In this document: in pieces, positions 1 to 64,000 of the stretch
How the letters are laid out: the number at the start of each line of letters is the position of its first letter
Position numbering within the stretch: the stretch's first letter is position 1
Source of the DNA: Candidatus Melainabacteria bacterium
GTDB taxonomy: Bacteria; Cyanobacteriota; Vampirovibrionia; Obscuribacterales; Obscuribacteraceae
Assembly: GCA_003963305.1 (NCBI GenBank)
Contig: RXJR01000002.1
Coordinates: 46,913-110,912 of the forward strand
Direction of reading: 5' to 3'
DNA length: 64,000 nucleotides
Notes under the pieces: generated by a model
What the model was told of the DNA's origin: nothing
Database searches by the model: none
What the model saw: the letters and a program-made list of their open reading frames with translations, nothing else
Translations under genes and position numbers: made by a program

Positions 1-5
1 TCAAA

Positions 6-437
6 ATGCCAATCTCGCTCAAATTCGCAGTCGGATTTGTGTGCTGGAAAATATTTTGCATACTGCTCATTCTATTTTTCCAGGTGTTATTCATGAGCGC
101 ACCGCCAACAGAACCAGGGTTTCTTCAGGGCGTCTACAAAGGCATGCAGTCTTCATTGGGCGACAAGGTGGGCGATCCAGCCTATATCTTTGGCTACTCC
201 CTGGCCTCACTGAGCCTGGCATTACCTATCTTGCCCGCTGCATTCAACCGCAGTAAACGGTGGTTAACCGCAGCAAGAGTCTGCGTGATCGTGCAAATGC
301 TCGCAAACATGGGCGGAGCCAACATTCCCGGTGCTGTAGGCGACCTCATCAATGTCTGCCTTTTGTTCAGCAAAGGCGCGAAGCGATATGTAGCCAAAGA
401 AGCAGCCGCAGCTTCACCGCCAGTTACCCCAGCATAG
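6..437 (+). CDS. Small membrane protein, unknown function
   Basis: I do not recognise a family. The 143-residue frame has three hydrophobic stretches, at roughly residues 5-30, 62-80 and 90-122. The third is rich in Gly and Asn and runs through a segment reading NMGGANIPGAVGDL. The C-terminus is a short Ala/Pro tail. The ATG used lies five bases from the window edge, so its ribosome site cannot be seen. A second ATG at 93 has a weak GGTG upstream and would remove the first hydrophobic stretch. The gene converges on the receiver-kinase gene at 524-2047. That this is a real gene is inferred from its length, the ordered hydrophobic segments and the absence of a better frame on the other strand. 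Confidence 0.5.
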   Translation: MPISLKFAVGFVCWKIFCILLILFFQVLFMSAPPTEPGFLQGVYKGMQSSLGDKVGDPAYIFGYSLASLSLALPILPAAFNRSKRWLTAARVCVIVQMLANMGGANIPGAVGDLINVCLLFSKGAKRYVAKEAAAASPPVTPA

Positions 438-523
438 AAACAATAAACCGCAGAAAAACAGGTCGGACTGCAGATATGCGCGGTGACGAGATTGTCACTT
501 TAAAACATCATCACAACTGCAGG

Positions 524-2047
524 TTATGCAATCAGACAACAGCGTACGAGCTCGTCTCTAACCTGCCTGGCAGAATCGAATCTTGCTGTCGGATCCTTTT
601 GCAGACACTTTTGCACAACCTGCTCCAGCTGCAGCGGAACATTTGCCTGGGTGATCAGGCTCATGGCGGGAGCAGTCTCAAAAACTTGCTGCCGGATAGT
701 TTCGCAAGTACTAGACCCATAAAATGGCGGTCGCCCGGTCAATGTTTCAAACATCAGACAGCCAAGCGAATAAAGGTCGGAACGTTCGTCCATCGGGCTA
801 TCAGTGCATTGCTCAGGACTCATATAGACAGGACTGCCGAATACTTCTCCTTGAGCAGTCAATGAAACAGTCTGAGAGCCGATTTTTTGCGAGATTTTGG
901 CGATTCCAAAATCTACGACTTTGACTTTCTCTCCACGCTCGCTTTCACTGATGATAATGTTGCCTGGCTTCAGATCTCGATGGATAATCTTTTTCTGGTG
1001 TGCGTGCTCGAGCGCATCACAAAGTTGAACAAAAATGTTCAGCGCTTTAGCGCTGGGCAAAGAGCCGCTCTCCGTGATAATGGAAGCGAGAGTTCGTCCC
1101 TCGACAAAGTCCATAATCAGAAAAATCTGCCCCTGCGGTGTGATACCAAAGTCATGTGCAGTTACGATGTTCGGATGTTCAAGGCTGCTAGTAACTTGTG
1201 CCTCTTGCCGAAATCGTTTCATGCTTTTTAAATCTGCCACCAGCTTCGGGGCCAGAATTTTGATCGCCACATCATTGTTCATAAACTTATGGCGGGCTCT
1301 ATAGACAGTGCTCATTCCACCGACGCCAACTTGACTCAAAATTTCGTAGCGCTCGGCAAAAACCTTACCGATTAATGGATCGTCCGAAGCTTCCAAACTA
1401 GCTACAGAACGCATCGCGCTCAAAGCTGCCCGAGCCCGATCTGAGCGAGCCAGTTTGTCAATCACTACGTGCATCTCGCTGAGCACAGTACTCAATTCTA
1501 AATTGAGAGCCCTGGCAATCTCATCACCAGACTTTCCCTGCACGATCTGACTCAATATATCAATTTCACCGGGGTCCAGGTCAGCTTTTTGAGGAATGGT
1601 TTTCACTGTCAAATCGCTACTTGTGGCGAAGGTGCGCAGAACACGATTGGCAATCGGAGGCGGCAGCCAAATCGCGCCTTTATAGACGGTCTCAATAGCA
1701 GCTGCGAGTTCCACACTTGAAGCTTCCTTGCTGCAATAACCGTCTGCGCCGGCCGCCAGGGCCGTGAATATCGAATCGTCGTCTATATGTGAAGTAAACA
1801 TGATCACGTGAATCTGAGGATGCTCGCCTTTGACGCGCTTTGCAGCTTCAATTCCATCGATACCAGGCAATCCGATGTCCATCAAAACAACATCCGGCTT
1901 CAAATCAATGGCGCTGGAAACGGCCGAAAGCCCGTCAGAGGCTGTTCCTACGACGTCGAGACGCGCTTCCTTTTGAAGAGCGATCGTAAGACCCAATCTG
2001 ATGAATTCCTGGTCTTCGACAATTAAGACTCTAATTCGATTCGACAT
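524..2047 (-). CDS. Receiver-HTH-Ser/Thr protein kinase fusion
   Basis: Three modules in 507 residues. Residues 5-122 are a CheY-like receiver with acidic pocket E11/D12, phosphoacceptor D57 in VLMDIGLPG, T85 and K107. Residues 157-213 resemble a LuxR/NarL-type helix-turn-helix (DPGEIDILSQIVQGKSGDEIA). Residues 233-505 are a Hanks-type kinase with glycine loop GVGGMSTVYRAR, VAIK lysine K263, HRDLKPGN at 356-363, DFG at 379-381 and SPVYMSPEQ. All catalytic residues are present, so both halves look active. No membrane segment is seen, so it should be cytoplasmic. Known: NarL-type regulators end after the HTH and bacterial Hanks kinases usually carry extracellular sensors. Inferred: phosphorylation of D57 by a histidine kinase, perhaps one at 3521 or elsewhere, gates Ser/Thr phosphorylation. 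The HTH may now be only a linker, because its recognition helix is unusual. Confidence 0.9.
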   Translation of the reverse strand: MSNRIRVLIVEDQEFIRLGLTIALQKEARLDVVGTASDGLSAVSSAIDLKPDVVLMDIGLPGIDGIEAAKRVKGEHPQIHVIMFTSHIDDDSIFTALAAGADGYCSKEASSVELAAAIETVYKGAIWLPPPIANRVLRTFATSSDLTVKTIPQKADLDPGEIDILSQIVQGKSGDEIARALNLELSTVLSEMHVVIDKLARSDRARAALSAMRSVASLEASDDPLIGKVFAERYEILSQVGVGGMSTVYRARHKFMNNDVAIKILAPKLVADLKSMKRFRQEAQVTSSLEHPNIVTAHDFGITPQGQIFLIMDFVEGRTLASIITESGSLPSAKALNIFVQLCDALEHAHQKKIIHRDLKPGNIIISESERGEKVKVVDFGIAKISQKIGSQTVSLTAQGEVFGSPVYMSPEQCTDSPMDERSDLYSLGCLMFETLTGRPPFYGSSTCETIRQQVFETAPAMSLITQANVPLQLEQVVQKCLQKDPTARFDSARQVRDELVRCCLIA

Positions 2048-2204
2048 AAGGAAGCGGGCGATTCACCTCAAGCAGCCACTATAGTTTGTCGGGATTTTAC
2101 GTTTAGGATTGTATCGAATCACCAAATTTAGTCACTCACCCGATCAAGCTATTTTGCGAACACCATGCAGGGTAGAATAAAGTTGCAGGAAACCTCGTAA
2201 AATC

Positions 2205-2621
2205 ATGCCGCCCGCAAAAATCTTTGTCGCAGTCAAATCAGAGCCATTAGCCACTGTGGTCGAAGCGCTTCACGGTTATGAGCTTTGCATCGCGGATAAT
2301 GTGCAACACGGCATGAGGTTGCTCAATGAGCAGCATGACATCGACATATTCATAATTGGTATCCTCTTCGATGACTCCAAAGCGATGGATCTGATCAAGC
2401 GCGTGAGCAGCCGCAAAACGGCGACGAAACAACCGATCCTTGTCGTTCGACTAATGTCCTCGCAGCACGAGGAAGTCCTTAAATCGACAATGAAAACGAT
2501 GATTGAATTGAAAATAGTGAAAGAGTATCTGGAAGTTCTCCATACACATCCCGGTGCAAAACGCATGATCCGCAACCTGGTCGAGAAATATCTGCCCGAC
2601 GAAAAACTGGCTGCCACGTAG
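2205..2621 (+). CDS. Degenerate receiver-like protein
   Basis: A 138-residue cytoplasmic protein with the rhythm of a CheY fold: beta-1 KIFVAVKSEP, a helix over residues 32-45, beta-3 DIDIFIIGILFDDSKAMDLI, then a strand ILVVRLMSS. In a true receiver the end of beta-3 carries the phosphoacceptor Asp followed by a Pro-containing loop. Here that position reads IIGIL, so the Asp appears to be missing, and the beta-1 acidic pair is missing too. It lies divergently from the receiver-kinase fusion and ahead of the tandem sensor kinase, which fits a pseudo-receiver signalling role. The fold call is mine by eye. A ribosome site before the ATG is weak. Unknown small protein is the alternative. Confidence 0.6.
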   Translation: MPPAKIFVAVKSEPLATVVEALHGYELCIADNVQHGMRLLNEQHDIDIFIIGILFDDSKAMDLIKRVSSRKTATKQPILVVRLMSSQHEEVLKSTMKTMIELKIVKEYLEVLHTHPGAKRMIRNLVEKYLPDEKLAAT

Positions 2622-2642
2622 CCGTTTCAATGACTTTTGAGA

Positions 2643-2662
2643 TTTTTCCGATATCGGAAAAA
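2643..2662. other. 20-nt perfect palindrome between convergent genes
   Basis: Five T, then ccgatatcgg, then five A, lying in the 50-nt gap between two converging stop codons. A transcript in either direction could fold it. The U-tract lies before the stem and not after it on both strands, so it is not a standard intrinsic terminator. It could be a weak terminator or a binding site. Confidence 0.4.
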
Positions 2663-2671
2663 AATTTGATT

Positions 2672-3352
2672 CTATCGGCTGACAACCATGCGAAAACGCT
2701 CGCTGCTATGTACTCTGGTTGGCATCAGTTGCTGGGAAGATCCGGCGCTGCCACAGGTGGACGGTGCGTACATCGATGCGGCGGAGAACTGTCCTGACGC
2801 TGCTTGCGACTGATATCCACCAGGCATGAAAGATGAAAACATCAGAGGTGCCAGAGATGGTCTTGTGGCCGAACTTTGAACATTTCCGCCAGCTTCACCA
2901 TAACCTGACGTCATTTGGGCACCGCGTGCATCACCAGGAGTTCTTGGAGAACCGAAGGCAGCGGGTGCGGAAGATACCGGAGACGTCAATGCCTGATCTT
3001 GGGATGACTGTGAAAACTCAGGCATTGCCTGATGTGGATTGACGGCCGTCAGTTGCTGATTCCAGACGGCGTTCGAGACGACATGGTCAGGACTGTCTTT
3101 ATGGTGCAAATAATGCAAAAGGCAAAGCCAGCCAAACATTGCACCAATTACCCCGAACATGACCAAAAGAGGCTTCGAATTCGCTTTGAGCATATTCACC
3201 CAGAAGGAATCAGCCTGCATTGCCATGTTCCAGCTAGCCGAACTGGAAGGTGCACCGCCGTGGTGATGATGATGATGGTGGGTGCCGTGGCCGTGACCAC
3301 TATGGTGGCCACCATGCCCGTGCCCTGCGCCGCCGCCGCCGCCATGATGCAT
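2672..3352 (-). CDS. His/Gly-rich single-pass membrane protein
   Basis: Residues 1-33 consist almost wholly of His and Gly, including a run of seven His. One membrane segment follows at about 58-82 (LLVMFGVIGAMFGWLCLLHYL). The C-terminal 140 residues are Ser/Gly/Ala/Gln-rich and look disordered, with little hydrophobic core. The N-terminus could bind Zn, Ni or Cu, a property of His-rich tracts in metal chaperones, but no enzyme domain is visible. The ATG at 3352 has AAGG about 10 nt upstream. The frame stays open for 19 codons further upstream without an ATG, GTG or TTG. The gene is divergent from the tandem sensor kinase and converges on the degenerate receiver. Family unknown. Confidence 0.65.
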   Translation of the reverse strand: MHHGGGGGAGHGHGGHHSGHGHGTHHHHHHHGGAPSSSASWNMAMQADSFWVNMLKANSKPLLVMFGVIGAMFGWLCLLHYLHHKDSPDHVVSNAVWNQQLTAVNPHQAMPEFSQSSQDQALTSPVSSAPAAFGSPRTPGDARGAQMTSGYGEAGGNVQSSATRPSLAPLMFSSFMPGGYQSQAASGQFSAASMYAPSTCGSAGSSQQLMPTRVHSSERFRMVVSR

Positions 3353-3520
3353 GATCTGGTTACCTTGAGGGACCTGAACATCATACGCCTGGTCAGCCCT
3401 TCGTGGGCATTATTAGTGGGAAGAGCACCATGATGAAATTTTGGTCAATCCAGTGGCAAGCGCATAAAAGTTCTCTCTCGGGAAAACTGCGGACGCTCCT
3501 TATTAAAGTGGCATAAACAG

Positions 3521-6500
3521 ATGGTGGAGACCAACCAAGCGACACAGGATCAATTCAAACCGGCAATCGCCAGACGAGCGCTGCTCATGGTGCTTGTACC
3601 GGCTCTATTGAGCAGTGGTTTGTTGCTCTACCTGAACAAGCAGTGGGCAAATGAGAGCCTTATCGCCTGGCAACAGAACAAAAATTATGAAAGCGTCGCC
3701 CACGAATTCTTCAATATGGAGCATGCCAAAGAGATAACGATGGGGGCCCGGCGCGGAGCACCAATTGAAATCGTTCATCAAGAAAATGTTCTGGCCAAAG
3801 CAGAATTGAAGTTGCTGAAGCAGACCGCCAGAGAAAGCGGTGCATCTCAGAAGACACTAGATTTGATCGAGAAACTCGATCAAGCCCAATCCAAAACGCT
3901 GACGGATCTGTATGACAAAAGTCCACAACTGATGTTGGATCATTTTCGGCATAAAGACCTCAAACTAAGCGATCTTCTGGCCGTGTCGAAAGTAATTTCC
4001 TCAGGCACCAGTGTCGCGGAAGTTGGTGAGGCCCTCGATGAATCCATGGACGAGGACGTAGCCAACAAGAAATTGCAGCAAGACGAAGCCAGACAGAGAG
4101 TGAAGTGGACGACAGTGGTACTGGCCTTTTGCATTTTTGCAATCGCCTTAACGCTCTTGATCAGGTTCAGTTCAGCTGTGCTGAGGCGGCTAAATACCGT
4201 GATCATAAATGCCCACCTGGTGGGCGGGCGCAATGAGGTATTAAACACGCTGCCCGGCAACGACGAACTCAGTTATCTCAACTCGATACTGCTTGGCGCC
4301 GATCTGGAGTTGAAAGTTGCTGAAGAACATCGCAAAGCTCTGATGGAGATGGTCGCGCACGACATGCGCTCTCCTCTCATGGCATCGCAGGTTTCACTTG
4401 AAATAGTTGAAAAACAAAGCGAACTTCTGCCGGAAAAATTCAAGCAGGGTCTATTGATGGCGCAAAAAAATCTCAAGCGAGTTTTGCAGTTCATTGAAGA
4501 ATTGCTTTCCATCGAAAAGCTTGAGGCAGGCGACATTGAATTGACTTTCTGCAGATATCAAATTAACGAGGCCGTTGAGGACTGCATCAACTCTTTAGAA
4601 GAACTGGCCGGCAAACGCAAAGTGACGCTCTCAAACTTGTGCACGCCGATTGAAATATTGGCGGACAAGCGGCGAATCGAGCAGGTTCTGACGAACTTCA
4701 TTTCAAATGCGATCAAATTCTCGCCGGAGCACTCTGAAGTGCAGATTCTCAACGATACCATCCACGATCAGGTTCGAATTTACGTCAAAGATCAAGGTCG
4801 AGGTATGAGCAAAGCCTCTTGCCGTAAGGTATTTGATCGCTATTGCCAGACTGCTGAAGGAAGGCAAAAGCAAGGTTACGGATTAGGTCTGGCCATCTGC
4901 AGGCTGCTCGTTCAGGCTCACGGAGGTCAGGTCGGCGCCGACAGCGAACCTGGTGAAGGCTCGACTTTCTGGCTCAGGCTGCCACTGTCGAAACAAGATG
5001 GAGCCGCCGCCGGCGAAAGTGCACCAGTCGACTATCTCAAGTCCAAAGTTGCCGCATTCAAAACGCGAGAACATGCTTTTGATTTCCGACATCCGAGAAT
5101 GCTCGAAAAAATCTTGCTCTGCGCCGTTCCTCCTCTTCTATTTGAAGCGTGCATGCTCGGCTGGATTAGCCACGGAATACTTGAAACAGAGAATTTAAGT
5201 AACAAAGCACGCGACAACTATTTCGCCATGCACTGCCTGAATTACACCATTTCCCTGCTCTCCGTGGGCGATATGCGCCTGCTGCGATATTTTATGACCG
5301 AGCACACGAAGGATCGAGACCTGGCCCTGCAAGATTTCGCTAAAGTGCACGCCAAGTTGACAGAATTTCAAAGTCACAAACCTGCAGACCAGACCGCCGA
5401 AAATGCCTTGAAGACTTGCATGAGCACGCTAGGTCTGCTGACAAAACTGGAACAATTGGCTAAGAACCCAGGGGCGGAGCGCTTCGACAACATTCACGAA
5501 GTATCGGCACTGATGTCTGAGCAGAACAGAGAAATCAGCTTCGAAAAACAAGAGCAATTGACACGTCGAGACTTGCTGCTCAACCAACAGGAGCTTCTTA
5601 AACTGAGCGAAGAAGAGCTGGCCAAACGCACAAGCGTGCAAAGCCAAATATACATCGGCATGGCGGCCAACCTGGTATTTGCAACGATTGTAATTGTCGT
5701 GTTCGGGTTGAGCATCACCCGGCGTCTGAACGTTCTCGTCGAGCATGCCAGAATGCTGCCGAAGAAAGAACCGGTTGAAGCCACCGTCTCCGGAGATGAC
5801 GAACTGGCTTACCTGGACACTGTGCTTGAAGGCACCAGCAGCAGACTGATCGAATCTCTGGAGCATCGACGAGCAGTGATGCAAATGGTGGCACACGACA
5901 TGCGCTCACCGTTGATGGCGGCGCAGGCGTCGATCGAACTGCTCAATGCGGTGCACGGCGAATCCTTGCCTGCGGTGGGGCGCAGACATCTGCCTGCAGC
6001 GGAAAAAAACATCGATCGCATTCTCCATCTGGTTAACGATCTACTGACTCTGGACAAACTGGAGGCCGGCAGACTGGAGCTCGAGCTGGCACCATGCAAC
6101 ATTCGACAGCTTACAGACGAGGCAATTGCGACGGTAGGAGGGTTGGCAACAAAAGAAGGGATATCACTTCTCAACGAATGCCAAGCAATCGAGATCGAAG
6201 CTGATGCAGCCAGACTCAATCAAGTCTTATCCAACCTGATAAGCAATGCCGTCAAGTTTTCTGCCAGAGATACGACCGTCAGAATAATCTCTAGAACCAA
6301 GCCAAATTCAGTCGATATCGGTGTTAGAGATAACGGGCCGGGCATGGATGCCCAGACAGCGGCACACGTATTCGAGAAGTTTTTCCAATCAGAAGGCGAA
6401 AAGAAAAGCCAGGGGTTTGGCCTGGGGCTGGCCATCTGCAAGCTGATTGCCGAGTCTCATGGCGGCGCAGTTTCCGTTGATACCGAGCAGGGCAAAGGTT

Positions 6501-6583
6501 CGACCTTCTGGATTTCTCTACCATCACAAAAACAGCAAGCGGTAACCCATCTGCACGCCACCGGCGCAGACCGGCAAGCCTGA
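3521..6583 (+). CDS. Tandem double sensor histidine kinase
   Basis: A 1020-residue protein made of two complete sensor kinases head to tail. Unit 1: membrane segment 21-38, extracytoplasmic helical region to about 190, second membrane segment 192-215, HAMP-like linker, HisKA with H280 in MVAHDMRSPLM, and HATPase with NFISNAIKFS and GYGLGLAICRL up to about 500. Unit 2: membrane segment about 527-545, helical sensor region with coiled-coil character to about 705, membrane segment 708-730, HAMP-like linker, HisKA with H792 in an identical MVAHDMRSPLM box, and HATPase with NLISNAVKFS and GFGLGLAICKL. The ATP-lid and G-box motifs are intact in both, so both should autophosphorylate. No receiver domain is attached. 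The two halves clearly arose by duplication but have diverged most in their sensor regions, so they may sense different things. The upstream ribosome site is weak. Confidence 0.93.
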   Translation: MVETNQATQDQFKPAIARRALLMVLVPALLSSGLLLYLNKQWANESLIAWQQNKNYESVAHEFFNMEHAKEITMGARRGAPIEIVHQENVLAKAELKLLKQTARESGASQKTLDLIEKLDQAQSKTLTDLYDKSPQLMLDHFRHKDLKLSDLLAVSKVISSGTSVAEVGEALDESMDEDVANKKLQQDEARQRVKWTTVVLAFCIFAIALTLLIRFSSAVLRRLNTVIINAHLVGGRNEVLNTLPGNDELSYLNSILLGADLELKVAEEHRKALMEMVAHDMRSPLMASQVSLEIVEKQSELLPEKFKQGLLMAQKNLKRVLQFIEELLSIEKLEAGDIELTFCRYQINEAVEDCINSLEELAGKRKVTLSNLCTPIEILADKRRIEQVLTNFISNAIKFSPEHSEVQILNDTIHDQVRIYVKDQGRGMSKASCRKVFDRYCQTAEGRQKQGYGLGLAICRLLVQAHGGQVGADSEPGEGSTFWLRLPLSKQDGAAAGESAPVDYLKSKVAAFKTREHAFDFRHPRMLEKILLCAVPPLLFEACMLGWISHGILETENLSNKARDNYFAMHCLNYTISLLSVGDMRLLRYFMTEHTKDRDLALQDFAKVHAKLTEFQSHKPADQTAENALKTCMSTLGLLTKLEQLAKNPGAERFDNIHEVSALMSEQNREISFEKQEQLTRRDLLLNQQELLKLSEEELAKRTSVQSQIYIGMAANLVFATIVIVVFGLSITRRLNVLVEHARMLPKKEPVEATVSGDDELAYLDTVLEGTSSRLIESLEHRRAVMQMVAHDMRSPLMAAQASIELLNAVHGESLPAVGRRHLPAAEKNIDRILHLVNDLLTLDKLEAGRLELELAPCNIRQLTDEAIATVGGLATKEGISLLNECQAIEIEADAARLNQVLSNLISNAVKFSARDTTVRIISRTKPNSVDIGVRDNGPGMDAQTAAHVFEKFFQSEGEKKSQGFGLGLAICKLIAESHGGAVSVDTEQGKGSTFWISLPSQKQQAVTHLHATGADRQA

Positions 6584-6640
6584 GTGTAGACACGCCTTAC
6601 CACGATAACTGGTTTTGACTCAATCTTCTGAACTAACGCC

Positions 6641-7105
6641 TCATTGCAATTTCTCAAGCAAACAAGCTCTGGCCCAGACTCTCACATCGGTTCCGTGCGC
6701 AAGCTTTTCGGCATTTCTTGTGAGAGTGGAATTGGTGATAAGCCAGGCCTCTGTCGCCTTGTAATAATGCCTGGCAGCAACCACCTCTTGAACGGACGAA
6801 ACCCCGACGGTGCCCGTCCATCGTTTCGCTTGCACGACTATTCTCTGTCTGCCTTTTCTCAAAATCAAATCGGCACCGAAGTCACCGCTTGCCTTTGTCA
6901 ACTCGACGCAATAGCCTTGTTTTCTGAAGTACTGAGCCAGAAAGCGCTCAAAGTCGGCACCGCTCATAGTATCAATGTGTCGCATAATATTGATGCGTTT
7001 ACGGTGGCGGCGAACTTTGTGTCGGCGCAGGAATAGCAGCAAAGCAGCAGCCAGAGCCAAAATCACGAGCCCGATTCCGAACTCCACTCTTACGACAGGA
7101 AGCAC
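6641..7105 (-). CDS. Membrane-anchored Mrr-like restriction endonuclease
   Basis: Residues 7-27 form one membrane helix, followed by a basic stretch (RRHKVRRHRKR). Residues 47-150 form an Mrr_cat-type nuclease domain: helix SGADFERFLAQYFRKQGY, then the catalytic D of SGDFGADLIL, then VVQAKRW carrying the Q-x-K pair. The complete D...QxK triad indicates an active PD-(D/E)XK nuclease. Known: Mrr-family enzymes cut modified or foreign DNA, and short membrane-anchored versions are common with no assigned target. Start is GTG. It converges on the tandem kinase gene, and nothing nearby resembles a partner methylase, so this is a solitary type IV-like enzyme or a DNA-processing protein at the membrane. 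Confidence 0.82.
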   Translation of the reverse strand: MLPVVRVEFGIGLVILALAAALLLFLRRHKVRRHRKRINIMRHIDTMSGADFERFLAQYFRKQGYCVELTKASGDFGADLILRKGRQRIVVQAKRWTGTVGVSSVQEVVAARHYYKATEAWLITNSTLTRNAEKLAHGTDVRVWARACLLEKLQ

Positions 7106-7205
7106 GACCGCATCTCGATTCTAGTTTGCTTCGAAACGCACCACATGCCGGCGCTCGAAAGCACTCTACATGAGCAAAGTCAGTTATGCAAGCCGGCAGC
7201 CACTG

Positions 7206-7487
7206 TTATTTGCCGAGTCGAACGATAATCTCGTCTGGTCCTGCCAGGTTCAGTCGTTCGCGTGCCAGACGTTCGATACCGGTTGAGGAACGGTAACTGG
7301 AGAGCCCTTCGCGCAGTTCTTTGTTGATCTCCTGCGACTGTGCCTGGCCAGACTTGAGGGCAATCGCCTGTTTATGCAGGAAGATCTGGCGATCTATCGA
7401 TCCATAAATCGAGCGTCCAGCATGATAAAGAGCCAGGCATGTGACGGCTAGAATAAAAAATTCTCGGGCTGCTCTTGCTTTAGTCAT
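7206..7487 (-). CDS. DivIC/FtsB-like septum formation initiator
   Basis: A 93-residue bitopic protein: short basic N-terminus, one membrane helix at about 9-27, then a helical coiled-coil segment (residues 30-65) and the family's C-terminal motif GIERLARERLNLAGPDEIIVRL. Known: DivIC/FtsB proteins join FtsL and FtsQ/DivIB at the division septum through the extracytoplasmic coiled coil. The C-terminal motif with a Gly-Pro-Glu/Asp ending is the best evidence for the family. The gene follows the phosphohexomutase on the same strand with a 15-nt gap, so the two are likely cotranscribed. Confidence 0.85.
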   Translation of the reverse strand: MTKARAAREFFILAVTCLALYHAGRSIYGSIDRQIFLHKQAIALKSGQAQSQEINKELREGLSSYRSSTGIERLARERLNLAGPDEIIVRLGK

Positions 7488-7502
7488 GATGATTTCCCGC
7501 TT

Positions 7503-8966
7503 CTAGTGACGTGCTGCTGCTTCCATAACCGGCTTGGAATCGAACTCGGCCAGTATTTTGTCGACCTGTTGGTTAAAATCGGCCATAACCTTTTCCACCT
7601 GTTCAACGTTAGTTCCTTCGAAATAAAGGCGCACTAGAGGCTCGGTTCCACTGGGTCGGATCAAGACCCAGTTGTGATGGTCGAGGTACAATTTCAATCC
7701 GTCTTTGCGTCCCACTTCAGTGACAGGCAAACCGGCCAGGCTGGTCATCGGAGATTCACGCAGTCTATCCATCAGACCCTTCTGGGTGCGCATTGTCAGC
7801 TTCAAATCGGCGCGACGGTAAATCAGCTCGAGTCCAGCTTCTTTCACCATATCTTGCCAGATGGCGGAAATCGATTTGCCTTCATAGGCCATCATTTCCA
7901 CCAGGAGCAGATTAGCCATGATGCCGTCTTTCTCGGGGATGTGCCCCATAACTGTGACACCGCCCGACTCTTCGCCGCCTATCAGACCATTCAAAAGACG
8001 CATCTGCTCGCCCACGTATTTGAAGCCTACGGCAGTCTCGACGTAATCGAGTCCGTACATCTGACAGAGTCTGTCAAGCAAGTGCGTGGTAGCCACCGTG
8101 CGCACCACTGGTCCTTTCTTGCCGTGATTTTTGACGAGATGCCGCGTCAGCAAGCAAAGCAAATGATTCGGCGACAGATAATTTCCACCCTCGTCGATGG
8201 CGGCAAATCGGTCTGCGTCTCCGTCTGTAGCCAGCCCGGCATCGAGTTTTTCAGCGCGAACGGTCTTGACCAGATCTTGCAGATATTGATACTTGGGCTC
8301 AGGCATGCCACCACCGAAGAGCGGATCTCTCCAGTCATGCAAGACAGTGACGTTGACGCCGGCTTCTTTGAGCATCTTGTCGAGGTAACCTCGGCTTGTG
8401 CTGTAGAGCGCATCGTAGCCGATTCTCAGCCGCGCACCGCTAATTTTCTTGAAATCGATCAACTCTTTCAATGACGCCAGATATGGTGCAGTCGGATCAA
8501 AACGCGGCACTTCCACGTCGTCAACATGGAAATCATCGGGCTTATCGTTAAGATGGGAAACGATTTGAGCGGTGATATCGTCGGTGGCAGGGCCGGCAAA
8601 ATGAGGAATATATTTGATGCCGCAATATTCAGGCGGATTATGGCTGGCTGTAAACTGCAATGCGCCGGCGGTCGGTTCATGCTGGGTGGCGTGGGCGATG
8701 CATGGAGTGGGCACATCACGCTCTACGACTTTGGCAGGAATGCCCATCGTGATCAAAGTTTGAGCGCAGCGCAGGGCAAACCTGTCGGCCATGAAACGAG
8801 TGTCGTATCCGACTAACAGCGGCACTTTCGCAGCGCCATTGCGATGATATGTGTTACGCACATACATGCCCATCGCATATGCAACCTTCTCCACATTGGC
8901 AAAGGTGAAGTCCTCGGCAATGATCGCTCTCCAGCCATCTGTGCCGAAACTGATTACATCAGACAT
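7503..8966 (-). CDS. Phosphoglucomutase/phosphomannomutase family enzyme
   Basis: 487 residues with the four hallmarks of the alpha-D-phosphohexomutase family: phosphoserine loop TASHNPPEY with S108, metal loop DGDADRFAAID near residue 240, sugar-binding loop GGEESGG near 330, and phosphate-binding loop RPSGTEPLVRLYFEG near 445. It interconverts a hexose 6-phosphate and 1-phosphate. The sequence alone does not settle whether glucose, mannose or glucosamine is preferred. Glucose 1-phosphate would feed rfbF at 32362, and mannose 1-phosphate would feed the GDP-mannose-dependent epimerase at 51215. Length is normal for the family. The ATG lies 21 nt before the next gene upstream. Confidence 0.92.
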   Translation of the reverse strand: MSDVISFGTDGWRAIIAEDFTFANVEKVAYAMGMYVRNTYHRNGAAKVPLLVGYDTRFMADRFALRCAQTLITMGIPAKVVERDVPTPCIAHATQHEPTAGALQFTASHNPPEYCGIKYIPHFAGPATDDITAQIVSHLNDKPDDFHVDDVEVPRFDPTAPYLASLKELIDFKKISGARLRIGYDALYSTSRGYLDKMLKEAGVNVTVLHDWRDPLFGGGMPEPKYQYLQDLVKTVRAEKLDAGLATDGDADRFAAIDEGGNYLSPNHLLCLLTRHLVKNHGKKGPVVRTVATTHLLDRLCQMYGLDYVETAVGFKYVGEQMRLLNGLIGGEESGGVTVMGHIPEKDGIMANLLLVEMMAYEGKSISAIWQDMVKEAGLELIYRRADLKLTMRTQKGLMDRLRESPMTSLAGLPVTEVGRKDGLKLYLDHHNWVLIRPSGTEPLVRLYFEGTNVEQVEKVMADFNQQVDKILAEFDSKPVMEAAARH

Positions 8967-8986
8967 CTATATTGCTCCCAACAGGC

Positions 8987-10618
8987 TCAAGCCGAAAGAT
9001 AACTAGTAACGTATTCTTGCACAGAGTCCCAGGCAGTTCCTGCTTGATGATGTCCTCTAAAATTGGGATCAATGGCGCGACTGCCGGGAGCCCAGACGTG
9101 CTGCGGTTTCATTCGAGTTAAATGGTCTTCACCTTCAAATTCAATCACCGAGCCGTCTCTGCCATAGAAACGGAATGTTCCGGTAGGTTCTGCAGCCAGC
9201 CAGTGAAAACGGTCGCCGGCCGGCCCATCATCATTCAGCCTCTGAAACCTGGTCATCATGCGGAAACCGTCAGAGGTAAACACTGCAGTCAAGAAGTTCC
9301 AGTTACCATCACGACCGACGATGCTGCGTCTTTCGATGTGTAATTGCTTGACCAGATCCAGGCTCCAGAACTGACCGTCTACTCTTCTGACGCTCAGACA
9401 GCCACGCGGGTCTACGCTCATGCTTTCACCAGCGGCTCGCACTCTGCCTTCCAGGTCGCGCACGACAACGCCGTGCCTGTCACGTTCACCGACAGAATGC
9501 ATCTGACCGTTGCGGTCAGAGCGAACAAAGCTTTGCGGTTGGCCTTCGCTGTCGTAAGCAACGGCGATTGAGACGCCCAGTCCCGATTGTATATATCGGA
9601 CACGACCAAGAGCATCTTTCTTCAGCTGGGCACCATTATCAAAACGTTCGATGCGCTCACCGTCCGGCAAACTGGCAATGCGCGGCTGATCGATAACCAG
9701 TCGTTTGAAAAGCTTGCCCCGCTCATGCCGAGACCTGTGGTGCTTGTGACGACGCGAAAACGTCTTAGGCACTTCAGGAAGGGGGATCGATTCTAGAATT
9801 TCCGTATCGAAAAGAGGCTCAATCGGAGGTAAAGCGGCAGGCAACAAAGCATACTCGCGCGCCGCTTCAGTTCTTGCAGAAGTTGCAAATTGTGGTTCTT
9901 CGTCAACAGGATCGAAAAGACAGTTGAACCATTCATTCAATTCGAAGGCAGATGAAGAAGTGGACTCCACCGAAAGAGGCGTAAATAACGAGCGCTCTCT
10001 TTCATAAACGATATCGTCACCGTCTTCGGTGTCGTAATCTTCAGCAGTCAACTCGGCAGCAAGAGCAGCGGCGCCGGCACCTGCATTGAAGCAGGAATTG
10101 CCTGAATTGCCTGAAATCATCTGCGTCTGCGCGACACCAATGACGGTGGCAAAGTCGTTTTCATAATTATGCCCGTCTGTTTTGAAGCTTTGACCAGCAT
10201 CGCCGCCAATGCCCATAGCCGCATCAGCGATCGTATCGGCAAGACGCCCGAGCAGCCCTTCGGGTGCAATCACCGGGGCAACCACAACACTACTAATGGC
10301 AAGATCAGGCACCATGCCACGCCGCTTGCGAGCAACCAGATCATTGATGTCAAACTCGGGCGTGACGGAATTACGCACCAGAGCAAAATCTGGAACGGCG
10401 GCATTCTGCAAAAGATCACGTTCTGCATTTGAAGCCGTTTTTGCAAGAAAGTTCAAAAGCAATGTGGAACGGGTTGCCGAATCGCTGGCATCGGTTCGAC
10501 GCAATGGTGCATGAGCAACCAACTCGGGTGTACCGGCTTTGCGGTAGCCCGTACGAGGATCGCACCGGAGGCGCCCCTGTGCTCGAAGTTGGTGACGTGG
10601 CCAACCGTTCATGTCCAT
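8987..10618 (-). CDS. Large hypothetical protein with RHS/YD-like repeats
   Basis: I do not recognise a named family. The first 290 residues are low in structure and rich in Ala, Glu and Asp. Residues 300-525 contain short beta-type repeats reminiscent of RHS/YD proteins: FDNGAQLKKDALGRVRYI, VAYDSEGQPQSFVRSDRNG, RDLEGRVRAAG, FYGRDGSVIEFEG. No toxin domain, protease or signal peptide is evident. The G-x-V-R-x-I-x-Y pattern suggests a beta-wrap domain that may bind a partner. The ATG is followed by another ATG two codons later. The J-like protein lies upstream on the same strand, separated by 136 nt, so shared regulation is possible. Confidence 0.7.
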   Translation of the reverse strand: MDMNGWPRHQLRAQGRLRCDPRTGYRKAGTPELVAHAPLRRTDASDSATRSTLLLNFLAKTASNAERDLLQNAAVPDFALVRNSVTPEFDINDLVARKRRGMVPDLAISSVVVAPVIAPEGLLGRLADTIADAAMGIGGDAGQSFKTDGHNYENDFATVIGVAQTQMISGNSGNSCFNAGAGAAALAAELTAEDYDTEDGDDIVYERERSLFTPLSVESTSSSAFELNEWFNCLFDPVDEEPQFATSARTEAAREYALLPAALPPIEPLFDTEILESIPLPEVPKTFSRRHKHHRSRHERGKLFKRLVIDQPRIASLPDGERIERFDNGAQLKKDALGRVRYIQSGLGVSIAVAYDSEGQPQSFVRSDRNGQMHSVGERDRHGVVVRDLEGRVRAAGESMSVDPRGCLSVRRVDGQFWSLDLVKQLHIERRSIVGRDGNWNFLTAVFTSDGFRMMTRFQRLNDDGPAGDRFHWLAAEPTGTFRFYGRDGSVIEFEGEDHLTRMKPQHVWAPGSRAIDPNFRGHHQAGTAWDSVQEYVTSYLSA

Positions 10619-10754
10619 CCGGCTCTCTTAGCTGGATTTATTTGCCGCGTTTAACCGTCGGAACGCCCGACTGCCTGGCCGCAATCCCCAACCGCGACTC
10701 AATAGTAACATCGAAAAACGTTTCTTGGAATCCCATCAATGAGTCAGAACCGGG

Positions 10755-11543
10755 TCAGAGCCAGCCCCTAACTTGAAGCGATTCGGCCATGCGGATGCCC
10801 TGTGTGCGCTCGTCGTACATGGCAACGGCAAATTGTGCCATCGTAATTTTGCTCTGGCTAAGTAAAGTTTCAGCTAACCAGAGAGAATTCATTTCCTGAT
10901 CGGTGACGTAACCGGCGCTCAAGATCAGCTCTTTGACCGGGATTTCTGGAGCGATGCTCATCTGGTTGGTCAAAGCTTGTACTTCGGCCGGCCCAATGAT
11001 TTGTGCATATTTGAGAAGCTCGATCAGCGTCGGCAATTGTGTCGCAACGATAGGTTGCGTGCGAACCATCTGCACAGGCTCCGGCTCGCGTGAAGGAGTA
11101 GCGGCAATCGGTTCGAGCGTTCCATCTTCTGGAATTGTTTTGGTGTTGATCAACCATTCGCGACCGGTGATCAAATCGTGACTCAGTCTTAATCGGGGCT
11201 TACGCAGTACGAAGCCGGCTGTGAGAATTTTGTAGTAATCCTGACGGTTGTCTTTGACATTCTGGGTGCGCAGAAATTTTTTGGCAGCACGCAGGTAACC
11301 GGCCACAACCAGACTCTGCGGCACATCGCAGCGCAAACCGAGCAATTCGTAATAGTTTTCTGGTCGTTCAGGAATATCGGTCTTTGGCGGTGGCATCAAA
11401 TCCGGAAACAACTGGTAAAGTTCGCGCGCAGATTTGACAACGCCGATGTTGTCGTCATCAGCCCAACTTAAACGCAGTGCCGAACAGAGAATCTGGCTCT
11501 CGAGTTCGATACGGTTGGCACCACCTGATCCGACATCAGCCAT
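10755..11543 (-). CDS. J-domain-like regulatory protein
   Basis: 262 residues, no membrane segments. Residues 63-130 resemble a J-like helical module: ENYYELLGL, then helix VVAGYLRAAKKFLRTQN, then YYKILTAGFVLRKPRLRLSHD. The HPD tripeptide of true DnaJ is absent, so Hsp70 stimulation is not expected. Residues 175-260 form a helical region (LIELLKYAQIIGPAEVQALTNQM, then an SAGYVTDQEM motif) like the N-terminal helical domain of type II secretion/MshE ATPases. It lies just after the FHA gene on the same strand, which suggests a phosphopeptide-linked role. That link is inference. Confidence 0.65.
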   Translation of the reverse strand: MADVGSGGANRIELESQILCSALRLSWADDDNIGVVKSARELYQLFPDLMPPPKTDIPERPENYYELLGLRCDVPQSLVVAGYLRAAKKFLRTQNVKDNRQDYYKILTAGFVLRKPRLRLSHDLITGREWLINTKTIPEDGTLEPIAATPSREPEPVQMVRTQPIVATQLPTLIELLKYAQIIGPAEVQALTNQMSIAPEIPVKELILSAGYVTDQEMNSLWLAETLLSQSKITMAQFAVAMYDERTQGIRMAESLQVRGWL

Positions 11544-11592
11544 TTGTGGTTTCTAAAGCCTCACATCCAACATCACTAACAACCCTGTCGAG

Positions 11593-12045
11593 CTAATTTT
11601 TTTCCACTTCGAACGTCAGCTCTGTGTGACCAACACGAACTTTATCACCAGCAGAAAGAACCTGTCTCTTGACGACCGGATGGCCGTTCAACAAGGTTCC
11701 ATTGGTAGAGCCGAGGTCTTCCAACCAGAAATCGCCTTCTTCGAAGGTGATCCAGGCATGATGCCTGGAAGTAAAGGTGTCATCAGGTATGACTACCTGA
11801 TTGGAAGGGTCGCGCCCTATCTTCACCTTACTATTTTTAAGAGGAAATTTCTGCCCTGTTTTTTGAACAACGATAGCGACAGACGACGGCACCGGCACAT
11901 CGGGCACGTCTGATTCCTGAGACTTCATGTAATCGAGCTGGAGACTCTTCAGGTCCAGATCGGTAACAGTGGAGCAATAGACACAGCGTTGCCCGGTCGG
12001 CGTGGGACGACCGCAGCTTGGACATGGTTCCGTTTCGTCGGGCAT
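11593..12045 (-). CDS. Zinc-ribbon FHA-domain protein
   Basis: 150 residues from the chosen ATG. Residues 5-25 form a zinc ribbon (CPSCGRPTPTGQRCVYC, two CxxC pairs). Residues 60-150 are a full FHA domain: strand VKIGRDPSNQVVI, then SRHHAWI (the pThr-binding serine and histidine loop), then LEDLGSTNGTLLNG. Known: FHA domains bind phosphothreonine, so a Hanks kinase such as the one at 524 is a plausible partner. Start: the frame is open to 12252, but the ATG at 12045 is preceded by AGAGG at correct spacing and by a -10-like TATAAT 49 nt upstream, which would be inside the longer frame. Confidence 0.88.
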   Translation of the reverse strand: MPDETEPCPSCGRPTPTGQRCVYCSTVTDLDLKSLQLDYMKSQESDVPDVPVPSSVAIVVQKTGQKFPLKNSKVKIGRDPSNQVVIPDDTFTSRHHAWITFEEGDFWLEDLGSTNGTLLNGHPVVKRQVLSAGDKVRVGHTELTFEVEKN

Positions 12046-12093
12046 TCGACCTCTGGAGGTTTGTAGATCCACTGAAGACTCAGTCTGAGCAAT

Positions 12094-12099
12094 ATTATA
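12094..12099 (-). promoter_or_regulatory. -10 element before the FHA gene
   Basis: TATAAT on the minus strand, 49 nt before the FHA start codon. No good -35 is seen at 17 nt, so the promoter is weak or activator-dependent. It supports the shorter FHA start. Confidence 0.4.
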
Positions 12100-12560
12100 C
12101 GGGAATGACAATCTAGACCGAGTTGGCAAAACTCTCTTGATAAGCCAGGAACCTCCACAGATCATGACTGGTTGGAGAAAACGTATTCGGGAAACCGGAT
12201 TAAACGGCTTGAACGCCCACAGAATGTGCGCAGAGATCAATTCCGGTGCCATTACAAAAGTTCATGCCCGAGATTAGCAACCCGGTCACGCCTGTTGAAG
12301 TTCATCTCCGGACCGAATCGGATCAAATCGGCCAGCCCTGTTTTCAAGCGCCCAGAACCCAAACCAGCCTTTGTTTCATAAATATCGGCAAGCAACTGGA
12401 CAACCACATTTGCAATCTCCAGAACGGTTTCGCTGAGAGACTCGCGTTTATGAACTTATCTAATCTGAATCCAATTAACAAAGAGCGGAAAGAATATAAC
12501 CGACATCCTCTTTGCAGCCTCAGGTTCTCTTAGCCGCGCTAAACTCAACAGCTCGATTGA
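12100..12560. other. Stretch without a convincing gene
   Basis: 461 nt between the lipoprotein stop and the FHA promoter. Short open frames at 12172-12381 (plus) and 12246-12533 (plus) lack ribosome sites, have mixed composition and show no family resemblance. No tRNA or strong hairpin was found. Confidence 0.4.
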
Positions 12561-13931
12561 TCACTTCAAAGCCTCTGTCTTCCCTGCTTGAGGTGGTCTG
12601 ATACCGCAATAGATATCTGTGCATTCGACTGACTTACCGGCAGTGGAGACCGTATGGTTTTTCCAGTTGGGCTTAACGAAGTTTGGCTCCTCATAAAAAA
12701 TCCCCTGTGACACCATCGAATCTTGCGCCACACCAGTAGTGTTGTCGTAGACCGCATCAATTTCAAATTGTCTGCCTTTCGGCATAATCACACCCGGCTT
12801 GAAATACAGGTCACTTATTTTTTTGGTTTCAAGACCTGAATCAGTTTTAGTGGTCACATCAACTGTCCAGAGCGGCGTCTTTTTATTGCCGTCACAGATG
12901 AGCATTGTCACTTTTTTGCATAACGGGTGACAGTGAGTCCACACAGTTCTCACTACGCGGTCTTCAGTGTTCAAGCCAAAGTCACGGTATTTTGTCAGAG
13001 GACACATATAAAAATGTTCGCCCGGCGGCACTTTCCAGTGACCGGTTACTTTTCGGCCGCCGGCATAATCGATTACCGTACCCGGTATCGCATTTGGTGC
13101 GTTGTCACCGACAGAAAGAGCCAGGCAACTTGCTCCATGAAGTGATGAAGAGGGCAACTTGGTACTATTGTTCAACTCCACGGCCATAAATGGCGTATAC
13201 CAGGAAAGCGCCTTCATCGGTGTTTTCAAATCAGCATCCCTGACAAGATCAATAGTGCACAGATGCCTGACGCGTCGATGCGCAGTCGTGGTGCGGTTTG
13301 CGGCTTGAAACTTGAGGTGAATGTATTCGTCCGTTGAAAGTGGCACTGCACACCCGGCCGGGAAATGAATATCTGTCTGCCCTTGAGTTATCGTGAATAG
13401 CCTGTTGCTGCCGGTGTGTATTTGTGGAAAGACCTGGTCTCGTGTGTCCAAATCGACATTGCAATGACAGATGAATTCTGATGTAGGCAACTCCTTATCG
13501 TTCTCGTCAAGAACTACGAGCTTCACGCCTGTAAGCCATATGAGCTCTCTGGGTAGATTCGAATTGGATGGCGGTATGGTGCGTTCGTGAACGCTAGCTG
13601 CCATCGTCGTTTGATGCCCGTCTTCGACGAATTTGATCTGCTCCTCGCCGACAGAGACATTTCCTTTTGCGAGCAAGTCAGAGATTCTTACGGTCTGGGT
13701 GACGTAGGGACCTTCCATAGAACGATATTTACGGTGAATATCGAAAGGTCCGGCCGTGACGCTCACATGCCGAACGACATCAGGCGAACGGTCAATAACT
13801 TCCGAGGGCTGTTTTGAAGCAATTGGCTGTACCGATTGGTCGGTTTTACGCGGCGAGCATGCCGCAATGCACAGCAGAACCGTCGTTAAAACAACGAACG
13901 ATTGGCACGGAACCCGTGAACACACCGCCAA
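12561..13931 (-). CDS. Predicted lipoprotein of unknown function
   Basis: 456 residues. The N-terminus has a hydrophobic signal ending in LLCIAAC, a lipobox with Cys at about residue 25, so the mature protein should be lipid-anchored in the envelope. The rest is a long beta-rich sequence with many Cys and Thr (ECTDIYCGIRPP near the end; HCHPLCKKV near 335) that could form disulphides. I recognise no catalytic motif. The start shown is TTG. GTG at codon 3 is an alternative and either retains the signal. The gene sits 8 nt after the zinc-ribbon gene, so the two may share a transcript. Confidence 0.65.
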   Translation of the reverse strand: MAVCSRVPCQSFVVLTTVLLCIAACSPRKTDQSVQPIASKQPSEVIDRSPDVVRHVSVTAGPFDIHRKYRSMEGPYVTQTVRISDLLAKGNVSVGEEQIKFVEDGHQTTMAASVHERTIPPSNSNLPRELIWLTGVKLVVLDENDKELPTSEFICHCNVDLDTRDQVFPQIHTGSNRLFTITQGQTDIHFPAGCAVPLSTDEYIHLKFQAANRTTTAHRRVRHLCTIDLVRDADLKTPMKALSWYTPFMAVELNNSTKLPSSSLHGASCLALSVGDNAPNAIPGTVIDYAGGRKVTGHWKVPPGEHFYMCPLTKYRDFGLNTEDRVVRTVWTHCHPLCKKVTMLICDGNKKTPLWTVDVTTKTDSGLETKKISDLYFKPGVIMPKGRQFEIDAVYDNTTGVAQDSMVSQGIFYEEPNFVKPNWKNHTVSTAGKSVECTDIYCGIRPPQAGKTEALK

Positions 13932-13939
13932 CTGGACAA

Positions 13940-14281
13940 TTAAACGGCAGCAGCCGAGTCAATGCCGGAGTTTTGTTCTTCGTCTTTTACTTCTGGCTGT
14001 TCTAATTTCTTGGTACGGAAGCAATAGCTGCAGTAAACAGGTCTGTAACCCTTGGGCTGGAAGGGCACACGCGTTGGTGAGCCACATTCGGCGCAGTTCA
14101 CTTCGGCTGTACGACTTGGATCTTCACCATTGCGTTGCACTCTCATGAGAATGCGGCAATTAGGACAGCGTTTGGGTTCATTAACCAACCCCTTCGCGCT
14201 GAAAAAATCCTGTTCCCCGCCGGAAAATACAAAAGTCTTATTGCAGTCCCGACAGGTCAAATCCTTATCTTCAAATGCCAT
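13940..14281 (-). CDS. Zinc-ribbon protein, two CxxC pairs plus C-terminal ribbon
   Basis: 113 residues. Two ribbon modules: CRDCNKTFVFSGGEQDFF and then CPNC (pair one), and CAECGSPTRVPFQPKGYRPVYCSYCF (pair two). This pattern, with the Phe/Phe and Gly-Tyr-Arg-Pro-Val spacers, matches small zinc-ribbon proteins annotated as probable zinc-binding domain or CxxC-containing proteins and found widely in bacteria without a settled function. The C-terminus is acidic and disordered. It lies between tsaD and the lipoprotein, all on the minus strand. Confidence 0.85.
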   Translation of the reverse strand: MAFEDKDLTCRDCNKTFVFSGGEQDFFSAKGLVNEPKRCPNCRILMRVQRNGEDPSRTAEVNCAECGSPTRVPFQPKGYRPVYCSYCFRTKKLEQPEVKDEEQNSGIDSAAAV

Positions 14282-14321
14282 CGTGAGATACCTACTAACC
14301 CTTCATGCGTTCCCAATTTAT

Positions 14322-14534
14322 CTAGACTTCACTTTCAGTTTTTTTAGGAGGAAGATCGGATCCAGATGCGACCGTCATCAAATGAGCGATCAAGTCCATG
14401 CTATCACGCGCCCGCACCAGCGAGCGAAGATGAGCCCGTTCGCTGTGGGAAGTACTATATGAGGCATTCACCCGTATTAGTACAAAAGCGTGCAGAAACT
14501 CTGAAAATCGAGTCAGTGCAAGCATTTCAAGCAA
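14322..14534 (-). CDS. Possible small protein between tsaD and zinc-ribbon gene
   Basis: The frame fits the gap between the two flanking genes. Its C-terminal half (RARDSMDLIAHLMTVASGSDLPPKK) looks coding-like, ending in a charged tail. The start is uncertain: TTG at 14534, ATG at 14525, or GTG at 14471, which would give 49 residues. None has a clear ribosome site. Family unknown, may be chance. Confidence 0.28.
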   Translation of the reverse strand: MLEMLALTRFSEFLHAFVLIRVNASYSTSHSERAHLRSLVRARDSMDLIAHLMTVASGSDLPPKKTESEV

Positions 14535-14554
14535 ACACGGTCAAAATTCGCTCA

Positions 14555-15523
14555 TTAATTTCGGGAATAAACCCGAGCATCGAGCTCTGATTGCACACCG
14601 CAAAAATGAGCTGCGGCCCCGACCATAGCAGCATTATCAGTACAAAACTCCAGACGGGGGAAATACACTTTCACCGGAGATTGTGCTGAAAGCTTAGTAC
14701 GCAGATCGCTGTTAGCTGCCACACCACCGGCTAAAACGATACTGGGCACTTTGAATTCTTGTTGCGCCTGCAAAGTCTTTTTCACCAGCACGCGCGTCAC
14801 CGCATCTTGAAAAGATGCCGCCAAATCGTCTACGGGCAAGGGTTTCGGCAACTTTTCAACGGTTCGCAAAACAGCAGTTTTGAGACCACTGAAACTGAAG
14901 TCGTAGCCCGCAACAACTCCCTCAGGGAACCGAAAAGCCTTGCAGTCACCGCGTTTTGCAGCCTTGTCGATGGCCGGTCCACCTGGATATTCCAGACCAA
15001 GCAAACGAGCCACCTTGTCGAAAGCTTCGCCGGCAGCATCGTCAAGAGTCTGTCCGAGTATTCTTCCCTGGCTATATGACTGGAAATGAATAATCTGAGT
15101 GTGACCGCCGCTGACCAGCAATGCAATGAAAGGTGGCTCCAGATCTGTGTCGAGATAATTTGCACAAACATGGGCCAGGAGGTGATCGATTGTTATCAAC
15201 GGCACATCCCACGTCCAACTTAGTGCTTTAGCCGCAGAGAGACCGACCAGGAGCGTGCCGATTAATCCCGGTCCGTTCGTACAGGCGATCCCAGAAAGCT
15301 CGGAAGGCTTGACCTGAGCGGATTTCAGCGCGACGTCGACGACTTCGTTAATAGTCTCAACGTGTTGCCGGGCGGCAACTTCTGGCACAACCCCACCAAA
15401 AGCCTGATGAATAGCAGTCTGCGAAACTATATGACTGGAGAGAACATGTCGCCCCTCAGCCACCACTGCGGCCGCAGTCTCGTCACAACTTGTCTCGAGA
15501 GCCAGATAAATTGAGCTCGACAT
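14555..15523 (-). CDS. tsaD: tRNA N6-adenosine threonylcarbamoyltransferase
   Basis: 322 residues, typical length. N-terminal ETSCDETAAAVV, GVVPEVAARQHVE, metal site HLLAH (H114, H118), LVSGGHTQI, LDDAAGEAFDKVARLLGL, GGPAIDKAAKRG and the C-terminal LAGGVAANSDLR and FCTDNAAMVGAAA are all present. It transfers the threonylcarbamoyl group from TC-AMP to A37 of ANN-decoding tRNAs, with TsaB and TsaE as partners (not in this window). The start ATG is chosen because the family begins with about this stretch. No defect is seen. Confidence 0.97.
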   Translation of the reverse strand: MSSSIYLALETSCDETAAAVVAEGRHVLSSHIVSQTAIHQAFGGVVPEVAARQHVETINEVVDVALKSAQVKPSELSGIACTNGPGLIGTLLVGLSAAKALSWTWDVPLITIDHLLAHVCANYLDTDLEPPFIALLVSGGHTQIIHFQSYSQGRILGQTLDDAAGEAFDKVARLLGLEYPGGPAIDKAAKRGDCKAFRFPEGVVAGYDFSFSGLKTAVLRTVEKLPKPLPVDDLAASFQDAVTRVLVKKTLQAQQEFKVPSIVLAGGVAANSDLRTKLSAQSPVKVYFPRLEFCTDNAAMVGAAAHFCGVQSELDARVYSRN

Positions 15524-15929
15524 TTTTTCTGCTCCAAAACGGACATACCAGGGTCAGAAAGCACAACTCTCAGCGCCACAAAACAGCGAGAAGTAAGCGC
15601 GGCCAGCCCTACACGGGTCAATTATGGCAGGAGCGCCTGACAGTGCGCATTTCCGAACGTCCCTAACGTAAAGATTTCATAGCTTAAGCAGACGCCGTCA
15701 TCGCCCAAAAGCCGCCAGAATTAACCTCTTAGCGGCATATCGGACTATTGACAAGGAGGTCAGGCAAGAGTAACATTCAACCCATCTAATAGTCTATTTA
15801 GTGCCACTTTTCCGGATTCCCACTGAGTAGATGCCGCAAATGGAGCTCCCCGGCTTCATAAACTTACTAAATTGCTACTTTTCCGAACCAAGCTCTGGGT
15901 AAAACCAGTACAGGCATAGGTCTTTATAT
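15524..15929. other. Intergenic region between tsaD and secreted-protein genes
   Basis: 406 nt carrying the promoter at 15748-15776 and a pair of near-identical 12-mers (cyacttttccgr) at about 15804 and 15875, 71 nt apart, that might bind a regulator. A frame at 15427-15621 on the minus strand overlaps the start of tsaD and has no support. Confidence 0.45.
15748..15776 (+). promoter_or_regulatory. Sigma-70-type promoter
   Basis: TTGACA at 15748-15753, 17-nt spacer, TAACAT at 15771-15776. The predicted start lies near 15783, giving a leader of about 147 nt before the first secreted-protein gene. The -35 is perfect and the -10 matches 4 of 6. Confidence 0.6.
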
Positions 15930-16580
15930 ATGAAAAGCAAAAACGTCGTCGTCTCTCTAGCTGTACTCGCGGCTCTCGCGTCATGCTCTCAGGCACAAGC
16001 GCAGATAGGCGGTGCGCCTGCCTCGGGCGATACATACACCTCTGCCGGCGATACAGGCAACATGGGTCAAACCGACTATCTGAATACCGGCAAAGAAGCA
16101 TTCCAGATTCATCGCGGCGACACCCAGAACTATGTCAGCCCAAACACGGCCTATCCAGCAGCTAATGATCATTCCAGCTTCCAGACCCCGCAGGTCAGAC
16201 CGATGGTGAACGCGGGCATAGGCGGGCTGAACCAGGTCAGCACAGCCCCCATGGCGACGGGCAGCACGAGCATAGACAACACGCCCTTCCCTTCCGGAAG
16301 CTTCAACTATGGCTTTAAAAATGCACCAATCCAACCGTACAAAGGCGCCTACAGACAAACTGGCTCATACGGCGGCATGCTCCCGAACGTATCGCTCGGC
16401 TCAGTTGATTTCAACACAGTCGATACCTCAGGCGTAGCACCTGTTGGTATGGGTTCGCCAGGACGAGGCATGGGTGCTCCCATTGGCAGACCAGTCGTGA
16501 CAATGCCTCCAATGCCTTCTTCTACTTCCTCGACTATGGATACTCTAAATTGGCTTCAAAACAGTTTCTTCGGCTTCTAG
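15930..16580 (+). CDS. Secreted protein, unknown function
   Basis: 216 residues with a Sec signal peptide (MKSKNVVVSLAVLAALASCSQAQA, cleaved after about residue 24). The Cys followed by Ser near residue 19 could also make it a lipoprotein, though the lipobox is poor. The mature part is rich in Gly, Ser, Thr, Asn and Pro with no recognisable domain and reads as disordered or repeat-like surface material. It begins a run of three secreted-protein genes on the plus strand with gaps of 44 and 22 nt, almost surely one operon behind the promoter at 15748. Function unknown. Confidence 0.7.
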   Translation: MKSKNVVVSLAVLAALASCSQAQAQIGGAPASGDTYTSAGDTGNMGQTDYLNTGKEAFQIHRGDTQNYVSPNTAYPAANDHSSFQTPQVRPMVNAGIGGLNQVSTAPMATGSTSIDNTPFPSGSFNYGFKNAPIQPYKGAYRQTGSYGGMLPNVSLGSVDFNTVDTSGVAPVGMGSPGRGMGAPIGRPVVTMPPMPSSTSSTMDTLNWLQNSFFGF

Positions 16581-16624
16581 ACCAGCCCTCGTCATCGAAT
16601 TCAAATCAGCAACGGTAAATAAAA

Positions 16625-17281
16625 ATGTTGAAAAAACTCCTCATTGCTTGTTCGATAACCACAGCCCTGGCAGCTCCAGCCAATGCTCAAATATTCGAAT
16701 CGTTCGACAGCAATAGCTTTCTGGGAAGTGGCCTGGTCGGAGTCAACTCTCAGGGCGTGACACTCAATACCGGCGGCGGCAGCGTTGATGTTAACGCCAG
16801 CTTCGGTCCAGGCGGTATCAACGGCAATTTCGGCGGCGACGGCTACGGCGGCAGCTTCAACAGCAATGGCGTCTCGGTTGGCACTGACAGCGGCTTCGGC
16901 GGTACGTTCGGTTCCAATGGTGGCACCTTCAGCGGACCAGGCGGCGTCGGCGGTACATTCAACACGAATGGCGGCGGCACCTTCAACGGACCGGGCGGCA
17001 TCAACGGCTCCTGGAACGACACAGGAGTACAAGTCGGCGCCGGCGGCACCTACGCTAACGGCTCGACGAGTGGTGGCTTTGGCGGTGGCACTCTGGGATC
17101 CAGTGGTGACACGGGAGAGCAGACCCACAGCAATGGAAAAACCAGAGGCTATCAGACAGTAGAATCACCCACATTCGGACACACGACACGAAACAATAGC
17201 GCCAGCATCGTTGGTCGCGATTTGCAACTTCCACCAATTCAGGCAGGCAATCACTGGTTAGCGCCTGTTTTCGGTTATTAA
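16625..17281 (+). CDS. Gly/Asn-rich repetitive secreted protein
   Basis: 218 residues. Signal peptide MLKKLLIACSITTALAAPANA, cleaved after about residue 21. Residues 45-155 are a glycine-rich tandem pattern with recurring GGTFxxxGG, GPGG(V/I)xG and FxSNG units. The coding DNA is correspondingly biased to ggc/ggt. Such repeats often form beta-solenoids or elastic surface fibres. That is family-level knowledge and not a motif I can confirm here. The C-terminal 50 residues are less repetitive and may be an anchor or assembly region. Middle gene of the secreted trio. Confidence 0.7.
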   Translation: MLKKLLIACSITTALAAPANAQIFESFDSNSFLGSGLVGVNSQGVTLNTGGGSVDVNASFGPGGINGNFGGDGYGGSFNSNGVSVGTDSGFGGTFGSNGGTFSGPGGVGGTFNTNGGGTFNGPGGINGSWNDTGVQVGAGGTYANGSTSGGFGGGTLGSSGDTGEQTHSNGKTRGYQTVESPTFGHTTRNNSASIVGRDLQLPPIQAGNHWLAPVFGY

Positions 17282-17303
17282 GCCTCGGAGCTGAAAGAGC
17301 ACT

Positions 17304-17849
17304 ATGAAAAAGTATGTTTTGCTGGCCCTTATCGTTTCTGCTTCGATGAACCTGCCTGCTGATGCGCAAGGCAAAAATAGACTGGGACTGCCCCCAACCA
17401 GCATGGATAGTTTTGTCAGACAGGCTGCCGGCAACGCCGATCTGATTTATGGAGATGAAGGAGTTGTCGATATTCCGCCTTACGATTACTTCGATCCGAT
17501 TCACCGCATCAACGCCGGCATCTACGATACTCGTCGCAAGGGACTGACCACCGGTCACGGCAGCTACTTACCTGACGCCTGGGGTGCCGACGAATTTACA
17601 GGCAATGAGTGGAGTATGTCTGGAGCGGGTCGAGGCAATCCCACCCAGACTCCGCAGTACATTCAAAATCAGCCAGCTCAAGGCGGTGACCCAGCCAGCA
17701 ACAATCCCACCCAAAACCCAACCTCGCAGCCCGCTCCGATTAACGGTCGCGGTGATATGCAAGTCGGTCCGGGTGGAGTGGGAAGAACAGGTACTGTGAT
17801 TCGCTCACCTGGAATGAACAACCCACGCCGCTTTAACGGCGGCGGATAG
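17304..17849 (+). CDS. Secreted Pro/Asn/Gln-rich protein
   Basis: 181 residues. Signal peptide MKKYVLLALIVSASMNLPADA, cleaved after about residue 21. The mature part has a short folded-looking N-terminus (residues 30-100), then a Pro/Asn/Gln-rich tail (NQPAQGGDPASNNPTQNPT) ending in a Gly/Arg segment. No known domain. Third member of the secreted trio and probably cotranscribed. It converges on the next gene with 71 nt between stops and no clear terminator. Confidence 0.65.
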   Translation: MKKYVLLALIVSASMNLPADAQGKNRLGLPPTSMDSFVRQAAGNADLIYGDEGVVDIPPYDYFDPIHRINAGIYDTRRKGLTTGHGSYLPDAWGADEFTGNEWSMSGAGRGNPTQTPQYIQNQPAQGGDPASNNPTQNPTSQPAPINGRGDMQVGPGGVGRTGTVIRSPGMNNPRRFNGGG

Positions 17850-17920
17850 TCTCAAAATCGCCAGCTCGAGCCGCTTACCGAGCAGGCGCGATTACAACCC
17901 AAGCCAAACGGCAACCCAAA

Positions 17921-19321
17921 TCAAACGGGTGAGGCATATCCGCGGAGCTTATCCAACCGGCTAAAACCATCACCCGTGAATTTGAGTGTTAGAGACAAAG
18001 GAATCACATTATTGTGGATCCGCAGCGTATTCATCAACCACATTCCCCAGGAAGTCTCGTTGACGATAGCGCCTGAAGCAACACCGTGAAATGCCCGTAC
18101 AGGATTATCACTGAGTCTATAGCCAGCCCTCGTGAGAGTGGCACCCCAGGCGATCTGTGGACCACCAACTGCCATATAGGAGATGAAGCTTTCCAGCACT
18201 TCTCTCTTCTGTCTTTTGGCTTCAGCGTTCAAATAAGCTTCGCGGTCTTTCAACAAATCAGCAAGTGCATTGTATTGCTTTGCTCTTTCACTGATACCGC
18301 CAGCGCCACTACCTGCTTCGGACGCTGTCAGAAGTTCATTTAAATGAGCCGCATCAGTAGCCAGAGCTGAAGTTGTTTTGCACTGTTGAGCCCCAATAGT
18401 CTTGAGTAGTTTATCAGCGCTTAACTTACCGGTCACCGCAGCACCACCATGGATGAGCACAGGGGCAGCAGTCAGTGTAGACCCGGAGATCAGGAACCCG
18501 ATACCACCGCCGCCAACCTGTTTCAAGTTGACATTTGTCAAACCGTTAATTACGCCATAGGCGCCTGGGAATGCACCCGTAGCGCAAACAATCAACGTGC
18601 CCAGTGTGGTTATGTCTCTTGCCGTATGTCTTTTGCGAGAGTCGATGTAGAGACGACAAAATTCCAATAGAGCGAGATCTCGACTATCTCTGAGAACTTT
18701 ATCTTCCGAGTTGAACACTTCTCGTTGCGTGCCGGCCACGCTCAGGCTATCAACTGCATGTTTTCTGTTTTCTAAAAGTGTATCGATATCGGTCTTAAGA
18801 GCAGTTGCTTGCTTCAAAATGGACTTGGCGCCGTAGCCCTCTTTTTTGCCCTTGTAGTCAGTGTACAGATCCCATACGCCTTCGCCGGCGTATAAGCTTC
18901 CCATGGTCAGATAAGCCACCAGAACTGTGATTGCTCCTGACTGCAGGCGTCCTTTATGAGCAAGTCCTTCGCCGGGCTTGTTCTGGTAACGCCGAAATTG
19001 GTCGATAAGTGTAATGTCTCCAGCATTGGCGATGCCGCCACCAATCAAGTCAAAAAGCTTCAAACGTCGCTTTCTATTGCGCTCCGGCTTCATGTAATGC
19101 GTTCGGAAGTTAGTATTCAATCGAAGTAGACTGACTTCCTTCTTGAGGATCTGTTCGTCAATCTGTTCAACCGATTGAGTTGATGAGTCCAGCGTTTGAG
19201 AAACCTGCGCAGCTTCACGCAGAACCGCGTCCTCAGCCCAAACAGGCGCAGGCGAACTTTGTGTCAACACAGAAGTCGCAAGCAACGCTAAGAGAATTTT
19301 CTGGACGGATTGAATTTTCAA
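17921..19321 (-). CDS. Secreted/membrane helical protein, unknown
   Basis: 466 residues. Signal peptide about 1-29 (KILLALLATSVLTQSSPAPVWA). The mature part is mostly helical, with several hydrophobic Gly/Ala-rich stretches near residues 134-150, 244-262 and 276-297 that could be membrane-associated. The remainder contains coiled-coil-like Lys/Glu/Leu stretches (residues 55-70, 170-190, 340-375). No known domain was recognised. The TTG start has AGGAG 10 nt upstream. It is followed on the minus strand by a 500-nt region and then the Tad locus, so it is probably its own unit. Confidence 0.6.
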   Translation of the reverse strand: MKIQSVQKILLALLATSVLTQSSPAPVWAEDAVLREAAQVSQTLDSSTQSVEQIDEQILKKEVSLLRLNTNFRTHYMKPERNRKRRLKLFDLIGGGIANAGDITLIDQFRRYQNKPGEGLAHKGRLQSGAITVLVAYLTMGSLYAGEGVWDLYTDYKGKKEGYGAKSILKQATALKTDIDTLLENRKHAVDSLSVAGTQREVFNSEDKVLRDSRDLALLEFCRLYIDSRKRHTARDITTLGTLIVCATGAFPGAYGVINGLTNVNLKQVGGGGIGFLISGSTLTAAPVLIHGGAAVTGKLSADKLLKTIGAQQCKTTSALATDAAHLNELLTASEAGSGAGGISERAKQYNALADLLKDREAYLNAEAKRQKREVLESFISYMAVGGPQIAWGATLTRAGYRLSDNPVRAFHGVASGAIVNETSWGMWLMNTLRIHNNVIPLSLTLKFTGDGFSRLDKLRGYASPV

Positions 19322-19835
19322 TTTTTACTGTCTCCTGTTGGTGGCGAGCGCGATGTTCGTTAAAGTGGCTTACTCGCTTCGTTTTGCTTGAGCGTAATGA
19401 TGCTCGGGATAGCAAGATCGGAAGTCTCGCGCTCCCCAACCGCCTCACCCGTTCCCCGGAATGAGAACGCGAAGGTAACTGCCGGAAAGAAAAACCAGAC
19501 AACTGATTCTTTGAGACCCTGATTTCAGCGACAGTTTTGCCCCGCCCAGACAATGAAGCAGTACGGCTGCCGACCGACGACGATTGCTAATAGGGGATTG
19601 GCTGTAATTCAACTGACACACAGAGTCTTTCTCCGAACGTCAGTCAGGTTATGCGCTTGATATGTGGCCAGGTATCATCCAATTGGACTAACTGCTGAGT
19701 AAAAAATGCGCTGGTTACATGGGTTTGCCCACGTTTCCAAGCAGCATTGCCGGACCCACTCCGCAAGAAAAAGAACAGTGCAATCAGAGCCTGATGACAC
19801 CACATATGGTGCATGAGCGAATCCTAGTTATTCAA
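19322..19835. other. Intergenic stretch after the Tad locus
   Basis: 514 nt. The Tad operon ends at 19836. A 7-bp hairpin (cctagtt/aactagg) spans that tadV stop codon but lacks a U-tract, so it is only a weak terminator candidate. The open frame at 19233-19553 (minus) overlaps the neighbouring gene out of frame and is not supported. No RNA gene seen. Confidence 0.4.
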
Positions 19836-20447
19836 CTAGGGTCCAACAAAATATTGAAGCGTTTGCTTCTCTAAAATAATCGCCAGCAATGCGCCAATGG
19901 CAATAGCAACACCAGCAGGAATCGGCTTCTTACGCTGTTCATTCAACTTAGTGGCATCAATCGTTGGTGCAGCCTTTGCGCCTCCACCCATGAACGTGGA
20001 CATAAGCAAGAAATAGAGCGCATTCCAGGGAACCACTTTCAGTAGAACGACTATCGAGATGACACCAAAAGACAGGCAGAAGTAAAAGAAAGAGATGAGA
20101 GCCAGCTTCCAGCCCAGAAATGCACCGACTGCAGCCATCAGTTTGGCATCGCCCATGCCCAGTTTTTCTTTGTCTTTAGCTGAGCCAATAGGCAACAACG
20201 AAAAAACAACTGTGATGCCGGCACCCAAACACCAGCCCAGAAACGCATCAAGAGCCTGGCCGCCCGCGCCGGTGCCCGTGCCATACAGCATATAGCCGTA
20301 GACAGCATTCAATATGATGCCCACTGCTGCCGCTGGAAAAGTTAGCCAGTTCGGTATCTTCATAGTGCGGAAGTCGATCACCATGCCGATGACCACCACA
20401 GCCAGGCACAAAATTTTCAAAACGAGCAAAAGGGTTTCGGGTGTCAT
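19836..20447 (-). CDS. tadV: Prepilin peptidase of the Tad system
   Basis: 203 residues, about six membrane segments. Aspartyl protease pair: D25 in VIDFRTMKIPNWLTFP and D100 in LGMGDAKLMAAVGAFLGWK, both needed in TadV/CpaA-type peptidases that remove the leader of the Flp pilin. The ATG follows the ridA stop directly (TAAATG, zero gap), indicating translational coupling. Last gene of the minus-strand Tad run. The substrate is probably Flp at 27506. Confidence 0.93.
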   Translation of the reverse strand: MTPETLLLVLKILCLAVVVIGMVIDFRTMKIPNWLTFPAAAVGIILNAVYGYMLYGTGTGAGGQALDAFLGWCLGAGITVVFSLLPIGSAKDKEKLGMGDAKLMAAVGAFLGWKLALISFFYFCLSFGVISIVVLLKVVPWNALYFLLMSTFMGGGAKAAPTIDATKLNEQRKKPIPAGVAIAIGALLAIILEKQTLQYFVGP

Positions 20448-20825
20448 TTAGATAGCTGAGATCGCGTCTATTTCAATACTAACGTCTTTTGGCAGTCTCG
20501 CAACCTGCACGGTTGCGCGAGCGGGCTTGTTATTCGAGAAGTGCTGAGCATACTCTTTGTTCATCTCATCAAAGTCGTTCATGTCTTTGAGATAGACGGT
20601 AGTTTTGACGACGTTATTCAGTTCTGTACCCGCTTCTTTCAGAATTGCAGCAATATTGGAAAGAACCTGATTAGTCTGCTCCGTTATCGAGCCCGTAACC
20701 AGTTCACCGGTTGCAGGGTTGAATGGAATTTGCCCAGACACGAAAACAAGTCCGTTGTGAACCAGAGCTTGTGAATACGGTCCAATCGCCTTTGGCGCGT
20801 GCTTGGTATCAATAACTTGAATCAT
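20448..20825 (-). CDS. ridA: RidA family enamine/imine deaminase
   Basis: 125 residues with the family signature: [23 protein letters not shown] near the N-terminus, [23 protein letters not shown] at the C-terminus, and the catalytic Arg in the ARATVQ segment. RidA hydrolyses reactive 2-aminoacrylate-type intermediates from PLP enzymes. It is a soluble cytoplasmic trimer and has no known role in pili, so its place between DUF192 and tadV, coupled to tadV, is odd. A GGAG ribosome site lies 10 nt before the ATG. Confidence 0.95.
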
Positions 20826-20945
20826 GGCGCAGCTCCCGTCAAATTCGGCTTAATTTGCATCGCCGATACTGAGTATCCTGGGTGTCCGCCGGGTGTGGCT
20901 ACAGTGACGGACAGACTTAGGATATCTTCTCGACAAGGCATTCGA

Positions 20946-21305
20946 TCACTTCAACTCGATTGCGTTTACGAGTTGGTCTCCCAACTGAGTGCCAGTACTG
21001 GATATGGTGCCGGAAGGCAGCTCGAGGCAGGCTCTGGCTTCTTTGTAGACTTTCGATACTTGCATGGGCTGTATGTCGTCGACCAGCCCGACCACTTTAT
21101 AGTCATCGTCCAGAAATATTGCATCGATCGGATAAGTCATTCCTATCATGTGGATCGAATTGCAGGGTTTGAGCAGGAGCCCCTGCCCGGCCACGATCGG
21201 TTTGCTGTAGAGCAAGCCGCGCAATCGACTGGCGAAACTATCAGCGACTCGCGCATCAGTTGCCAGGGTAGTGCCCCGGGTCTGATTCTTGAAGCAAAGT
21301 CCCAC
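20946..21305 (-). CDS. DUF192 family protein
   Basis: 119 residues. Family features: RLRGLLYSKPI, GLLLKPCNSIHMIGMTYPIDAIFLDDDYKVVG, and a C-terminal LELPSGT. DUF192 proteins are small beta-barrels of unknown biochemical role, sometimes secreted. Here there is no signal peptide. The start is GTG with AGGA upstream. It lies 18 nt after the tadC stop, within the Tad transcript. Function inferred only by position: possible accessory of pilus export or an unrelated passenger. Confidence 0.85.
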   Translation of the reverse strand: MGLCFKNQTRGTTLATDARVADSFASRLRGLLYSKPIVAGQGLLLKPCNSIHMIGMTYPIDAIFLDDDYKVVGLVDDIQPMQVSKVYKEARACLELPSGTISSTGTQLGDQLVNAIELK

Positions 21306-21323
21306 AGAATAATCCTGCGATTT

Positions 21324-22247
21324 TTAGGAGCTACCCATAATCGGACCGAGGGCGTTGATAATGGTTACAACGGCTGGACCTAGCATCGGTGCAAGAATCA
21401 AAGGCATAACGAAAAGCATGATTACCGGAACCATTTTTACCGGTACTTTGGCGGCTTCCTCTTCCTTCTTTCTCTTCAATCTTTCACGAAGGGCTTCAGC
21501 TTGCTGTCTGAGGGGATAGCTGATGTCAGCACCTTTCTGTTCAGCTGCGATCAAGGCTGATGCCATACTGATCAATTCATCTACGCCGCATCGTTCTCCC
21601 ATCTCACGCATCGCGATAGGCACAGACTTAGCGAAGATTTTTACGTCTTGAATCAGCTGCTGCATCTCGACGCAAAGAATCGGGCAGGTGTCGATAACTT
21701 CTTTACTGACTTTATCGACCGCCATGAGCAACCCCAGACCGGCTTGGGCGCAGACGATGAGAAGGTCGATGATGGTAGGCAATTCTTTGAGAATTTGGGT
21801 CTGGCGCTTTTTGACTCGACCACCGAGAAAGAAGTTCGGCATGATCCAACCAAGGAAGGCTGAGAAAGGAGTGAGCAGAAGCATGATCGGGTTCCCGGCA
21901 GCGTTAAGCAAACCCATCATGATCGTTGCACCTGCCACGACCGACTTGATACCAATATAAATGGCGAGGTGAGCCTGTGTACGATAGTTGGCTTGAGTCA
22001 ATAACTGCAAAGTACGCTTGTCTGCCAGTCCAGGCAGGACACTGAGAACCAGTTCGCCCACGGTGCGCAAGAGCTGCAGCAAAGCTGAGTCTTTTGGCTG
22101 ATCGGCACCGGTGTCTTCTTTCTCTTTACGTGGTCTGACGCGCACCGCGTATGTATCGACGTATTGTGTGAAGACCGGCTGCATGAGCAGCAAACCTGCA
22201 CCAATCACAACCACGAAGGTCAGTATTCCTAGAAAATACGTTGGCAT
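21324..22247 (-). CDS. tadC: Tad inner-membrane platform protein TadC
   Basis: 307 residues. Membrane segments near 5-22, 103-135 and 275-300, with the type II secretion F-domain at about 145-285 (MREMGERCGVDELISMASALIAAEQKGADISYPL). It forms the inner-membrane platform with TadB. It lies 7 nt after tadB, so the two are coupled. Normal length. Confidence 0.9.
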   Translation of the reverse strand: MPTYFLGILTFVVVIGAGLLLMQPVFTQYVDTYAVRVRPRKEKEDTGADQPKDSALLQLLRTVGELVLSVLPGLADKRTLQLLTQANYRTQAHLAIYIGIKSVVAGATIMMGLLNAAGNPIMLLLTPFSAFLGWIMPNFFLGGRVKKRQTQILKELPTIIDLLIVCAQAGLGLLMAVDKVSKEVIDTCPILCVEMQQLIQDVKIFAKSVPIAMREMGERCGVDELISMASALIAAEQKGADISYPLRQQAEALRERLKRKKEEEAAKVPVKMVPVIMLFVMPLILAPMLGPAVVTIINALGPIMGSS

Positions 22248-22254
22248 TGAACGA

Positions 22255-23184
22255 TTAGACCTCGAAAGTTGTCATTTTCATGAGAATCCAGAAACCGAGC
22301 AGTTCCCAGAGCACTAAGATAGTCACGATGATCCGTGCGTAGAAGTTGTTCAAGAACGGTATGATGTATCCGGGTGTAGCCAGATATGTCATCAGTGTAA
22401 TGCCGTAAGGCAGGCAGCCGATGAACATGGCTGTCGCTTTACCTTGTGAAGTGAGGGCGTTGAGGAAGTCGCGCAATTTGAACCGTTCACGGATGGCGTC
22501 AGCGATTACAGCGACAACGTCGGCGAGGTTGCCCCCTACGTCCTGACTGATAAAGATGGCCTGGGTCAACAGCCTGAAGTCAGGCGTACGAATTCTGTAA
22601 GACATTTCGTTCATAACGTCTCTGAACGGCTTACCTAACTGAAGCGATACGAGACCGCGCTTGAATTCGGCGCGAATTGGATCTGGAGCTGTTTCTGCCA
22701 ATACCTTAAAGACTTCCATTACAGGAGAACCTGCTCGAAGCGATGACACCATGGTCTCAAGCACTTGCGGCAATTGTTCTGTCATTTTGTCCTGACGCTT
22801 TTTGGCGACATGGCCCAGGTAGGCGATGAAGCCGGCAGCACCAGCGGGAAGACCGAGAATGAAACCTACAATTGCCAGGTCTGGAACCATCAAGTACGCG
22901 ATCAAACCAAAGACCAACCCAGCCGCGATCGACACACAAATCCATGTCATCCGCATCTGGTCGTACTTTGCCTCCAAACCGGCAAGAGCAAGTGTGCGAG
23001 CCAAATAGCCCTGTCTTTGCGTGAGGAAGATGTTGACTTCCGCCTCTTCGTTGTGTTTTTCAGCCATGCGGCGGTGATGTTTACCCAGTCGGCTGAGTTC
23101 ATCTGACCACTGACTGCGAGTCATTGCCATAACGGCAAGACCGATACCAACAATTGCTGCAAAAACAATGACGCTTACTGGCAT
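22255..23184 (-). CDS. tadB: Tad inner-membrane platform protein TadB
   Basis: 309 residues. N-terminal membrane helix (residues 2-20), central paired helices near 85-130, F-domain at about 140-270 (MVSSLRAGSPVMEVFKVLAETAPDPIRAEF, then SQDVGGNLADVVAVIADAIRERFKL) and a C-terminal membrane helix. It partners TadC around the TadA ATPase. It lies 24 nt after tadA on the same transcript. Confidence 0.92.
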   Translation of the reverse strand: MPVSVIVFAAIVGIGLAVMAMTRSQWSDELSRLGKHHRRMAEKHNEEAEVNIFLTQRQGYLARTLALAGLEAKYDQMRMTWICVSIAAGLVFGLIAYLMVPDLAIVGFILGLPAGAAGFIAYLGHVAKKRQDKMTEQLPQVLETMVSSLRAGSPVMEVFKVLAETAPDPIRAEFKRGLVSLQLGKPFRDVMNEMSYRIRTPDFRLLTQAIFISQDVGGNLADVVAVIADAIRERFKLRDFLNALTSQGKATAMFIGCLPYGITLMTYLATPGYIIPFLNNFYARIIVTILVLWELLGFWILMKMTTFEV

Positions 23185-23208
23185 TTCTTTATTTATCCTA
23201 CTGAGCGC

Positions 23209-24861
23209 TTAGCGTAGCCATTCCAGTTTGAACGGAACTGCTTCCTGTTCCAGCTGTTCGAGGAACTTAGGTGGCAAGCCTGATCCAACGTGACGGCATT
23301 TAAAGAATCCACGCGGGTCACGCCCTTCACGCTCAAGATGGAACATTGTGGAAATAGCGATCGTGTCACCTTCCATCCCGGTTATCTCAGAAATTTCTGT
23401 GACACGTCTTGTACCGTCTTCAAGTCGCCTGATCTGAATAATCATCTGAATAGCTGACGAGATCAATTCTCTGGCGGCTTTTGCCGGCATTTCCACACCC
23501 GACATGAGAATCATGTTCTCAAGACGCTTTGTGCAGTCTCTTGGAGTGTTGGCGTGGATTGTAGTCATTGAACCACCGTGACCGGTGTTCATGGCCTGGA
23601 GCATGTCGAACGCTTCCTCACCGCGGCATTCTCCAAGAATGATGCGGTCAGGTCTCATACGCAAGCAGTTGATAACGAGCATGCGCTGTGTGATACGTCC
23701 CTTACCTTCTGTGTTTTCCGGTCTTGTTTCCATGCGCACCCAGTGCTCATGTTGCAATCTCAATTCCGCCGCGTCCTCAATCGTGATGATACGTTCGCGC
23801 GGGTTGATGTGAGCGGAAAGAGCGTTGAGAAGAGTCGTTTTACCAGAACCTGTACCACCGGAGATGATGATGTTGATTCTGCCCTTCACGCACGCCTTCA
23901 TTACTTCAGCCATCTGCACCGACATGGCGCCTTTTTCCACCAACTGTCCGAGAGACATAATCGATGTACCGAAGCATCGGATTGTGATCGTCGGACCGTC
24001 GATGGTGACCGGTGGAATCGTTGCGTTTACACGGGAACCGTTGGGGAGACGGGCGTCTACCATCGGTGAGTTATCGTCGAGTCTTCTGCCCAGAGGCTGA
24101 ATGATTTTGTCGATCGTCTGTCTCAAGTGTCTTTCGTTTTCAAACTGAATGTTTGTTTTTTCAAGACGTCCATGACGTTCTACGAAAATCGAGTTGCAAC
24201 CGTTGACGCAGATGTCGCCTACGCTTGGGTCTCTTAGAAGTGGACCGAGCGGACCGAAACCGAATACTTCGTCAAGCACGTTCTGGAGAAGGATACCTTT
24301 CTCCATCATGGTGAGAGGCGCCGGGTCTGAGTTTACGATTTCTCTGATACGGGCTCTTACCTGAGCCTGGGTATCTTCTGAGATGTTTGTCAAACGCGAT
24401 GTGTCCAGCTCTCTTCTGAGCTGGTCGATAATCAGTTTTTCTCTTTCACGAATCAGTTGTTGGTTGGCAGAAAACTTAGCTCCCAGGTCGCCTGGTGCGG
24501 GTCCTACCTCGACGCCGCCGCCATGACCACCATGACCGCCGAATTCGTCTTTGGCATCGATACGTTCAATATCAGCTCTTGATGGTCCGGCCTCGCTGGC
24601 TGGCATGGTGCCTGGTTTGGCACCACCGGCTACGCCGGTGGCTGGGCCGCCACCGCCCGGACGCGCCATGCCGCTTTGCCCTGGAGCCGGACCAGCGCCT
24701 CTGGCGCCGCCTACTCCGGTCGACTGTTGCGCTCCCGCTACACCAGTACTTTGCTGAGCAGCAGGCACCACATCTGATGCCTGCCTTTGTTTAACCAGCT
24801 GCCCCATTAGTGAGGATGTAGGCCGTGCCGGCAAATTTTGGTCTTTTCTTTCGTCGCCCAT
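23209..24861 (-). CDS. tadA: Tad/Flp pilus assembly ATPase (CpaF-type)
   Basis: 550 residues. Residues 1-130 are low complexity, with a duplicated AQQSTGV unit and Gly/Pro/Ala-rich sequence including GGHGGHGGG. The ATPase starts near 140. Walker [10 protein letters not shown] with K341, Walker B-like [16 protein letters not shown], and a His-box [11 protein letters not shown] are intact. It powers pilin extrusion at the inner membrane. The disordered N-terminal extension is longer than usual for CpaF. The ATG at 24861 is followed by GDERKDQN. Operon gap to tadZ is 84 nt. Confidence 0.95.
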
Positions 24862-24945
24862 TTAGAACCACCTTTATCCTTGGACAGTCTGATGCATACC
24901 AGTGGGTCAAGGCAGCAAGCTGCTCGACTCTGCGAGCTGCCTGAC

Positions 24946-26130
24946 TTATCTCTTCTTGCCGAAAATTGCCGGCAGTTTGAAACCGCTGCCCTTTTCGCCA
25001 TCTTTTGTAGTTAAGAGAAGCTGCTCGCCGCCTGCTACTCTGCGCGCCAACGAATCGAGGGCTTTACCGAGTGCGGTGTGTCCGGGAGCTATCTGCCCCT
25101 GGTTGTTAACCCACTTAGCGGTCTTCGTATCGTTGGGGATTTCATGGAACACAGGGTAGTTGAGATTGGCCCGACATTCGCTCAATACGTCCTGAGGCAG
25201 CCATTCCGAGCGGTTGATAACAAGGAGTAGCTTCTCTTGGTTGTAGTGAGCCTTAAAGGTATCGAGACACTTGCGGGCATTCAGAATCGCAGCCCAGTTG
25301 TACTCGGTAATCACAAGCACGTGATCGGCAAGGTCGAGAGTTGCGATTGCTCGCTCGTCTAGCAAGTTCTTGGGAAGATCAACGACGGTAAACCTGAATT
25401 CCTGCTTGGCTGTATACAAAATTTCCTGTACCTGGGCGGCGTAAATGTCGCCAATGTCCTCAAGTTCAGGTGGTGCAGCCAGAATGCTCAACTTATCGTC
25501 GTAACGGGTCATCAGGTTGCGCAGATAAGTGGCATCAAAGTTTGTGTGTGAAAAGTCGATTGTACTTAAGCTGAACGAAGGTTCGAGGTTCAGATAGTGA
25601 GAAATCATGCCGAACTGCAAGTCGAGGTCGACGATGCATGACTCACCGTATTTGCCAAGATAACCAGCCAGGTTAGTACAGATAGTAGTGGCTCCGATAC
25701 CGCCAGTCGGGCTGAATATCGCGACCACTTTGCCGGCTGCAGTGGAGACCGACTCTGACTGGTGCTTGAGTTGGATACTCTGCACGGCAGCCGGAAGGTC
25801 TGTGCGCCAACGCTCTGCATCGAGGAAGTCAGAGGCCCCGAGTCGATACGCTGTGCGGATCAACTCAGGGTCTGGAACTTCGTAACTAACGAAAAAGTAG
25901 AGTTGCGGGAAAGTTTCCCGCAACTCTGCTAGAAGTGATAGTCCGCGAACAGGAGCTGGGCTCAGCTCGATCCAGACCAACTTCGGGTGTAGGCTGCCAA
26001 TTTGCTCGCGCGCCATGGAACCAGAGACGGTACTCACCAGAGCCAACGATGGTTGGCTATGGATCAAATCTTCGATGGTTTGGCGTTTGTCCAAACCCGC
26101 ATCGCAAACAAGAAGTGTGGTCAGTTTCAT
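24946..26130 (-). CDS. tadZ: Tad localisation ATPase TadZ/CpaE
   Basis: 394 residues. Residues 1-115 look like an atypical receiver-like domain (LLVCDAGLDKRQTIEDLI), common in CpaE/TadZ. Residues 130-385 are a MinD/ParA-type domain with the deviant Walker A SPTGGIGATT at 140-149, where the signature lysine of ParA is lacking as in other TadZ, and VDLDLQFG. It positions the pilus machinery at a cell pole. A strong ribosome site AAGGAGGAG lies 11 nt before the ATG. Second gene of the machinery segment. Confidence 0.9.
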   Translation of the reverse strand: MKLTTLLVCDAGLDKRQTIEDLIHSQPSLALVSTVSGSMAREQIGSLHPKLVWIELSPAPVRGLSLLAELRETFPQLYFFVSYEVPDPELIRTAYRLGASDFLDAERWRTDLPAAVQSIQLKHQSESVSTAAGKVVAIFSPTGGIGATTICTNLAGYLGKYGESCIVDLDLQFGMISHYLNLEPSFSLSTIDFSHTNFDATYLRNLMTRYDDKLSILAAPPELEDIGDIYAAQVQEILYTAKQEFRFTVVDLPKNLLDERAIATLDLADHVLVITEYNWAAILNARKCLDTFKAHYNQEKLLLVINRSEWLPQDVLSECRANLNYPVFHEIPNDTKTAKWVNNQGQIAPGHTALGKALDSLARRVAGGEQLLLTTKDGEKGSGFKLPAIFGKKR

Positions 26131-26212
26131 AGTCTAAGCGTTCTCCTCCTTCCGTAAGCCTTAACTAGGGGTATACCCACTAGCCAAGAGATGATCACTC
26201 ATTTCCCAAGAA

Positions 26213-27163
26213 TTAGCTCTTAGGCACTGAGAGTACATCCTTCTTGCTTCCGGACCATATTTCGATTTCGTGTAGTGGTGGTGGTGGTGGTGGTGCTGAA
26301 GGCATTGCGCCTGGCATGCCGCCTGCATCTCCTGGTGCTCCTGGAAGTGGAGGTGGAGGAAGAGCGGATGGTGGTGGGAGCGCTGAAATTTCGCTCTTAG
26401 GCGATGGTGGCTTCGCAAACAGTGACGTTACATCAACTGTTGCCACGGGTGTGTGATCTTTATCGTTTCTGAGCGTTAGATAAAGCTTACCCGCGACGAT
26501 GCCCTTGATCAGCTTGCCAGCATCTTCAGGAGATACGGCAACTGTGACAGAGCTGGCAGGAACAGCGGTGGCTGCGCCTGGGGTCTTCTGGTACATCTGA
26601 CCAACTGCGATCACTTCGACGTCTGACAGGATTGGTTGAGCCTTAGTATCAGGTCCGGAGCCAACCATGGCGATGATGTCTACGTGAGATTCTGGTGTGA
26701 CGAAACCTGCTACACCAGAGTTGTTATCCACTGCAAACGTTACAGCGCGATATCCTTCCTTCAGTCTGGCTTCGAAACCAAGGGAAATTCCTTGTGGTGC
26801 TAAGTCGTGCTGTGACACGATTTGACCAGTTGAAATACCGTATTTGGCTACGCGTCCAGCCGCAAGGCTCGCAGATGTGATTGCATCTTGCGGGATTTTG
26901 CTCTGCTCGATCTCGCGCTCTTCTAAAGCTTCAGTTGGAATTGTCTGACCTTCAGGGATGTCCTTGATGGTGTAGACAACTTTGCCCTTAGCATTCATTT
27001 TCGACTCGAGTTCGGCCTGCTTGCTTTGGAATGTCTTTTCTTGTTCAGAAACTTTTCCCGTCACCATCATTGTCACCACAACGGCTAAGCCGATGATGAT
27101 GAGCAGCATTACTGCTGGAGGCATTCGGGAAAGGCTTAAAAACAAAGCTCGTAATGGATTCAT
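26213..27163 (-). CDS. cpaB: Flp pilus assembly protein CpaB/RcpC
   Basis: 316 residues. One membrane helix at about 14-35, a SAF domain at 62-127 (YTIKDIPEGQTIPTEALEE), then the RcpC domain to about 245. The C-terminus (265-305) is a proline-rich tail: PPPSALPPPPLPG, then PSAPPPPPPLHE. SAF/RcpC proteins may bind peptidoglycan and act with the outer membrane secretin. First gene after the terminator following flp. Confidence 0.9.
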   Translation of the reverse strand: MNPLRALFLSLSRMPPAVMLLIIIGLAVVVTMMVTGKVSEQEKTFQSKQAELESKMNAKGKVVYTIKDIPEGQTIPTEALEEREIEQSKIPQDAITSASLAAGRVAKYGISTGQIVSQHDLAPQGISLGFEARLKEGYRAVTFAVDNNSGVAGFVTPESHVDIIAMVGSGPDTKAQPILSDVEVIAVGQMYQKTPGAATAVPASSVTVAVSPEDAGKLIKGIVAGKLYLTLRNDKDHTPVATVDVTSLFAKPPSPKSEISALPPPSALPPPPLPGAPGDAGGMPGAMPSAPPPPPPLHEIEIWSGSKKDVLSVPKS

Positions 27164-27505
27164 TACGGTTCCCCCTTCTATCTATCTCTTGAGAAAGATT
27201 AACCAATTACTATTAACGCACATTGGTGACGCAAGAACAACGCTTGTCCTGTGCCCTACCAAAAATGTTTTACCCGCAAAAGCGTGATTTCTAAACGATT
27301 TCGTCAAAGTGGGGTTACAAAGAGCAGATAAACTTCCCATCTTTCGATGTCATGAAGTGCTTACACCAGCTCGCTTACGTTGAAATTTGCTTGGCGATGA
27401 AGTGGTTTTGACTGGCACTCCACAACGCGGAAATGAAGCAAGCATGCAAAAACGGGAGGGCCTTTCCGCTAGCCCTCCCGTTTTCAATTTTCTGTTACTG
27501 GGCGA
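27164..27505. other. Gap between flp and cpaB with terminator and leader
   Basis: 342 nt. Contains the terminator at 27449-27484. I see no gene between 27164 and 27448. This should include the promoter or leader of the cpaB-tadV operon, but I could not identify a clear -35/-10 pair. Confidence 0.5.
27449..27484 (-). terminator. Strong intrinsic terminator after flp
   Basis: A 13-bp stem (aaaacgggagggc at 27449-27461 with its complement at 27472-27484), 10-nt loop, followed on the minus strand by a run of five T. The plus strand also has a T run, so it could stop transcription both ways. It lies 22 nt past the flp stop codon and separates flp from the machinery genes. Confidence 0.88.
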
Positions 27506-27703
27506 TTAGGACGCGCTAGCAGCAGCACTCGACAGGTTGTTCAATTGTGAAACAACTGCGCTGAATGCTTGCGAAATAGCGCCGGTCAAAGCACCCTTGG
27601 TGATACCGAATACTAGGGCTACGAGAATCGCGACGAATGCCAAGATGGCGCCGTATTCTGTAATACCTTGTCCTGACTCGTCAGTAATGAAGCGATTAAC
27701 CAT
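27506..27703 (-). CDS. flp: Flp-type major pilin
   Basis: 65 residues. Short polar leader MVNRFITDESG, predicted cleavage after G11 by TadV, then QGITEYGAILAFVAILVALVF with the Flp motif Glu-Tyr (E16 at mature position 5). The hydrophobic helix spans about 18-40, and the tail is Ser/Ala-rich with QAFSAVVSQLNNL. A perfect AAGGAGGT ribosome site sits 5 nt before the ATG, in keeping with very high expression. Followed by the terminator at 27449. Confidence 0.95.
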   Translation of the reverse strand: MVNRFITDESGQGITEYGAILAFVAILVALVFGITKGALTGAISQAFSAVVSQLNNLSSAAASAS

Positions 27704-28099
27704 GTGAGAACCTCCTTAGTCGATCTCCACTCGTAGTACCTATGCTGATGAGATTCTACTCCCTAAGCATCGATAATATGCAAGATCTATACTTTAGTAA
27801 TGTATTACTTTGAGCAACAACAACACAACAACAACTGAATAGATTGAAAGACTATTTTACGAAAAACCTCCTCGCTTTCTATCCGCCGTCGCTTTCGGTT
27901 GAATTATCAACCGCTTTCTTTCAGCTTACTTTTCTATCATAGCTTATACCCGAAAGTTGCCTAGTGGTTGTCAAATTAAATGTTGGGGTCAGAGCATCGA
28001 AAATCTTCGAAATTGTCCACCCGCTTGGCGACATGGCATAATTGTTGGTTAGAGTATTCTCAAGTTAGGCCCGTATTTTCTCGTTGGTGAACTATCCCT
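27704..28099. promoter_or_regulatory. Divergent control region between flp and a cyclase-repeat gene
   Basis: 396 nt with no gene. It contains a 7-bp perfect hairpin, cggttga/tcaaccg, at 27896-27913 (loop atta); three copies of cgctttc at 27873, 27890 and 27912, spaced 17 and 22 nt, the second and third abutting the hairpin; and a low-complexity acaacaac tract at about 27816-27835. The flp ribosome site lies at its left end. No convincing -35/-10 pair was found. The repeats suggest a binding site for a regulator or a structured leader. Confidence 0.45.
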
Positions 28100-29107
28100 T
28101 TGAGCACCCCAGACTCCAAATCGAAACAGGCGCCCGTAGAAGCAGCCCAGAAACGAGTTCGCAATTACATATATAGGAATGAGAAAGATGGTTGGTGGCC
28201 CTACTTGCCCGGCCGCTCTGCCTCGACAGAAGCAACTGCCTGGTGCGCTCTCTCATTAAACGAGAACGACCCGGTTCTGCCCCGTACTCTCAACTATTTG
28301 ATCAAGTCGCAGAATCCAGACGGCGGCTGGCCCACAGGACCCAACGAAGGCAAGTCTGATTGGTGCAGCGGACCGGCTTTGTTTGCACTACGAACAGTGG
28401 CAACCGGAAAGCCAAGCAAACAAGCCAATGCCGCTTACGAAAAAGGGGCAAACTTTCTTTCAGAGCTGCCCACAGAGCTCTACAATCTGGCCGCTCGCAT
28501 GCTGCTCGGCGCTGTGCAGGGCGTCAAAGCAACAGAAGAAGCGGCGCGCGGCTGGCCCTGGTCGCGTGGGTGCTATCACTGGGTGGAGCCAACCAGCTAC
28601 AACCTTTATGCCTACAAAATTCCGGAGTTAACCACTTATAAAGGTGGATTCAATCAAGTGATCTTGAGAGCTAATAAGTTTCTTCTAGAAAATACTTGCT
28701 CAGCCGGCGGTTGGAATCACGGCAGTCATTTCAGCCTGGGTGTGAACCTGCCTCCATATATAGTGACAACTGCGGAAGCACTTCTGGCCCTGCAAGACTT
28801 TCCAGACCACCAAGAAATAGTGCGCGCCTTTGCATTCCTCGACGCCAGCAGCGAAGCGGCAGAGGCCGGGCAAAAAAATTCAGCTATGGGTCTTGCCTGG
28901 ATGGCGCTTGCTTTCCACGCCTACAACCGTGATACAACCAAGATAGTTTCGAAGCTTGTTTCACTGCAGAAAGAAGATGGCAGTTTCGGACCAAATATGA
29001 TGGTTACAGCTCTTGCATCGATGGCATTGCACACCGTTGATGGAGTCAACCCTTTCAAGATGAAAACTGACAAAATCAAACCTGAAAGCGACAAAAAACC
29101 GGCGTAG
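28100..29107 (+). CDS. Squalene-cyclase/prenyltransferase repeat protein
   Basis: 335 residues with QW-like repeats of the alpha/alpha-toroid superfamily: SQNPDGGWPTGP near residue 74, SAGGWNHGSHF near 202, LQKEDGSFGPN near 291. The fold fits terpene cyclases and prenyltransferase beta-subunits. I do not find the acid DxDD motif or a DCTAE-type segment of squalene-hopene cyclase, and the protein is about half as long as that enzyme, so cyclase activity is doubtful. The start is TTG. It is followed 5 nt later by a DUF362 gene and then a glycosyltransferase, suggesting one transcript of isoprenoid or surface-lipid function, which is inference. Confidence 0.75.
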   Translation: MSTPDSKSKQAPVEAAQKRVRNYIYRNEKDGWWPYLPGRSASTEATAWCALSLNENDPVLPRTLNYLIKSQNPDGGWPTGPNEGKSDWCSGPALFALRTVATGKPSKQANAAYEKGANFLSELPTELYNLAARMLLGAVQGVKATEEAARGWPWSRGCYHWVEPTSYNLYAYKIPELTTYKGGFNQVILRANKFLLENTCSAGGWNHGSHFSLGVNLPPYIVTTAEALLALQDFPDHQEIVRAFAFLDASSEAAEAGQKNSAMGLAWMALAFHAYNRDTTKIVSKLVSLQKEDGSFGPNMMVTALASMALHTVDGVNPFKMKTDKIKPESDKKPA

Positions 29108-29112
29108 AGAAG

Positions 29113-30255
29113 ATGGAAGAAAAAAAACACCCCTGCAAATACAGTGCCGCAAAGCATGCCGCCGGTTCAGTCCAGGCGCAAGCGCATTCGTCTTCAACGC
29201 CGCCGGACTTGACTTACAAAATCAAGCGTCGCGATTTTCTTGCTGGAGCTGCCGGCGCCGTCACTGCGGTGGCGCTAGGCGGATGCGGTGGACATAAGAT
29301 CAACGTCGATCTGCAGGAAGCCACTCCTGCACAACTAGCGTGGAAAAAGCAGGGACGGTCCGTTGTCGGTCTGCTCGAATGTCCTTCTTACGAAGAGGAT
29401 ATCTTCAAAGCGATTAAACCTTTTCTGCCGACTCTCAATCTGCCCGACCTGAAAAACAAAACTGTCGTAATCAAGCCAAACATGGTCGAGTTTCATCCGA
29501 TTTCACCGATTACGACGAATCCGGCTGCCATCTTGGCAGCTGTAGAGCTGGCCAATTACCTTGGTGCAAAAGAGATCATTATCGGTGAAGGTCCGGGGCA
29601 CATGCGCGATACAGAGTTTTTGCTGGAAGCCTCAGGCATCGGTGCCCTGTGCAAAAAGCATAAATTACGTTACGTGGATCTCAATCTTGACGATCTGGAA
29701 AAAGTCGAAAACGTTGATGGATTCACGAAAATGAAAGAGTTCTACTTGCCCAAAACAATCATGGAAGCTGACGCAGTGATAAGCGTGCCGAAGATGAAAA
29801 CTCACCATTGGGTGGGCATGACTGCTTCCATGAAAAATCTGTTTGGAACTGTGCCGGGGCGCAAATATGGCTGGCCAAAAAATATTCTCCACATAAATGG
29901 AATTCCTCACAGCATTCTCGATCTGATGCACATGATCAAACCTCAGATCGGCTTCGTTGACGGCATTATCGCCATGGAAGGTGACGGCCCCATCATGGGC
30001 ACAGCCAAACCAATGGGATTGGTCGTGTTAGGTAGCGACCTGGCCGCAGTCGATGCGACTTGCGCGCGCACCATGGATATTCCGGTCGACCGCTTGCTCT
30101 ACCTGAAGATGGCCGGCAAGGTAATAGGAAATACTGATCAATCACAAATAGACATCAAAGGTGTGCAGATAGCTTCAGTAAAAAAAGAATTCGAGATGCC
30201 GATTACATATCAAGACAAAAAACTGATGGTGCAAGCGAACAAAGGCGCCGGTTAA
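29113..30255 (+). CDS. Tat-exported DUF362 protein
   Basis: 380 residues. Twin-arginine signal KIKRRDFLAGAAGAVTAVALGG near residues 36-57, then the DUF362 domain (KTVVIKPNMVEFHP, then IIGEGPGHMRDTEFLLEASGI, MKTHHWVGMTASMKNLFGTVPG, GFVDGIIAMEGDGPIMG). DUF362 members often carry Fe-S cysteines. This one has few cysteines and no CxxCxxC run. A Cys after the signal (GGCGG) could also lipidate it. Biochemical role unknown. It follows the cyclase-repeat gene closely. Confidence 0.85.
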   Translation: MEEKKHPCKYSAAKHAAGSVQAQAHSSSTPPDLTYKIKRRDFLAGAAGAVTAVALGGCGGHKINVDLQEATPAQLAWKKQGRSVVGLLECPSYEEDIFKAIKPFLPTLNLPDLKNKTVVIKPNMVEFHPISPITTNPAAILAAVELANYLGAKEIIIGEGPGHMRDTEFLLEASGIGALCKKHKLRYVDLNLDDLEKVENVDGFTKMKEFYLPKTIMEADAVISVPKMKTHHWVGMTASMKNLFGTVPGRKYGWPKNILHINGIPHSILDLMHMIKPQIGFVDGIIAMEGDGPIMGTAKPMGLVVLGSDLAAVDATCARTMDIPVDRLLYLKMAGKVIGNTDQSQIDIKGVQIASVKKEFEMPITYQDKKLMVQANKGAG

Positions 30256-30364
30256 CGATACAGCGCGGTGCGCAGGCTTCCTGAAGATCAAATCACAATC
30301 AGAATCTGAGCGCTTTATTGCACTATGATCTTACGCGTCTGCAATTTAGGAACTGGAGATCAGC

Positions 30365-31054
30365 GTGGTTGAACTGAGCGTTGTCATTCCTTCGATGAAC
30401 GAGTCCAAAAATCTCGAATTTGTTTTGCCGCGCCTCAACTCGGTCTTAACAGAAACTGGGCTCGAATACGAAATTCTCATTATCGACACCGTCAATCCGG
30501 ATATGGCCACGCAAGAAGTTTGCAAGAAAAATGCCGCCACTTATTTAAATCGCGCCCCGAACAACAGCTACGGATCTGCTAACCGTACCGGCATCAAGGC
30601 GGCAAAAGGTCACCATGTTTTAATTATGGATGCGGATGGATCGCACGAGCCTGAATTTATTCACAAGCTCTTGCCGCATCAAGATGCATACGACATTGTT
30701 ATTGCCTCGCGTTATGCCAAGGGCGGAGCCAGTCGGGCCAAGACGAAAGCCATTGTCATGTCGAGAATGTTGAATGCGACATACGGCACTATTTTCAATT
30801 TAAAATATGCCGATTTGTCAAACAGTTTCAAACTATACAAAGCGAGTGTGTTGAAGCCGCTCGTTCTGCACTGCGAAAACTTCGACATCATTGAAGAAAT
30901 TCTCGTCAAAGCACGACGGAATAATGCCGCTTTGAAAATTTTGGAAGTGCCTTACATCTTTCAAGAGCGCGTCACAGGCAAGTCAAAGCGAGAAACGGCC
31001 AAATTCATCTACACTTACCTGCGCACTCTCTGCCGACTTGTGCTGGGCGGCTGA
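30365..31054 (+). CDS. Glycosyltransferase family 2 (DPM1-like)
   Basis: 229 residues, GT-A fold. ELSVVIPSMNESKNLEFVLPRLN at the N-terminus, donor site DADGSHEPEF near 85 (DxD in MDADGS), and YADLSNSFKLYKASVL further on. No C-terminal membrane segments, so it resembles soluble dolichyl-phosphate mannose/glucose synthases that make polyprenyl-phosphate sugars. Start GTG. Probably uses a nucleotide sugar to charge undecaprenyl phosphate for the GT-C enzymes at 36325, 41075 and 52309, which is inference. Confidence 0.88.
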   Translation: MVELSVVIPSMNESKNLEFVLPRLNSVLTETGLEYEILIIDTVNPDMATQEVCKKNAATYLNRAPNNSYGSANRTGIKAAKGHHVLIMDADGSHEPEFIHKLLPHQDAYDIVIASRYAKGGASRAKTKAIVMSRMLNATYGTIFNLKYADLSNSFKLYKASVLKPLVLHCENFDIIEEILVKARRNNAALKILEVPYIFQERVTGKSKRETAKFIYTYLRTLCRLVLGG

Positions 31055-31071
31055 TGCTCAAACCTTGAGCA
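31055..31071 (+). other. 7-bp hairpin right after a stop codon
   Basis: Stem tgctcaa/ttgagca with a 3-nt loop, beginning at the base after the glycosyltransferase stop. No T-run follows, so termination would be weak. Confidence 0.3.
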
Positions 31072-31121
31072 CCTGATTGGTCCCCAAATGCTAATCACAT
31101 GCCACACGGACCGGCAGGCGT

Positions 31122-32183
31122 TTAGGGATACAGCCTGACAATCGACTTCCTGTCATTATTTGTCAGTGCAAGAGTGGGATGCAGGTCGTCAGTTGCTGAT
31201 ACGGACATAGCGTCTCGTTTATCTGTCGAATGGTTGCGAATGCCGAACACGTGACCAACTTCGTGTAAACAGATCGCTCTCAAACGCTTTGGATCAAGCT
31301 TATATAGTGCCTCTTCGATAAATCTTACCTTGACTCGATCGAACATCCCGTTGTGGTAAGAAACAATATTCTCAGCCCACTGATTTTCGACCGTGTTCTC
31401 GCAAACAAACAGCACATCAGCATCTACGTATCTATCGGTAACGATGAAACGAACGGCCCCGTTGGCAGCATTCCGCCAGTCCCGCAAAGCCGCAAGTATT
31501 GCACTGGCAACGAGTCCATTTCGAGCCTCAGATACGACGCCCGAAATATAGACGCGCAGGGGTCCATGAGAAAGCGACCAACGGGGCTCACTCAAAGGGC
31601 GGGCGCTCGCAGACTGGCCGATTGAATCTACATTGGTTGATGATGACGATTGAACTATCGATTCAAGGGCATATGGTGGAAACTTCCGCCTGCCGGCGAA
31701 ATACGCATCCCAGGCAATTTCAGAGGGAAAAGACCTTCCGATAACAAGAGTCTGTTTGGCTTTGGTTTCGAGCCTGAGGCGGGCTATCGCATCCAGAAGC
31801 GTTATGTGCGACTGGAAGGGATCTTTTGTAAGGGCGAGATTATCGAAGTAACTTTCAATCTCCTTGAGGTCATGAGGTCCATAACCGGAAAAGACATCAC
31901 CAATGAAAACCTCACTGTGTTCGGCTTCTTTAACGTCAGTCCTGCCGACCAGGGGAGACGGCGCAATTCGGGGCGCTTCGGTCCAGACGAGCAGTCGCGC
32001 TGACTCTGCAGAATCGACAGCTTTTGTAGGCGCCGCTGCGGTCAAGCGCTCCTCGTCAAATGCACCGCCTGAACAAAAGCAGTCTGATCCTTCGGCAACG
32101 TCTTGTGCAATAGCATAAGACGCGCACACGACGATATTGCAATAGAGCGCGACCAAAGATGCGCACTTGAATCTCATTGACAT
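31122..32183 (-). CDS. Secreted matrixin-like metalloprotease
   Basis: 353 residues. Signal peptide about 1-27 (CASLVALYCNIVVCASYAIA). The C-terminal zinc motif HEVGHVFGIRNH at 307-318 has H307, E308 and H311. The third ligand is one residue later than in canonical HExGHxxGxxH matrixins (N317, H318). A Met-turn-like RDAMS follows. The middle (210-306) has a strand/helix pattern typical of M10 catalytic domains. The first 200 residues match nothing I know and may be a prodomain. Transcribed opposite to rfbF. Confidence 0.75.
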   Translation of the reverse strand: MSMRFKCASLVALYCNIVVCASYAIAQDVAEGSDCFCSGGAFDEERLTAAAPTKAVDSAESARLLVWTEAPRIAPSPLVGRTDVKEAEHSEVFIGDVFSGYGPHDLKEIESYFDNLALTKDPFQSHITLLDAIARLRLETKAKQTLVIGRSFPSEIAWDAYFAGRRKFPPYALESIVQSSSSTNVDSIGQSASARPLSEPRWSLSHGPLRVYISGVVSEARNGLVASAILAALRDWRNAANGAVRFIVTDRYVDADVLFVCENTVENQWAENIVSYHNGMFDRVKVRFIEEALYKLDPKRLRAICLHEVGHVFGIRNHSTDKRDAMSVSATDDLHPTLALTNNDRKSIVRLYP

Positions 32184-32361
32184 GAATTAGCTGGTAAGAA
32201 GATTTAACGGACTGATATTACGCTGGATGCAAAGAGAAAACACCAGTAAAAATACTAGAAAAGATTCTGAAGTTCGAGCCAGAAGCGCGATGGTACAATT
32301 CCTGCCTGTATGACACTCCCATCCTCGCCTGCAAACAACGCAGGGAAGGCGTTTCCAACAC

Positions 32362-33138
32362 ATGAAGGTAATCATTCTCGCCGGTGGGTTGGGCACCAGA
32401 TTGATGGAAGAGACCGTAGTCAAGCCCAAACCGATGGTCGAAGTCGGCGGACGACCGATTATCTGGCACATCATGAACATTTATGGGCACTATGGATTCA
32501 AAGAATTCATCGTAGCCCTGGGTTACAAAGGTGAAGTGATCAAGACTTATTTCTTGGATCAATATTATTTGGAAAACGACTTCAGCATCAACCTGGCCGA
32601 CGGCAAAAAGCAAGTGCATGCCACAGCTTCTAAAGATTGGCTTGTGCACCTGATCGATACTGGTGCAGCGACGCAAACATCAGGACGAATCGCGCGCTTG
32701 AGAAAGTGGATCAACAACGAAACGTTCATGCTCACCTATGGTGACGGCGTGGCCAACGTCAACATCAAGGAGTTGGTGGCATATCACAAAGAGCGCGGCA
32801 AGCTGGCCACAGTGACAGCAGTGCGACCACCGGCAAGATTCGGGGCGCTCAACTTTGACGGCGAAAACATGCACGTCAACGACTTTATCGAAAAACCGCA
32901 GATGGGCGAAGGCTGGATTAATGGCGGTTTCTTCGTTCTTGAGCCGGAAGTTTTGGACTATCTAGGCGGTGATTCAGAAATTTTTGAGCGAGCACCACTG
33001 CAAAAACTGGCAGAAGACAATCAGTTAGTAGCCTTCAAGCACGATGGATTCTGGCAATGTATGGATACTCTGCGCGACGTGCGCCTGCTTGAAGGATTGT
33101 GGGAAGCAGCAGCTGCCCCGTGGAAGGTTTGGCCGTGA
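32362..33138 (+). CDS. rfbF: Glucose-1-phosphate cytidylyltransferase
   Basis: 258 residues, normal length. LAGGLGTRLMEETVVKPKPMVEVGGRPIIWHIM (nucleotidyltransferase core), the RfbF-specific GYKGEVIKTYFLDQYYLENDF, MLTYGDGVANV and NGGFFVLEPEVLDYL are all present. Makes CDP-glucose from CTP and glucose 1-phosphate. It opens the 3,6-dideoxyhexose cluster, and its stop codon overlaps the rfbG start by 4 nt (GTGA). The product feeds rfbG directly. Confidence 0.96.
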   Translation: MKVIILAGGLGTRLMEETVVKPKPMVEVGGRPIIWHIMNIYGHYGFKEFIVALGYKGEVIKTYFLDQYYLENDFSINLADGKKQVHATASKDWLVHLIDTGAATQTSGRIARLRKWINNETFMLTYGDGVANVNIKELVAYHKERGKLATVTAVRPPARFGALNFDGENMHVNDFIEKPQMGEGWINGGFFVLEPEVLDYLGGDSEIFERAPLQKLAEDNQLVAFKHDGFWQCMDTLRDVRLLEGLWEAAAAPWKVWP

Positions 33139-34112
33139 GCAAGTTTTGGCAAGGGCGACGGGTTTTCGTGACAGGTGGAACAGGCATGATCGGTTCATGG
33201 CTGGTCAAGGAACTGCTCGGCAAAAATGCCATGCCCGTCCTTCTCATACATGACGCCGATCCTCAATCTGAGCTTTATCGCAGCAAAGATGTCGATAAGT
33301 GCTGCATCGTCAACGGCGCACTGGAAGACTACGCCACTGTTGAAAGAGCCATCAACGAACACGAGATTGATACCGTCATCCACCTGGGCGCCCAAACTAT
33401 AGTTGGTACAGCTCACCGGTCGCCGCTGCACACCTTTGAAGTAAATATTCGCGGTACCTACAACATCATGGAAGCATGCCGCGTGCATGCAAAAGTCGTT
33501 AAGGAGGTCGTTATTGCCTCCAGCGACAAGGCCTACGGTACGCAGAAGAATCTCCCCTATACAGAGGAGATGTCGCTGATTGGAAGAGCGCCTTACGAGG
33601 TTTCGAAAAGCTGCGCCGATCTCATCGCTCAATCGTATTTCCATACCTACAACACACCGGTGACGATTGCCAGATGCGGCAATATCTATGGCGGTGGCGA
33701 TTTGAACTGGAATCGCATTGTGCCTGGCACGATTCGGTCGCTCTTCCACAAGCAACAGCCGGAAATACGCAGCGATGGTGCCTATGTGCGTGATTACATC
33801 TTCGTCAGGGACATCGCCCGCGCCTACATGCTACTGGCCGAGCAAACAACGAAAGCAGGGGTGCGCGGCGAAGCGTTCAACTTCAGCACTGAAGCACCAC
33901 TTACGGTGCTACAGCTGGTACAGGCGATTCAGAAATTGCTCAAACTGGAAGAAATCGGTGTGCGAATTCTCAACCAGGCAGAAGGTGAAATCCACAGCCA
34001 GAGCCTTGCTGCAGGCAAAGCAAAAAAAGTATTGGGCTGGACCGCTGATTACGATCTAAACAGGGGGTTGAATGAAACCATCGATTGGTACAAAGCATTC
34101 CTTGGCTTCTGA
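33135..34112 (+). CDS. rfbG: CDP-glucose 4,6-dehydratase
   Basis: 325 residues from GTG. The N-terminus KFWQGRRVFVTGGTGMIGSWLVKEL is the family opening, which fits GTG at 33135 in a 4-nt overlap with rfbF better than the ATG at 33099. NAD site GGTGMIGS, SSDKAYG and Y-x-x-x-K in PYEVSKSCADL are present, and then GNIYGGGDLNWNRIVPGTIRS, typical of RfbG. Converts CDP-glucose to CDP-4-keto-6-deoxyglucose. Normal length for the family. Confidence 0.95.
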   Translation: MSKFWQGRRVFVTGGTGMIGSWLVKELLGKNAMPVLLIHDADPQSELYRSKDVDKCCIVNGALEDYATVERAINEHEIDTVIHLGAQTIVGTAHRSPLHTFEVNIRGTYNIMEACRVHAKVVKEVVIASSDKAYGTQKNLPYTEEMSLIGRAPYEVSKSCADLIAQSYFHTYNTPVTIARCGNIYGGGDLNWNRIVPGTIRSLFHKQQPEIRSDGAYVRDYIFVRDIARAYMLLAEQTTKAGVRGEAFNFSTEAPLTVLQLVQAIQKLLKLEEIGVRILNQAEGEIHSQSLAAGKAKKVLGWTADYDLNRGLNETIDWYKAFLGF

Positions 34113-35025
34113 GTTCAAAGACGCTTTCAAAGACAAGCGCGTGCTGGTTACCGGAGCCCGTGGCTTTATCGGCAAGCATGTGGTCACTTCCTTGCTCGAA
34201 CTGGGTGCTTCGGTGCAAGCCAGTTCGAGAGACTGGGCCGGTACATCCAAAGACGACCATAATTTGCATTTGCTGGAGTGCGACTTAAGCAACTTCCAGA
34301 GCACGAAAGAACTCGTTGCGCAGAGCAGAGCCGATATCATTTTGCATCTTGCAGCCACGGTGACCGCGCAAGAGCGCATCGAACTGGTCATCCCGACTCT
34401 AAACAATATCGTTGTCGCCACTGTCAATCTGCTTATGAGCGCGACCGAAAGCGACTGCCAGCAGTTTGTAGCAGTCGCCACACCAGAGGAACCCAGCAAC
34501 GACCTATCGCCGGCTTCACCTTATGCCGCCGCCAAACAGTGCGCCTCCATCTACTTCAAGCTCTTTCAAGAGCGCTATGGACTGCCTATAACAGTCGTAA
34601 AACCTTTTATGACTTTTGGTCCGGGGCAAGAATCGAGCAAATTGATTCCCCACATCATTCTCAGCTTGATGCGCAAAGTGCCACCACGCTTATCCGACGG
34701 CTCGCGCCAGTGCGACTTCGTTTATGTGCAAGATGTCGTGCGCGGGATTTTGAAAGCAGCCCTGATTCAGTCCACAAACACGGAACCAATCGACCTGGGC
34801 ACAGGTCGATTGACCTCACTGGAAAATTTAGCCAGTCAGATCAGTAAATTGACCCATACGCATGTGGAAGCGCAGTTCGGTGTAGCTGATGTGCGCCAGA
34901 GTCGAGAACCCGTCGTTGCAGACATCGCCGCGACAAAGAAGTTGATTGACTGGGAGCCTCACTGGCGTCTGGAAGAAGCCCTTGAAGAAACAATCAGAAC
35001 CTACCGAGAAACCATCAGTGTCTAA
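34072..35025 (+). CDS. CDP-sugar reductase/epimerase (RfbS/RfbJ-like)
   Basis: 317 residues, extended [23 protein letters not shown] of the YxxxK pair, and a C-terminal [25 protein letters not shown]. It resembles CDP-paratose/abequose synthases, especially [16 protein letters not shown] compared with the RfbS region, by memory and not by alignment. It overlaps rfbG by 41 nt and rfbH by 8 nt, so it is fixed in the pathway: it should reduce the 4-keto group of the 3,6-dideoxy sugar. The ATG has GGGGG upstream. If epimerase rfbE is used next, CDP-paratose is its expected product. Confidence 0.75.
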
Positions 35026-36328
35026 AGCTCAAGCACTCAGACAGCAAATTCTGGCGCTGGTCGAACAGTTTCATGACGAAGCATACCCGAAGCAGGAGTT
35101 CGTGCCCGGTCAGTCCGCTGTACCTGTCTCAGGAAGAGTCTACGATGGATCAGATATCAGCATGCTGGTCGACTCATCTCTCGACTTCTGGTTGACCACA
35201 GGTAGATTTGCCGAAGAATTCGAAAAGACTTTTGCCGAGTTCGTCGGAACAAGACACGCTCTTCTGTGCAATTCAGGCTCGTCAGCCAATCTGCTCGCCT
35301 TGTCTGCGCTCACCTCTGACAAGCTTGGCGACCGGCAACTAAAGCCAGGTGATGAAGTGGTGACAGTAGCAGCGGGATTTCCAACTACGGTCAATCCGAT
35401 TGTACAAAACAATTTGGTACCAGTGTTTGTTGACATAGAACTAGCCACTTACGATCCGACTCCAGAACGATTACATGCCGCAATCAGCCCAAAAACAAAA
35501 GCAATTATGATCGCCCACACTTTAGGGAATCCATTCAACATCGCGGCAGTCAAAGAGCTAGCAAAAGAGCATGGACTCTGGCTTATCGAAGACAACTGCG
35601 ATGCACTGGGCTCAAAATACGATGGAAAAATGACCGGCACTTTCGGCGATCTGGCGACAGTAAGCTTCTATCCAGCGCATCACATCACCATGGGTGAAGG
35701 CGGATGCGTGCTGACGAATAGTGGACCAATAAAAACTCTGGTCGAATCATTCCGCGACTGGGGACGCGATTGTTGGTGCGCGCCAGGCGTCTCAGATACA
35801 TGTGGCAAACGCTTCCAGTGGCAGCTTGGTGATTTGCCGTTTGGTTACGACCACAAGTACATCTACAGCCACATCGGATACAACTTGAAGTTGACTGATA
35901 TGCAAGCAGCGGTCGGTGTTTCGCAGTTGAAGAAGCTGCCGTCATTCATTGCAGCAAGAAAGAAAAATTGGAAGTTTCTGAGTGATAAACTGCAACCTTA
36001 TCGGGATTATTTCATACTACCTGAAGCGACAGAGAACAGCGACCCGAGCTGGTTTGGCTTCCTGATCACACTGACAGAAAAAGCACCTTTTACCCGAACA
36101 GATCTTGTGCGCTATTTAGAAAGCAAGCGTATTGGCACACGACAATTGTTCGCGGGAAACCTGACAAGACAGCCAGCTTACAAGAATGTGCCGCACCGCA
36201 TTGTCGGTGACTTGACCAACACAGACATCGTAATGACGAACAGCTTCTGGGTCGGGGTCTATCCGGGCTTAGACGAACCGATGCTTCAATACATCGTAGA
36301 CAGCATCGCAGAATTCGTACGTAACTAA
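35018..36328 (+). CDS. rfbH: CDP-4-keto-6-deoxyglucose 3-dehydrase (E1)
   Basis: 436 residues from GTG. A PLP-fold enzyme without Schiff-base lysine: [14 protein letters not shown] has His where aminotransferases have Lys (H221 in the short numbering), the mark of the PMP-dependent E1 enzyme. The four [2Fe-2S] cysteines fit the C-X57-C-X-C-X7-C pattern known for this family: C194, C252, C254, C262. It removes the C3 hydroxyl of CDP-4-keto-6-deoxyglucose. Its partner reductase RfbI/E3 is not in this window. Start at GTG because the longer ATG frame adds residues that overlap the previous gene and are absent from the family. Confidence 0.96.
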
Positions 36329-38058
36329 TATTCGAAGTTTTTCCAATCGGAGTCGTCAACTTTAGTAGAAAGCGTTGCCGTTTTCGCTTCATCCCAGCTG
36401 TACAAATGCGGTTCTGGCTTACAGTCTGGATCGAAGAGCCATACCGTTCTGTCGTGGAAGTAATTGAGTAGTTCTTTGTTCTTCTCGGTGCCAAAATCTC
36501 TCGCCCAGACGATTTTAGAACTATCAAGATCGGGTCCGTTCACTACATATTCTCGTCTCGGATTGTGCCCCTCAGCGTAGTGCACCACAATCAAATGTTT
36601 GCCTGGAAGCGCAGCCAGTTTCTGCATAATTCGCACCCGCGGAAACTCGTCTTGTGCGTGTTGCATTTGTGCGTTAATCGCAGGCAGGGTGTAAAGCCCG
36701 CAGCCAAAACCCACGACGCAACCTAAAAGCGCAACTCTTGCCATTGGTATGCCAATTGCGACGTCTCTAAATTTGACCAGTCGCAGATGTCTGAAACCTT
36801 GTACGAGAAGCAGATAAATCGCACCTGTAACAGGACCGGCGTAATGCCGCTGAAAGCCCACAGCAGTGACTGTGATTCCTATTAACCCAGCCAGAAGCAC
36901 TAGCCACAGCGGTCGCACGCGTTTGTCCGGCAGACTGAACAACGACCAGATCGCAAAAGGCATCAGTGTGACACCGACGAAAAAATGCATCAAACCGACA
37001 AAGCGACCGTTGATCATTGCGTCTATGGTAGCGGATTTTCTGTAGACAATCGTGTCAGTGGTGTCGTAGTTATCTTTCAGCTGCTGATTGTTGTAATGCG
37101 GTGCTGGATTGAGTTTCGACCATGCCCAAAGTGGAATCGGTGAGTACTGTCGTTGCCATTCCACGTACGGCATAGTGATTGGGTCACCAGTGACTCGGTA
37201 GTTGAAGTACAACATGCTGGCCAGCGTGAAAAGCCCTATCAATGTCGGCACCACCAACCAACGGTTGAACAACAAATGCAATCTCTTTTTCCTGGCCAGT
37301 GCACTTATAGCCGTGCTAAATGCAACAAACGCAGTCAATGCCCCCTCAAAAGGACGAGAGTTAGCCATGATTGCTGCGCCGACAACGAACCAATTCTCGC
37401 TGCTGAGAGAAATTTTTCGAGCCAATCGAGATGAGGCGCCTAAAACTAGTGCACCGCCTACTGCTGCCACAGAGCCGCCGAAATAAGAGTTCACCCAATA
37501 CGATGCGATCCCCGGATGCACCAGCGGCATAAGACCGGCCAAAAGCGCCCATCGCGTCGGCACTAAGCCACACGCCATCCAATAAATCGCCCCACACATC
37601 AGACCAAAATTCAGCAAAATGCCGATCCACTTATTTCCAAGCAAAATTCCAACTGCAATTACAAGTCCCTGAAGCGGCGGATACTTCGACATATAGGTCG
37701 GCACGCTCAGCTCATGCTCAGTTTCGAAGAATTGCCACAGAGGCGGAGTTGGATTAGTGAGCCTCCCCATTGCAAAGGTCTCTCCAGCCAGAATGTAGCT
37801 GAACTCATCATGCGATCGCGGTTCAGGCACGTGCAAAATCGGTAAGGCGAGAAGCCTTGCCACAATGGCAAGAACGATAAGTAGCAGCAAGCATTTGCCA
37901 CGCTGCCTGGAAAAATCACCGAAACTTCGCCAGAGCCTGGCGCTGAACCTTTCGACAATGCCCGTTCGAAGAAACATTCCTTTGCTGGAATAGCTCAGGA
38001 AAGCAACGGAGCCCAGGACGAAAAACCATAAAAGAACGGAGATGACTATTAAGTACAA
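36325..38058 (-). CDS. GT-C family membrane glycosyltransferase, ArnT/PMT-like
   Basis: 577 residues, about 11 membrane segments. The first loop has the acidic motif [31 protein letters not shown], with the catalytic Asp-Glu typical of GT39/ArnT-like enzymes, which take sugar from a polyprenyl phosphate donor. The extracytoplasmic C-terminal domain (from about 455) is soluble. Start TTG. Its stop codon overlaps the rfbH stop on the opposite strand by 4 nt. Acceptor unknown: lipid A-like, glycan or protein. Confidence 0.8.
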
Positions 38059-38208
38059 CTTTATGCCTGTAAGTGACGCCCAGATCCAATCAAATCATAC
38101 TAGCCTGTAGATTCACGATGATGCCAAGGATAAACTCGACACGTGCTTGCGACGGTGAAATACGTCTGATAAACCGAATCCTCACGGTCAATAGCTCATA
38201 ATAGTTTC

Positions 38209-39810
38209 ATGACCTCCTCTGTTTGCGTTCTTTGCAGTCAATCTGAATCTATCTTTGCATTTGCCAGAGGCGAAGCACGCATAGTCAGGTGCGCTGGCTG
38301 CGAGTTGCTGCGAAGAGAACCAGCGGCACCATTTGAACCCAACACCGTTTTAGCTGAAAACGAAAGCAGACCAGAGCTGTTAGCAAGCCAGCGCTACGTA
38401 CGATGCATCGCCGAGCAAGGTTTGCAGGGGGCCAAGATCCTTTATGCCGGTCTGAGCCAGCGTGACCTTTTCGCCACACTCCTTGCCGAAGCGGGGCATT
38501 CGGTCACTTATTTCGATCACACCTCAATTTCCGAGAACAGTGCTGAGGCGGAGGAAGAATTCGACTGCCTGGTGCTTTATCAAACGCTGGAACGCACGCC
38601 CGATCCCTACGAATTACTCCGCCAGATGCGCAAACGTTTGCGGGCCGACGGACACCTTATGCTCGTTGGACTGAGCATGGATAGCCTGCCGGCGCGTCGA
38701 TTCGGTCGCCGCTGGATCGGCTGGAGCGCCGGACTGAATCACTATTTCAACCGCGCCACGTTGCAATTGCTCCTCGAAAAAGCCGGATTCGAGCGAATCC
38801 TACTAGCACCAGACAAAAGACATTACACAATAGAGCATGCCAGGAGCCAGATCAGTCGACTGCCAGAGCAACAGCCACGGCGCTTACTCTGGTCAATGCT
38901 CGCGATGCTGCCGAAATCAATACAGCAGAAAGAAGTTCAGCTTGAATCATCGGCCGTAGTGGTGATGTCGCGGAAGACTGAAGTTCTCGGCAGAAACAAA
39001 CTATCTGTGATCATGCCAGTCTTCAATGAGAAGCGCACCTTCATGGACTCTTTCACGAAAGTGAACCAGCGCGTCCAGGAAGGTATCGCAGGCGTAGATC
39101 AAGTCGAGATAATCATAGTCGAAAGCAACTCCACCGACGGTTCTCGCGAACTCGTTCACTCTGTCGTCAACGACAACGTGCGCCTGGTGCTTGAAGAAAA
39201 ACCCCAAGGCAAAGGGCACGCTGTGCGAACCGGGTTGAAGCATGCCACCGGCGAAATATGCATTATTCAAGACGCAGACCTTGAATACGACGTCTATGAC
39301 TACGATGCATTGATCAAGCCTTTAGTTGAATATCGGCAAACTTTTGTCCTCGGCACTCGCCATTCAGGCAATTGGAAAATTCGAAAGTTTGCCGGCGAAG
39401 CAGTCATGGCATTCGTCTGCAACTTTGGCCACATCTTGTTTACAACAATCATCAATGTATTCTGCGGCCAAAATCTGACTGACCCATTCACAATGTACAA
39501 GGTCTTCAGACGCGAATGTATTTACAAACTAAAATTCGAATGCAACCGATTTGATTTCGACCACGAACTCTTAATCAAGTTGGTCAAGAAGGGCTACCGC
39601 CCTATCGAAATCCCGGTCAACTATAACGCCAGAGGGTTTGCCGAAGGCAAGAAAATTGCAGTCATTCGCGATCCGATCACATGGATCATTGCTGACTTCA
39701 AGTATTTTTTTGCAAGTCCATTCGACGACGACTATCTAATCAAAAATTCCGCACTGTTTAGTATTGAGGCGAAGAACAGCGCAGCCGATTTTCCGAATAG
39801 CTCGGGTTGA
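38209..39810 (+). CDS. Zinc-ribbon methyltransferase fused to glycosyltransferase 2
   Basis: 533 residues. Residues 5-35 form a zinc ribbon (CVLCSQ..., then CAGCELL). Residues 65-225 resemble a class I methyltransferase of the ribbon-containing type (ILYAGLSQRDLFATLLAEAGHSVTYFD, then YQTLERTPDPYELLRQMRKRLRADGHLMLV) although the SAM glycine motif is weak, so activity is uncertain. Residues 263-505 are a GT-A glycosyltransferase (KLSVIMPVFNEKRT, IIQDADLEYDVYDY with DxD, then LTDPFTMYKVFRRE). The fusion suggests sequential modification of one substrate. Confidence 0.82.
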   Translation: MTSSVCVLCSQSESIFAFARGEARIVRCAGCELLRREPAAPFEPNTVLAENESRPELLASQRYVRCIAEQGLQGAKILYAGLSQRDLFATLLAEAGHSVTYFDHTSISENSAEAEEEFDCLVLYQTLERTPDPYELLRQMRKRLRADGHLMLVGLSMDSLPARRFGRRWIGWSAGLNHYFNRATLQLLLEKAGFERILLAPDKRHYTIEHARSQISRLPEQQPRRLLWSMLAMLPKSIQQKEVQLESSAVVVMSRKTEVLGRNKLSVIMPVFNEKRTFMDSFTKVNQRVQEGIAGVDQVEIIIVESNSTDGSRELVHSVVNDNVRLVLEEKPQGKGHAVRTGLKHATGEICIIQDADLEYDVYDYDALIKPLVEYRQTFVLGTRHSGNWKIRKFAGEAVMAFVCNFGHILFTTIINVFCGQNLTDPFTMYKVFRRECIYKLKFECNRFDFDHELLIKLVKKGYRPIEIPVNYNARGFAEGKKIAVIRDPITWIIADFKYFFASPFDDDYLIKNSALFSIEAKNSAADFPNSSG

Positions 39811-39915
39811 GGTAAGAGTCCCGACGTTGATTGAAAAGGCAGAAGAGCAGAACGATTAGCCACGAATCGAGACTTGTATGATAATTGAGTGCGGTTTCCG
39901 GGCAAGATTTAAGTA

Positions 39916-41031
39916 ATGAACGTTCCGAAAGAAAACCTCCAGCCAGCCAGCACGGAGCACGCCGACCAAGCAGCGGTGCTCACCTATCCGTGGATGTTCG
40001 GACGCACATTCGACATCATGTTCTTTTTCGTGCCAATCCTGATAGGGGTGGCATGTTTCACCATGTCTCAGCTGTCCTGGGTGAGTTCATCAGCGATCTG
40101 GTTGTTTCTTGCGCTGGACGCATTCGGCGCCGGTCCCTTTCACTTCGGACCGACCTGGTTTGCCTACTTTGACAAGAAAAATCGAGAGCACTGGGCAAGC
40201 GATCGAAAAAAACAAATCATTTTCTTCGTAGCGCCGGTGCTCCTCGCAGTCGGCACTACATTGACTTTTATGTATGTGTTCGGAGTGGTCGAAATTCTCA
40301 TTACTATCTGGGCGATTCAACATGTTGTTCAGCAAAATGTCGGCATATTGCTGCTTTACCACAACCAGGGCAGAGGCGAGGCAATTGTAGATCGCCAACT
40401 GGAGATGAAAAGCCAGCAGTATCCAGCGACACTTTTCTCACTGCTCTTTTTCCATCGCATCTTCCTTTTGAATGCACCTGGAATTGGATGGAACATATTC
40501 TTCGCAATAGTAGCCGTTTGGGCATTCACACCAGTTGTTCGATACATCCTGGAGTTGCACAGACAAGTGCGCGAAGGCGCAACAATCAACGTGCCTGCGC
40601 TAGCCTTTTGGGTTCTGGCAATCACGATGATGATACCTTTCGCATTTCTTGGCAAAACCTTTTCAGAAGCATGGGTGATTCCTGTTACGGTGCACTGGTT
40701 TCAGTACATCGGCTTAAACTACGCCATCGTCAAGAAAAAATACAGCCCCGACTCACAGTTCAAAAACGATCTCCCTAAGATATCGCCGATGGTGCTTTTC
40801 TTTACCACCTGCATCGGTTTGCTTGTCGCGGCCGTGCTGATCATGCCGGTCGGAACGGCGGTGTTCAAGAGTAATCCGCTCATGGTCAAAATGCTCACAG
40901 GAATCTGGTTGGGCGTCACAGCCTGTCACTATTTCCTCGATGCATTCCTCTGGCGCTTCCGCGAAGCACACGCAAGACAAAGCATCTTGCCACATCTAAT
41001 GAGCTACCGCAAAGCCCCTGCAAAATCATAA
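39916..41031 (+). CDS. Polytopic membrane protein, unknown family, paralogue A
   Basis: 371 residues with about 9 hydrophobic segments. Shares motifs with the gene at 45887: a Y-x-W-x-x-G-x-T-x-D start (YPWMFGRTFDIMFF), WAIQHVVQQNVGILLLYH, and a C-terminal ACHYFLDAFLWRFRE. The conserved His in QH and HY..DA..W could bind metal, haem or a lipid. No enzyme family is certain. It lies after the methyltransferase-glycosyltransferase gene in the deoxysugar region, so a role in envelope glycan or lipid chemistry is possible but unproven. Confidence 0.75.
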   Translation: MNVPKENLQPASTEHADQAAVLTYPWMFGRTFDIMFFFVPILIGVACFTMSQLSWVSSSAIWLFLALDAFGAGPFHFGPTWFAYFDKKNREHWASDRKKQIIFFVAPVLLAVGTTLTFMYVFGVVEILITIWAIQHVVQQNVGILLLYHNQGRGEAIVDRQLEMKSQQYPATLFSLLFFHRIFLLNAPGIGWNIFFAIVAVWAFTPVVRYILELHRQVREGATINVPALAFWVLAITMMIPFAFLGKTFSEAWVIPVTVHWFQYIGLNYAIVKKKYSPDSQFKNDLPKISPMVLFFTTCIGLLVAAVLIMPVGTAVFKSNPLMVKMLTGIWLGVTACHYFLDAFLWRFREAHARQSILPHLMSYRKAPAKS

Positions 41032-41074
41032 CTCCAGGCTGAGACGATCGCGGACACCTTCTGCTTGCCAGAGT

Positions 41075-42913
41075 TCAATGTGGAAGTTCGAACGTAAAGA
41101 CTGTCACGTCCTCAGTCAGTCCGTTGTAGTGCACTTCGCGAATCTTCTTGTATTTGCGATTGACGATGTTCATGAGCGCTTTGACGCGTGCGCTGCGCTG
41201 CACAGTTGGTGTAGTGAGCAACTCGATCTGTTTGTCTGAATCCTTGGCAATGACCAAATACTTGAACCCTTTTTGCGGCAGCAAGTCTATTCTTTTCTCG
41301 GCTTCCTGCGGTATTTCCGGTCCCCACAAGCGCACTAAGTCGGAAATAGGAATCGGAGGGAATGGATCATCCCATCTCGGATAACCTGCCACTTGAATGT
41401 GATGGGCAGCCCGCTGCTCTGCAGGCAAGTAGTATCCGAGAGTAGGAGCAATCACATCTGGTGCCACGAGGATCAAAGAATTATCGTACTTGCCTGCGAT
41501 TGCATCTTGAGCAACTGTTCGCAAACCTGACTGTGGGCGAGATACAAACCATGCATCATACAATCCGTTCAGCCCGAGCATAAAAACCAGAGTAATCGAG
41601 AACCAAATAGTGCCTTTCTTGCTGCCAGCAAATGCAGCAGCGGGGCTGACATCCTTTTCAGAATCTAAGTTCGCATCCGCTGCAGGAATAGCACCATTGC
41701 CAGGATCAGCCAAGACAACAGTTGCCTCATTAAGCCTGGCTCTTTCAGCCCGGGCAAAACCGAACCAGTGATAGAACAGAATTGCAATCAAACACCATCC
41801 AGCTGGGCTGTAAGGATAGATGTAGCGAAAGTAACCGTAGTACCAGGGGGTGATATACCCAATCAGGCTTGATGGAATAGCAATGGAGCAAATGACGACG
41901 ATGTATGCAGGTGGAACGGAGCAGAGTGCGAGTTTCCAGCCTGGAAATCTTTTTCGATTGCGAATCAGGTAAACGGCAAAGATGAGAAGGCCGATGGCAA
42001 AAAGAGGGATGCTGACTATCATAGGTATAGGAAACATCATCATCAGGTTGTAAGCAAAAATCAGCGGCCAGTAAGAGCGCGGCGCTTGATTAGCCAAATC
42101 AGACATGGTTCCAGATTGCATCTTCATAGAAGGCAGCCACGGTACGAAAAGTAGAAAACCAAGTGTTAAAGCCGCTCCGCAGCGTAAAAACGTTGGCAGA
42201 GACAAGGCTACTTTTTCGGGATCGCGCCGCATCGAAAGAAAAATCCAGATAGCCGCAGCGCCGAGAGCTGGCAGTATGAAACAACTGATGTATTCGGTGT
42301 AGCACAGCCCTGCAGTAGTCAGGGCAACAGCGATAAATGGCACCACTTTGTTACCAGGTTTTGTGTCAGCCAGTTTGCAAAACGCGATCAGAGAAAGTGC
42401 TGTCAGCAACGCGGCCATGCCGTATCCGCGAGATTGACAATCATAGTAATTGGCGAATGGCGACACTGTTGCAAAGTAGGCCGCAATCAATCCAACGAAT
42501 CGCGAATGAACAGTTTTGCCAAGCCAATAGGTAACGGGAATCAAAAGCAATCCGAAAATTAGAGGCGCAGTGCGCACTGACAGATCGCTTACACCCAGCA
42601 ACTTCACGCAAGCAAAAAGTGGTACGAAATAGAGGGGCGGGTGCAAGTCATCCATGCGCCCCCACATCTTCGCAACTACTGTCTGCACGTCAGGATACAT
42701 GACGTCGTTGAGCGAACAGAGCTCGTCAAGCCACAAGCCCATGTTGAGTGTGGGCCACAACATCACCATGCATAGAACCATCATGGCGGCCAACAACAAA
42801 GTCACATTTATTCGCCGTTGAACTATGATTTCACGCTCACCTGTTGCAGTAATGCCGTCTGCCTGGCGGGATCGGCGGATGGGTGAGCTCATTATATCAA
42901 CGGGCACGCCCAA
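41075..42913 (-). CDS. GT-C family membrane glycosyltransferase, GT39-like
   Basis: 612 residues, about 11 membrane segments. The first extracytoplasmic loop has MGLWLDELCSLNDVMYPDVQTVVAKMWGRMDDLHPPLYFVP: a D-E pair and H-P-P-L-Y as in dolichyl/polyprenyl-phosphate mannosyltransferases. The long C-terminal soluble region from about 450 is extracytoplasmic. ATG at 42892 (MSSPIRR) is an alternative start. It shares the fold but not the sequence details with the enzymes at 36325 and 52309, suggesting three transferases with different substrates. Confidence 0.82.
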   Translation of the reverse strand: MGVPVDIMSSPIRRSRQADGITATGEREIIVQRRINVTLLLAAMMVLCMVMLWPTLNMGLWLDELCSLNDVMYPDVQTVVAKMWGRMDDLHPPLYFVPLFACVKLLGVSDLSVRTAPLIFGLLLIPVTYWLGKTVHSRFVGLIAAYFATVSPFANYYDCQSRGYGMAALLTALSLIAFCKLADTKPGNKVVPFIAVALTTAGLCYTEYISCFILPALGAAAIWIFLSMRRDPEKVALSLPTFLRCGAALTLGFLLFVPWLPSMKMQSGTMSDLANQAPRSYWPLIFAYNLMMMFPIPMIVSIPLFAIGLLIFAVYLIRNRKRFPGWKLALCSVPPAYIVVICSIAIPSSLIGYITPWYYGYFRYIYPYSPAGWCLIAILFYHWFGFARAERARLNEATVVLADPGNGAIPAADANLDSEKDVSPAAAFAGSKKGTIWFSITLVFMLGLNGLYDAWFVSRPQSGLRTVAQDAIAGKYDNSLILVAPDVIAPTLGYYLPAEQRAAHHIQVAGYPRWDDPFPPIPISDLVRLWGPEIPQEAEKRIDLLPQKGFKYLVIAKDSDKQIELLTTPTVQRSARVKALMNIVNRKYKKIREVHYNGLTEDVTVFTFELPH

Positions 42914-42993
42914 CCTTCAGCACAGGTCTCGGTCCTCACACAGTTGACACTTATGAGATATAATTGCGCTTCCTTGACTAGAGCGGATTCTCC

Positions 42994-44028
42994 ATGGCAA
43001 AAAATATTCTAATTACCGGAGGAGCAGGATTCATCGGCTGCAACGCCGCACAGCGCTATGCGTCGCGCGGAGACAGAGTCACCCTCGTCGACCAGCTTTC
43101 GCGCACTGGTAGCGAGCGCAACTTAGCCTGGCTCAAGAGCCTGAATTTTCCCAACCTCTCTTTTGTGAAAGCCGACATTCGCGACGCCAAAAGCGTTGCA
43201 GATATTTTTGCAAAAGAATCGTTCGACACCGTGCTCCACTGCGCCGCTCAAGTTGCTGTCACGCTCTCAATCGCAGACCCTGTCTACGATTTCGAAGTGA
43301 ATACAACAGGCACCTTGAACATGCTCGAAGGCTTACGCAAAGGGAAAAATCCGAAAGCCTTCTTCGTTTACACTTCAACCAACAAAGTTTATGGTGGCTT
43401 GGAAGAGCTAACAATCGAAGAAGGCGATACGAGATATCATCTCGCAGACTTGCCTAATGGCATCCCTGAGACGCAAGGATTGGACTTTCATTCACCTTAC
43501 GGATGCTCGAAAGGCGCAGCAGATCAATACACTCGAGACTACGCGCGAATTTATGATTTGAATACAGTTGTATTCAGACAATCTTGCATATACGGTCCAC
43601 AACAAGTAGGCATCGAAGACCAGGGCTGGATTGCCTGGTTCATTCGCAAAGCATTGCAAGGACAGTCTGTAAATGTTTACGGCACAGGAAAGCAAGTGAG
43701 AGACTTGCTCTTCATCGAAGATCTGCTTGAAGCATACGATTTAGCTGAAGCAAATGTAGTTGCAACGCGTGGGCAGATCTACAACATGGGCGGTGGACCA
43801 AGCTCAGCGCAGTCTGTAATTGAAGTTTTGGAAATAATCAAAAGAGAATTTCCAAAATTAGAATGGAAACTCGAGGCATGGCGAGCAGGCGACCAGAAGG
43901 TCTACATCAGCGATGTCTCCAAGGCTGAGCGCGACTTCGGCTGGCGGCCCAAGACTTCGTCTGCAGATGGGATTTCCAAATTGATTGCATGGGCGCGAGA
44001 GAATCAACACACATTGCCTCCGCTTTAG
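42994..44028 (+). CDS. rfbE: CDP-paratose 2-epimerase (CDP-tyvelose synthase)
   Basis: 344 residues, family length. GGAGFIGCNAA, QVAVTLSIADPVYDFEVNTTGTLNMLE, YTSTNKVYGGLEE, LDFHSPYGCSKGAADQYTRDYARIYDLNTVVFRQSCIYG, DQGWIAWF, GKQVRDLLFIEDLLEAY. These match the RfbE family closely, including the LDFHSPYGCSKGAADQY segment with Tyr and Lys of the YxxxK pair. Converts CDP-paratose to CDP-tyvelose. It lies 6.7 kb from rfbH, so the pathway is split. The ribosome site is poor. Confidence 0.95.
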   Translation: MAKNILITGGAGFIGCNAAQRYASRGDRVTLVDQLSRTGSERNLAWLKSLNFPNLSFVKADIRDAKSVADIFAKESFDTVLHCAAQVAVTLSIADPVYDFEVNTTGTLNMLEGLRKGKNPKAFFVYTSTNKVYGGLEELTIEEGDTRYHLADLPNGIPETQGLDFHSPYGCSKGAADQYTRDYARIYDLNTVVFRQSCIYGPQQVGIEDQGWIAWFIRKALQGQSVNVYGTGKQVRDLLFIEDLLEAYDLAEANVVATRGQIYNMGGGPSSAQSVIEVLEIIKREFPKLEWKLEAWRAGDQKVYISDVSKAERDFGWRPKTSSADGISKLIAWARENQHTLPPL

Positions 44029-44035
44029 GTTATCC

Positions 44036-44800
44036 ATGGCAGAAGAAACAAAAGCACCAGTTCATGTGTATTTCGTTCTACCGATCTACAACGAAGAAGT
44101 AGCGCTGCCGACTCTCTTGAAATTGTTAGCCGATCAGCCGCTACCACCCTCCGTTGGTCGCACAATCGTGGCGGTTGATGATGGAAGTGTCGACAGAAGC
44201 GGTGAAATTCTTGCTTCGCTCAGTCAGCAATATCCAATCAAGGTAATTACCCACAAGCCGAATCGGGGCATTCCAGGCACATTCAAAAGTGCGTTCGAAT
44301 TCGTTGCACAAACAGTAAATGACGACGACGTCGTAATCGTCATGGAGTCTGATTGTACCTCCGACCCAAAATTGATTCCGAAACTGGTCGAACGAATCGG
44401 CGCCGGCAGTGACATTGTCATCGCATCTCGCCATGCCCATGGAGGCGCCTATGTTCGCTTCCCCTGGTTCAGAACCGTCGGCTCGACCGTCGTTAACATG
44501 GCGCTGCGAGTAGCTCTGCACATTCCAAAGGTGCATGACTACACAATTTTCTATCGCGCCTATCGAGGTTCCATCATTAAACGTGGTTTCGCCGGTGGTG
44601 TTACATGGAAAGCCAAGAAATCATTCGCCGTCAACGGCGAGGTTCTGCTTATGCTCTCAGTTTTCCATCCTAAAATCGAAGAAGTGCCGCTGCACTATGA
44701 CTACGGGCTCAAAACCAGCCCTTCCTCAATGCCTCTGATTGCAACGCTTGTCGAATACGTCAGACTCGCCTTTCTCTACATGGGCAAGAAAAATTCTTAG
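44036..44800 (+). CDS. Glycosyltransferase family 2
   Basis: 254 residues from the ATG just downstream of rfbE (a longer frame starts inside rfbE). HVYFVLPIYNEEVALPTLLKLLAD, VDDGSVDRSGEIL, VVIVMESDCTSDP in place of the usual DxD donor site, and IASRHAHGGAYV. GT-A fold without a visible C-terminal membrane domain. It is 7 nt from rfbE, so the two are cotranscribed, and it may be the tyvelose transferase or a polyprenyl-phosphate sugar synthase. That link is inference. Confidence 0.86.
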   Translation: MAEETKAPVHVYFVLPIYNEEVALPTLLKLLADQPLPPSVGRTIVAVDDGSVDRSGEILASLSQQYPIKVITHKPNRGIPGTFKSAFEFVAQTVNDDDVVIVMESDCTSDPKLIPKLVERIGAGSDIVIASRHAHGGAYVRFPWFRTVGSTVVNMALRVALHIPKVHDYTIFYRAYRGSIIKRGFAGGVTWKAKKSFAVNGEVLLMLSVFHPKIEEVPLHYDYGLKTSPSSMPLIATLVEYVRLAFLYMGKKNS

Positions 44801-44873
44801 CACTCGCTGCCACGTCAGACGTTTTCGACGCCATCAACTATGCTAGTCTGATGCAGTTTCTGAGGCGAAAGGG

Positions 44874-45836
44874 ATGAAGAAGAAAGTATTTGTAACGGGA
44901 GCAGCCGGCTTCATCGGTAGCAATCTCGTAGACAGATTGCTGGCAGACGGTCACGATGTGGTCGGAATAGACAACTTTGCAACCGGCTCTGAGTTTTTCA
45001 TCACGAACGCACGCAAACACGACAACTTCAAACTGATTCGAGTTGACGCGACAGATCTAGAGTCCCTGAAAAAATCGATGGACGGTGGTGGTGATGCAGT
45101 TTTTCACCTGTGCGCGTTTGCTGATGTACGCGTCGATCCAAACAATCCCAGTCGTGAGTTGCAGCAGAACACAATTGTCACTTTCAATGTGCTCGAAGCG
45201 ATGCGGGCAAACGGTATTTCCAAAATCGCATTTGCCTCGACGGGTTCTATTTATGGCGAATCGAAAGTAATTCCAACGCCCGAAGACGCACCATTTCCAA
45301 TTCAAACTTCGCTCTATGGTGCGTCGAAATTAGCTGGTGAGGGCATGATCGGCGGTTATTGCGAAAATTATGATTTTCAAGGCTGGATCTTCCGCTTCGT
45401 TTCGATTCTTGGCGAACGTTACACCCACGGGCATGTATTCGACTTCTATAAACGTCTTAGACAAGATCCAGGGCATCTCAAAGTGCTGGGGAATGGACAT
45501 CAGAAGAAGTCGTATCTCTACGTTCAAGACTGCATCAATGCTATATTTTGCGCGATGGAAAAGTCGAACGACAGCGTCAATATTTTCAATCTCGGCACGG
45601 ATGAATACTGCGAAGTGAGAGATTCAATCGGCTGGATCACCGGTCACCTCGGGCTATCACCACAGCTGGAGTTTGGCACCGAAGATCGTGGATGGCGCGG
45701 CGACAATCCATTCATATTCTTAGACACCACAAAGATCCGCTCGCTGGGCTGGCGGGCTGAGCTGACGATCGAACAAAGTGTGATAAAAACAATCGAATAT
45801 CTTCAGCAGAACGATGCACTGCTTACTCGCACTTAG
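44874..45836 (+). CDS. NAD-dependent sugar epimerase/dehydratase
   Basis: 320 residues. GAAGFIGSNLVDRLL NAD site, FHLCAFADVRVDPNNP, SIYG, and YGASK as the YxxxK pair. Resembles UDP-glucose/UDP-N-acetylglucosamine 4-epimerase-type extended SDRs. The exact sugar cannot be read from sequence. Ribosome site GAGG about 8 nt before the ATG. It lies between the glycosyltransferase at 44036 and membrane paralogue B. Confidence 0.9.
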   Translation: MKKKVFVTGAAGFIGSNLVDRLLADGHDVVGIDNFATGSEFFITNARKHDNFKLIRVDATDLESLKKSMDGGGDAVFHLCAFADVRVDPNNPSRELQQNTIVTFNVLEAMRANGISKIAFASTGSIYGESKVIPTPEDAPFPIQTSLYGASKLAGEGMIGGYCENYDFQGWIFRFVSILGERYTHGHVFDFYKRLRQDPGHLKVLGNGHQKKSYLYVQDCINAIFCAMEKSNDSVNIFNLGTDEYCEVRDSIGWITGHLGLSPQLEFGTEDRGWRGDNPFIFLDTTKIRSLGWRAELTIEQSVIKTIEYLQQNDALLTRT

Positions 45837-45886
45837 GTACGAACAATCGGTTAGATCGCAGCTACTTTTATCGATCGGGCAGGACT

Positions 45887-47107
45887 TCAGGCGATCAATA
45901 GTTTTTGGATTGAAGGATCGCGTAACTTCCAGATCAAGGCATCTGTGATGTAATGGTGCAGATTGAATGCGATGTAGACGGCGCCGATGGCCACCGCTTT
46001 TTCCACACCGTTGCTAACTAACCAACATGGAATCAAGTAAAAAACGGTGAATCCTGTGCCGAATACAAGCAAGTAATACTTGATAAAGGTGGGCGACCAG
46101 AGCAGCTTACCGATTTCCGAAAACGCCATGTTTTCCGGCAATCCCTTCTCCTTCAAGTAGAACGCAGAAGTGATTACAAGATACTGGCTTGAGTGGAACC
46201 ACCAGGTCGAAAACAGATACCAGATAATAAGGAACTTGTCTCCTGCACAAAGACCTAGCGCGATAAGCGACATCAAAGTGCACAGACCGGGAAGCGGAAA
46301 CATCTGTTTGTCGCGCACGTACTTGCGTGCGACAACGCCTGCGAAAAGGAGAACAAGTGCGCCCAGGACACACCCTGCGACAGTGGTCGTCCAGGACGGT
46401 AAGACATTCCAGAAAGGCACGTCGATGCTGTTACTCAAACGAAACTGAGCAAATTCTTTCACGGAGAACATGCGTACAATCATGAAGACGATTGCCGACT
46501 GAACCATCAAGAACATGACCTGCTTCTCGTTCTTGGTTAAATAGTATTTGCGCTTATAGCAATAGACCAACGCAATTCCATACGATTGCGCCAACTGGTG
46601 TTGGATGCCCCATGCCAGAATGATTTTAAGCAACAGCATTGTAGAGCTGCTCACAAAAAATGCGCACAAACCGACGGCTAGAGCGAAGACACCAATCAGA
46701 GTAACCGGCACGCCCAGCTTATCGCGGGTAGTTTTGCTGCCGTAGACGCGGAAAAGTGTGGCAGGTTGGTGCGCGTCGCCCAAAAGCTGCAAACCGATGA
46801 TGCTTACTGTGGCGAGAGAGAAAGCGGTGGGCGAACCATACAAGTTCACATCGAAGTTTGTCAGATACAAAGCGGCGACAATAATCCAGAAAAATCCGCC
46901 GCAGACGAAAAGCATGTCGATAGTCGGACCCATGATCCATTCGTAAGGCTCTTGAGACGCCACAGGAGGCGTCGTTGGTGCTATCGGGGGTGTACTTGGA
47001 CTTTGACACGAACTCCCACCGCCAGGTTGCTGTGCGACGACTGTCGAGGGCGCTGGAGTCTTCGCGCCATCATTTACTCCGGCAGTAGAAAAGCTAAGTT
47101 CATCCAC
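45887..47107 (-). CDS. Polytopic membrane protein, unknown family, paralogue B
   Basis: 406 residues, start GTG. N-terminal 50 residues are Pro/Thr-rich and disordered, then about 9 membrane segments. Shares with the gene at 39916: YEWIMGPTIDMLF, AWGIQHQLAQSYGIALVY, and FNLHHYITDALIWKLRD. A His-Tyr-x-x-Asp-Ala-x-x-Trp core with a basic residue after it is common to both. No known enzyme motif besides these. The two genes are on opposite strands and flank the rfbE-glycosyltransferase-epimerase group, so they likely serve one pathway. Confidence 0.72.
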   Translation of the reverse strand: MDELSFSTAGVNDGAKTPAPSTVVAQQPGGGSSCQSPSTPPIAPTTPPVASQEPYEWIMGPTIDMLFVCGGFFWIIVAALYLTNFDVNLYGSPTAFSLATVSIIGLQLLGDAHQPATLFRVYGSKTTRDKLGVPVTLIGVFALAVGLCAFFVSSSTMLLLKIILAWGIQHQLAQSYGIALVYCYKRKYYLTKNEKQVMFLMVQSAIVFMIVRMFSVKEFAQFRLSNSIDVPFWNVLPSWTTTVAGCVLGALVLLFAGVVARKYVRDKQMFPLPGLCTLMSLIALGLCAGDKFLIIWYLFSTWWFHSSQYLVITSAFYLKEKGLPENMAFSEIGKLLWSPTFIKYYLLVFGTGFTVFYLIPCWLVSNGVEKAVAIGAVYIAFNLHHYITDALIWKLRDPSIQKLLIA

Positions 47108-47369
47108 AAAAATTACCCCGGACTGGATTCAAAAGTCATTTTAGTAAGTACGATCCGCTATTATTGTGCCCCGCAGAGCGGCTAGATTAACGGCGAAGAG
47201 ACAACCTCTCGTGCCACATTTGCTTCCTTCATTGTAGCGGCACATCGGTTGGATTGTGAGCCGAAGCACGTTAAACTGGCGTTTCGGTTACCAACTTCGG
47301 CGATGCGCTAAAAAACCGGCGTCATCAAGCTAACAGCTCTTGTTTTCCCAAACCAACCAACCTTCCCGC

Positions 47370-48251
47370 ATGAAGTCAAAGAAATCGCTACCGCCTGGCT
47401 TTTCAGCCGTCATTACTGGAGCATCGACAGGGATCGGACGCTCTTTAGCCATCCTCCTTGCAACAGAGTATCAAGCGAAGCTCGTTATCAATGCCAGAAC
47501 CAAAGATGCGCTCAATGACACGAAAAGAATTGTTGAGGAACGCGGCGGTAAAGCAATCGCGATAGTGGGCGACATAGCCTCGCCAGGAATGCCGGCGAAA
47601 CTTGTCGAGACTTGTGTTCAAGAATATGGCGACATCGATCTCCTGGTCAACAACGCTGGAATTTCGATTCCTGGGCTTTTGCAAAACGTCACACTGGACG
47701 ACTGGCACAGGGTTATGGACGTCAATTTCTTCGCGCCGCTCTATGCCGTGTACGCTGCCTTACCTTACTTCCTCAAGAAGAACCAGGGCACGATTGTGAA
47801 TGTTGCATCCGTAGCAGGAAAAGTCGGCTTGCCCGGACGAGTCTGTTACTCGACAAGCAAATTCGCTTGCCTGGGAATGAGTGAAGGTATGGCAGCAGAA
47901 TTGATCCACAGGGGAGTGGATGTCGTCACGGTCTGCCCCGGCTGGGTACGCAGTCACTTCTTTAAGAAGAACAATCTGTCGTCAGCCATGGACCCAACAA
48001 CAATCGGAGAGCGCAAAGATTTTCGCGGCTGGATGATGCGCAATTTGCTCAGCTACAGCCCGCAACAGGCAGCCGAAGCTATTCGAGACGCGATGATGGC
48101 AGGGAACAGTCAAGAAATCGTGCTCACGATACCAGCGATTGTTACGGACCGATTGATGGGAATCTGCCCGCCTGTAGCATTTGCAGTGGCAAGGAAAGTG
48201 CCGAAACAATATCTCGACAACACCGAGCTACAACCTGGTCAACCAAGGTAG
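47370..48251 (+). CDS. Short-chain dehydrogenase/reductase
   Basis: 293 residues from ATG (TTG at 47340 is a less likely earlier start). Classical SDR: TGASTGIGRSLA, NNAGISIPG, S in VNVASVAGKVG, and Y-x-x-x-K in CYSTSKFACLG. NAD(P)-dependent oxidoreductase with broad substrate range. An extended C-terminus with a hydrophobic stretch near 255-275 could associate with membrane. Its neighbours suggest glycan or lipid metabolism, but nothing fixes a substrate. Confidence 0.88.
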   Translation: MKSKKSLPPGFSAVITGASTGIGRSLAILLATEYQAKLVINARTKDALNDTKRIVEERGGKAIAIVGDIASPGMPAKLVETCVQEYGDIDLLVNNAGISIPGLLQNVTLDDWHRVMDVNFFAPLYAVYAALPYFLKKNQGTIVNVASVAGKVGLPGRVCYSTSKFACLGMSEGMAAELIHRGVDVVTVCPGWVRSHFFKKNNLSSAMDPTTIGERKDFRGWMMRNLLSYSPQQAAEAIRDAMMAGNSQEIVLTIPAIVTDRLMGICPPVAFAVARKVPKQYLDNTELQPGQPR

Positions 48252-48280
48252 CATCAGGCTTTTTCTAAACCAATTCAGGG

Positions 48281-49045
48281 TCAAGACGAACTTGAGCGCC
48301 TTCTGTTGAAGAGTTCACTCAGTTCCTGTTGCTCAATGGTTGGACCAAGCCGATGTTTTTCCCTCTTCAAGTCCTCGAGGTCTTTTCTAGTATCGATTGC
48401 TTTCCAGAAGCCCTTGAATTTGTGGGCGTTGAGCTGCAATTCTTTGGCGAGCTGCGGGAAAAGCAGCTCTTCGTGATCACCCTGGTCGGGAAATTCTGCG
48501 AAGGTGGCAGGCTCGACGGCGTAGATTCCGGCGTTGACCCAATAAGGAAGAATGGGTTTTTCTCGAAAGGCAACGGCTAACCCGTCGTCTGACAAGTCGA
48601 TGGTGCCATAAGAGCAATGCAGTGGAGTAGCTGTAATCGTGATCGGCTTGCCGCCCTGAGCGTGCTCCTGGTAGAGATCATCCAAATTGAGGTCGGTGAC
48701 GGTGTCACCGTTCAAAACGATGACAGGGCTTTTTGTTGCCCATAACTTCTTGCTTGCCAACTTAATTCCACCACCGCGTCCAAGTGGTTGCTGTTCGACA
48801 GAGTAATCTATCGAGACGCCAAATTTCGAGCCATCTCCAAAGTAGTCGCTGATACTGGAGTGCCGATAACCGCACGAGATGACAATGCGTTCAATACCAG
48901 CGTTTTTCAGCCAGCGGATGGAGTAGCACAGTAGTGGCACATCACCAACGAGAACCATCGGTTTAGGTCGATCGTCGGTTAACGGACGAAGGCGCTCGCC
49001 ACGGCCGCCAGCCAAAATAATCGCTTGGAGCGTTTGACCTCTCAT
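48281..49045 (-). CDS. Sugar-1-phosphate nucleotidyltransferase (HddC/ManC-like)
   Basis: 254 residues from the ATG at 49045, which has GGGGAG 8 nt upstream. ILAGGRGERLRPLTDDRPKPMVLVGDVPLL, VLNGDTVTDLNLDDL, and WVNAGIYAVEP. Closest in character to heptose- or mannose-1-phosphate guanylyltransferases, which would supply GDP sugars. If it makes GDP-mannose, it would supply the GME-like epimerase at 51215. The exact sugar is inference. Confidence 0.85.
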   Translation of the reverse strand: MRGQTLQAIILAGGRGERLRPLTDDRPKPMVLVGDVPLLCYSIRWLKNAGIERIVISCGYRHSSISDYFGDGSKFGVSIDYSVEQQPLGRGGGIKLASKKLWATKSPVIVLNGDTVTDLNLDDLYQEHAQGGKPITITATPLHCSYGTIDLSDDGLAVAFREKPILPYWVNAGIYAVEPATFAEFPDQGDHEELLFPQLAKELQLNAHKFKGFWKAIDTRKDLEDLKREKHRLGPTIEQQELSELFNRRRSSSS

Positions 49046-49290
49046 AGTAACTCCCCGTTTTTCAGATAAGCCTTGCAAATAATGAAGGCAAAAGGGTCAA
49101 GAAAAAGCTCGAACTTAAAAGCAGAATAGTAAAAGTGACGCCAATAAAAGACCAAAAATCTTTGAAACCCTTTTCATTTCTACCCAATTCGAGAGGCTCT
49201 CTAACAATCAAATGCAGTGCAAAAATGTCAATCATGTAAAATAAGACAGCTTGTATACGGACGAGACAGCGGAAGAGGGCTCAAAAAGGT

Positions 49291-50058
49291 ATGGCACTGA
49301 GCGCGAGCGATTTGCTCACAACCGAATCATTTGAGGGCCTCTCTGTCTTACTACCTGTGATCGACGAGAGTGCCTCTTTAAAGAAAACCGTCGAAATCTT
49401 GATGCGTGACTGCTCAGCAGATATTCACGAATTTCTGATTTTGATTTGCAAAAAAACCCACGCGGATGCTCTGGCAGCCGTCGAGGAGCTCAAGAATCAA
49501 TATCCTGGATTGATCGTCGTTCACGATCAGGTTCTACCTTTTGTTGGCGGCGCTTATCGCGAGTCGTTCGACCTCGCTACCGCCAGCCACGTGCTATTGA
49601 TTGCAAGCGATCTTGAAACCGATCCCCGGGACGCGGCAAAGATGATTGCCGAGGCAAAGAAAGATCCAAACAAAATCATTTGCACATCGCGCTGGCTGAT
49701 CAAAGGAAGCTTCAAAGGTTACAATCCATTGAAGCTCGTCTCGAACTGGGCATTTCAGAAGTTCTTCTGCGCGCTTTATGGAACGCATCTCACTGACATG
49801 ACATTCGGCTACCGCCTCTTTCCTACAAAAGTGGTGCAGTCAATAAAATGGGATGAATTGAGGCATCCGTTCTTTTTTGAAACCATCATCAAGCCGATTC
49901 AGCTCGGCGTGCCTGTTATGGAGATTCCTACCAACTGGGTGCCACGCAGCGAAGGTGAATCACACAACAGCTTCTTCCGTAATTTCGAATACTTTCGTCC
50001 CGGTCTGAAAGTTCGCTTTGAGTCGCAATCAGCGCTTTTGCGCAATGGGAAGTCTTAG
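49291..50058 (+). CDS. Glycosyltransferase family 2-like
   Basis: 255 residues. SVLLPVIDESASLKKTVEILMRDC, IASDLETDPRDAAKMI in place of the DxD site (D-x-E), TDMTFGYRLFPTKV, and FFETIIKPIQLGVPVMEIP. A GT-A fold related to polyprenyl-phosphate glycosyltransferases. The donor motif departs from DxD. It lies 18 nt before the STELLO-like gene, so the two are likely coupled. Confidence 0.82.
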   Translation: MALSASDLLTTESFEGLSVLLPVIDESASLKKTVEILMRDCSADIHEFLILICKKTHADALAAVEELKNQYPGLIVVHDQVLPFVGGAYRESFDLATASHVLLIASDLETDPRDAAKMIAEAKKDPNKIICTSRWLIKGSFKGYNPLKLVSNWAFQKFFCALYGTHLTDMTFGYRLFPTKVVQSIKWDELRHPFFFETIIKPIQLGVPVMEIPTNWVPRSEGESHNSFFRNFEYFRPGLKVRFESQSALLRNGKS

Positions 50059-50076
50059 AGCTAAGGTGAGGAGAGC

Positions 50077-50991
50077 GTGAAGAAAGTAATCGTGACAACA
50101 ACTATCAATCCACCCACCGAGGCGGTTGAAAAGTTTGATGCAATGCCAGATTGGCAACTTATAGTGATCGGAGACAAAAAAACCCCGTCCGATTTTAAGC
50201 TCAAACGCGGCACGTATGTAAGTCCACAAGATCAAGAGAAGTACGACAAGACACTGTCGGACGCCATCGGTTGGAACTGCATTCAGCGCCGTAACATCGG
50301 TTTTTTGCTTGCTTACGACATGGGAGCTGATGTCATCGCCACCATAGATGATGACAACATTCCTTTCGATACGTGGGGAAAAAACCTGCTTATCGGCGAG
50401 GAAGTAGAGGTCGATTACTACGAAACAGACTTGCCCGCCTTCGATGCAGTCGGCGCGACAAATTATCCGGCTTTGTGGCACAGAGGCTTTCCGTTGCAGC
50501 TTCTACCCAAGCGTGATTACACACGCAAGACGCGCAAGAAAATTGTCGCTGATGTGCAGGCCGATTTCTGGAACGGTGACCCAGATATCGACGCCATTTG
50601 CCGCATAGAGCATGCACCCGATTGCAAATTCGATAACGACAAATTTCCTATAGCGGCAAATAAACCAGCACCATTTAACTCTCAGAACACTTTTTTGAAG
50701 CGTTCGGTGATCAAAGATTATTTTGTCATTCCACATGTTGGCCGCATGGATGACATCTGGGCGAGCTATTACGTGCAAGCAAAAGGACATTCGGTGGTAT
50801 TTGCGCAGGCATCAGTTGAGCAAAAGCGCAACGAACACGATCTGATTCGCGACATGACCCTTGAGTATTTAGGCTATGAAAACAATCTCAAGCTGGTTCA
50901 GGATCTGTCATGTGATGCCGAGTCGATCCGATACTATCTGCCTGGAGTCGCATCACGGGCTAGAGACGCTTATCAGAGGCACTTCCGCTAG
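50077..50991 (+). CDS. STELLO-like (DUF288-type) glycosyltransferase
   Basis: 304 residues, start GTG with AAGGTGAGGAG upstream. VIVTTTINPPTEAV at the N-terminus, RRNIGFLLAYDMGADVIATIDDDN with the D-rich site D91-D93, and GRMDDIWASYYVQAKGHSVVFAQASVEQKRNEHDLIRDM. This pattern recalls the STELLO/DUF288 family, best known from plants as Golgi proteins influencing cellulose synthesis and found in some bacteria. Bacterial members have no settled acceptor. No membrane segment here. Confidence 0.75.
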   Translation: MKKVIVTTTINPPTEAVEKFDAMPDWQLIVIGDKKTPSDFKLKRGTYVSPQDQEKYDKTLSDAIGWNCIQRRNIGFLLAYDMGADVIATIDDDNIPFDTWGKNLLIGEEVEVDYYETDLPAFDAVGATNYPALWHRGFPLQLLPKRDYTRKTRKKIVADVQADFWNGDPDIDAICRIEHAPDCKFDNDKFPIAANKPAPFNSQNTFLKRSVIKDYFVIPHVGRMDDIWASYYVQAKGHSVVFAQASVEQKRNEHDLIRDMTLEYLGYENNLKLVQDLSCDAESIRYYLPGVASRARDAYQRHFR

Positions 50992-51214
50992 GCGAGCGCC
51001 AAGTCACTCCGGGAAAAATTAATCTCGCCGCGGGGCATTTACATTGGCAACTACAGGATTTCCAGATGCGCAATGGGTACGAACAAAATGGGTGCGTTCG
51101 CGCCAAGATGCCCCATTTCCGCACCGTCCTGCTTACTAAGTTTGCCAAGCAGGTTTTACCATGAAAATTTCGGCTATGTTTGTGTGAGCGTTTATGATGA
51201 ACGGGAGAACAGCT

Positions 51215-52201
51215 ATGAAAACGGCGTTAGTGTTGGGAGCCGGCGGCTTTATTGGAAACCACCTCGTCAATCGACTGGTCGGTGAAGGATATAGAGTGCG
51301 CGGCGTGGACCTGAAGAACCCTGACTTTGGCGCCTCAGGAGCTCACGAATTCGTTATCGGTGATCTGCGCGAGCAATCTGTGTGCAGGTCTGTGCTCGAT
51401 ATCGCCTTCGACGAGGTTTACCAGCTTGCAGCCGATATGGGCGGGGCCGGATATCTGTTCACGGGCGAAAATGACGCCAATGTCATGCACAACTCCGCCA
51501 CGATCAATCTCAACATAGTGCACCAGGCGCACCTGATGAGAGTTGGCAAGATTTTTTACTCGTCTTCTGCATGCATGTACCCGGCTTACAACCAGGAAGA
51601 CCCACAGAATCCAGATTGTGCCGAATCCTCAGCCTATCCGGCTCAACCCGACAGCGAATACGGCTGGGAAAAGCTTTTCAGCGAGCGACTCTTTCTGGCT
51701 TATGCGCGCAACTTCGATCTTTCTGTGCGCGTGGCACGCTTTCACAATGTGTTCGGGCCTCAAGGCACCTGGTGCGGTGGCAAAGAGAAAGCGCCGGCGG
51801 CTGTCTGCAGAAAGGTGGCCGAAGCGAAAGATGGCGGCTCAATCGAGATTTGGGGTGACGGCAATCAAACACGCTCGTTTCTGTACATCGACGAATGCCT
51901 CGAGGGTGTGCGCAGGCTGATGAAATCTGACTTCCTCGGACCAGTCAACATTGGTTCGCAAGAGATGGTCTCAATCAACGAGTTGGCTCAGCTCGTCATG
52001 AAGATTGCCGGTAAAACGCTGCAAATTGTGCACATTGATGGGCCAATGGGAGTGCGCGGGCGCAATTCCGACAACAAGTTGATTCGCGAGAAACTCGGTT
52101 GGGCTCCTTCAGAACCACTGGTTAAAGGGTTAGAGAAAACCTACTCCTGGATTGAAAGCCAGGTGTCGTGCGCTGCTGTTCCAGCCGAGCTAGTTCACTA
52201 A
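51215..52201 (+). CDS. GDP-mannose 3,5-epimerase-like
   Basis: 328 residues from the ATG with GGGAG 8 nt upstream. GAGGFIGNHLV, YQLAADMGGAGYLFTGEND, SSSACMYPAYN, YGWEKLFSERLF (YxxxK), RFHNVFGPQGTWCGGKEKAPAAVCRKV, WGDGNQTRSFLYIDECLEGVRRL, PVNIGSQEMVSINELA. These are the hallmarks of GME enzymes, which convert GDP-D-mannose to GDP-L-galactose. Known mainly in plants, where it is part of ascorbate synthesis, but bacterial forms exist. Product likely used for a surface glycan. Confidence 0.9.
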   Translation: MKTALVLGAGGFIGNHLVNRLVGEGYRVRGVDLKNPDFGASGAHEFVIGDLREQSVCRSVLDIAFDEVYQLAADMGGAGYLFTGENDANVMHNSATINLNIVHQAHLMRVGKIFYSSSACMYPAYNQEDPQNPDCAESSAYPAQPDSEYGWEKLFSERLFLAYARNFDLSVRVARFHNVFGPQGTWCGGKEKAPAAVCRKVAEAKDGGSIEIWGDGNQTRSFLYIDECLEGVRRLMKSDFLGPVNIGSQEMVSINELAQLVMKIAGKTLQIVHIDGPMGVRGRNSDNKLIREKLGWAPSEPLVKGLEKTYSWIESQVSCAAVPAELVH

Positions 52202-52308
52202 CACCGACAAGCACAATCTGTCGAACAACCCAATCCGGCTTTTGCGGCTCCTTTATATCGGCACGAGCAAAGATGCTTAGCGCCTCTTGCGAAGCCACAC
52301 ATTTTGCA

Positions 52309-53967
52309 TCAGCGGTAGAAGAGAATCCAGTACCTACCGTAATCCCTTTTCTCAGTAGGAAGAAGATTGGGCAGATAGTGCTTCTGGAAGTGCTCGTTAA
52401 ACCACAGGTTAGGAATGAATGAAAACGGCGTCTTCTCCTCAATCAACTTAGTCAGACTCTCGGGTGTAGTGTTGTCATAATCTTCCGCAATAATCACTGT
52501 CGGCTTTATTACACCGAGGGAGTAATCGTAATCCCACTTGCAATGGCCAGGCGCTCCTACCTTGGCTTTTGTATGAGCTATGGTGCGATCGCATTTACCA
52601 AGCAGATCGTGAAATCTCATGTCAGGCATCAAGTAAGGGACGGTGCCCGCTCTAAATACTCCTATCAATGCTCCAGCCGGAAGCTGTGCTTGCTTCAGCG
52701 CATTCCACGCATCAATTGCTCGCTTGTTGTCGTTTCTGACACTAAAAAGTAAAGAGAGACCATCGAAAGCGCAGACAGCCTGTTGTATGCAGATCAAAAG
52801 CACGACCAGTGTCGAGCACGAGCGAAACATAAACGGCCTTGGCTGAGCCCATGTCCAAATTTCTGCGATAAGCAAGACTGTGCAGATTTCCATAATCGGG
52901 ATAATCATGATGAAAAATCGACCTAGCTTGAAGCAGTCTCCACCAACCCAGTAGACGAAACCAACCCATATCGCAAGTAGTGACATAATCAGCAGACAAG
53001 GTTTGCGAATAACAGCATTGCGCATTCCCAAGGTCAGATACGTAAAAGAACATAAGAGCGGCACTATGTACAAACGATCAACGAAAAATTCTTTGAAGTA
53101 GTTGAGTCGAAACGAATTGCCCAGACTACTTCGTGCATCAGCGCTGGCTTTTAGGAAGTATGTATTAGGCAGCCAATCACCGTAGTAAATTTTCTGGAAG
53201 GCAAATATCAACAAAAAGCACAAGGCACTAGCAGATAGCCAGAAGAACAACTTTTTGAACTCGGCGCGACGCTCAGAATATTCCGGATCCTCGGTATTAC
53301 GGTCTCTTTTAAAGGGCCAATCTGTACTGAAGAACACTTCGCCTGTTTTATAAGCGGAAACAACCACAAACGGAATAATCGCATCAAGTCTTACAAAGGC
53401 CGCAAGAGCACACAAAAACGGAGCAAAAGGCGGTAGCGACCCGCACTTTGTTTGTGACAACGAGACCGGCACGCAGCCGAGAACGGCAGCCGTAACGAGC
53501 AGCGCCTGGAGCGGCGTTTCCCAACCGCACACAGCATAGGTGAAAATCGAAGCATTGAAAGCCACGAGCGCAGCCACCCAAAGTGCAACGCGAGGTCGGT
53601 CGCACTTTCTAAAATGTAAGTACAACAAGACCATCAAAGCCAGTACAACAACCAGATTTAAAAGTTGAACGATCAAACTATTAATCGTCTGCGGCAGACC
53701 AAAACAGTGGACCAAAGCCATAAGCAAGGTAAAACCGAGATTCGTATAACCTTGTACCTGCTCTCCTGAATTAAAGACCAAACCAGTGCCGTGAGCGAAA
53801 TTGTAAGCGTATCGCATGGCGATCATGGGGTCGTCCTGCAACAAGTAATATGTTGTGCCGTTCACATCAATAGCGATAAAAACCAGACACCAGCAATAGA
53901 GGCCGATGAGCAGACAAATCAAAAAGACAAAGAGAAATTTTTCTGCGGTAGCGGTGGTGTTCGTCAT
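52309..53967 (-). CDS. GT-C membrane glycosyltransferase, arabinofuranosyltransferase-like
   Basis: 552 residues from the ATG at 53967 (the longer TTG frame would overlap the DUF695 gene by 40 nt). About 10 membrane segments. The first loop LLQDDPMIAMRYAYNFAHGTGLVFNSGEQVQGYTNLGFT has the paired Asp and G-x-x-F-N-x-G-E-x-x-x-G-Y-T-N typical of AftB-like polyprenyl-phosphate-dependent transferases. C-terminal soluble part is extracytoplasmic. Different first-loop motif from the transferases at 36325 and 41075. Confidence 0.8.
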   Translation of the reverse strand: MTNTTATAEKFLFVFLICLLIGLYCWCLVFIAIDVNGTTYYLLQDDPMIAMRYAYNFAHGTGLVFNSGEQVQGYTNLGFTLLMALVHCFGLPQTINSLIVQLLNLVVVLALMVLLYLHFRKCDRPRVALWVAALVAFNASIFTYAVCGWETPLQALLVTAAVLGCVPVSLSQTKCGSLPPFAPFLCALAAFVRLDAIIPFVVVSAYKTGEVFFSTDWPFKRDRNTEDPEYSERRAEFKKLFFWLSASALCFLLIFAFQKIYYGDWLPNTYFLKASADARSSLGNSFRLNYFKEFFVDRLYIVPLLCSFTYLTLGMRNAVIRKPCLLIMSLLAIWVGFVYWVGGDCFKLGRFFIMIIPIMEICTVLLIAEIWTWAQPRPFMFRSCSTLVVLLICIQQAVCAFDGLSLLFSVRNDNKRAIDAWNALKQAQLPAGALIGVFRAGTVPYLMPDMRFHDLLGKCDRTIAHTKAKVGAPGHCKWDYDYSLGVIKPTVIIAEDYDNTTPESLTKLIEEKTPFSFIPNLWFNEHFQKHYLPNLLPTEKRDYGRYWILFYR

Positions 53968-53996
53968 ATGTTGCCACTTTATCTGAGGAAGATCAT

Positions 53997-54446
53997 TCAA
54001 TCCTGCGCTGTCATGCATTTGCGGTATTGCGTCCAATCGGGATCATTGACTGTCGCAAACTCGATGCGATAATCTGGTGTCAAATTTTTCAGCTCAGCGT
54101 AAGCCTTGGGTAGCTCAGCGGACGCGGAATGATAGAAGTAATATTCTCGAACACCGAATGTCGCCATCCGCATGACATAGACACTCCAACCGTGCGCGTA
54201 TTTTTCACACAAGTTGATCAATCGTTCTTCAATAGTATCCAAAGTGTCGGCTTCGTCAGGGTGCCATAACGTATTGACGGGCTCTTGTCGGCAATACAGA
54301 CTGAATCCGCTAAGCAAAACGAGGTCCTTGACAGGCGCGTGCGGGACGAAATAATCATCGAGTAAAATTTGCGCGGTCCTGCCTTCTATTTGACGTTGAT
54401 GCACTGTCCAAGTCATTGATGCCTGAGCCCGAGTAAGGAATTGCAT
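53997..54446 (-). CDS. DUF695 family protein
   Basis: 149 residues from ATG (TTG at 54464 is the alternative). WTVHQRQIEGRTAQILLDDYF, ADTLDTIEERLINLCEKY, GVREYYFYHSAS and a C-terminal NDPDWTQYRKCM fit the DUF695 family, a small soluble domain of unknown function. It lies upstream of the transferase at 52309 by 29 nt on the same strand. No known relation to glycan genes. Confidence 0.8.
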   Translation of the reverse strand: MQFLTRAQASMTWTVHQRQIEGRTAQILLDDYFVPHAPVKDLVLLSGFSLYCRQEPVNTLWHPDEADTLDTIEERLINLCEKYAHGWSVYVMRMATFGVREYYFYHSASAELPKAYAELKNLTPDYRIEFATVNDPDWTQYRKCMTAQD

Positions 54447-54521
54447 GATCGTAGCATAATCCAAGCAGGCAATCAGTTCGAGTCACCAGAAAATTCAACG
54501 GTCATGTTTTTGATGCTCATG

Positions 54522-54668
54522 GGAGAGCCTCGGATGCGTGGCTGCTTCGCACTATTTGTGCCGCCGCTCATGCTGAGCGAATACAGCTCGCCAGTGCATT
54601 GCCCAACATACGAAAAGATCAGCAAAATCGAAATAGCAGCGCCACCACATATAGTGCAAAAGCATCTT
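54522..54668 (+). pseudogene. Broken duplicate of the downstream DUF805/SRPBCC gene
   Basis: Its translation (PRM.GCFALFVP.LML.EYSSPV..PTYE.IS.I.IAAPP) aligns with the intact gene at 55688-55834. By my hand count 35 of 50 residues match. Similarity ends abruptly on both sides, and the rest of the domain is missing. It lies 92 nt before the intact gene's start. It sits inside an open frame (54441-54788) that has no ribosome site. A remnant of an incomplete tandem duplication. Confidence 0.75.
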
Positions 54669-54760
54669 ACGGAGGAGCAGAGTAAAATGAAGCTCCGAGA
54701 ATTCAATAACTTTCCGACAAATGCTGCTAGAGTTTTCAAAGTTGATTTCAGGTCAAGTCA

Positions 54761-56311
54761 ATGGATCCAAATAGCAAATCGCCAATAGCAATTCGAAAAC
54801 CTAAACACTATTTCCTGGCCAATCTGCCGAAAATGTCAGGTCAAGAATATGTGAAGTGGGGAACTTCCTTAATGCTCACTAAATACGGCATTGATTCATT
54901 CGTGAGTAACTATTTCTTTCACCGACAATGGGCATTTTCCAACTACTTCACGCCGGGTGTACTTAGCGGCGTAACCGGTCTCGATTCAGCAGATGCATGG
55001 TTCTACGGATGTATGCTCCTGTGGGCCCTTCCATTCACTTACCTCGGAGCCCGCTTTACACTGAGGCGACTTAATACGATTGGGCTGCCACCATGGATGG
55101 TGATATTGTTTTTCATTCCATTCGTTAATATGATCTTTTTCGTGATTCTATCGGTTGTTAATAGCGCTCCTTCCACAGAACCGCCGCCCTTGCTAGAGGT
55201 ATCTGGCAACAATGAAAAACAGGATGACGAAACAAAACATCAGCCCGCAGTAGCTGCCACTGCGCAAGTGGCAGTTTACAAACCTGTTTACCCAGGTGAA
55301 GCTACGGCACTAAAGATCATTAGCAAAATGCCTGTAAATAGTCCAAGGGCCTTCCTGATTGCAACTTTACTGCCCGTGCCCATTTCAGTCTTCGCTGCAA
55401 TGTTTAGCGTCACCACGCTTGGCGTTTACGGTTGGAGTGTATTCACCGTAATACCTTTTGTGGCAGCAATTTCCACGCCGGTAATTTACGGCTGGAACAA
55501 ACGACGAACTCTCATCGAGTGCCTGCTCAGCTCAATCACTTGCCTGATACTAATGGCTTCCGTATTACTTCTAATTCCTTTCGAGGGGGTTATCTGCCTG
55601 GCCATGGCTACTCCTCTGGCTGTGGGAGTGGGATTGGTGGGGGGACTGACTGGATACACCATTCAAGCATGTTTACCGCGCAACGAAGGCGTTCCGCGCA
55701 TGCTCGGTTGCTTCGCGCTTTTTGTGCCGATTCTAATGCTGGGCGAATACAGCTCACCGGTGGATTTTCCAACATACGAAAACATCAGTAGAATCAAGAT
55801 CGCCGCGCCACCACAGCTAGTGTGGAGATACCTTATCAATTTCCCCCGACTGAAAGAACCAACAGAGCCGATCTTTAAAACCGGCATAGCCTATCCGATT
55901 GAAGCGAAAATCAGCGGCAAAGGGCCGGGCGCTATTCGCGAATGTATTTTTACGACCGGAAAATTCGTCGAACCGATTGAAATTTGGGATGAGCCAAAGC
56001 TGCTGCGTTTCGGCGTTCTGGAACAAGCTCCGCCTATGCACGAGCTGTCTTTATACCCGCAACTACATCCACCCCATCTCGATCATTACCTCGTCGCCAA
56101 AGCAGGTCAATTCCGATTAGCTCCAACTCCAGATGGTTACACAGAATTGTTTGGCACAACATGGTACGAAAATCGCATGGGACCTGGAGCTTACTGGCAA
56201 TTATGGTCTGACTGGATTATTCACAGTATTCACATGCGTGTCCTGAATCATGTTAAAGACCTGGCAGAGACCGAGTATCAAGCTACTCAAAGCGCAAAGA
56301 GCAAAACCTAA
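54761..56311 (+). CDS. DUF805-like/SRPBCC membrane protein
   Basis: 516 residues. Residues 20-130 resemble DUF805: hydrophobic segments around YVKWGTSLM..., then AWFYGCMLLWALPFTYLGARFTLRRLNTIGLPPWMVIL. Residues 185-335 hold four more membrane segments. Residues 350-500 form an SRPBCC/START-like domain (KIAAPPQLVWRYLINFPRL, then FVEPIEIWDEPKLLRFGVL, then GYTELFGTTWYENRMG), which binds a hydrophobic ligand in other families. The fold assignments are mine by pattern. Function unknown. A fragment of the same gene precedes it. Confidence 0.72.
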   Translation: MDPNSKSPIAIRKPKHYFLANLPKMSGQEYVKWGTSLMLTKYGIDSFVSNYFFHRQWAFSNYFTPGVLSGVTGLDSADAWFYGCMLLWALPFTYLGARFTLRRLNTIGLPPWMVILFFIPFVNMIFFVILSVVNSAPSTEPPPLLEVSGNNEKQDDETKHQPAVAATAQVAVYKPVYPGEATALKIISKMPVNSPRAFLIATLLPVPISVFAAMFSVTTLGVYGWSVFTVIPFVAAISTPVIYGWNKRRTLIECLLSSITCLILMASVLLLIPFEGVICLAMATPLAVGVGLVGGLTGYTIQACLPRNEGVPRMLGCFALFVPILMLGEYSSPVDFPTYENISRIKIAAPPQLVWRYLINFPRLKEPTEPIFKTGIAYPIEAKISGKGPGAIRECIFTTGKFVEPIEIWDEPKLLRFGVLEQAPPMHELSLYPQLHPPHLDHYLVAKAGQFRLAPTPDGYTELFGTTWYENRMGPGAYWQLWSDWIIHSIHMRVLNHVKDLAETEYQATQSAKSKT

Positions 56312-56361
56312 CTAATGTCGGGAAATACAGCTTCCGGCAGATAAAGTTAACTCAGCAAAAT

Positions 56362-58158
56362 TCAAGCCGGCAAGCGAATCCAAAATTTGCTACCTTTGCC
56401 AACTTCGCTTTCAACACCTATTTTGCCGCCATGCTGCTCGACAATTGCCTTGCAGATAGATAATCCCAATCCGCTGCCTCTACGATTAGCAGAATCAGAG
56501 GAGTGGACTTGCTTGAACCGCTCAAATATTGATGCCAACTGCTCTACCGGAATACCTCGTCCGGTATCTACAACTGCAAACTCGATACCATCGGAAATCT
56601 TATTCGCTGTCAACTGAACAATCGCCTGCGCTGATGAAAACTTGATTGCATTGGACAAGAGATTAACGAGAACCTGCACCATTCTTGCTTCATCCAGACG
56701 AGCCATTGTTTCATTGTGCTCAGACTGAATTGAAATCTGGTTGCTTGCAGCCAGGGCCGCAACTGAATTAACAGCCGCATTGAAGAGACGCTCTACCGGA
56801 ACCTCCTCCTGCCAGTTCAGTTCCAGATTGCCGGACTCCAGGCGTTCAATGTCGACTAAATCTCCGACCAAATCTATCAACCGTGAAATACTTTGATTCA
56901 CGTCACGAAGTGAAGACATTCCTGGTTCGGACAACTCGCCGTATATTCCCTTTTCCAGGAGCTCTGTGTATGCCAGGATTGAGCACAAAGGCGAACGAAG
57001 ATCGTGGCTAACCATCGACACAAAGGCTTGCTTCATCTTTTCTAAGTTCTTAGTTTCAGTGACATCATGAGCCACGCAGAAATAAGCCTGACGAGAGTCT
57101 GACCACTGCACAGACCAGACAAAATCGCGCACCAAGCCGTCTTTACCAATGACTTGATTGTCCAAAACTTTTGTAGATGCACTTTCTTTCATTTCGGTGA
57201 GATATTCCAAACTGGCATCAATAGAGACAGGATGGAGAATAGTAACGAACCGAGCGCCGACGAGTTCGTCGCTAGAATATCCGAGAAGCAGCTCTATAGC
57301 GGGGTTAACAGATAAGAACTTCAAATCTGAATTGAGAGAACAGATTACCTCGCGCGCATTCTGCACCATAGCTTGCTCTTGTTCTTGCGCCTCCGACAGC
57401 GATGCAGCCATGTCACGAAATGCTTTATCCATAACTGACAGTTCATCACTACCAGTTAGCCTTTCATGCAAATCACGACCAGCAGCCAGACGCAAAATAT
57501 TGTCGGAAATAATACTGATTCGAGATGCAATATTGCGATTGAATATTATCGCCAGGGCAGCGGCCAGAATAATATTGACAAAAAATGCTGTTGCCAACGC
57601 GGTTTGCTGTTGCTCGCGAAATGATTTCAAAATCAAAGGGCTTTTATCCGATATAGACTTCTCACGGTCAACTAGACTCAATAAATCGGTAGAAGCTTTT
57701 ATGGAGATCAACTTTCCTGACTCCACCGCATCGTGAAATGTCTGAATAGCCTCCTCCATATTTCCTTCATGAACCATACGTTTAGAGGCAAGTATTCGGT
57801 TGATAATATCGTTTACCTGCGAGGAGATTGAGCGAACAATTGCCGACTCCTCGGCATTGTCCTTTGTCAATTCAGTCAGGTTCGCCATGTTCTCTTTTAT
57901 TTTGACAAAGACAACATTGAGCGTTCGTGTTGCCTGACTTATGTTAAATGGTCCTTTCTTATGTATCGAGTCAAGCCCAAGGTACAGGTCTCTAGCAGTT
58001 TTACTGGCAGTTTCAACGATCAAACGAGACCGATGCTCACGGTCGAGTTCACGCTCCAACTCAGACTGCAGTGAATAGAGCGAAGCGATACAGACGATTT
58101 GAACCATTAGCGGAACGAAGACAATGATCATTCCCTTTTGCAAAATGGTCAGTTTCAA
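56362..58158 (-). CDS. PAS-domain sensor histidine kinase
   Basis: 598 residues: membrane helix 10-30, a helical periplasmic region (31-186), membrane helix 187-208, HAMP 209-258, a PAS region near 262-368, HisKA with H385 in MVSHDLRSPLCS, and HATPase with NLLSNAIKFSS and SGLGLSICKAI near the C-terminus. All boxes intact. No receiver attached. It should phosphorylate a response regulator that is not obvious nearby. It is on the minus strand and divergent from the hydrolase. Confidence 0.94.
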   Translation of the reverse strand: MKLTILQKGMIIVFVPLMVQIVCIASLYSLQSELERELDREHRSRLIVETASKTARDLYLGLDSIHKKGPFNISQATRTLNVVFVKIKENMANLTELTKDNAEESAIVRSISSQVNDIINRILASKRMVHEGNMEEAIQTFHDAVESGKLISIKASTDLLSLVDREKSISDKSPLILKSFREQQQTALATAFFVNIILAAALAIIFNRNIASRISIISDNILRLAAGRDLHERLTGSDELSVMDKAFRDMAASLSEAQEQEQAMVQNAREVICSLNSDLKFLSVNPAIELLLGYSSDELVGARFVTILHPVSIDASLEYLTEMKESASTKVLDNQVIGKDGLVRDFVWSVQWSDSRQAYFCVAHDVTETKNLEKMKQAFVSMVSHDLRSPLCSILAYTELLEKGIYGELSEPGMSSLRDVNQSISRLIDLVGDLVDIERLESGNLELNWQEEVPVERLFNAAVNSVAALAASNQISIQSEHNETMARLDEARMVQVLVNLLSNAIKFSSAQAIVQLTANKISDGIEFAVVDTGRGIPVEQLASIFERFKQVHSSDSANRRGSGLGLSICKAIVEQHGGKIGVESEVGKGSKFWIRLPA

Positions 58159-58370
58159 ATTGGTCCCACCTGGTAAATCTTCAGGCTTTTTATAGCACGA
58201 TATGGCTTGCAGTACGCCTGATTTCGCGGACTTTGTCGCCTGCGCTCTGCTGCTTCATCCCGAGAACCTGAACCGATAAATTAAATCTCCCCACTTCGCA
58301 CAACTTACGCTTCAGCCGGGTGTATACGAATTAAGAACTTCCAGAATTATCCTGCCATCGAGGTGCTGAG

Positions 58371-59384
58371 GTGAACAATCGCTGGAAATCAGGAGCCTCG
58401 TTATTCCAAATTGGAAGAGTGGCAGGACCATGCGCAATGGCGTTCTTCCTCGCTCAATGTTACGGAATGCCACCAATCGCACTGGGTAATGGCTTTCTTT
58501 CCAACAACGCAAGCGGACAAGAAGAAGAAGAAGAAGAAGAAGGCGTGAGGGGAAGAATCCGACAACGCCTTCATGAGCGGCTGAACAAAATCAATAACAA
58601 GACAGCCGGTTACACAACACAAAATATTGCCGGGTTGGAGGTGGCGATCTGGAAACCATTCACGATGGAACAAGGAAAAGCACCGCTTGTTATTTTTTCC
58701 CACGGTTTCGGCGGTAGTGCTACACAAAGTGCCTTTCTCATGGACGCTCTCGCAAGAGCCGGCTATCTAGTCATCGCTCCGAACCACAAAGATGCACACG
58801 GGTCAACAGCAACTAATTTCCGACCTCAAGTAGGTTTTAAAAACCCTAGAGAATGGAGCGATAAGACCCATTTAGACAGGCATGACGATATCGTCAAGTT
58901 GATTTCCGCACTACACTCAGATCCACAATGGAATAAACAAATCGACTGGAGTGAGCTGGCTCTTTGTGGGCATTCGCTGGGAGGTTATACCGTCCTGGGA
59001 CTGGCAGGAGCTTGGCCATCATGGAAAATACCTGGAGTCAAAGCTGTGATTGCACTTTCACCCTATGTCACCCCATATATAGACAGCGGCAACCTGGCTG
59101 GTATGCATGTACCGGTCATGTACCAGGGTGGTACCAAAGATTTCGGCATAACACCATTTGTCAGAAGACCAGGCGGAGCCTACGAAAAAACTTCTGCCCC
59201 AGCCTACTTCGTAGAATTCGATCAATTCACACACTTCACCTGGTCGAACTTTAATCGTGAACCCGATAAGCAAGCACAAATTGACTATTACTGCATTGCC
59301 TTTCTCAATAAGTATGCCAGAGGCGAGGACGACGGCACGCTGCAAAAGAGAATCGCTGGCGTCGTAGACTTTAAGTCGAAGTAA
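58371..59384 (+). CDS. Secreted/anchored alpha/beta hydrolase, PAF-AH/dienelactone-type
   Basis: 337 residues, start GTG with GAGGTG upstream. Residues 12-50 hold a weak hydrophobic signal-like region, followed by seven Glu (51-57), a charged linker. Hydrolase core: VIFSHGFGG (oxyanion region), nucleophile S202 in CGHSLGGYTVLG, ALSPYVTPY, and H of FTHFTWSNF as candidate His. The acid residue is likely D in GGTKDFGI. An esterase or lipase; natural substrate unknown. No clear operon partner. Confidence 0.82.
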   Translation: MNNRWKSGASLFQIGRVAGPCAMAFFLAQCYGMPPIALGNGFLSNNASGQEEEEEEEGVRGRIRQRLHERLNKINNKTAGYTTQNIAGLEVAIWKPFTMEQGKAPLVIFSHGFGGSATQSAFLMDALARAGYLVIAPNHKDAHGSTATNFRPQVGFKNPREWSDKTHLDRHDDIVKLISALHSDPQWNKQIDWSELALCGHSLGGYTVLGLAGAWPSWKIPGVKAVIALSPYVTPYIDSGNLAGMHVPVMYQGGTKDFGITPFVRRPGGAYEKTSAPAYFVEFDQFTHFTWSNFNREPDKQAQIDYYCIAFLNKYARGEDDGTLQKRIAGVVDFKSK

Positions 59385-59509
59385 AAAGAACCGTTCATGC
59401 GTTCTGCACGTCAGACGACTAATTTGGATAGAGGGCAATAGCATCGCACTGTCATCTATTCGTATTAAGCTGTCGGCGCTAACGTGTAACATAGTAATGG
59501 AATCAACAG

Positions 59510-60040
59510 ATGACTCTTAGTTACTCAGTACGACGAAAATTAGACTTAAGACTACAAACGTCTACATCCATGAAAAGGTCGGGTCGGGCAATTAGAAAGC
59601 CGCGGGGTTCGGCGATCAGTGAGATGGCGCCAGCCCTCTTTCTTCTGCTTGTGGTGGCAGTTTTTCCCGTCCTCGATCTAATTTTCGACGGACTCGGCTA
59701 CTGCGCCTGCGTAACCCTGAACAATTTGCAGTTGCGCGAAGCCGTGCGAGTACCAAAATCACAAGCGACTGACCCGAATGGCAGCGTACAACTTGAAATC
59801 CCGAACAACTGGAGGGCCTCTGTCTTTGGGGGACTGGCACCGCTCATGGCCGAACCAGTCACTGAAGTAAGCTATGACGTTGTCGCGGGCAACGCCGTCG
59901 CCACTGTCTCAACTACGGTGCAAGTGCGCCCTTTGCTGGTGATACCTTTCTTCCCAAACATCCCTGGCCTGAGCGCGCCCATGCCGTTAACAATCACAAC
60001 CAGCAGAATTCTCGAGAATCCTGCATTTTTGAACTATTGA
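59510..60040 (+). CDS. TadE-like pseudopilin/minor pilin
   Basis: 176 residues. After a basic N-terminus, RGSAISEMAPALFLLLVVAVFPVLDLIF gives a Gly/Glu-containing leader-like motif and one membrane helix (about 36-58), as in TadE-family proteins. The remainder is extracytoplasmic beta-rich. An ATG at 59570 would shorten the basic stretch. First of four overlapping or adjacent genes (7-nt gap to the next), an operon. Confidence 0.7.
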   Translation: MTLSYSVRRKLDLRLQTSTSMKRSGRAIRKPRGSAISEMAPALFLLLVVAVFPVLDLIFDGLGYCACVTLNNLQLREAVRVPKSQATDPNGSVQLEIPNNWRASVFGGLAPLMAEPVTEVSYDVVAGNAVATVSTTVQVRPLLVIPFFPNIPGLSAPMPLTITTSRILENPAFLNY

Positions 60041-60047
60041 GGCGACG

Positions 60048-60605
60048 ATGAATAGCAATAACATTCGTCTAGCTTCTAACAAATGGTCTGGATGGTTTAA
60101 CCCGCATTTCGATATCGGTTTACACATTTGTCCTCCAACAGGTAGAGCGATATCGCCGCGCCAACGGTCCGGTGGTCGCACAGGCTCCAGAGGGTCGAGA
60201 CCGCCTGCAGCAACAGGCAGAAAAAAGGGACAGAGTTTAATCGAAGTCATGGTCGGTTTGCTCGTGATCATCCCGATAGGCTTAGCAGCAGTGGATATAG
60301 TGGTGCTCACAAACGCCAGTCAAAACAACGAAGAAATTGCAGAAACAGCCGCTAGAGCAGCCTCAACCAAGGCTAATGCGGCAAGCGCGACAAACGCGGT
60401 GCAACAAATCGTTGAGAGAGTCACCCTCAACAACGTAGTTCAAGACTTACAAATCGATGATGTCAATTTTGACCTGGGCAAGGGCACTGTCAGCGTATCG
60501 CTGATCATGACTGTAAAAATGCCCGTGCCCTTTCCAAATTTCAGTACTGTTTCATGCAAGGCTGGAGCCATTCAACCAATCGTATCCACGCCGGCCCCCC
60601 GGTGA
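60048..60605 (+). CDS. TadE/TadG-like protein
   Basis: 185 residues. About 55 basic/Arg-rich residues, then KKGQSLIEVMVGLLVIIPIGLAAVDIVVLTNA, a prepilin-like segment with Glu at position five after the Gly and a single membrane helix. The C-terminal part is extracytoplasmic. Ribosome site GAGG before ATG. The last codons overlap the start of the next gene (GTGA). A minor pilin or assembly factor of the Tad system. Confidence 0.75.
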   Translation: MNSNNIRLASNKWSGWFNPHFDIGLHICPPTGRAISPRQRSGGRTGSRGSRPPAATGRKKGQSLIEVMVGLLVIIPIGLAAVDIVVLTNASQNNEEIAETAARAASTKANAASATNAVQQIVERVTLNNVVQDLQIDDVNFDLGKGTVSVSLIMTVKMPVPFPNFSTVSCKAGAIQPIVSTPAPR

Positions 60606-62140
60606 AACAAGTGCGGCAGAAGAACAAACAACTCAGAACCAGACGCGGTGCATCTATCATCCTCGTTGCACTGTGCGCAGTCGGACTGGTCATACTTGTT
60701 TATCTTAGCTTTCACCTGGCTCTTATCATGGGCGGCTCACGAGAGGTGCGTAATGCAGTTGACGCGGCTGTCCTGAACGTGGGTAAACGCGTTCCACAAC
60801 TCAAGGTGCCGGCCAACATATTCGCAGACTGTGCTGACTCTGCCGGTTTCATTGGTATGAGCAACATCAGCCGCGTCTGGGGAAAGGCTTATTTGATTAA
60901 TGCAAATGTAGAGGGCATGCGATACGAAGGACTCCTGACTGGTTCGGCATCAGATGCAGCAGACAAAGTCTATTCAGCCGCGCAACAAGTCAACGATAAC
61001 CTGCGAGCGCAACTGACCAACAAAAGCCTCCTTGACCAATTTTTCAATCAGCTGTCATCCAACAAGCCAGCCAAACTGCTGGGAGAATCAGCCACCGTAC
61101 AAACCCAGGCTGACAACAAAATCGGCTGGGCTACAGCCATGGTTGATCGAGGTGCTGAAAGCAATTTGACTGTTTCGCAAAGCCAATTGCCAACAGGAGT
61201 ACACGCAAAGATCGTGGATCTCGGCAACCAGCAGTACATGCAGGGATACACCCCGATCCGCACAAATGGGCGGGAATTCGTCTTTCCAAGTTTCAAGCGC
61301 GGTGAGATGCCGCATCTTATATCAGACTCGACTTTCCAGCGAAATACCAGCGGCATAGTCACAAATCCAATACCAAACGCTTTCCGGGAGATGGGAAGCG
61401 CTGATGGTCAGGGCACCACCCTCAGTGCATCTGCTTGCGCTCAAGCCAACCCTCGAACCCAGTATCAACTGGCCATACCACATGCATTCGTGACGATTAC
61501 TTTTTCCAATCGAGCTTTATGGATTGTGGAAGGGAAACAGGTAAAAGAAAGCTTTTACGGATTCGAGCCTGAAACACAGCAAGGTGTAAAAAAACAGCCT
61601 CTCTCTGTGGGAGGCATGCTTGATGGATTCGCAAATCTTGGTAATGAATACAAGTTGGGCAGCCTCTGGCAACTATTCACGAAGTGTCCGGGTGATCACA
61701 CAGCCGCGCTAAACAAACTTGTCCAGAGGGTGAAAGAAATCGATCACACGTTTACGACTCAAAAGTTAACGGCCCTGATGTCAAATCAGATGCTGATGCC
61801 TGGCGCCTCTCGTTATATCATCTATCCACATTACACGAGCCCTGACGCAACAAGCCCAACCATGAGAATAGCCTCTATACCAGGCTCAGCGCTCCCTGGT
61901 TGGCTTCAGGCGGCTAATCCGCCGGAGGGGCAAAGCGCAGTTATCATCACAGAAGAAGCGTCCATCGACGATCCAAATATCTGCTGGGACAATATTATTG
62001 GCGGGAAATCTCCAACCGGACGGCACTGGACCGAATTTTACGGCAGTATAAGCTGGCAGCCAGGCACTGGGATGGGACAATGTCTGGGAGACCTTAAACT
62101 CTCCAGAACCACCAAGTGCGTTTTCACAGGTGTTCCTTGA
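60602..62140 (+). CDS. TadG-like protein with large extracytoplasmic domain
   Basis: 512 residues from GTG at 60602, in a 4-nt overlap with the previous gene. RRGASIILVALCAVGLVILVYLSFHLALI forms one membrane helix near residues 15-42, as in TadG, followed by a large extracytoplasmic domain with no recognised motif. It shares the prepilin-like start with its two neighbours. The next gene starts at its stop (TGATG), so all are coupled. Confidence 0.78.
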   Translation: MKQVRQKNKQLRTRRGASIILVALCAVGLVILVYLSFHLALIMGGSREVRNAVDAAVLNVGKRVPQLKVPANIFADCADSAGFIGMSNISRVWGKAYLINANVEGMRYEGLLTGSASDAADKVYSAAQQVNDNLRAQLTNKSLLDQFFNQLSSNKPAKLLGESATVQTQADNKIGWATAMVDRGAESNLTVSQSQLPTGVHAKIVDLGNQQYMQGYTPIRTNGREFVFPSFKRGEMPHLISDSTFQRNTSGIVTNPIPNAFREMGSADGQGTTLSASACAQANPRTQYQLAIPHAFVTITFSNRALWIVEGKQVKESFYGFEPETQQGVKKQPLSVGGMLDGFANLGNEYKLGSLWQLFTKCPGDHTAALNKLVQRVKEIDHTFTTQKLTALMSNQMLMPGASRYIIYPHYTSPDATSPTMRIASIPGSALPGWLQAANPPEGQSAVIITEEASIDDPNICWDNIIGGKSPTGRHWTEFYGSISWQPGTGMGQCLGDLKLSRTTKCVFTGVP

Positions 62141-63081
62141 TGACAAAATTCGTAAAAACAAGAACCATTGCATTGAGTGCACTTTTTGCGCTGTCGCTCG
62201 CATTGCCTCTAACACCAGTGGCTCTCGCTGAACAGAATTTCTTGAAACAGGGAATCGCAGAATTCAACGCTGGCAATTATTCCGATGCATCCGGACACCT
62301 TGGCGCAGCTTTATCTACCGACTTCAACAATTCCGTTCTGCACTACTACCTGGGAAATTGCTACGTGCACATGAAACAGCGTGATGCAGCCATTCGTGAA
62401 TTTCGTATTGCCTATGCTCTAGATCCCGACAAAGATGTAGGTAAGTATGCAAAGCAAGCTCTGGCTGGTCTGAATGCCGATGGTTCTACACCTACAGCAC
62501 TCGGTCCGGCAATTCCGGGGAATCAAAACGCAGACGCGATGGCAAAACTCGCCGTCGATAGATTGTTGGACCTTAAGTCTAAACCGGGCGGCTGGATGCC
62601 TACAGGACCGAATGGACTGCCGTTACCTACAGGCGGTTCCGGAGGAGCAGCGCCAGATCCAAACAAACCGCTACCACCTCTGCCGCCCGGGCAGAAAGTA
62701 GAAGTAGGCCGCGGCGGACGCTTAATTGAACCGTCACCCGTTCAGCCATCTCCGACCCCGATACCCACCAGTCCGGCCGACATAGCAAAACAACTGGAAG
62801 CTCTACGGAAGCTTTACGAAGGAAATCGCTATGTGCCGACGGCTAAAAGTAGCCATGAGTTACAAAAGACAGCTGACAATTTGCGCGAATTGATGACGCA
62901 GCAGGCGAAACCCGGTAGTCATCATCTAGTGCCAGCCGGAACAAACTTATACATTCGAAACTATCAAACAGTTCCACCAGATGGTGCTCAATTACCCATG
63001 TCGACTCCGGCCAACATCAATCCGGTGGGACCAACTTCTTCACCAAACAACAATTCATCGAACAGTCCGAAGAACAAATGA
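62140..63081 (+). CDS. Secreted TPR-like protein, TadD-type
   Basis: 313 residues, ATG overlapping the previous stop. Signal peptide (TIALSALFALSLALPLTPVALA). Residues 28-110 form TPR-like helices (LKQGIAEFNAGNYSDASGHLGAAL, then YYLGNCYVHMKQRDAAIREFRIAYALDPDK). The rest is Pro/Gly/Asn-rich with a disordered tail. Known TadD proteins carry TPRs and help pilus assembly, so the operon fits. Function otherwise unproven. Confidence 0.78.
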   Translation: MTKFVKTRTIALSALFALSLALPLTPVALAEQNFLKQGIAEFNAGNYSDASGHLGAALSTDFNNSVLHYYLGNCYVHMKQRDAAIREFRIAYALDPDKDVGKYAKQALAGLNADGSTPTALGPAIPGNQNADAMAKLAVDRLLDLKSKPGGWMPTGPNGLPLPTGGSGGAAPDPNKPLPPLPPGQKVEVGRGGRLIEPSPVQPSPTPIPTSPADIAKQLEALRKLYEGNRYVPTAKSSHELQKTADNLRELMTQQAKPGSHHLVPAGTNLYIRNYQTVPPDGAQLPMSTPANINPVGPTSSPNNNSSNSPKNK

Positions 63082-63119
63082 CCCCGGCTCAGCCATAGCA
63101 CGTACGTCCACTCCAGGGT

Positions 63120-63725
63120 CTACTGCTCCATCTCCACAAATTGCAAACAGTGTTTGCATTTCGCAAGCAGTGTCAGATCAAACGCTTCAAACTCAAAATC
63201 GAAAGATGCACAAATGTTTCGTGCCAGTCCATCGAGATAGTCCTTCTGAAATTCAACTGTTCGTCCGCACATGACACATTTGACATGACCGTGGTGACTC
63301 GTTTCGCGTTTCCAGGTATAGAACGTCACCCCTTTTATTTCCGTTTGCACAGCGGTACCCGTAGATACCAGCCGACGCAAAATTCTATAGACAGTACTCA
63401 GGTGCAAACTGACACCTTGCTCGAGTGCCTTTTCCTGAATGATGCTGGCCGTAAATAGGAAGTCGGGATCTGCGTCTCTCATCACATTTGCCACAACCTG
63501 CAAATGAGGGCGAAACGACTTAACGATATCGCCCTTGGTAGAGCGATATCGCTCCAAAAACCGGAAAGCTGTCCTTGTACTGATCTCAATGCCTATGCTG
63601 GCGCCTTCCATCTGTAACTCTTCAGCTGTAATCGATGGATTGACGCGAACCACATCGAGCAGACGGTAGCTCTGCTCCCACTGCAAAGGTCCCTTTCCGC
63701 CTCGTTTTCGCTTGATGTAATCCAT
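63120..63725 (-). CDS. Fur-family regulator with extra N-terminal helical segment
   Basis: 201 residues from ATG at 63725 (GGGGGTG upstream). Residues 12-62 look like a second winged-helix-like unit (SYRLLDVVRVNPSITAEELQ, then STRTAFRFLERYR). Residues 70-195 are Fur-like: HLSTVYRILRRLVSTG, HHGHVKCVMCGRTVEFQ, and a C-terminal CKHC, giving two CxxC pairs for structural zinc. Canonical Fur is about 140 residues, so the extension is unusual. The metal sensed is not clear (Fe, Zn, Mn or peroxide). It is divergent from nothing within the window; the palindrome lies before its start. Confidence 0.85.
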   Translation of the reverse strand: MDYIKRKRGGKGPLQWEQSYRLLDVVRVNPSITAEELQMEGASIGIEISTRTAFRFLERYRSTKGDIVKSFRPHLQVVANVMRDADPDFLFTASIIQEKALEQGVSLHLSTVYRILRRLVSTGTAVQTEIKGVTFYTWKRETSHHGHVKCVMCGRTVEFQKDYLDGLARNICASFDFEFEAFDLTLLAKCKHCLQFVEMEQ

Positions 63726-63763
63726 GGTCACCCCCGCCCCAGAACAATGCGTACTGTACACGA

Positions 63764-63803
63764 CACCAATTCTTATTGCGAATGTTCGCAATAAGAATTG
63801 GTG
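63764..63803. promoter_or_regulatory. Perfect 40-nt inverted repeat before the Fur-like gene
   Basis: Arms of 19 nt (63764-63782 and 63785-63803) with a 2-nt centre, core TTGCGAA-tg-TTCGCAA. It ends 39 nt before the Fur-like start and is AT-rich except for the core, as expected for an operator of a dimeric regulator. A related half-site ttattgcgaa appears at about 63861-63870, and aattgcga at about 63945. The remaining stretch to 64000 shows no gene. Self-regulation is the likely reading; terminator is unlikely because no T-run follows. Confidence 0.7.
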
Positions 63804-64000
63804 CACATGACATCAGGCAGGCTCCACTAATTGACACTAATCCGCAATTGTAAATTATTATTATTGCGAACCATTTGCACTGAATGAAAACGCATTCATT
63901 GAAAATGCTTACCCGGAAGCTGCTCTGAAATATTTGTGCAATCTAATTGCGAGTTATTCTCAATTAGGTGTTTAATATCACTCCGACATTGGAGACACAA

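What the first reader, a model, noticed from the sequence alone, without database searches (positions are those of the whole stretch)
3521..6583. Two complete sensor histidine kinases in one polypeptide
Seen: two full copies of membrane segment-sensor-HAMP-HisKA-HATPase with identical H boxes (MVAHDMRSPLM) and different sensor regions. Known: hybrid kinases add receiver domains, but repeated complete sensor kinases in one chain are rare. Inference: either an obligate intramolecular heterodimer that integrates two signals, or trans-phosphorylation between halves.
Basis: partly seen in the sequence, partly recalled or inferred. Interest (0 to 1): 0.68.

Follow-up and report, generated by a model that had tools for sequence, protein, structure and literature searches.

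The report
Two sensor kinases fused in tandem
This bacterial gene really does encode two complete sensor kinases in one protein, and dozens of relatives in the same bacterial family show the two halves repeatedly dividing the job (one half keeps the histidine that gets phosphorylated, the other keeps the ATP-using engine), which suggests the halves phosphorylate each other and merge two signals into one output.

Summary
Window 3521-6583 (+) is one open 1020-aa frame with two full TM-sensor-TM-HAMP-like-HisKA-HATPase units (H280 and H792, identical H boxes, all ATP-site motifs intact in both). The two sensors are not different domains. They are strongly diverged copies, so a whole kinase was duplicated long ago. 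The tandem form is real and widespread in the window's own family (Obscuribacterales-like Melainabacteria): 41 membrane-bound tandem kinases were tabulated, and no match appeared in other families of the phylum at a strict threshold. In 34 of 41 the halves have decayed in a complementary way: one half keeps the phospho-acceptor His but has lost (or had deleted) its ATP-binding domain, and the other has lost the His but keeps a perfect ATP-binding domain. Both polarities occur, and none shows both losses in the same half. Four adjacent single-kinase gene pairs show the same complementarity. Phosphotransfer must therefore cross between halves in the relatives. The window protein is an undegenerated member. 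Its syntenic ortholog in a sister species has lost the second HisKA-HATPase, so 'obligate' pairing is inferred, not shown, for this protein. Mechanism proposed: an intramolecular pseudo-heterodimer that integrates two sensors. New variant of a known kind.

The parts
3521..6583 (+). tandem sensor histidine kinase, 1020 aa
   Evidence: single ORF, two HisKA + two HATPase_c
3572..3637 (+). TM1 of half A (residues 18-39)
   Evidence: hydropathy
3638..4096 (+). sensor A, all-helical (residues 40-192)
   Evidence: AlphaFold2 secondary structure; homologous to sensor B by hhalign
4097..4306 (+). TM2 and HAMP-like linker of half A (residues 193-262)
   Evidence: hydropathy; conserved DE motif D248/E249; HAMP A/B similarity Z 16.7
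4307..4525 (+). HisKA/DHp of half A; phospho-acceptor H280 at 4358-4360
   Evidence: Pfam HisKA, motif
4664..4990 (+). HATPase_c of half A; N, G1, G2 motifs intact (6/6)
   Evidence: Pfam, motif table
4997..5095 (+). inter-half linker (residues 493-525), low confidence and poorly conserved
   Evidence: pLDDT under 50 at 493-520; 21% identity to ortholog
5102..5170 (+). TM1 of half B (residues 528-550)
   Evidence: hydropathy
5171..5641 (+). sensor B, all-helical (residues 551-707)
   Evidence: AlphaFold2 secondary structure, hhalign to sensor A
5642..5845 (+). TM2 and HAMP-like linker of half B (residues 708-775)
   Evidence: hydropathy, HAMP A/B similarity
5846..6070 (+). HisKA/DHp of half B; phospho-acceptor H792 at 5894-5896
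   Evidence: Pfam, motif
6203..6529 (+). HATPase_c of half B; N, G1, G2 motifs intact (6/6)
   Evidence: Pfam, motif table
524..2047 (-). nearest receiver-domain gene: REC + LuxR-like HTH + Ser/Thr protein kinase fusion; only a possible partner
   Evidence: Pfam Response_reg E=9.7e-25 and Pkinase E=2.7e-55; absent beside the syntenic ortholog

Best explanation
An ancient duplication-fusion of a whole membrane sensor kinase. The two DHp domains of one chain pair with each other as a pseudo-heterodimer, the way two subunits of an ordinary homodimeric kinase do. The ATPase domain of one half phosphorylates the histidine of the other half, so two different sensors gate one shared phosphorylation event and one response regulator. 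In most relatives this has become obligatory, because each half has lost the function that the other supplies. The window protein is a member in which both halves still carry both functions, so each half could be both donor and acceptor. Shown: architecture, homology of the halves, complementary losses in relatives. Inferred: pairing within one chain (rather than between chains), direction of transfer, signals, and the partner regulator.
For: Of 41 tabulated membrane tandem kinases, 34 are fully complementary (19 with His in half A and ATP site in half B; 15 the reverse), 5 have one loss only, 2 are intact including the window, and 0 have both losses in the same half. 62 of 66 single kinases screened keep His. 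Among 74 single-kinase ORFs in a wider pass 63 are fully canonical, and the noncanonical ones mostly sit in adjacent complementary gene pairs (L040, L047, L138, L114). Losses arose repeatedly: the two polarities are interleaved on the tree, at least 3 changes forced by supported branches for each polarity, 8 state changes on the best tree. L012 has reversed polarity inside a clade of the opposite type. The His-less half never loses its DHp fold, while the His-bearing half often loses its whole CA domain, as expected if the His-less DHp is needed as a dimer partner. A-halves group with A-halves and B-halves are separate from them, so the tandem is old and maintained. Several relatives have one OmpR-type regulator gene immediately adjacent, fitting two sensors to one output.
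Against: In the window protein both halves are intact, so it could work as two independent kinases or as ordinary homodimers. Its syntenic ortholog in G002 ends before H-box 2 and lacks HisKA-HATPase B, with no remnant downstream, so the second catalytic half is dispensable in that lineage. L139 is a tandem with neither His intact. AlphaFold2 models (pTM 0.56 and 0.52) came without coordinates, so DHp-DHp pairing could not be checked. No dedicated regulator gene adjoins the window gene. All data are sequence-only and from draft genomes.
Confidence: 0.66

Rival explanations
1. Domain-swapped or intermolecular version: two chains pair, half A of one with half B of the other (or A:A and B:B bundles side by side), and phosphotransfer between halves occurs between chains rather than within one.
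For: The complementary losses require transfer between halves but do not say whether within or between chains. Separate adjacent gene pairs with the same complementarity show that covalent linkage is not needed.
Against: Fusion kept in many lineages would be hard to explain if linkage did not matter; the low-confidence linker (residues 493-520) leads directly into TM1 of half B and would place the halves next to each other.
Confidence: 0.18
2. Two independent kinases on one string: each half of the window protein homodimerises or acts on its own, possibly toward different regulators; no cross-talk.
For: Both halves of the window protein have intact H, N, G1 and G2 motifs; L032 in the same genome is another fully intact tandem.
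Against: Relatives in the same clade cannot work this way, because neither half alone is a complete kinase; where regulator genes adjoin relatives there is one, not two.
Confidence: 0.13
3. Second catalytic half is redundant and decaying; the B sensor acts only as an accessory sensor or allosteric arm.
For: The sister-species ortholog lacks HisKA-HATPase B but keeps TM, sensor and HAMP-like linker of half B at 41-61% identity, similar to half A's sensor.
Against: No sign of decay in window half B; all six ATP-site positions and the H box are intact and its Pfam scores exceed those of half A.
Confidence: 0.12
4. Assembly or frameshift artefact joining two neighbouring kinases.
For: The genome is a 44-contig draft; adjacent kinase gene pairs do occur in it.
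Against: Ortholog in another draft genome spans the junction at 53% identity in frame; 41 tandem ORFs in many genera; A and B halves form separate groups across species.
Confidence: 0.01

Closest known systems
TodS-type double sensor kinases (TodS/TodT, Pseudomonas putida; PMC4861429, PMC3018481)
   Same: Two sensor modules and two histidine kinase cores in one chain; signal integration proposed.
   Different: TodS is cytoplasmic with PAS sensors and an internal receiver (T-R-T phosphorelay). Here there is no receiver domain, both halves are membrane-bound with helical sensors, and relatives split His and ATPase between halves.
Split kinase CheA3/CheA4 of Rhodobacter sphaeroides (PMC3591291)
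   Same: Phospho-acceptor His and ATPase lie in different units that only work together.
   Different: CheA class, two separate soluble proteins; here HisKA class, membrane-bound, usually one polypeptide, and the His-less half retains its DHp domain. The window member itself is not split.
Ordinary HisKA/HATPase_c sensor kinases of the PhoR/WalK/CreC type
   Same: Each half matches this type (NCBIfam; fold matches to HK853, CusS, RetS and DivL cores).
   Different: Ordinary members have one transmitter and homodimerise. Only 2 of 15,704 non-hybrid kinases had two transmitters in a 2010 survey (PMC3018481).
Pseudo-histidine kinases and heteromeric kinases (RetS/GacS; DivL)
   Same: Kinase homologs lacking His or catalysis that regulate a partner kinase (PMC12632262, PMC12189002; DivL from own knowledge).
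   Different: Known cases are separate proteins; here the defective half and its complement are fused and mutually dependent.

Membership tests
HisKA-type sensor histidine kinase | HisKA (DHp) with phospho-acceptor His | tested here: met
   Pfam PF00512 above cut-off in both halves; H280, H792
HisKA-type sensor histidine kinase | HATPase_c with N, G1, G2 motifs | tested here: met
   Pfam PF02518 in both halves; 6/6 motif positions in both
HisKA-type sensor histidine kinase | autophosphorylation with ATP | not testable with these tools
   biochemistry needed
TodS-type double sensor kinase | two sensor-kinase modules in one chain | tested here: met
TodS-type double sensor kinase | receiver domain between the kinase modules (T-R-T phosphorelay) | tested here: not met
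   no Response_reg hit in the 1020 aa
TodS-type double sensor kinase | cytoplasmic PAS sensors | tested here: not met
   four TM segments, all-helical sensors, no PAS hit
Split kinase (CheA3/CheA4-like) | His and ATPase functions in different units | tested here: not met
   window protein has both in each half; met in 34 of 41 tandem relatives
Split kinase (CheA3/CheA4-like) | the units are separate proteins | tested here: not met
   single polypeptide; met only by four adjacent gene pairs
Hybrid histidine kinase | receiver or Hpt domain in the same chain | tested here: not met

The most novel reading that the evidence does not exclude
A lineage-specific class of single-chain, membrane-bound heterodimeric histidine kinases in which a duplicated kinase is fused and then, repeatedly and in either polarity, divides His and ATPase between the halves, making an obligate two-input (AND-like) sensor. 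The window protein is a surviving undivided member, so the stages before and after the split can be compared.
Probability: 0.6. Interest if true: 0.82.

Novelty: new variant of a known kind. Interest (0 to 1): 0.74.

Why it matters
Tandem transmitters without a receiver are almost unknown: 2 of 15,704 non-hybrid kinases in a 2010 survey (PMC3018481). Here one bacterial family has dozens. Complementary decay is natural evidence that the two halves phosphorylate each other, a question usually addressed with engineered mutant pairs. The family has unsplit, half-split and fully split members plus unfused gene pairs, so the origin of obligate heteromers from a homodimer, and of two-signal integration in one receptor, becomes directly testable.

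Tried and rejected
1) Assembly join or frameshift: rejected. 2) Recent internal duplication in this genome: not favoured, since window A groups with the ortholog and other A-halves and window B elsewhere, although an A+B clade is not significantly rejected (p-AU 0.2). 3) Unrelated sensors: rejected by hhalign. 4) Intact ortholog in the third genome of the genus (G001): the flanking phosphosugar mutase and RHS-like genes are not found there either, so absence is uninformative. 5) Remnant of kinase B in the G002 ortholog: none; tblastn finds only kinase A. 6) Structural test of A:B pairing: models finished but no coordinates were returned; Foldseek gave only single-chain kinase matches. 7) Dedicated regulator next to the window gene: none adjacent. 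8) Formal sign test of complementarity on independent pairs: too few supported pairs for significance. 9) Literature for tandem or complementary kinases in this lineage: nothing found in ten searches.

Full report
Observation. The frame 3521-6583 (+) is a single uninterrupted 1020-aa ORF. Pfam finds two HisKA and two HATPase_c domains above cut-off when the halves are searched separately, and no receiver domain. From the HAMP-like linker to the end of the kinase the halves are 42% identical. The ATP-binding N, G1 and G2 positions are intact in both. Each half has two hydrophobic segments. The sensors show no pairwise similarity, but alignments of sensor A and of sensor B from the tandem relatives match each other by hhalign with 98% probability, E=1.4e-13, and both are predicted all-helical. 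The protein is therefore a duplication of a whole sensor kinase, not a fusion of two unlike receptors.

Host and neighbourhood. Related records found by name are Candidatus Melainabacteria / Obscuribacterales MAGs; G002 appears to be palsa_1080, by matching contig lengths. The window's genome (7.5 Mb) has about 140 matches to this kinase. Upstream lies a His/Gly-rich membrane-like protein on the other strand, then a degenerate receiver-like ORF (Response_reg below cut-off) and a receiver + LuxR-like HTH + Ser/Thr kinase fusion. Downstream are an Mrr-like nuclease gene and a phosphosugar mutase (assigned by reading the sequence, not searched).

Ortholog. In the sister species G002 the syntenic gene (same His/Gly-rich gene upstream, same mutase downstream) is 53% identical but stops about 10 residues before the second H box, at 791 aa. 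The downstream gene there is different, and tblastn finds no remnant of kinase B. Sensor B (41%) and its HAMP-like linker (61%) are as conserved as sensor A (44%) and linker A (43%). So in this lineage the second catalytic part can be lost while its sensor stays.

The tandem family. Searches of the window's family (50 genomes) and directed retrieval gave 41 different membrane-bound tandem ORFs, nearly all with four TM segments. A search of 386 genomes across the phylum with a profile of tandem proteins found nothing outside the own genome at E<=1e-100 (that search drew mostly other families, and only the top candidates per genome were scored). The three other-family genomes of the order gave none at 1e-150.

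Complementary loss. Scoring each half for the His and for six ATP-site positions: 19 proteins have His+/ATP- in half A and His-/ATP+ in half B; 15 have the reverse; 5 show only one loss (L002, L024, L050, L122, L124:1211); 2 are intact in both halves (the window protein and L032). ATP+ means at least 5 of 6 positions; in three of the 15 (L026, L031:5393, L098) the decayed site still has 4 of 6. None of the 41 has both losses in one half. His is replaced by D, E, N, Q, R, S or G, and in the L067-L074 and L137-L144 groups the first ATPase domain is deleted outright. Outside this table two further four-TM relatives are exceptions: the G002 ortholog, which lost the whole B kinase, and L139, where neither half keeps a His. 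Among single-kinase ORFs in the same loci, 62 of 66 keep the His, and the defective ones are mostly next to a complementary defective neighbour: L040, L047, L138 and L114 (overlapping frames). The same partition thus exists between unfused gene pairs. These counts contain close relatives and are not independent.

Independence. On a tree built from tandem proteins without the H box and without the ATPase domains, the states need 8 changes; supported branches force at least 3 changes for each of the two complementary states. L012 has the reverse polarity inside a well-supported clade of the other polarity, though on a long branch. If lost functions cannot be regained, more independent events are needed. 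A formal sign test has too few supported independent pairs to be significant. Trees of the halves put window A with its ortholog and other A-halves, and separate B-halves and single kinases, so the fusion is old; an A+B clade for the window protein is not formally rejected (p-AU 0.2).

Mechanism. A protein whose only His is in one half and whose only ATP site is in the other must transfer phosphate between halves. In ordinary kinases this happens within a DHp four-helix bundle made by two subunits (established knowledge). The simplest reading is that DHp-A and DHp-B of one chain form that bundle. It fits that the His-less half never loses its DHp domain, while the His-bearing half often loses its ATPase domain. 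In relatives, an OmpR-type regulator gene lies immediately beside many tandem genes, one each, so two sensors appear to feed one output. For the window protein this is an inference from relatives; both halves could still act alone.

Comparison. Double sensor kinases of the TodS type have a receiver between two soluble kinase modules (PMC4861429, PMC3018481). Split kinases are known from CheA3/CheA4, where two proteins share the work (PMC3591291). Pseudo-histidine kinases are recognised (PMC12632262). In a 2010 census only two of 15,704 non-hybrid kinases had two transmitters (PMC3018481). No paper describing a membrane-bound, receiver-free tandem with complementary halves was found in the held library, which is not complete. 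The class is best called a new variant: a split kinase inside one chain. The window protein is a member of the tandem family but fails the defining feature of a split kinase, since neither half has lost a function.

Noticed in passing
L030:9254-11629: Syntenic ortholog in a sister species has lost the second HisKA-HATPase but keeps the second sensor and HAMP-like linker; downstream gene replaced.
   Followed up: yes
L123:2568-12074, L044:5353-8427 and L124:1211-7382 (G002 contig 66): Cluster of six tandem kinases in about 25 kb, all His-less in half A; degree of ATP-site decay in half B varies.
   Followed up: partly
L040:14277-17848, L047:1203-5026, L138:1801-4722, L114:3-2997: Adjacent single-kinase gene pairs with complementary loss of His and ATP site, an unfused counterpart of the tandem proteins.
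   Followed up: partly
L139:1993-4461: Tandem kinase relative in which neither half keeps the His and the second ATPase is absent; possibly a dead kinase used as a sensor only.
   Followed up: partly
window 524-2047 (-): Receiver + LuxR-like HTH + Ser/Thr protein kinase in one protein, an unusual link between two-component and Ser/Thr phosphorylation.
   Followed up: no
window 2672-3352 (-): His/Gly-rich protein with one hydrophobic segment, conserved upstream of the kinase in the sister species; function unknown.
   Followed up: no
window 2205-2618 (+): Short receiver-like protein with Response_reg match below cut-off; not seen beside the ortholog.
   Followed up: no
L048:1983-9280: Four consecutive intact sensor kinase genes on one strand in the window's genome.
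   Followed up: no
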